This document shows positions 1 through 21,037 of a DNA stretch of 21,037 nt, piece after piece. A program made the translations under genes and the position numbers. The stretch covers positions 1-21,037 of IMG/VR virus record IMGVR_UViG_3300025083_000268; one strand, 5' to 3'. This DNA comes from a virus. The notes under the pieces are model-generated. The model saw nothing but the letters and a program-made list of their open reading frames with translations, did not search any database and was not told the DNA's origin. Position 1 is the stretch's first letter. The number at the start of each line of letters is the position of its first letter.

Positions 1-124
1 CAATGCAAGAATAGACGAAAGAAGCGACAAGTCTTATGCCACTCAAGTGTACTACTGCATGAGCATTGGTGCTACTAGAATGGAAGAAGCTAAAGTTGTT
101 GAAGTACAATGTACAGAATCATAA
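1..124 (+). CDS. Major capsid protein, C-terminal end (partial)
   Basis: The window opens inside a gene whose last 40 codons are visible, read from base 2 and ending in TAA at 122-124. The tail has a YYCMSIGATRMEEAKVVEV segment that resembles the end of T7 gp10-type capsid proteins, where a 'YxMGHGxLRPEAAGxxxF' strand closes the chain. Its place directly before a small structural gene, a strong terminator and the gp11/gp12 genes is where T7 carries gene 10. The assignment therefore rests on a short resemblance plus gene order. The 5' part lies outside the window. If correct, this is the subunit that builds the icosahedral head. Confidence 0.65.
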   Translation, partial: NARIDERSDKSYATQVYYCMSIGATRMEEAKVVEVQCTES

Positions 125-125
125 T

Positions 126-131
126 AGGAGG
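126..131 (+). promoter_or_regulatory. Strong Shine-Dalgarno of the post-capsid gene
   Basis: A perfect AGGAGG lies 9 bases before the ATG at 141. Most genes in this window have weak or no recognisable ribosome sites because they start on the stop codon of the previous gene. This one has the full consensus, which suggests the downstream protein is made in large amounts, as expected for an abundant virion component. Confidence 0.7.
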
Positions 132-140
132 ATATAGATT

Positions 141-638
141 ATGGCGAATGTAAATACAGACATTGTAACTAACTTTGTTGCAGTTCCTCAAGTTAAAAAC
201 AGCTCACAGCAATTACATGGTGTAAAAAGAATTGCACAAGGTACTATTGCTTTAGCTGCTGGAGACTTGTCAGCAGGTGATACAGTAATGTTAACACCTG
301 TTCCAACTAATGCTAGTATATCTTCAATCAAATTGTTTAATGACGATTTAGATTCTGGATCAACTAACACTACAGATGTTGGATTATACTCAACAGCTAT
401 TGCTGCGGTTGATGATGATGCTTATGCTTCTGCAATTACTGACCTTCGTGGTGCAGTAACTGTCGGAACTGAAGTAGCATTTGAAGCTAGAAACATTAAC
501 AAATGCGGACAGAAAGTTTGGCAAGATGCTGGACAATCTTCTGATCCTGGTGGGTACTACTATGTTGCATTAACTTTTGATGCTGCTGGTGATACTGCTG
601 GTGATTTAAGTTTTGTTATTGAATACACAGTAGACTAA
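141..638 (+). CDS. Small structural protein, probable head decoration/head fibre
   Basis: This 165-residue acidic, Ala/Thr/Asp-rich protein has no predicted membrane segment and few Cys. Alternating hydrophobic and small residues suggest a beta-rich fold, and the chain ends in a regular strand (LSFVIEYTVD). It sits between the capsid end and the capsid terminator, and its start has a perfect AGGAGG, so it should be expressed at capsid-like levels. Marine podoviruses often have an unnamed virion protein at this place. I infer a head decoration or head-fibre role from position, composition and expression signals, not from a recognised domain. The ATG at 141 is the only start well placed relative to the ribosome site. 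Confidence 0.6.
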   Translation: MANVNTDIVTNFVAVPQVKNSSQQLHGVKRIAQGTIALAAGDLSAGDTVMLTPVPTNASISSIKLFNDDLDSGSTNTTDVGLYSTAIAAVDDDAYASAITDLRGAVTVGTEVAFEARNINKCGQKVWQDAGQSSDPGGYYYVALTFDAAGDTAGDLSFVIEYTVD

Positions 639-650
639 TAAATAGATATT

Positions 651-676
651 AGGTGGGGAGTAATCCCCACCTTTTT
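651..676 (+). terminator. Rho-independent terminator after the capsid genes
   Basis: A perfect 9-bp GC-rich stem (AGGTGGGGA / TCCCCACCT) with a GTAA tetraloop is followed directly by five T residues at 672-676. It lies 12 bases after the stop of the 165-residue gene. T7 has its main terminator at the same place, between gene 10 and gene 11, so it probably lets capsid transcripts stop while some polymerases read through to the tail genes. The T-run touches the ATG of the next gene at 677. Confidence 0.9.
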
Positions 677-877
677 ATGAAAAAGATTCAAGATTTAAAA
701 ACTGTACTACACTTTAAAAAAAATAATTATGTGTACAGATATGTGTTAGTAGATAGGTTTAAGCATGATACTAAATATCATTATGGCTTTGATACTAAAG
801 AAGAACGAACAGAAGCAGAGATATTTGCGTTAGAAAAAGATAGACAAATTAGACGCAAGTATATTATAAGGAAGTAG
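677..877 (+). CDS. Small basic protein of unknown function
   Basis: This 66-residue, very basic protein has an N-terminal beta-like segment (VLHFKKNNYVYRYVLVDRF) and a charged helical C-terminus rich in Lys, Arg and Glu. I use the ATG at 677. The alternative GTG at 653 lies inside the terminator stem and would add eight residues encoded by the hairpin. The only GGGGAG-like ribosome site (654-660) is buried in that stem, so translation may depend on hairpin melting or on coupling. The gene ends one base before the gp11-like start. Its 'LHF..N..VYRY.LV' pattern recurs in the 70-residue protein at 17182-17394. No function can be assigned. Confidence 0.65.
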   Translation: MKKIQDLKTVLHFKKNNYVYRYVLVDRFKHDTKYHYGFDTKEERTEAEIFALEKDRQIRRKYIIRK

Positions 878-878
878 T

Positions 879-1460
879 ATGGCATCAATAGTAGAAATTT
901 GTAATGGATCATTAAATCAACTAGGTGCAACAACTATCCTTTCACTAACAGAAGATTCAAAAAATGCTAGACTTTGTAATCAAAGATATACTCAAGTAAG
1001 AGATAGTGTATTTAGATCACACCCTTGGAACTGTTTACAGAAAAGAGTTGAACTAGCAGCAGACACAGATGCTCCTGCATGGGGTTTTAAGTTTGCATAT
1101 ACTTTACCAGCAGATTGTTTAAGACTACTTAGAATATTAGATTATGATTCTAACTACAAAGTAGAAGGTAGAAAAATATTAAGTAATACATCTAGTATGA
1201 AAATATTATATATTGGTAGAGTTACAGATCCCAATGAGTATGACGAATTATTAAGAGAAACTTTATCTGCTGCTTTAGGTGCTGACATAGCTTTTGCAGT
1301 TACTTCTAATAATCAAACAGCAACTAATATGTACAATTTATTTCAAGATAAATTAAAGGATGCTAGATTTGTAGATTCAACTGAAGGTCAGAATGTAGAT
1401 CAAGACCTAGGTATGTCAGATCAAATAGATGCAGGTACATTTATAAACTCAAGGTTTTAA
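879..1460 (+). CDS. Tail tubular protein A (T7 gp11-like)
   Basis: The 193-residue protein matches the head-to-tail adaptor family of T7-like podoviruses (T7 gp11, 196 residues). The family signature is clear: an N-terminal NxxLxxLGA-type start (here EICNGSLNQLGATTI), then YxxVRDSVFRSHPWNC (about residues 37-52), then the W-x-F-x-Y-x-LPxDCLRLLRI strand (about 68-86). Twelve copies of gp11 form a ring below the portal that holds the nozzle. The start has close spacing to the previous stop, and the next gene begins three bases after its end. Length, motifs and order agree, so this is one of the safest calls in the window. Confidence 0.92.
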   Translation: MASIVEICNGSLNQLGATTILSLTEDSKNARLCNQRYTQVRDSVFRSHPWNCLQKRVELAADTDAPAWGFKFAYTLPADCLRLLRILDYDSNYKVEGRKILSNTSSMKILYIGRVTDPNEYDELLRETLSAALGADIAFAVTSNNQTATNMYNLFQDKLKDARFVDSTEGQNVDQDLGMSDQIDAGTFINSRF

Positions 1461-1463
1461 TAA

Positions 1464-4028
1464 ATGGCTAGAGTCGCTGTCGAACTAACAAACTTTACAG
1501 GTGGTGAACTATCACCAAGATTAGATGGAAGAACTGATCTAACTAAATATACATCTGGTTGCTCAACCTTAGAAAATTTAGTTGTCTATCCACATGGTAG
1601 TGCAGCTCGTAGACCAGGTTCTACATTTTTAGCAGAAGTTGCTAACAGTGCAAACAAAACAAGACTAATACCTTTTGAATTTTCTACAACACAAACTTAT
1701 ATGTTGGAGTTCTCTAATTTAAAAATGAGAGTCTACAAAGATAGTGGTGCTGTATTAGAAGGAGACAAAACTATATCTGCAATCACAAAAGCTAATCCTG
1801 CTGTAGTAACTGCTACATCACATGGTTATGAAAATGGTGATGAAGTAGTTATTAGTAGTGTTGGCGGTATGACAGAAGTTAATGGTAAAAGATTTTTAGT
1901 TGCAGACAAAACTACCAATACATTTGAACTACAAGATAAAGATGGTGTTGATATAAACAGTTCATCATTTACTACTTACACTTCTGGTGGTGTATCTAAT
2001 AAAGTTTTTGAATTAGTAACACCTTATACTACTGCACAACTTTTTGATTTAAAATTTGCACAGAGTGCTGACGTTATGTACATTACACATCCTGCACACG
2101 AAGTAGAAAAACTATCTCGTACTGGTCATACCTCTTGGACACTAACAGATGTAGATTTTACTAAAGGACCAATGCAAGATGCTAACACAACTGACACAAC
2201 TTTAAATCCAGGTCAATCAGCAGTGGGTACAGGCATAGCTTTAGTTGCTTCTGCGGTTACTGGTATCAATAGTGGTAGTGGTTTTCTTTCAACAGATGTT
2301 GGCAGATTTGTTTTTTTAAGTGGAGGTTATGCAAAGATAACTGGTGTTACAAATACTACTAATGCAGTTATTACAATCATCACAGCTTTAGATAGTGCAA
2401 GTGCTACAGCTAATTGGCAACTAGGAGCTTTCTCTGATACTACAGGTCATCCTTCAAGTGTAACTTTCTTTGAACAACGATTAGTATTTGCTGGAACAAC
2501 TAACCAACCACAAACAATATTTTTTTCAAGATCAGGTGATTATGAAAATATGGATGCAAACATAGGTGGTACTGTAGCTGATGATGATGCAATCATTTAC
2601 ACAATCGCATCTAACCAAGTTAATGCTATCAGATTTATGACAGCAACGAGAACTTTAATTATTGGTACAGCAGGGGGTGAGTTTACTGTATCAGGAGGTG
2701 GTACTGATAGTGCGGTTACACCAACAAACATATTAATTAAAAAACAATCTAACCATGGTTCAGCTAATGTAGATGCTATAGCTGTAGGTAACGCAACATT
2801 ATTTTTGCAACGTGCTAAAAGAAAAATAAGAGAACTAGCATATAACTTTGATGTAGATGGTTACATTGCACCTGACATGACTATTCTTGCTGAACACGTT
2901 ACTGAAGGTGGCTTGACACAGATTGCATATCAACAAGAACCCAATCAAATTATTTATGCAGTAAGAGGAGATGGTGAACTAGCAGGTCTTACTTATCAAA
3001 GAGAACAACAAGTAACTGCTTGGCACAGACATATTTTTGGTGGTAGATTTGGTAATGCAACAGTTACAGTTACTGATTTTGCAAATATTGCAAATGGTAC
3101 AAGAATAGTTTTAACAAAAGCAGATGGCACAACTACAACCTTTACATCCGCTACATCTTCTACAGCTGGTAAGTTTCATACTACATCTAGTAACAATCAA
3201 AGTGCAACAAACTTAAAAACATTAATAGATGCTGACTCTGATTTTACAGCAACAGTTAATAGTAATGTAGTTACGATTACAGAGACATCACCATTGTCTA
3301 CAGGATTTTTAACTATCACATCTTTAGATGATGCTACTCGATTAACTAGAACTAATGAAGGTAAAGCAGTATGTGAAAGTGTTGCTGTGATTCCAACTGA
3401 CGATACTGAATATCAAGTTTATGTAATTGTCAAAAGAACAATCAATGGTGCAACTAGAAGATTTGTAGAAATATTAAATGTATTTGATTTTGATGAAACA
3501 GATAATACATCATTTAATTTTTTAGATAGTGCATTAAGTTATAGTGGTAGTGCTGTTACAACAATATCAGGACTAGATCACCTTGAAGGACAAACAGTTT
3601 CTATATTAGCTAATGGTGCAACGCACCCAGATAAAACTGTAAGCTCTGGCAGTATTACTTTAGATCGTTCTGCAACAAGTGTTAAAGTAGGTTTAGCTTA
3701 TACATCTTTACTACAAACTATGAGATTAAATGCTGGTTCACAGAATGGTACATCACAAGGTAAGACAAAAAGAATATATGATATAACAGTTAGAATGTTT
3801 GAAACTATTGGTGTAGAAGTAGGACCTGATCTTTCAAACATGGAGAGAATACCATTTAGAAGTTCTGCTGATTTAATGGATGAAGGTATACCACCATTTA
3901 CAGGAGACAAAGAGGTAGAGTTTAGAGGAAACTATGAAACAGATGGTTTTATCTTTGTTAGACAAACTCAACCTTTACCTTTTACAATTTTATCGTTATA
4001 CCCAAGATTAACTACAAATGATGGATAA
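1464..4028 (+). CDS. Tail tubular protein B / nozzle (T7 gp12-like), with two inserted domains
   Basis: This 854-residue protein is the tail nozzle. The start (VELTNFTGGELSPRLDGR, then TLENLVVYPHGSAARRPG at about residues 35-52) and the core segments TPYTTAQLFDLKFAQSADVM (186-205), VTFFEQRLVFAGT (333-345) and VTAWHRHIFGG (517-527) are typical of gp12-like proteins. Two segments look inserted. Residues 103-176 resemble the E1 FCCH-type module seen in other phage proteins (TxSHGYxNGDEVxISxVGGM). Residues about 531-633 form a Thr/Ser-rich beta domain (DGTTTTFTSATS, SNNQSATNLKTLIDADSDFTATV) that interrupts a conserved strand before VCESVAVIP. The gene overlaps the next one by 3 to 11 bases, depending on which Met starts the next gene. 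Confidence 0.92.
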   Translation: MARVAVELTNFTGGELSPRLDGRTDLTKYTSGCSTLENLVVYPHGSAARRPGSTFLAEVANSANKTRLIPFEFSTTQTYMLEFSNLKMRVYKDSGAVLEGDKTISAITKANPAVVTATSHGYENGDEVVISSVGGMTEVNGKRFLVADKTTNTFELQDKDGVDINSSSFTTYTSGGVSNKVFELVTPYTTAQLFDLKFAQSADVMYITHPAHEVEKLSRTGHTSWTLTDVDFTKGPMQDANTTDTTLNPGQSAVGTGIALVASAVTGINSGSGFLSTDVGRFVFLSGGYAKITGVTNTTNAVITIITALDSASATANWQLGAFSDTTGHPSSVTFFEQRLVFAGTTNQPQTIFFSRSGDYENMDANIGGTVADDDAIIYTIASNQVNAIRFMTATRTLIIGTAGGEFTVSGGGTDSAVTPTNILIKKQSNHGSANVDAIAVGNATLFLQRAKRKIRELAYNFDVDGYIAPDMTILAEHVTEGGLTQIAYQQEPNQIIYAVRGDGELAGLTYQREQQVTAWHRHIFGGRFGNATVTVTDFANIANGTRIVLTKADGTTTTFTSATSSTAGKFHTTSSNNQSATNLKTLIDADSDFTATVNSNVVTITETSPLSTGFLTITSLDDATRLTRTNEGKAVCESVAVIPTDDTEYQVYVIVKRTINGATRRFVEILNVFDFDETDNTSFNFLDSALSYSGSAVTTISGLDHLEGQTVSILANGATHPDKTVSSGSITLDRSATSVKVGLAYTSLLQTMRLNAGSQNGTSQGKTKRIYDITVRMFETIGVEVGPDLSNMERIPFRSSADLMDEGIPPFTGDKEVEFRGNYETDGFIFVRQTQPLPFTILSLYPRLTTNDG
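1770..1991 (+). other. FCCH-like beta module embedded in the nozzle gene
   Basis: Codons 103-176 of the gp12-like gene encode a unit starting ISAITKANPAVVTATSHGY and ending TYTSGGVSN. This pattern is shared with the first-catalytic-cysteine-half-like module (E1_FCCH family) found in many phage tail proteins. It sits between a strand ending YKDSGAVLEGD and the conserved VFELVTPYTTAQLFDL, which are close neighbours in simpler gp12 proteins. The boundary is judged by eye. Confidence 0.55.
3054..3362 (+). other. Mobile beta-domain insertion in the nozzle gene
   Basis: Codons about 531-633 encode a Thr/Ser/Asp-rich unit of the type VxLTKADGTTTTFTSAT ... NNQSATNLKTLIDA ... FTATV ... VVTITETSPLSTG. 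Similar units occur as stand-alone modules in many marine phage structural proteins. Removing it would join HRHIFGGRFG to GKAVCESVAVIP, which restores the usual gp12 core strand. I infer a domain insertion, probably exposed on the nozzle surface. Confidence 0.55.
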
Positions 4029-4473
4029 TATGTTATATATAGTACCTTATACTGCTGAACATGGAAAATTTATTCTATCATGTCAAATGAACCACGCACT
4101 AATGGATAAGGATGCAAAATTTGAAGGAGATGCTATGAACCTGGTACAAGAACATTTATCTTTTACAGGACTTGTAAATAACAAACCTATCTTTGCTGCT
4201 GGTATGAAAATGATTTGGGGTCAGGTAGCAGAAGGTTGGGTGATTGCAACACAAGATGTTTGGCAACATCCTATTGCAGTTGCTAAAGCAATCAAGAAAG
4301 ATTTTGCTAGAGTTGCAAGAAAGTATAATATTAAAAGAGTTCAAACTGCTGTAAGATCAGACTTTGATAAAGGTATAAGATTTGCAAAGTGGTTAGGATT
4401 AGAGAACGAGGGATTAATGAAACACTATGGGTTTGATGGTTCAGACCAATACAGATATGCGAGGATTTTCTAA
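4021..4473 (+). CDS. GNAT-like protein at the T7 gp13 position
   Basis: A protein of about 150 residues whose second half has GNAT (N-acetyltransferase-like) character: a strand GWVIATQDVW, a helix of Lys/Ala (AVAKAIKKDFARVARKYN), then KRVQTAVRSDFDKGIRFAKW, LGLENEGLMKHYG and a C-terminal RYARIF strand. Marine T7-like phages carry such a protein between gp12 and gp14, often labelled internal virion protein A by position. Activity is not proven, and the usual acetyl-CoA loop (Q/RxxGxG/A) is not evident, so a structural or assembly role is possible. Three in-frame Met codons (4018, 4021, 4030) lie at the end of the nozzle gene. The start is uncertain by a few residues. Confidence 0.75.
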   Translation: MDNMLYIVPYTAEHGKFILSCQMNHALMDKDAKFEGDAMNLVQEHLSFTGLVNNKPIFAAGMKMIWGQVAEGWVIATQDVWQHPIAVAKAIKKDFARVARKYNIKRVQTAVRSDFDKGIRFAKWLGLENEGLMKHYGFDGSDQYRYARIF

Positions 4474-4988
4474 TGAGTTGGCAGATGGCAGTAGTCGGTG
4501 CAATAGGTGCAGCACAATATCAACAACAAGGTGCGATTGGTAAATACAATCAATCTGTTGCTAATCGTAATGCTCAAGTTGCAGAACAAGAAGCAGAAAG
4601 ATTAGAACAACAACTAGAGTTTGATCTTGCAAGATTTGATCAACAATTTTTACAATTACAAGGACAAACAAAAACTAGAATATTAAAATCTGGTGCAGAA
4701 TTATCTGGAACAGGATTAAAAATTTTAAGATCAAATGCTGAACAAGCTGAAATAGAAAAAGATATTTTAGATTATAATTCTAAAGTTGCACAATCTAAAA
4801 AATTAGAAGAAGCAAACTTTGCAAGAATAAAAGGAACAATGGCTAGACAATCAGCTAGACTTGCACAAATAGGAACTATTGCTTCTACTGGTACAAGTTT
4901 ATTAGGAATGAGTAATTTTGGATCATCATCTCCACAAGGTCAATTTGGTTCTACAGCTAACAATTCAACATTCAGTAATTATTCATAA
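4473..4988 (+). CDS. Internal virion protein B (T7 gp14-like)
   Basis: This 171-residue protein has a hydrophobic small-residue N-terminus (MSWQMAVVGAIGAAQ), a long Gln/Glu/Ala-rich helical middle (about residues 30-125) and a Gly/Ser/Asn-rich tail. This is the usual make-up of gp14-like core proteins (T7 gp14, 196 residues), which are ejected at infection and are thought to form a pore in the outer membrane. It starts on the stop codon of the previous gene (TAATG) and its own stop overlaps the next start the same way. The call is by architecture and strict gene order, since this family diverges fast in sequence. Confidence 0.8.
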   Translation: MSWQMAVVGAIGAAQYQQQGAIGKYNQSVANRNAQVAEQEAERLEQQLEFDLARFDQQFLQLQGQTKTRILKSGAELSGTGLKILRSNAEQAEIEKDILDYNSKVAQSKKLEEANFARIKGTMARQSARLAQIGTIASTGTSLLGMSNFGSSSPQGQFGSTANNSTFSNYS

Positions 4989-6832
4989 TGCCAAAAATAC
5001 CTACATTTACAGCAAGAGGAAGACCTACAGCAGAGGTTGGAGCTGTTAAATCTAATATACAAATACCTTTAACACAAACTATTGGTACTGCTTTAGCACC
5101 AGTTACAAAAGCTGTTACTGATTATGCTATTAAACAAAAAGAAGTAAGTCAAAAATTAGAAGCTAATAAAGTTTTTTTTGAAATAAAAGATCAAGTAAGT
5201 TTAATTCAAGATGAACTTAAAAATGATTTTGATGAGAGTAATTCTGTAAATACTTTTAATCAACAGTTTAAATCAATATCAGAAACTAAATTAAACTCTA
5301 TAACTAATAGAGGTGTAAAAAGTTTATTACAAAATAAATTAGATTTAGAATATCCAGAGTTTGTTTCTACAATTAAAACAAATTCAAGAAATGCTTTAGA
5401 AAGACAAATTAATTTTGATCATGATACTCAACAAAATGTTTTAATGGGTGATTATATTTTAACAGATGATAAAAGTAAAAAAGAATCTATTACAAATAAA
5501 TTAATTGAAAATGAAATTTCATATAATACAAATACTGATTCTGGACAAACTGAACTTAATAAATCAATTAACAAATTAAAATCAGATTTATTAATATCAG
5601 ATGTAGAAAAAAATATTACTAATAATAATTTTGGTGCAGCTTTAGAATTAATTAAAAACCCAAGTAAAACTCCTTTTTTAGATTTTGAAGAAAGAGATAA
5701 ATTACTTGCAAAAATTCAAACAGGTTTTACTGAACAAGGATCATTACAAAATTTAGATAATCTTTTTTTATTAGGTCAAGGATCTACTGCTGTTGGAGCT
5801 GGTATAAAAAATATTGATGGTAAAGAAATAACTCAAAAAGATTTAGAAAAAACTGCAAATAGATTTGCTTTAACAACTAATGTAGATGGTTCTTTAAAAT
5901 ATAATACCGCACAAGTAATAGAACAAGCTAATATAAATAATACTAAAGTTCCTTTATATTTAGAAACTTTAGATGCAGGTGGTAATATTACAGATACATC
6001 TAGTAAAGATGCAACATTAAGAGGTTTACAATTATACCAAACTTTTAAAAATCAAAATGCTTTACAATCTTTAACATCTGTTTACCAATTAGGTAAAGAT
6101 GATTTAGCAACATATCAAAGATTAGATTTTGCTATGAACACAATGAAACAAACATTTGAACAAGCATTTAACAATGAATTACAATTTAAAAATAATCCAG
6201 ATAAATTTAAACTACTTAAAGCTGATGGTAAAGCTGTTACTGCAAAAGTAAATGAATTAGATTTTCCTGGTGTTACTGTATTTGAATTAGGATTAGAATT
6301 TGAAAACGAAGCATACGCAAATATTATTATGAAAAATGTTGCTAACAATGTAATGATTGCAACTGGATCAGAAAAAACAGCATTAGAATTTGCAAAAAAT
6401 TATATTGAAGAAAATTATAGAATAGATGATTTTAAACAATTAGTTCCTATTAATAAATCTTATCCAGAATATCATGATCAAGCTATAAAACTTTATATTA
6501 AAGATTTATATGAAAGCGGTAGAATAAATAAAGAACAACATAAAGAAGAAGATATTATACCTGTTTATTTTACAGTTGGTTCTTTAACAAGTAATCAAGG
6601 TTTTGTATTAAGAGATAAAAATACAGGTGTACCAATTACAATAGATGTTGTTGATCCTCAAGGTGATTTTGATGAAGGTAGTTATGATAAAGCTAGAATG
6701 ACTTTTAAAGACATTGTAGAAAAAATTTATCCACTAATGAAAGATCAAAGATACGAAGATTTCGTAATTAAATATAATAGATTAAAAGAATCAAAAAGAC
6801 AATTTGATGAAACAATAAATGTAATGCCATAA
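4988..6832 (+). CDS. Internal virion protein C (T7 gp15-like)
   Basis: This 614-residue protein is mostly helical and rich in Lys, Asn, Gln and Leu. It begins IPTFTARGRPTAEVGAVKSN, an opening often seen in marine gp15-like core proteins that run from 'IPxFTAxxxPTxExG'. T7 gp15 (747 residues) stacks in the inner core and, with gp16, forms the periplasmic conduit for genome ejection. The gene lies between gp14- and gp16-like genes with TAATG overlaps on both sides. Its codons are markedly AT-rich: one counted line (5521-5580) has 12 G/C in 60 bases. No enzymatic motif is seen. Confidence 0.82.
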   Translation: MPKIPTFTARGRPTAEVGAVKSNIQIPLTQTIGTALAPVTKAVTDYAIKQKEVSQKLEANKVFFEIKDQVSLIQDELKNDFDESNSVNTFNQQFKSISETKLNSITNRGVKSLLQNKLDLEYPEFVSTIKTNSRNALERQINFDHDTQQNVLMGDYILTDDKSKKESITNKLIENEISYNTNTDSGQTELNKSINKLKSDLLISDVEKNITNNNFGAALELIKNPSKTPFLDFEERDKLLAKIQTGFTEQGSLQNLDNLFLLGQGSTAVGAGIKNIDGKEITQKDLEKTANRFALTTNVDGSLKYNTAQVIEQANINNTKVPLYLETLDAGGNITDTSSKDATLRGLQLYQTFKNQNALQSLTSVYQLGKDDLATYQRLDFAMNTMKQTFEQAFNNELQFKNNPDKFKLLKADGKAVTAKVNELDFPGVTVFELGLEFENEAYANIIMKNVANNVMIATGSEKTALEFAKNYIEENYRIDDFKQLVPINKSYPEYHDQAIKLYIKDLYESGRINKEQHKEEDIIPVYFTVGSLTSNQGFVLRDKNTGVPITIDVVDPQGDFDEGSYDKARMTFKDIVEKIYPLMKDQRYEDFVIKYNRLKESKRQFDETINVMP

Positions 6833-9800
6833 TGTCTAGTGAAAATTTAAACATTAATGTAAATCCTTTAGAAGAAAAATCTGATAAAATAGAATTTACA
6901 GTAGATAAAATGGGATTGTCTAATCCTGCTAAAACTATACCTACTGATGTAGATTATTTTATAAAAAAAAAAAAAGAAAAAAAATTTCCAAAAATAAAAA
7001 AAGATAGAAAATTAGAATTTCAAAGAATACAAGATTACTCTGAAACAGAAATAATAGAACAAGAAAAGTTAGATTCTGAATTTGGTTTTAAAGAAGCACT
7101 ATCAAAAGCATTTGAAATAGATAACTTGTTTGTATCTGGTATAAATAATTTTGGTAAAGAAGATGGTTATGCAATAGATTTTGATTTTGTGCCAACAAAA
7201 GAATTAGTAGATCGTATAGATCAATATCCTAATTATATGAGAGATGCTTTCTATGATGCAAGAAGTGAAGAACATTTTTATGACATAGAAAAACAAGTAC
7301 AAGAAAGATTAAAAACAGAAGAAGAAATATCTAAATTAGGTTGGAAAGGTTTTGGTGCAAGAATGATTGCTGCTGTTGCTGATCCTGCTGCAATAGCTTT
7401 ATCTATAGCAACTATACCTTTTGGTGGTTATGGAGCTTATGCAACAGTACCTAGTAAAGTTGTTAGACTAAAAAGAGCATTAAAGTTTGGTCTTATAGTT
7501 GGTGGTGAAAATATGGTTATTGAAGCTGGTCTTGTTGGTTTAGATAAATATAAAAATCCTATTGATATAAAATATGCTGCACTTGCTGGATTTACTTTAG
7601 GTTCACCTGCTGGATGGATTGGTAGAGTTAATGCTAAAACAAATGCAGTACCAGAAGATATTGTTAAGTCTTATAAAAAATTAGATGTTGCAGCTGAAAA
7701 ATATAAACAAACATTAGAATTACAAGAGATACAAGAGTTTGCAACTAAACATAATTTAGAAATAGATTCTAAAAAAATTAAAAATAAAAGAATGATTTTA
7801 AATGATGAAGCTAATTCTATGAATCCTAAAGTTGTAGATGATCCTAGAAATGCACCTGGAGTTGGAACTTATTGGGAAGAAGCATTTAAAAAAACACATT
7901 TTAGATTTGATATTGCATCACAACTTAATAGATCACCAGATCCAATTATAAAAAGATTTAGAGAAACATTTGTTAATGATCCTGTAGTTGGTAATACTAG
8001 AGGAGATACAGCTATTGATTGGAAAAATAGAACTCAATATCAAACTATGTATGACTATATGAATTATAGAGATATAGCTTTACGATCTTTTAAAAATGCA
8101 AATAGAGGTGTTTCTTTTAAAAGTCAATTTGATATTGAAGAAAGATTTGAATCTCTTATGTCGGACTTAAAAGAGTTTCCAGATAGGTTTGATGCTTCAG
8201 ATGAAATCACTACTGAAATGAGGAAGTTGTCATCATTAGCTGCTAAAGCATTTGATGATACTTTAGATGTTGTTGCACAAACAGGGAGAGAAGGTTGGGA
8301 TGAAATAGCTGGTAGAAGAGTTCCTAATTATATTCCTCATGTTCATTCACCTAGTAAAGTTATGAGAGCTATAGATGACTATGGTCAAGACCAAGTAGAA
8401 TTAGTTTTTGCTAATGCTTTACGAGATATGAAAGGTGATTTAGGTGATAAATTATTTACAAGAATGATCAAAAGAATTGTGGCTAAAATAAGTAATGCAA
8501 AATATTATGGTCAAGAATCAGATTTAGCAAGAGCATTTCAAGGATCTAATACTGCTGTTATAAGAGAATTTTTAGAAGGATTAGATTTAACACAAGAACA
8601 AATACAAATTATATTAAATAAAATTCAAAAAGGTTCTGGTGATACTTTAGATCCTAATGCTAGAACAAGATTACCTATTCAATTAAATGAAAGAATAGAT
8701 ATTAAAAATATTAAAACAGGTACAATAGATTCTTTATCAGTCAAAGATTTAACAGATAGAAACCTTACAAGATTATTAAAAAGATATAATCAACAAGTTT
8801 TAGGTTCAGCGGCTATGGCTCGTTTTGGTAACTTTAAAAACAATCAAGAGTATTTAGATTTTTTAAAAGAAGTAAAAGAAAGAGGTGAAGCAAATCCTAA
8901 ATATAAAAATATATATAGAGATGTAGAAAATATAGAGGTAGTAGTTTCTTCACTTACTGGTAAACAATCTCCATTAGAAAGAAATGGTGATCCAAATGGA
9001 TTTATGAGAAGAGCAGCAAGACTTGCTCAAGACTATAACTTTTTAAGATTGTTTGGTCAGGTTGGTTTTGCTCAAGGTGCAGAACTTTATCAAGCAGTAT
9101 CTGAAGTAGGATTAAAAACATTCTTTCAAGCTAATCCAGCATTTAAAGATATAATGAATAAATTAAGAGCAGGAGAAGTTAAGTTTGATGATGAAATTTT
9201 AGAAGAGTTAAGATCACAAGGAGTGCCAGTAGGACTAGATAAATTTATGCACTCACCAGTAGGAAGATTAGATAACGAGCTTGATATACCATTAGACTCT
9301 ACAGGTAGTAGATTAGATGCAGTAGAACTAGCTTCTGCTAAAGCTAAAAGATTTGTGTCTGATATATCTTTTTTAAATCCAATGACTATGTATTCACAAA
9401 TTATAGCAGGTAGAGGATTGGCTTTAAAAATATCTAACAATGTAAATGAATTAATTAAAAAACATAAAACAACTAAAGTATTTGATAAACTATCTAAAGG
9501 AGATCAAGTTAGATATAAATATTTTGGTTGGAACGAAAAAGAATTTAACTTAATTGCAGATCAGATTAGTAAACATTCTGTTTATAAAGATGGTAAATAT
9601 CAAGGAATAGGTTTAGATAGTTGGACACCTGATGCTAGATCACATTATAGTGTTGGTATGCAAAGATTTATAGATCGTGTAGTTCAAAGAAATGATGTTG
9701 GTGTAATGAATAGATGGTTTACTTCAGACTATGCTAGAATACTTACACAGTTTAGAACATTTACATTGGGTTCATATACAAAACAATTAATGAATAGATT

Positions 9801-10290
9801 GTATGTTCTTGCAGAAACAAGAGGTAAAGACTATCATACATATTCTGCATTTATGGCATCCATGGTAGGAGCTGTACAATTCTATGCAGTTCAAAGTTAT
9901 ATAAATTCTTTTGGCAGAAGTGATCAAAAACAATATTTAGACAAAAGATTATCTCCAGAAAATTTAGCAAAGATAGGTTTTTTAAGATCTTCTTGGTCAT
10001 CACTAATACCTGGTGCTATAGATACAGCTTTATATCCATTCCTAGATGATCTACCTTTTAGTTATGGTAGAAACACAGAGCTATCTTCTCAATTTTTAAG
10101 TGGTATACCTACAGTTAATTTAATTCAAAGTACATTTGATACCACTAGAAATTTAAAAAAGTTGGCTTTTGATCCAACATATCAAGCATCAAAAAGAGAT
10201 GTACAACAAGGTCTATCTTTGATAGCACTACAAAATGCTCTAATAATAAAAAATATTAACAATATAATTGTTGATGAATTAGGAGAATAA
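6832..10290 (+). CDS. Internal virion protein D (T7 gp16-like)
   Basis: The largest gene encodes 1152 residues and lies where T7 has gp16 (1318 residues), the ejected core protein that crosses the inner membrane. Seen here: a very Lys-rich N-terminus (poly-Lys about residues 45-57), hydrophobic Ala/Gly segments at about 173-208, 217-236 and 248-264 that could enter membrane, a long helical middle, and a C-terminal region with MASMVGAVQFYAVQSYIN. T7 gp16 starts with a lytic transglycosylase domain, but I see no such motif here, so murein cleavage may be done by another protein. A run of 13 A lies at 6963-6975. The start is fixed by the TAATG overlap. Confidence 0.85.
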   Translation: MSSENLNINVNPLEEKSDKIEFTVDKMGLSNPAKTIPTDVDYFIKKKKEKKFPKIKKDRKLEFQRIQDYSETEIIEQEKLDSEFGFKEALSKAFEIDNLFVSGINNFGKEDGYAIDFDFVPTKELVDRIDQYPNYMRDAFYDARSEEHFYDIEKQVQERLKTEEEISKLGWKGFGARMIAAVADPAAIALSIATIPFGGYGAYATVPSKVVRLKRALKFGLIVGGENMVIEAGLVGLDKYKNPIDIKYAALAGFTLGSPAGWIGRVNAKTNAVPEDIVKSYKKLDVAAEKYKQTLELQEIQEFATKHNLEIDSKKIKNKRMILNDEANSMNPKVVDDPRNAPGVGTYWEEAFKKTHFRFDIASQLNRSPDPIIKRFRETFVNDPVVGNTRGDTAIDWKNRTQYQTMYDYMNYRDIALRSFKNANRGVSFKSQFDIEERFESLMSDLKEFPDRFDASDEITTEMRKLSSLAAKAFDDTLDVVAQTGREGWDEIAGRRVPNYIPHVHSPSKVMRAIDDYGQDQVELVFANALRDMKGDLGDKLFTRMIKRIVAKISNAKYYGQESDLARAFQGSNTAVIREFLEGLDLTQEQIQIILNKIQKGSGDTLDPNARTRLPIQLNERIDIKNIKTGTIDSLSVKDLTDRNLTRLLKRYNQQVLGSAAMARFGNFKNNQEYLDFLKEVKERGEANPKYKNIYRDVENIEVVVSSLTGKQSPLERNGDPNGFMRRAARLAQDYNFLRLFGQVGFAQGAELYQAVSEVGLKTFFQANPAFKDIMNKLRAGEVKFDDEILEELRSQGVPVGLDKFMHSPVGRLDNELDIPLDSTGSRLDAVELASAKAKRFVSDISFLNPMTMYSQIIAGRGLALKISNNVNELIKKHKTTKVFDKLSKGDQVRYKYFGWNEKEFNLIADQISKHSVYKDGKYQGIGLDSWTPDARSHYSVGMQRFIDRVVQRNDVGVMNRWFTSDYARILTQFRTFTLGSYTKQLMNRLYVLAETRGKDYHTYSAFMASMVGAVQFYAVQSYINSFGRSDQKQYLDKRLSPENLAKIGFLRSSWSSLIPGAIDTALYPFLDDLPFSYGRNTELSSQFLSGIPTVNLIQSTFDTTRNLKKLAFDPTYQASKRDVQQGLSLIALQNALIIKNINNIIVDELGE

Positions 10291-10308
10291 TAATATAGAG
10301 AAAGTAAT

Positions 10309-12591
10309 ATGACAGTATCTTCAACTACAGTAAAAAATTCCTACTCTGGTAATTCAAGCACAACAGTATTTGCTTATACCTTCAAGATTTTTGCAGACAC
10401 AGATTTACAAGTAATTATCAGATCCTCTACAGGAACTGAAACAACCAAAACTCTAACCACGCACTACACAGTATCTGGTGCTGGAGATGCGTCAGGTGGT
10501 AATGTTACATTTACATCTGGGAATACTCCTGCAACTGGTGAAACAGTTGTTATTAGAAGAGGTGTTCCGCAAACTCAAGCGATAGATTATATCGCTAATG
10601 ATCCATTCCCTGCGGAATCTCATGAAGAGGGTTTGGATCGTGCAACTATGACTATTCAGCAGATGCAAGAGGAATTAGATAGATCGTTTAAAGTTTCAAG
10701 AACCAACTCAATTACAACACCAGAATTTACAGAGGATGCTGCAACAAGAGCATCTAAAACTTTAGGATTTGACAGTACAGGAAATGTACTAACAACAGTT
10801 GCAGACTTTTTACCTGCTGGTGGAGACAGTGCAATGTTTCAATATTCAACAACAACAACAGATGCAGATCCTGGAGCAGGAAAATTTAGATTAAACAATG
10901 CAACAATATCTAGTGCAACTGAAATGTACATAGATGATTTAGAATTTAATGGTACAGATGTTTCGGCATGGGTACAAAGCTGGGATGATGTAACTGGTAA
11001 TGATACCAATAGAGGTAGAATAAGAATATCAAAAGCAAATACTTTAGATACTTGGATGGTATTTAAAGTTACAGGTGCAATCACAGATGCAACTGGTTAT
11101 TCTAAAATAACTTTATCTTATATTGATACTGCTGGTACTTTTGCTGATGATGATAAAGTATTTATATCTTTTGTAGCATCTGGTGAAGATGGTGCAATAC
11201 CAGGATATTTTTATAAGTTTGATACAGGTACATCTGATACAGATCCTGGTGCTGGAGAGATAGCATTTAACAATGGTACATATGCATCTGCTACAGAAAT
11301 TTATATAGATGATGTAGATGGTCATGGTGCTAGTACAGCAACAGATGTTCAATCATGGGGGTCATCAACTTCTACAATCAAAGGATTTTTACACATAGTA
11401 GATATTAATGACAGCTCAACTTATGCAAGATTTAAAATTACTGCTGCGGTTACAGATGCTAGTGGTTATAATAAAATTACAGTTGCTCACTTAGCGAGTA
11501 ACAATACATTTAGTGCTGCTGATGAATTATCAGTACACTACACAAGAACAGGTTTAAAAGGTGATACTGGTTCAACTGGTTCTACTGGAAGTACAGGATC
11601 AACTGGTGCTACTGGAGCAAGTGGAACTAACTCACAACTTGCAATGACTTGGAGTTCATCAACTTCTGATGCTGATCCGGGTGCAGGTAAAATTGCTTTT
11701 AATCATGCAACTTTATCAAGTGTTTCAATTTTATATGTAGATGATGCAGATGATGCTAGTGCTGATATTACTTCCTATGTTCAATCTTGGGATGATGTAT
11801 CTAATGCAGAAGCAAGAGGAATTGTAACTGTAACTAAAGAAGGCACACCATCTACTTATGCAACATTTAAAGTATCTGGTGCAGTAACTGATGCAAGTGG
11901 TTATACTAAAGTTCCAGTAACTCATGTAGTTTCAAGTGGATCATTCTCAAACACAGATGGTGTTGGAGTACATTTTAGTTATTCTGGTGCTGATGGTGCA
12001 GGAACAAGTTTATCTGGATCAACGAATAATACTATTGCAACAGTTACAGGAGCTAATGCTCTTATTGGAGAAGCAAACTTAACTTTTGATGGTACAGATT
12101 TATTAATTGCGAGTACAGGTAAATTATATCTTAATGATGCTGGTGGAGAACATATCAGCGGTAATGGTTCTATATTAAGTATTGCTGGTGGAAATGAAAT
12201 TGATTTAACAGCAACAGCGATTGATATAAATGGAACTTGTGATGTTAGTGGCTTATCTACTTTCTCTGCTGCTAATGTAACACAACAAGCATTAACATCT
12301 TCTTCAAATGCTGTAGCTTGGGATGCTACTGCAAAACCAAACGCAGTTCATATTACAACAGAAAACACAACCTTTGCCGCACCAACTAATAATGTTGAAG
12401 GTGCATTTATTGCTTTAGAAATTAATTACAATGGTTCACACACTATTGCTTTTAATACTGTATTTGAATTTGCAGCATCAACTGCACCAACATTTACTTC
12501 AACAGATGGTAAGACAGACATATTAGTATTCAGATACAATGGTGCTGTATGGCAAGAAGTAGGTAGAACATTAAATTTAAGTGAGAGTTAA
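10309..12591 (+). CDS. Tail fibre with T7 gp17-type N-terminus, three repeats and collagen-like linker
   Basis: The 760-residue fibre has four parts. Residues 1 to about 150 are the T7 gp17-type tail-attachment domain (FAYTFKIFADTDLQVI, IRRGVPQTQAIDY, FPAESHEEGLDRATMTIQQM). Residues about 176-564 hold three diverged 115-120-residue repeats with the shared pattern DxDPGAG, then IYxDD, QSWDD, FKVxGAVTDASGY. Between repeats two and three (about 415-440) is a collagen-like Gly-X-Y run (GDTGSTGSTGSTG). The C-terminal part (about 565-760) contains TNNTIATVTGANALIGEANL and a closing strand FRYNGAVWQEVGRTLNL, common in marine phage fibres. It should bind the nozzle and reach the cell surface. The next gene starts three bases after its stop. 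Confidence 0.88.
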   Translation: MTVSSTTVKNSYSGNSSTTVFAYTFKIFADTDLQVIIRSSTGTETTKTLTTHYTVSGAGDASGGNVTFTSGNTPATGETVVIRRGVPQTQAIDYIANDPFPAESHEEGLDRATMTIQQMQEELDRSFKVSRTNSITTPEFTEDAATRASKTLGFDSTGNVLTTVADFLPAGGDSAMFQYSTTTTDADPGAGKFRLNNATISSATEMYIDDLEFNGTDVSAWVQSWDDVTGNDTNRGRIRISKANTLDTWMVFKVTGAITDATGYSKITLSYIDTAGTFADDDKVFISFVASGEDGAIPGYFYKFDTGTSDTDPGAGEIAFNNGTYASATEIYIDDVDGHGASTATDVQSWGSSTSTIKGFLHIVDINDSSTYARFKITAAVTDASGYNKITVAHLASNNTFSAADELSVHYTRTGLKGDTGSTGSTGSTGSTGATGASGTNSQLAMTWSSSTSDADPGAGKIAFNHATLSSVSILYVDDADDASADITSYVQSWDDVSNAEARGIVTVTKEGTPSTYATFKVSGAVTDASGYTKVPVTHVVSSGSFSNTDGVGVHFSYSGADGAGTSLSGSTNNTIATVTGANALIGEANLTFDGTDLLIASTGKLYLNDAGGEHISGNGSILSIAGGNEIDLTATAIDINGTCDVSGLSTFSAANVTQQALTSSSNAVAWDATAKPNAVHITTENTTFAAPTNNVEGAFIALEINYNGSHTIAFNTVFEFAASTAPTFTSTDGKTDILVFRYNGAVWQEVGRTLNLSES
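10834..12000 (+). repeat. Three tandem protein-level repeats in the tail fibre
   Basis: Three units begin near 10834, 11209 and 11638. Each carries (T/S)DADPGAGKxxxN in its first 25 residues, an (I/L)YxDD turn, QSW, a (Y/W)xxFKxxGAxTDAxGYxK segment and a closing FxxSG/xxHYT strand. The units differ widely at the base level, so the duplication is old and under structural constraint. A collagen-like linker (from about 11551) separates units two and three. Confidence 0.8.
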
Positions 12592-12594
12592 AAT

Positions 12595-13215
12595 ATGTAT
12601 GCAATAGTAACAAACAATGAGATAACAAAATTAATTAATAATCCTAAAGCTATGGTTATAGGAGATGTAAGATACCCAGCTAAAATATTTCAGTTATGGT
12701 CAAAGTCAGAATTAAATGCAATAGGTATTTATGAAGTCATAACTGATTCATCAAATAAAAAAGATGAGAAGTGGTACATCAACACAAATGAATCTTATGC
12801 TTTTGCAGACAATCAAGTTACAAGATCGTGGGGAACAGCTACACCCAAAGCACACGCCGATAGTTTATATACAAGCCAAGATAATACAGATGATTTAATA
12901 CCAGATGATAAATCTGTTGGAGATGTTAAAACTAGAGGATTAAAATATAATTTAATTAAAGATTTAAAATTACAAGTATCTAATGAACTTGCTAAAACTG
13001 ATTGGTACATAACTAGAAACACAGAAAAAGAAACTGCTATACCTAGTGCTATATCTACTCACAGAGATGCAGTTAGAACTAAACAAGCAGAAATGGAAAC
13101 TGCTATAACAAATGCAAGTAACACTCCAGCTTTAGAAACTTTATACACATACACAGAACAAGAAGATGGTTCTGTTACAAGACCATTAGGCGAACTTCCA
13201 ACATTGGAGATTTAA
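12595..13215 (+). CDS. Tail-fibre-linked protein, possible fibre assembly protein
   Basis: This 206-residue protein begins with a small N-terminal domain (MYAIVTNNEITKLINNPKAM, then RYPAKIFQLWSKSELNAIGIYEV). It ends with a helical region (ELAKTDWYITRNTEKETAIP, then AISTHRDAVR) that resembles the C-terminal part of tail-fibre assembly or DUF4376-type proteins, where 'TDWYxxRxxExGxxIP' precedes a helix. In such phages this kind of gene sits next to the fibre and may help it fold or form part of it. No catalytic motif is seen. It lies between the fibre and a LamG+SPRY tail protein and overlaps the latter by TAATG. Confidence 0.6.
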   Translation: MYAIVTNNEITKLINNPKAMVIGDVRYPAKIFQLWSKSELNAIGIYEVITDSSNKKDEKWYINTNESYAFADNQVTRSWGTATPKAHADSLYTSQDNTDDLIPDDKSVGDVKTRGLKYNLIKDLKLQVSNELAKTDWYITRNTEKETAIPSAISTHRDAVRTKQAEMETAITNASNTPALETLYTYTEQEDGSVTRPLGELPTLEI

Positions 13216-14606
13216 TGCCATTAATTTTAGGCACAAATTCTATTAAAGAAACAGGCTTTAATGTAGCAAACTCATTAAGATTTAATAGAGGAAGTAGTGA
13301 TAGTTTAGAAAGAACACCATCAAGTGCTAGTAATAGAAAAACATTTACTTTTAGTGGTTGGTTTAAATTGGCTAATCTTGCAAGTTCTCAATCTGACTAT
13401 TACCAAATCTTTGGTGGAACAGTTGGTGGTGGAAATGAAGGAGTATTTATTTCTGACGCAGATGATATTTACATTTTTTTAGGTGGAGAATTTCACACTG
13501 ATAGAAAATTCAGAGATCCAAATGCTTGGTATCATGTAGTTTTTGCTGTGGATACAACACAATCAACAGACACTAATAGAGTTAAATTATATATTAATGG
13601 AGTACAAGAAACTTCATTCTCATCAACTGGTTATCCAAATCAAAACCATGATACTGCTGTTAATAACACTACAAAACAAAATATAGGAGAAAGACAAAAT
13701 GATGATTATTTTGATGGCTATATGGCAGAAGTGGTTTTAATTGACGGACAACAACTAACACCAACATCATTTGGAGAATTTGACGAAGATAGTGGAATAT
13801 GGAAACCAATAGATGTATCTGGTTTAACCTTTGGCACAAATGGATTTTATTTAGACTTTAAAGATAGTTCAGCTTTAGGAAATGATGTGGCTGGTTCTAA
13901 TAACTTTACAGTTAATAACCTTACATCAATAGATCAATCAACAGATACTTGTACCAACAATGGAAGTGTTTGGAACAGCATAGCTGGAACTCAAATACCA
14001 ACTCTTTCAGAGGGAAATTTAAAAGCAGTTAGATCAAGTGGTAGCTGGACAACTGCCTATACAACTATCGCTGCTGCAAGAGGTAAATGGTATTGTGAAA
14101 TAAAGTGGGTGTCTGGCAGCGAAGTTACTGTTGGATTTCTTAATAATAAAGCATATCAAACTGATTATGACTTAAACGATTTGGTCGCTGATCCAGGAGG
14201 TGATGGATATGCAGTAGCAGTTTATAAAAATGGAGCTTTGTATGAAAATGGAAGTAATACTGGAACTGGTTATGGAACATACGCATCTGGTAATACTATA
14301 ATGTTAGCAATGGATTTAGATAATTACAAACTTTATACTGGACAAGGTGGTACTTGGGGTAACTCTGCTAATCCAGCAAGTGGTACTGGTGGTATTTCAA
14401 TTCCCTCAGCACAACAAGGAGATTTTTTTCATTTTGCAGTTTCTTGTCATAGTTCAGGTACATCTACAATTTCAGCAAACTTTGGCTCTCCAGCTTATAG
14501 TGAGAGTGGTGGCGAAACAGATGGAGATGGCTACGGAAATTTTGCAAATAGTGTACCTAGTGGCTACTTTTGCTTGAACTCGAAGAACTTAGCGGAGTAT
14601 GGATAA
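13215..14606 (+). CDS. Tail/receptor-binding protein with LamG-like and SPRY-like domains
   Basis: The 463 residues show a concanavalin/LamG-like domain at about 40-180 (FTFSGWFKLANL, then WYHVVFAVDTTQ, VKLYINGV, DGYMAEVVLIDGQQLTPTSF) followed by EFDEDSGIWKPIDVSGLTFG. A SPRY-like domain spans about 285-424 (GKWYCEIKWVSG, VTVGFLNN, DGYAVAVYKNG, IMLAMDLDNYKLYTG, FHFAVSCHS, ANFG). Both folds bind carbohydrate or protein in other systems, so a receptor-recognition role is likely. The C-terminus VPSGYFCLNSKNLAEYG matches the linker that in many marine phage proteins runs straight into 'PDWVW' repeats. Here the gene stops and the repeats begin in the next gene through a TAATG overlap. Confidence 0.75.
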   Translation: MPLILGTNSIKETGFNVANSLRFNRGSSDSLERTPSSASNRKTFTFSGWFKLANLASSQSDYYQIFGGTVGGGNEGVFISDADDIYIFLGGEFHTDRKFRDPNAWYHVVFAVDTTQSTDTNRVKLYINGVQETSFSSTGYPNQNHDTAVNNTTKQNIGERQNDDYFDGYMAEVVLIDGQQLTPTSFGEFDEDSGIWKPIDVSGLTFGTNGFYLDFKDSSALGNDVAGSNNFTVNNLTSIDQSTDTCTNNGSVWNSIAGTQIPTLSEGNLKAVRSSGSWTTAYTTIAAARGKWYCEIKWVSGSEVTVGFLNNKAYQTDYDLNDLVADPGGDGYAVAVYKNGALYENGSNTGTGYGTYASGNTIMLAMDLDNYKLYTGQGGTWGNSANPASGTGGISIPSAQQGDFFHFAVSCHSSGTSTISANFGSPAYSESGGETDGDGYGNFANSVPSGYFCLNSKNLAEYG

Positions 14607-15589
14607 TGTCATATACAAATGGTCTAGATAACCCAGAACTTTATTTCCAGACAAAATTATATACTGGAAATGGTGGCACACAATCTATTACATTAGATGG
14701 TTCTGAAAATATGCAACCAGATTGGGTTTGGGTTAAACAAAGAGGCGGAACAACAAATCATAAAACTTCAAATTCTGTTACAGGTGCAACTAAAGCATTA
14801 CAACCGAATGATACTGATGCAGAAGCAACAGATTCAAATGGTATAACATCTTTTGATAGTAATGGTTTTTCTCTTGGTAATGGTGGAGATTATAATGGAA
14901 GTTCAAATACACAAGTTGCTTGGTGTTGGAAAGAACAAGCTGGAATATTTGATATAGTTTCATTTACTGGCTCTGGTAGTCAAAGAACAGTATCTCACAA
15001 TCTAGGGGTAAAACCCTCTATGATTATAGTAAAAAATAGATCAGCAACAGAAAATTGGATTGTATATGATAAAATTAATGGTGCTGGAAACTTTATGGCT
15101 TTAAATTTAACTTCTGCAACAGCAGCATCTTCTAGTATGTTTGGTGTTGAACCTACATCAAGTGTTTTTACTGTTGGAACTTCTAATGCTACAAATAAAA
15201 GTTCTAGCAATATGATTGCCTACTGCTTTGCAGAGAAACAAGGTGTAAGTAGTGTTGGAAGCTACACAGGAAATGGATCGAGTTCAGGTGCGTACATACA
15301 CCTCGGATTTTCTGCGTCTTGGTTTATGTTGAAGAAAACAAATGCAACAGATGATTGGCATATATTTGATAATAAAAGAAATACATTTAATGTGGTAGAC
15401 GAAAATTTAAGAGCAAATTTATCTAATGCTGAATTTGATACAGGAGTTGATTTAGATTTTACAAGTGCTGGAGTAAAATTAAGAAATACTGATGATAATG
15501 GTAATGGTTCAGGAGATACATATATTTATTTGGCTTTCAGCGAGACTCCGTTTACAACGTCATCTGGTACACCCACAACTGCAAGATAA
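14606..15589 (+). CDS. Tail protein with three 'PDWVW'-type repeats (DUF7483-like)
   Basis: I use the ATG at 14606 (327 residues). An upstream TTG at 14570 would add 12 residues that overlap the previous gene and match nothing expected. Three repeats of about 95-100 residues are visible. The first (11-108) has KLYTGNGGTQSI, MQPDWVWVKQR, FDSNGFSLG and VAWCWKE. The second (115-210) has SFTGSGSQRTVSHNLG, PSMIIVKNR and IAYCFAE. The third (215-313) has SYTGNGSSSGAYIHLG, WFMLKKT and IYLAFSE. The end ETPFTTSSGTPTTAR is typical of such proteins in marine phages. It is probably a virion appendage acting with the preceding LamG+SPRY protein. Confidence 0.75.
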   Translation: MSYTNGLDNPELYFQTKLYTGNGGTQSITLDGSENMQPDWVWVKQRGGTTNHKTSNSVTGATKALQPNDTDAEATDSNGITSFDSNGFSLGNGGDYNGSSNTQVAWCWKEQAGIFDIVSFTGSGSQRTVSHNLGVKPSMIIVKNRSATENWIVYDKINGAGNFMALNLTSATAASSSMFGVEPTSSVFTVGTSNATNKSSSNMIAYCFAEKQGVSSVGSYTGNGSSSGAYIHLGFSASWFMLKKTNATDDWHIFDNKRNTFNVVDENLRANLSNAEFDTGVDLDFTSAGVKLRNTDDNGNGSGDTYIYLAFSETPFTTSSGTPTTAR

Positions 15590-15590
15590 T

Positions 15591-15824
15591 ATGAAATATA
15601 TTTTAATATTATATATGTGCAGTTTAACTACAGGTCAGTGTCCAAACAATACAGTATCAGGTTACCAATTTAATTCACATTATGATTGCGTTAATGCTGG
15701 TTATGCTATTGCTCAAAAAACTTTTAGAGATTTAAAAAAATTAGAAGATTGGGATAAACCTGATTTTGAAAAAGAAAAGATAGTAGTTAGGTTTGAGTGT
15801 AAGGAGATTAAGGTAAATGCCTAA
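15591..15824 (+). CDS. Small secreted Cys-containing protein in the lysis region
   Basis: A 77-residue protein that starts at the ATG one base after the previous stop; an upstream in-frame start would lie inside the tail gene. Residues 1-15 (MKYILILYMCSLTTG) form a short basic-then-hydrophobic Sec-type signal. The mature part has Cys at 17, 33 and 70 and a FNSHYDCVNAGYAIA core followed by a charged helix. Marine phages often have a similar short signal-bearing protein between tail and lysis genes. It probably acts in the periplasm. A spanin-like or other lysis role is possible, but nothing in the sequence proves it. It overlaps the next gene by 8 bases. Confidence 0.65.
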   Translation: MKYILILYMCSLTTGQCPNNTVSGYQFNSHYDCVNAGYAIAQKTFRDLKKLEDWDKPDFEKEKIVVRFECKEIKVNA

Positions 15825-16011
15825 AAATATTGCACTTGAAAAAATAGAATCACACGAAAAACTTTGTCGTATCATGCAAAAACAAACTCACCAAAAAATT
15901 AACAATATAGAATCAGAAATTAAAGATATTAAAAGACATATGTATTATGCTATGTCAGCTCTTATTGGTGGGATGTTTACAATTATAATTATTTTGTTTG
16001 AAAAACTTTAA
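15817..16011 (+). CDS. Small coiled-coil/one-TM protein, holin-like candidate
   Basis: The 64 residues consist of a charged heptad-rich helix at about 5-42 (ALEKIESHEKLCRIMQ, KINNIESEIKDIKR) and one membrane segment at about 44-61 (YAMSALIGGMFTIIIILF), with a short cytoplasmic-type end. This layout is close to XhlA-type or small class III-like holin partners. Its position two genes before the endolysin supports a membrane role in lysis. A stronger holin candidate with two membrane segments lies after the endolysin, so this one may be a regulator or anti-holin. The start overlaps the end of the preceding gene. Confidence 0.6.
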   Translation: MPKNIALEKIESHEKLCRIMQKQTHQKINNIESEIKDIKRHMYYAMSALIGGMFTIIIILFEKL

Positions 16012-16030
16012 TATTTAATAGGATATTTAC

Positions 16031-16336
16031 ATGGCTAGAAGAAAGAAAGCGGTTACAGGACTTATTAATGAACTTGCAGCACAGCTTGACCTTGCCAAAG
16101 ACCCAAATATCCTTGTATTTACACCCCTTGGAGGACTAGGACCTATAGATATTGTTACTTTAAATATGTCTACTTGTGAGTATACTGCTTATGATGTTAA
16201 AACTAAAAACTATAGAAAAAAAGATTACATCCCTAGTGATGGCTATAAGAGAAATGCTAAAGGATCTCTTATCAACCGCCAAGCAACTATGGAACAAAAG
16301 AAACTAAAGGTAAAAATTATCTATGCAACTATCTAA
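16031..16336 (+). CDS. Minimal PD-(D/E)XK nuclease-like protein
   Basis: This 101-residue protein has a basic N-terminus (MARRKKAVTG), a helix with a conserved-type Glu (E14 in LINELAAQLDLA), then a strand pair LVFTPLGGLGPIDIVTLN and YTAYDVKTKNY. D40 and D55-x-K57 are spaced like the metal-binding core of the PD-(D/E)XK nuclease fold (E...D...(D/E)xK), and a later helix carries Q84. In phages such small enzymes serve as resolvases or DNA-repair/packaging nucleases. The call rests on this motif pattern alone, and its setting among lysis genes is unexpected. It overlaps the endolysin gene by 14 bases. If the motif is a coincidence, it is simply a small basic unknown. Confidence 0.5.
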   Translation: MARRKKAVTGLINELAAQLDLAKDPNILVFTPLGGLGPIDIVTLNMSTCEYTAYDVKTKNYRKKDYIPSDGYKRNAKGSLINRQATMEQKKLKVKIIYATI

Positions 16337-16808
16337 ACATTTTAAACTAGAAGAATTTACTAAATCAATGACAGCAACTCGTAAGGGTATTGATAATACA
16401 CCTGGAGCTGGTGATATTAAAAACCTTGAGAATGTTTGTTATGAAATATTAGAACCAGTAAGAGCCAAGTTTGAGAAACCTATAACTGTTACATCAGGAT
16501 ATAGATCAGAAGCATTATGTGAAGCTATTGGTTCAAAGAAAACTTCACAACACGCAAAGGGTCAGGCAGTAGACTTTGAGATTGCAGGTGTACCTAACAT
16601 TCAAGTAGCTTATTGGTTAGAAAACAATGTAGACTTTGATCAATTAATATTAGAGTTTTATAATCCAGATGATCCTGCTGGTGGTTGGGTTCATGTATCT
16701 TACAACGAATCAGGATCAAATAGAAAGCAAGTCTTAACTTATGATGGTAAGAAGTTCGACAATGGCTTACCAGACATGGAGTGGAAAGATGGAAAGGTAG
16801 TAGGATAA
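16323..16808 (+). CDS. Endolysin, M15-family peptidase (Peptidase_M15_3 type)
   Basis: The 161-residue enzyme shows the M15A/DD-carboxypeptidase-like zinc site. SGYRS is at 58-62; SQHAKGQAVDF at 75-85 provides H77 and D84; GWVHVSY at 121-127 provides H124, preceded by an acidic strand (LILEF, E111) that fits the catalytic base. The N-terminus (LSKHFKLEEFTKSMTATRKG) is the usual lead-in of this family. Such proteins cleave peptide cross-links in murein to release progeny. There is no signal peptide, so passage through the membrane needs a holin, and a good candidate follows through a TAATG overlap. All expected metal ligands are present, so it should be active. Confidence 0.9.
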   Translation: MQLSKHFKLEEFTKSMTATRKGIDNTPGAGDIKNLENVCYEILEPVRAKFEKPITVTSGYRSEALCEAIGSKKTSQHAKGQAVDFEIAGVPNIQVAYWLENNVDFDQLILEFYNPDDPAGGWVHVSYNESGSNRKQVLTYDGKKFDNGLPDMEWKDGKVVG

Positions 16809-17185
16809 TGTGGTTAGGTGCGATTAAACTTGCAGTTCAAGCAGGATCTCATATATACAAAAAAAAGCAGCAAACAAAAATGCTGATGGCAGATGCACAA
16901 ATGCGTCATGCAGAAAAGATGAGTAGTGGTGAACTGGAATATAAAGCGAAGATTATTGAGAGCAATGATAATGGTTGGAAAGATGAGTTTGTACTCATTC
17001 TTATATCCCTTCCTATGCTGCTATTGGCTTATTCTGTTTTCTCTGACGATCCTGACATTCGTGCAAAGCTAGACTTATTCTTTGAGTATTTTAAAAACCT
17101 ACCTTATTGGTATCAAGCTATATTTATAGGTGTAATCTCTGCAATCTATGGTCTTAAAGGTGCAGATATAATGAGAAAGAAATGA
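16808..17185 (+). CDS. Two-TM membrane protein, holin candidate
   Basis: I use the ATG at 16808, on the stop of the endolysin gene. An ATG 27 bases upstream would lengthen the overlap without a ribosome site. The 125-residue product has a helical, Lys/Met/Ala-rich N-terminal part (about 1-55), a membrane segment at about 60-78 (EFVLILISLPMLLLAYSVF), a short loop of about 20 residues, and a second segment at about 100-116 (YWYQAIFIGVISAIYGL) ending in a basic tail IMRKK. Size, topology and the neighbouring endolysin fit a holin. The same layout is common in marine podoviruses. Pore formation is inferred. Confidence 0.75.
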   Translation: MWLGAIKLAVQAGSHIYKKKQQTKMLMADAQMRHAEKMSSGELEYKAKIIESNDNGWKDEFVLILISLPMLLLAYSVFSDDPDIRAKLDLFFEYFKNLPYWYQAIFIGVISAIYGLKGADIMRKK

Positions 17186-17394
17186 CACTACTAGCATTTG
17201 ATATAGGTCTTGTAAAAAATTATAATGAAAAAAAATATCTATTACACTTTCAATGGAATGATGGTAAAGAAAAAGTTTATAGATATGCTCTAGTTGAAGA
17301 GATAGACTTAAATAAAATAGATCATAAATTAAAAATAAAAGAAGATGAAGTAGGATTAACTCAACAAGAAATATGGGAAAAGAAATACAAATGA
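17182..17394 (+). CDS. Small charged protein of unknown function
   Basis: The 70-residue protein starts in an ATGA overlap with the holin candidate and ends in an ATGA overlap with the next tiny gene. It has a beta-like first half (YLLHFQWNDGKEKVYRYALV) and a charged helical second half with many Lys and Glu (HKLKIKEDEV, QQEIWEKKYK). The 'LHF..N....VYRY.LV' stretch is shared with the 66-residue protein at 677-877, so the two may be distant paralogues. No catalytic residues or membrane segment are seen and no function can be given. Confidence 0.65.
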   Translation: MTLLAFDIGLVKNYNEKKYLLHFQWNDGKEKVYRYALVEEIDLNKIDHKLKIKEDEVGLTQQEIWEKKYK

Positions 17395-17504
17395 AAAATA
17401 TATCCACATCATACTCACAACAATACAGTAAGAAGGTAACTCTGTTATCTCAACAAACTGGTAAAAAAAAGAAAAAGAAACCTAAATATAAAAAGAAAAA
17501 GTAA
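17391..17504 (+). CDS. 37-residue poly-lysine protein
   Basis: A tiny gene in an ATGA overlap with the previous gene and a TAATG overlap with the next. Its product begins with a Ser/Gln/Tyr-rich part (MKNISTSYSQQYSKKVTLLS) and ends in 13 residues of which 11 are Lys (KKKKKKPKYKKKK). The coupled overlaps on both sides and the gap it fills are the evidence for translation. The polycationic tail suggests binding to nucleic acid or another polyanion, possibly packaged DNA or the ribosome. No family is recognised. Confidence 0.55.
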   Translation: MKNISTSYSQQYSKKVTLLSQQTGKKKKKKPKYKKKK

Positions 17505-17638
17505 TGGCTCGACAAAAGTTTACACATTTTGTACCTAGAGATAAGCCAAAGAAAAGACCTGGTGTACATAAGAAATCACAAAATAAAAATGAGAAGAGAC
17601 AAAAGAAACAAACAAGATATAAAGGTGGTGGTAGATAA
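17504..17638 (+). CDS. 44-residue highly basic protein
   Basis: The product starts MARQKFTHFVPRDKPKKRPG and is rich in Lys, Arg, Gln and His through to a GGGR end, with almost no acidic residues. The opening ARxKFTHFVPRxxPKKRPGxHKK is a pattern I associate with small proteins of marine phages, from memory and not from a search. It is probably an extended, nucleic-acid-binding peptide, like the loose basic tails of ribosomal proteins. The gene begins on the stop of the poly-lysine gene. It is too short for most gene callers, but overlaps and composition make it likely real. Confidence 0.6.
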   Translation: MARQKFTHFVPRDKPKKRPGVHKKSQNKNEKRQKKQTRYKGGGR

Positions 17639-17647
17639 CAATGGATG

Positions 17648-17737
17648 ATGCAGATGGATTACAGATTTACAGCTATACTAATAATATTGTTATGCCTTAT
17701 GGCTATGTTTTTAGAACCAGGGTATCCAGTTAAATGA
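17648..17737 (+). CDS. 29-residue single-TM peptide
   Basis: The frame reads MQMDYRFTAILIILLCLMAM and then FLEPGYPVK, giving one strong membrane segment (about residues 8-21), and it ends in an ATGA overlap with the next gene. A second in-frame Met at 17654 could also start it. A competing frame from the ATG at 17641 gives a 30-residue peptide without such structure, ending four bases earlier. The hydrophobic segment and the coupled stop favour the frame given here. It could be a small inner-membrane protein that works with the one-TM coiled-coil protein that follows. Function unknown. Confidence 0.5.
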   Translation: MQMDYRFTAILIILLCLMAMFLEPGYPVK

Positions 17738-18099
17738 AAGTATCAGAGAATACAAATGTGAGTATGCCAATAAAAAATATGATTGGTATAGTTGTTGTTG
17801 TAGCTATGGGTATCTTTGCTTACACAGAAGTTACTGCCAGACTTACTTCACTTGAAACATCAAGAGAATTATTTCAAGCAGATCTACTTAAAAAATCAGA
17901 ACAAAAACCTACAGACCAAGAACAGTTTATGTTATTAGAATCTGTATTTGCAGATGTTGAAAAGCTACAGATAACACAAGAACAAAATATGACAAACAAA
18001 GTTAATATAGAATTTTTAAAAGATCAATTAGAAAAAGCATTAAAAGATATTGAAGAGTTAAAAGATAAAGTTAGAGCAAATGGTAATGGACATGGTTGA
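17734..18099 (+). CDS. One-TM coiled-coil protein
   Basis: The 121-residue product has a short polar N-terminus (MKVSENTNVSMPIKN), a membrane segment at about 15-31 (NMIGIVVVVAMGIFAYT) and then a long charged coiled coil (about 36-115, with EFLKDQLEKALKDIEELKDK near the end) finishing in a Gly/Asn/His tail. This N-in, C-out or reverse topology with one anchor and a long helix suits a spanin-like, holin-partner or cell-envelope tether protein. Similar proteins starting MKVSENTxxSMPI occur in marine phages as far as I recall, without known function. It is coupled to genes on both sides. Confidence 0.65.
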   Translation: MKVSENTNVSMPIKNMIGIVVVVAMGIFAYTEVTARLTSLETSRELFQADLLKKSEQKPTDQEQFMLLESVFADVEKLQITQEQNMTNKVNIEFLKDQLEKALKDIEELKDKVRANGNGHG

Positions 18100-18307
18100 A
18101 ACAGTAGTAGCATTATTGATGATTATTAATGGAGAAATTAAAGAACACAGAATACAAGAATCTATGAGTAATTGTTTGAAAGGTAAAAGAATTGCAGATC
18201 GTGGTGATAAAGGTAGTAATATACAACATCAATGTATTCGTAGTAAAGCAGAATTAGAGAAAAATATAGATGGATCTTTTTCAATTAAAAAATTAATATT
18301 AAAATAA
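18092..18307 (+). CDS. Small conserved-looking protein (MVETVVALLM-type), unknown function
   Basis: In-frame Met codons at 18080, 18086 and 18092 are all possible. I chose 18092 because the product then starts MVETVVALLMIINGEIKEHR, the form I expect for this small protein, with an 8-base overlap of the previous gene. The 71 residues have a hydrophobic N-terminal stretch (about 4-12), a charged helix, two Cys (28 and 48) within a CLKGKRIADR ... QHQCIRSKAELE pattern, and a basic end IKKLILK. The N-terminus is short for a full membrane segment. Function is unknown. The gene ends in a TAATG overlap with the DUF6321-like gene. Confidence 0.6.
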   Translation: MVETVVALLMIINGEIKEHRIQESMSNCLKGKRIADRGDKGSNIQHQCIRSKAELEKNIDGSFSIKKLILK

Positions 18308-18588
18308 TGGCTATTAGAAAAACAACAAAAGGTAAGAACGCAAACTACAGACCTACAAAATCTGGAGCTGGTATGACAGCTAAAGGTGTTGCAAGATATA
18401 GAAGAGCCAATCCAGGATCAAAATTAAAAACTGCAGTAACAGGTAAAGTTAAGAAAGGTTCTAAAGATGCTAAGCGTAGAAAAAGTTATTGTGCTAGATC
18501 AGCAGGTCAGTTAAGAAACTCATCAGCTAAAACTAGGAATGATCCAAATTCTAGAATAAGACAAGCAAGAAGAAGATGGAAATGTTAG
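18307..18588 (+). CDS. Highly basic DUF6321-like protein
   Basis: The 93-residue, Lys/Arg/Ser-rich protein has segments GAGMTAKGVARYRRANPGSK (about 20-39), TGKVKKGSKDAKRRKSYCAR (about 45-64) and a C-terminal DPNSRIRQARRRWKC. This is the pattern of the family I know as DUF6321, found in phages and large DNA viruses. Function in the family is unknown. The extreme positive charge, conserved C-terminal RRWKC and near absence of acidic residues suggest nucleic-acid binding, for instance to packaged DNA. It starts on the stop of the previous gene and its last seven bases hold the start of the next one. Confidence 0.75.
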   Translation: MAIRKTTKGKNANYRPTKSGAGMTAKGVARYRRANPGSKLKTAVTGKVKKGSKDAKRRKSYCARSAGQLRNSSAKTRNDPNSRIRQARRRWKC

Positions 18589-18716
18589 ATAAAATTATAT
18601 ATAAATTTATTGGTTGGATAGATGGTTTGAATCAAAAGATCAATGATGTTTTTGATATGGACTTTACTAACTTTAGTAAAAGAAATAAAAAAAAGTGTAA
18701 GTGTGGCAAGAAATAA
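18582..18716 (+). CDS. 44-residue small protein with basic Cys tail
   Basis: The product begins MLDKIIYKFIGWIDGLNQKI, an amphipathic helix with aromatic residues, continues NDVFDMDFTNF and ends in a basic stretch with two Cys (SKRNKKKCKCGKK). It starts inside the stop region of the DUF6321-like gene (ATGTTAG) and shows a normal coding pattern for its whole length. The amphipathic start could lie on a membrane. A longer frame from the ATG at 18643 overlaps it, but the upstream part of that frame looks like a shadow. Function unknown. Confidence 0.6.
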   Translation: MLDKIIYKFIGWIDGLNQKINDVFDMDFTNFSKRNKKKCKCGKK

Positions 18717-18918
18717 AACTTGGAAGAAACCTGGAGAACAATCATTAATCTGTGGCTACTGTGAGTGGTGCAAAAAGATGCTTATGAGTGATGCAGGTGG
18801 ATGGATAGTTACAGCTAATAAACAAAGGTTTTGTCATGATGGTAAAGATGGTAGTTGCTTTGACAAATACTGTGTGTTAAAAATGAATCAACAAAAGGAG
18901 AACAATTATGTATGGTAA
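18703..18918 (+). CDS. Cys-rich zinc-binding-like small protein
   Basis: I use the GTG at 18703 (71 residues, MARNKTWKKPGEQ...), because the in-frame ATGs at 18643 and 18646 lie in a part that only shadows the preceding small gene. The Cys pattern is CGYCEWC at 17-23, then C44-H45, C52 and C57 (RFCHDG, GSCFDKYC). This could bind one or two zinc ions as a compact finger or ribbon. An AGGWIVTANKQRF strand pair lies between the two Cys groups. Such fingers usually bind nucleic acid or protein. No HNH catalytic pattern is complete. The GTG start has a poor ribosome site, so the exact start is uncertain. Confidence 0.6.
   Translation: MARNKTWKKPGEQSLICGYCEWCKKMLMSDAGGWIVTANKQRFCHDGKDGSCFDKYCVLKMNQQKENNYVW
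18895..18900 (+). promoter_or_regulatory. Ribosome-binding site of the 33-residue basic gene
   Basis: AAGGAG lies 7 bases before the ATG at 18908, still inside the Cys-rich gene. It is the only strong Shine-Dalgarno within the cassette of tiny genes and is direct support for translation of a gene that is otherwise too short to call. Confidence 0.6.
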
Positions 18919-19009
18919 ATCAAAAGGTAAAAGTAAGCTAACAGCTAAACAAAAAACTTTACCAAAATTCTTGCAAAAGAAAATTAAAAAATCTAAAAAG
19001 AAAAAGTAA
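18908..19009 (+). CDS. 33-residue lysine-rich protein
   Basis: The product is MYGKSKGKSKLTAKQKTLPK followed by FLQKKIKKSKKKK, so about half of all residues are Lys. The LTAKQKxLPxxLQKxI core looks like a short helix found in tiny phage proteins, which I recall but cannot verify here. A good AAGGAG precedes it and it ends in a TAATG overlap with the next gene. It is probably a polycation that binds nucleic acid. It overlaps the Cys-rich gene by 11 bases. Confidence 0.6.
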   Translation: MYGKSKGKSKLTAKQKTLPKFLQKKIKKSKKKK

Positions 19010-19149
19010 TGGCTAAAGTTTGTGCTAAAGGTAAAGCTGCTGCTAAACGAAAGTTTAAAGTATACCCATCTGCGTATGCTAATATGTATGCAAGTGGTGT
19101 ATGTAGTGGTAGAATAAAACCTAAAGGTACAAGAAAAAAAAGGAAGTAA
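19009..19149 (+). CDS. 46-residue basic protein with KVYPSAYANMYAS motif
   Basis: The product starts MAKVCAKGKAAAKRKFKVYP and continues SAYANMYASGVCSGRIKPKG before a basic end TRKKRK. The C-x-KGKAAAKRKFxVYPSAYAN(M/G)YAS core with a later Cys is a motif known to me from phages and from large DNA viruses of protists, often beside the family represented by the next gene. TAATG overlaps join it to genes on both sides. The function is unknown. The conserved Tyr/Ala-rich helix and the two Cys suggest a folded core rather than only a loose basic tail. Confidence 0.7.
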   Translation: MAKVCAKGKAAAKRKFKVYPSAYANMYASGVCSGRIKPKGTRKKRK

Positions 19150-19394
19150 TGTCAAAAGGTTTACGATCTTGGGTACAAGCTAACTGGGTAGACATTGCTA
19201 ATCCTAAAAAAAGTGGTGGCTTTCCTAAGTGTGGTCGTAGTGGTGGTGAAAAAAGAAAGAACTATCCTAAGTGTGTACCTGCTGCAAAAGCTAGATCAAT
19301 GTCTGCAAGTCAAAGAGCTTCTGCTGTATCAAGAAAAAAGAAAGCTGAGAGTAAAGGAAGATCAGGTAAGAAACCTAACTATGCTAGGACTTAG
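19149..19394 (+). CDS. Basic DUF5872-like protein
   Basis: The 81-residue protein has the pattern LRSWVQANWVDIANPKKSGG, then CGRSGGEKRKNYPKCVPAAKARSMS, then QRASAVSRKKKAE. I associate 'W..W(V)DI..PK..GG...CGR....YPKCVP..KA..M...Q..SAV.RK' with the family listed as DUF5872, present in phages and giant viruses. Two Cys (28 and 42) flank the basic loop. It is the last plus-strand gene, starting on the stop of the previous one and running 11 bases into the 3' end of the convergent DnaA-like gene. A DNA-binding or virion role is inferred from its charge and late position. Confidence 0.72.
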   Translation: MSKGLRSWVQANWVDIANPKKSGGFPKCGRSGGEKRKNYPKCVPAAKARSMSASQRASAVSRKKKAESKGRSGKKPNYART

Positions 19395-19920
19395 TTAGTT
19401 CTTCAAACTCCTGCCATATTGTTTGCTCATCATTCCAAAATCTTCTTCTATGCTGTTTCATTTGTATAGAATTTAAAACTGTAGTATGATCTTGTTCAAA
19501 AATTCTACCTATATCTGACAGACTCATCTTATATTTTTCATTTAATATATTATGAATAATGTTTCTAGCTCTTACAATATCTGTGGTTCTAGTCTTGGTA
19601 AATAATTCTTTCTTACTTACCTCATACTTAATACAAACTTTATTAATTACAGAGTCTATCTCTGCTTGTCTAGGTTTTCTAAACTGATAACCAATAATCT
19701 TTCTTTCCATTTGTCTTGGTACAATGTGTGTTTCTTTTATCTCGCTTACATGGTCAGACATTTTTTGTTGTGCTAACTCAAAACCTTTTCTAAATCCTTC
19801 TTCATATAACTGAAGCTGTTGTTCTGATAATAAAAAGAAAGCTATCTTATGCTTATAAATAAAGTCGTTGTTGTTTATTTTTTTAATATGTTTTTGAAAC
19901 TCTTGTTTAATTAAAGTCAT
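19384..19920 (-). CDS. Protein with a stand-alone DnaA C-terminal DNA-binding domain
   Basis: The 178-residue protein carries, at about 87-158, a clear DnaA domain IV. EIDSVINKVCIKYEVSKKEL leads to the basic loop RTTDIVRARNIIHNIL (111-126), then MSLSDIGRIFEQDHTTVLNS (132-151), which includes the family signature DHTTV at 144-148. This helix-turn-helix binds DnaA boxes. There is no AAA+ ATPase domain, so it cannot act as a full initiator. The N-terminal part (1-86) is helical and unlike DnaA domains I-III. Likely roles are phage origin recognition, competition with host DnaA, or transcription control. A GTAGGGGATCT leader supplies a ribosome site. Confidence 0.88.
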   Translation of the reverse strand: MTLIKQEFQKHIKKINNNDFIYKHKIAFFLLSEQQLQLYEEGFRKGFELAQQKMSDHVSEIKETHIVPRQMERKIIGYQFRKPRQAEIDSVINKVCIKYEVSKKELFTKTRTTDIVRARNIIHNILNEKYKMSLSDIGRIFEQDHTTVLNSIQMKQHRRRFWNDEQTIWQEFEELTKS

Positions 19921-19968
19921 AGATCCCCTACAGATTTGTTTGTTTTTTTTCAGCAGTAATTCTAATGA

Positions 19969-20133
19969 CTATCTAGTTGTCATTAAAAGTTCTTTTGCCT
20001 TCTCAATTTTCCAAAACAATCTGTAAGAATCTTTTTGATACTTACTTACTTGTCTCTTTGCTTCCAGGAACTTCTCGTGTTTCTTCGCTTGAAGATCCCT
20101 GTACTTTTGAAGGCGAGTCTTTAACTCTTCCAT
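19969..20133 (-). CDS. 54-residue basic coiled-coil protein overlapping the upstream gene
   Basis: The frame reads MEELKTRLQKYRDLQAKKHE then KFLEAKRQVSKYQKDSYRLF and ends WKIEKAKELLMTTR. It is a charged helical protein with no stop and a natural heptad pattern. AAGGAG lies 4 bases before its ATG. Its first 92 bases overlap, in another frame, the end of the 84-residue gene, and the rest fills a stretch that would otherwise be empty before the DnaA-like gene. Those points make it likely real although short. The function is unknown. A small helical regulator or binding partner fits the composition. Confidence 0.6.
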   Translation of the reverse strand: MEELKTRLQKYRDLQAKKHEKFLEAKRQVSKYQKDSYRLFWKIEKAKELLMTTR

Positions 20134-20296
20134 CTTTCTCCTTTGTTACTTTAGTAAAGTCTAATTTAATATTCTCAACTTTACATTCTACAACTTCCCC
20201 TTGTGCGTTGGGGTCGGCAGCTTTCTCTACTTCATCAAATCTTTCAACTAACTGAAAATTAGCTTCGCCAGATTTAATTCTTAAATACTTAATCAT
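20042..20296 (-). CDS. 84-residue protein with disordered C-terminus
   Basis: The product starts MIKYLRIKSGEANFQLVERF, a likely beta-hairpin region, continues with acidic and basic segments (DEVEKAADPNAQGEVVECKV, ENIKLDFTKVTKEKDG), and ends in a low-complexity Ser/Glu/Lys tail that looks disordered. The start overlaps the stop of the DUF6378-like gene by 8 bases. The last third (about residue 55 on) is overlapped out of frame by the 54-residue gene, which may explain its loose composition. No family is recognised. It lies in the presumed early/replication block. Confidence 0.6.
   Translation of the reverse strand: MIKYLRIKSGEANFQLVERFDEVEKAADPNAQGEVVECKVENIKLDFTKVTKEKDGRVKDSPSKVQGSSSEETREVPGSKETSK
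20138..20143 (-). promoter_or_regulatory. Ribosome-binding site inside the upstream gene
   Basis: On the minus strand AAGGAG precedes the ATG at 20133 by 4 bases. It lies in codons for Lys-Glu of the 84-residue gene, which are fixed anyway by that protein's frame. It decides the start of the overlapping 54-residue gene, though the spacing is slightly short. Confidence 0.5.
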
Positions 20297-20588
20297 TTTT
20301 ATCTCTTTTGTCTATATCTTTTTTGTGTAGGTCAAAGGTCATATCATTATAGATAGATAGGTCATGATAGTTATCTGCTTTATAACCCTTGGTAGTCCTA
20401 AACAATTTGAGTGTCATCATGATTTGTCCTACTTGATATGGTCTTAATTTTTTTTTTAAATTCGGTGCTAATATTAAAGTAAATAGCTCTGCAAGTATAG
20501 TGAAATTGTATTGGTAATCGCCATAATCTTTCTGACGATCTGCTACAATCTTCTTCTTAATCTCTTTTTCTATGTCTGTAATTTTCAT
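20289..20588 (-). CDS. DUF6378-like protein
   Basis: The 99-residue protein starts MKITDIEKEIKKKIVADRQK and has the family-type segment RQKDYGDYQYNFTILAELFT (about 18-37), then QVGQIMMTLKLFRTTKGYKA and DNYHDLSIYNDM. The order 'R..DYG....NF..IA' followed by a helix and a late D-x-x-x-D-I-x-x-Y resembles phage proteins listed as DUF6378. Those acidic positions could bind metal, as in all-alpha nucleotide pyrophosphohydrolases, but that is inference. The minus-strand start has no clear Shine-Dalgarno. It overlaps the 84-residue gene and probably belongs to the DNA-metabolism block. Confidence 0.7.
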   Translation of the reverse strand: MKITDIEKEIKKKIVADRQKDYGDYQYNFTILAELFTLILAPNLKKKLRPYQVGQIMMTLKLFRTTKGYKADNYHDLSIYNDMTFDLHKKDIDKRDKND

Positions 20589-20703
20589 ATTGTTTTAAAG
20601 GTATGGCAGAAGAAAACAAATAAGAGGGAGCATTACCAGAAAGGGAAAGAGGTAATATGATTCGCTGCTCTAAAAAAACTTCCACCACACCATTTAACTA
20701 CAG
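20589..20703 (-). other. Longest gene-free stretch, with two small inverted repeats
   Basis: About 115 bases lie between the stop of the minus-strand gene at the window edge and the DUF6378-like start. No frame longer than about 16 codons is open here. The stretch holds an inverted repeat ATTACC/GGTAAT (20632-20637 and 20651-20656, 13-base loop) and, at its end, one arm of AACTACA/TGTAGTT (20696-20702 and 20712-20718, 9-base loop) that spans the stop codon of the upstream gene. A run of seven T follows on the minus strand about 15-20 bases later. It is a candidate for a promoter, weak terminator or RNA processing site; I cannot name a promoter box. Confidence 0.4.
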
Positions 20704-21037
20704 TTAATAGTTGTAGTTGGTTTTGTTATAACCTGATCCTTGACCTTTTGCAAACCTGTTATTAGGTGCAAAAGATTGCTGGGGTCCTCTCGGCTTTCCA
20801 GCAGATGAACCAGTATTTGATGGTGTCAAGACAACATTGATAATTCCTGTGGGATTACCTTGTTCATCAAGATCATCAAATCCTGCTTGGTTGTACCATG
20901 TCTCTCCAATCTTTACACCTATTCTCCAGGTTTTACCCTCTGGTGATTTTGGATTTATTGGTGCAACAAAAGATGGTCGATTATCTCCTGCTTGTTTGTC
21001 GGCATTGTGCGTAAGTTTTATATATATCTTATCACTC
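20704..21037 (-). CDS. Beta-rich hypothetical protein, C-terminal part (cut by window edge)
   Basis: The last 110 residues are visible, in frame to a TAA at 20704-20706; the start lies beyond the window. The visible part begins SDKIYIKLTHNADKQAGDN and has alternating strands (KTWRIGVKIGETWYNQAGFD, then GIINVVLTPSNT). It finishes in a disordered Gly/Asn/Lys/Tyr tail (KPRGPQQSFAPNNRF ... SGYNKTNYNY) without the acidic end usual for single-stranded DNA-binding proteins. The beta-rich domain followed by a low-complexity tail recalls small DNA-binding proteins of phage replication modules, but I recognise no family. It is the first visible gene of the minus-strand block. Confidence 0.6.
   Translation of the reverse strand, partial: SDKIYIKLTHNADKQAGDNRPSFVAPINPKSPEGKTWRIGVKIGETWYNQAGFDDLDEQGNPTGIINVVLTPSNTGSSAGKPRGPQQSFAPNNRFAKGQGSGYNKTNYNY

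Follow-up and report, generated by a model that had tools for sequence, protein, structure and literature searches.

HTVC010P-type phages infect SAR11 ocean bacteria and are among the most abundant known marine viruses. They have no DNA polymerase; in one of them, Skadi, helicase and primase are missing as well, although a helicase loader resembling that of lambda is present (PMC10504331). DnaA has been listed among the proteins of HTVC010P-related genomes (Chen et al. 2019, PMC6811365). In E. coli DnaA, base-specific contacts are made by residues 399, 423, 432-435 and 438-439 (PMC5043019); Arg399 inserts into the minor groove, and TnCACA is read by the recognition helix (PMC5742627). Proteins with DnaA domain IV and no AAA+ domain are also found in other phages and collections, namely Sulfitobacter phiGT1 gp62, Olleya Harreka_1, many BFVD entries labelled 'DnaA C-terminal' and phrog_27829, those of phiGT1 and Harreka_1 again residing in phages with ERF-type genes. 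Our literature search returned no paper on the function of any phage DnaA-C protein.

The window analyzed here, a stretch of 21,037 nucleotides, is a fragment of the genome of an HTVC010P-type pelagiphage and encodes a protein with DnaA domain IV (Table 1), the closest isolate being Pelagibacter phage HTVC010P with 95% protein identity over 175 residues. The corresponding genes of phages of this type (HTVC203P gp22, Greip gp42, Skadi) are the same gene in the same place, share 41-95% identity over the aligned part and show no essential difference from the window gene. In several relatives the gene carries the label 'DNA replication initiation (DnaA)' or 'Bac_DnaA_C'; the HTVC010P copy is labelled hypothetical. 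Since relatives have already been annotated as DnaA and listed as such by Chen et al., the gene itself is not new, and its kind was already known because DnaA-C-only proteins are widespread in phages. The window protein likewise consists of a phage-encoded domain IV and a short unrelated N-terminal part, but its identity to the DnaA-C-only proteins of other phages (approximately 27-35%) is confined to domain IV and the N-terminal parts differ. Relatives occur on more than 500 stretches in IMG/VR; one contig of 66,593 bases carrying the HTVC010P-type gene has about twice the usual genome length and may be a duplicated assembly. The only cellular candidate, a single genomic-contig match labelled Woesearchaeota MAG, was set aside as probably a stray phage contig.

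The sequence-only reading had described the product as DnaA domain IV without the ATPase, and profile searches bore this out. Residues 88-153 match Bac_DnaA_C (PF08299, E 6.2e-17, profile positions 1-67 of 69) with 61.8 bits, about twice the curated cut-off of 31.5 bits, and a Pfam search of the 178-aa protein gave nothing else at E <= 1, from which we conclude that the AAA+ domain is absent. PF08299 was also matched by 32/32 aligned homologues. Full-length DnaA models were reached at their C-terminal end only, with scores far from their cut-offs (TIGR00362, 54.5 against 343.9 bits; NF001154, 61.6 against 410 bits), and the solved structures closest by sequence are those of DnaA only (1J1V, 2HCB, 1L8Q, 3PVP, 8BTG). 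In an AlphaFold2 model built on the 32-row alignment, pLDDT is about 91 over domain IV, the top PDB fold match being 1J1V, the E. coli domain on DnaA-box DNA (probability 1.00, 2.2 Å, 95 columns); the DNA-bound DnaA-DBD of M. tuberculosis was also among the best matches. The N-terminal half had been thought unrelated to DnaA, and indeed residues 1-63 have no known relative by Pfam profile or fold search, matches to this domain being restricted to pelagiphages in a tblastn search of the phage collection. Its conserved positions in the homologue alignment are N18, F20, K25, A27, L38-Y39, G42-F43 and G46.

Table 1. Coordinates of the gene under study, its neighbors and the segments of its product within the window.
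Feature	Position	Strand	Basis or remark
DnaA-domain-IV protein gene, 178 aa	19384..19920	minus	ORF call; same place in ten complete relatives
Upstream gene, 99 aa, DUF6378 (PF19905, E 4e-14)	20289..20588	minus	same strand group
Small upstream ORF, 84 aa	20042..20296	minus	no family above cut-off
Small upstream ORF, 54 aa	19969..20133	minus	no family above cut-off
Last gene of the late strand, convergent, 81 aa, phrog_23735	19149..19394	plus	ORF and family match
N-terminal domain, residues 1-63	19732..19920	minus	three predicted helices, 3-17, 22-29, 33-63
Linker, residues 64-84, variable, low-confidence	19669..19731	minus	gapped in alignment; pLDDT < 50 over 61-78
DnaA domain IV, residues 85-156	19453..19668	minus	PF08299 and PDB fold match 1J1V
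Basic loop region, residues 103-120 (RTTDIVRARN = 111-120)	19561..19614	minus	R111, R117, R119 invariant
Recognition-helix start, Q143-D144-H145-T146-T147	19480..19494	minus	DHTT (19480-19491) = E. coli 433-436
C-terminal tail, residues 157-178	19387..19452	minus	invariant W162 and W169; helix 168-177

We then compared the residues that read DNA, taking equivalences from the alignment to 1J1V and judging invariance over 33 non-redundant homologues. The basic loop and the DHTT signature, both noticed in the letters beforehand, are kept: R111, R117, R119, Q143 and DHTT (144-147) are invariant in 33/33 homologues, although much of the protein diverges among them. R111 corresponds to E. coli R399 and D144, H145, T146 and T147 to residues 433-436, L438 is mostly represented by L/I149 and H439 by N/H/Y150. 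The phage protein thus shares with bacterial DnaA domain IV (PF08299; 1J1V, 3PVP) the fold, the basic loop, DHTT and the R399-equivalent arginine, but it differs in having no domains I-III and hence no ATPase, in its own helical N-terminal domain, in the invariant Q143 that replaces R432 and the S/T135 that replaces P423, and in a tail with two invariant tryptophans. As judged from the alignment, the DNA-reading surface is retained apart from a single consistent substitution of R432 by Q; because of this change and that of P423 to S/T, the preferred DNA word may differ in detail.

In the window, the gene is the last of the minus-strand (recombination/early) gene group and is overlapped by 11 bp by the 3' end of the convergent late-strand gene. 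In 10/10 complete relatives examined, including HTVC010P, Skadi, HTVC203P and HTVC034P, it occupies the same place, closing a strand group of small genes and those for a nuclease and an annealing protein of the ERF type (PF04404 in HTVC010P), and facing the late genes. Three observations on the surroundings are recorded for completeness. The DUF6378 protein encoded upstream has PHROG relatives labelled 'phosphofructokinase', which looks unlikely since it has only 99 aa. The late-strand end carries genes for two small Lys/Arg-rich proteins (18307-18588 and 19149-19394) belonging to phage families of unknown function. Finally, positions 1464-4028 encode a tail tubular protein B-like product with an E1 FCCH-type domain (ubiquitin-activating enzyme; PF16190, E 8e-12) at residues 113-181.

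The existing annotation of relatives as replication initiators, the position of the gene at the end of a group with a nuclease and an ERF annealing protein, and the lack of an own DNA polymerase in these phages (and of helicase and primase in Skadi) would fit a replication protein that recruits the host replisome at the single box of the late-gene leader, described below, or at weak sites. The domain that would open the strands, AAA+, is however missing, and the search of complete genomes for clustered TTWTNCACA sites, suggested by the sequence-only reading, was negative: no cluster of DnaA boxes was present in any of the ten relatives, where exact TTATNCACA sites number 0-3 per genome against approximately 2.4-4.8 expected, and sites with <=1 mismatch reach a maximum of 4 in any 300 bp. 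The partial sequences of two other DnaA-C phages were similarly devoid of a tight DnaA-box cluster. The cumulative GC skew has its minimum at or near the region preceding the late genes, which might be taken in favor of an origin there, but the skew follows gene direction and was therefore dropped as origin evidence. A separate gene that resembles a replication initiator, described below, also speaks against this role, which we regard as rather unlikely.

DnaA-type words are nonetheless found at one fixed place. The late leader lies outside the window and was read in the relatives; it is the divergent stretch ahead of the first late gene, which encodes a 62-63-aa protein upstream of terL. There, a single TTAT(A/C)CACA word stands at -55 to -67 relative to that gene. 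Six of the ten isolates have it exactly and all ten have it with <=1 mismatch, so that all ten complete relatives retain both the DnaA-like gene and the leader site. The exact word is TTATACACA in five of the six isolates and TTATCCACA in HTVC010P, and the other four isolates carry a one-mismatch form, TTATACAAA or TTATCAACA. When the word was sought between -70 and -50 in 43 non-redundant leaders drawn from isolates and IMG/VR contigs, it was exact in 33/43 and within one mismatch in 41/43, the remaining two having no box at this level. Taking the best match per leader favors the word somewhat; this bias is answered by permuted words of the same letters, which averaged 0.07 exact matches and about 1.3 within one mismatch over the 43 leaders. 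The leaders share ancestry and cannot be counted as independent cases, an objection partly answered by the spread of the box over ten isolates placed in separate genera (PMC10504331). The columns of the box are nearly constant and its flanks vary, the most variable position being the fifth base (A or C), which is the N of TTATNCACA. As read in the relatives, the late leader box is a regulatory-region target that has been conserved, and we did not find it described in the literature searched. A scan of HTVC010P for a sigma-70 promoter near the box gave no more than chance expectation. In the divergent early/late region of the ten relatives we also observed recurrent palindromes of the TGATAA...TTATCA and TTAGAATNRTTCTAA types, which are possible operators.

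A fixed single box before the late genes points to a gene switch more than to the replication starter of the annotations, and two other uses of the same word have to be weighed against this. Standing alone and with its reading residues conserved, domain IV could be a dominant-negative competitor: by occupying DnaA boxes at the SAR11 oriC it would block initiation in the host or the genes that host DnaA controls, and the leader box would then be a side target or autoregulatory. Such a takeover of the host leaves unexplained why one phage box is so strongly conserved, and we hold it to be improbable. Alternatively, host DnaA itself might read the box, so that late expression would follow the host cycle, with the phage protein doing something unrelated, for instance acting at the packaging region beside the terminase genes. 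The word is indeed the host-type consensus, and the leader, which is followed by the terminase genes, contains further conserved words, such as GGACNCCCT in 36/43 leaders. This explanation would however require that one small phage make use of DnaA-type recognition twice and independently, and it likewise appears improbable to us.

The search for a replication initiator led to a different gene. In the HTVC010P-type phages, the 'putative transcriptional regulator' (31592-32278 in HTVC010P) matches PHROG replication-initiation families in 10/10 relatives: phrog_270 in all ten (best E 1.5e-7) and phrog_678, 'O-like', in 9/10 (best E 3.7e-7). The gene contains paired repeats 22 bp apart in eight genomes and 21 bp apart in one (HTVC034P), HTVC203P showing no clear 21-22-bp pair. 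The repeat words are of the AGATAGC type in seven genomes, with other words in Skadi and HTVC034P, and include AGATAGCC repeats. They are placed after the N-terminal helix-turn-helix region and before the C-terminal one and are followed by A+T-rich sequence. As 22 is not a multiple of three, the 22-bp-spaced repeats are not simply protein repeats, which the 21-bp pair of HTVC034P could be. The origin of phage lambda has the same layout, with repeats inside gene O. By these sequence features the gene is the likely initiator and, with its internal repeats (9/10), a candidate phage origin, in agreement with the lambda-like helicase loader of Skadi; the literature searched contained no description of this origin candidate. 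Lambda O-type initiators share with the DnaA-like protein only the role implied by the replication-initiation label of its relatives, and the two proteins are unrelated. Elsewhere in HTVC010P, the 'putative DNA binding protein' at 32494-32967 resembles the small terminase subunit of the Sf6 type (PF20901 at E 1.3e-5, narrowly missing the cut-off; phrog_1482) and is encoded away from terL.

With a different gene looking like the replication initiator, nothing ties the DnaA-like protein to that task and it could serve another. Three roles had been envisaged from the letters alone, namely blocking host replication, marking a phage origin and repressing at host-like sites. Origin marking through DnaA boxes is weakened by the lack of a box cluster and by the separate O-like initiator with its in-gene repeats, whereas regulation at host-like sites gains from the DnaA-box word that relatives carry at a constant position ahead of their late genes. 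We therefore consider a DnaA-box-binding regulator at the late-gene leader to be the best reading, stopping just short of calling it probable. The protein, combining domain IV with the pelagiphage-specific helical N-terminal domain, would be a sequence-specific DNA binder made alongside the early nuclease and annealing-protein genes, and its target would be the single TTAT(A/C)CACA box that precedes the late operon of terminase and virion genes. We infer that this protein, and not host DnaA, binds the box and that binding alters late transcription, as a repressor or as an activator, and host DnaA may be a competitor for this word.

HTVC010P-type phages encode no known DNA polymerase, which makes the start of their replication and the timing of their late genes questions of interest. 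Our analysis separates two DNA-binding proteins mixed up by annotation, a DnaA-domain 'initiator' and an O-like 'regulator'. We propose, tentatively and with some doubt, that the DNA-reading end of DnaA may have been turned into a late-gene switch acting on the host replication word, competing with or sensing host DnaA, and that replication may start from an unrecognized lambda-O-type origin inside the gene now labelled a transcription regulator. With one particular DNA word and one particular candidate origin named, the function becomes testable.
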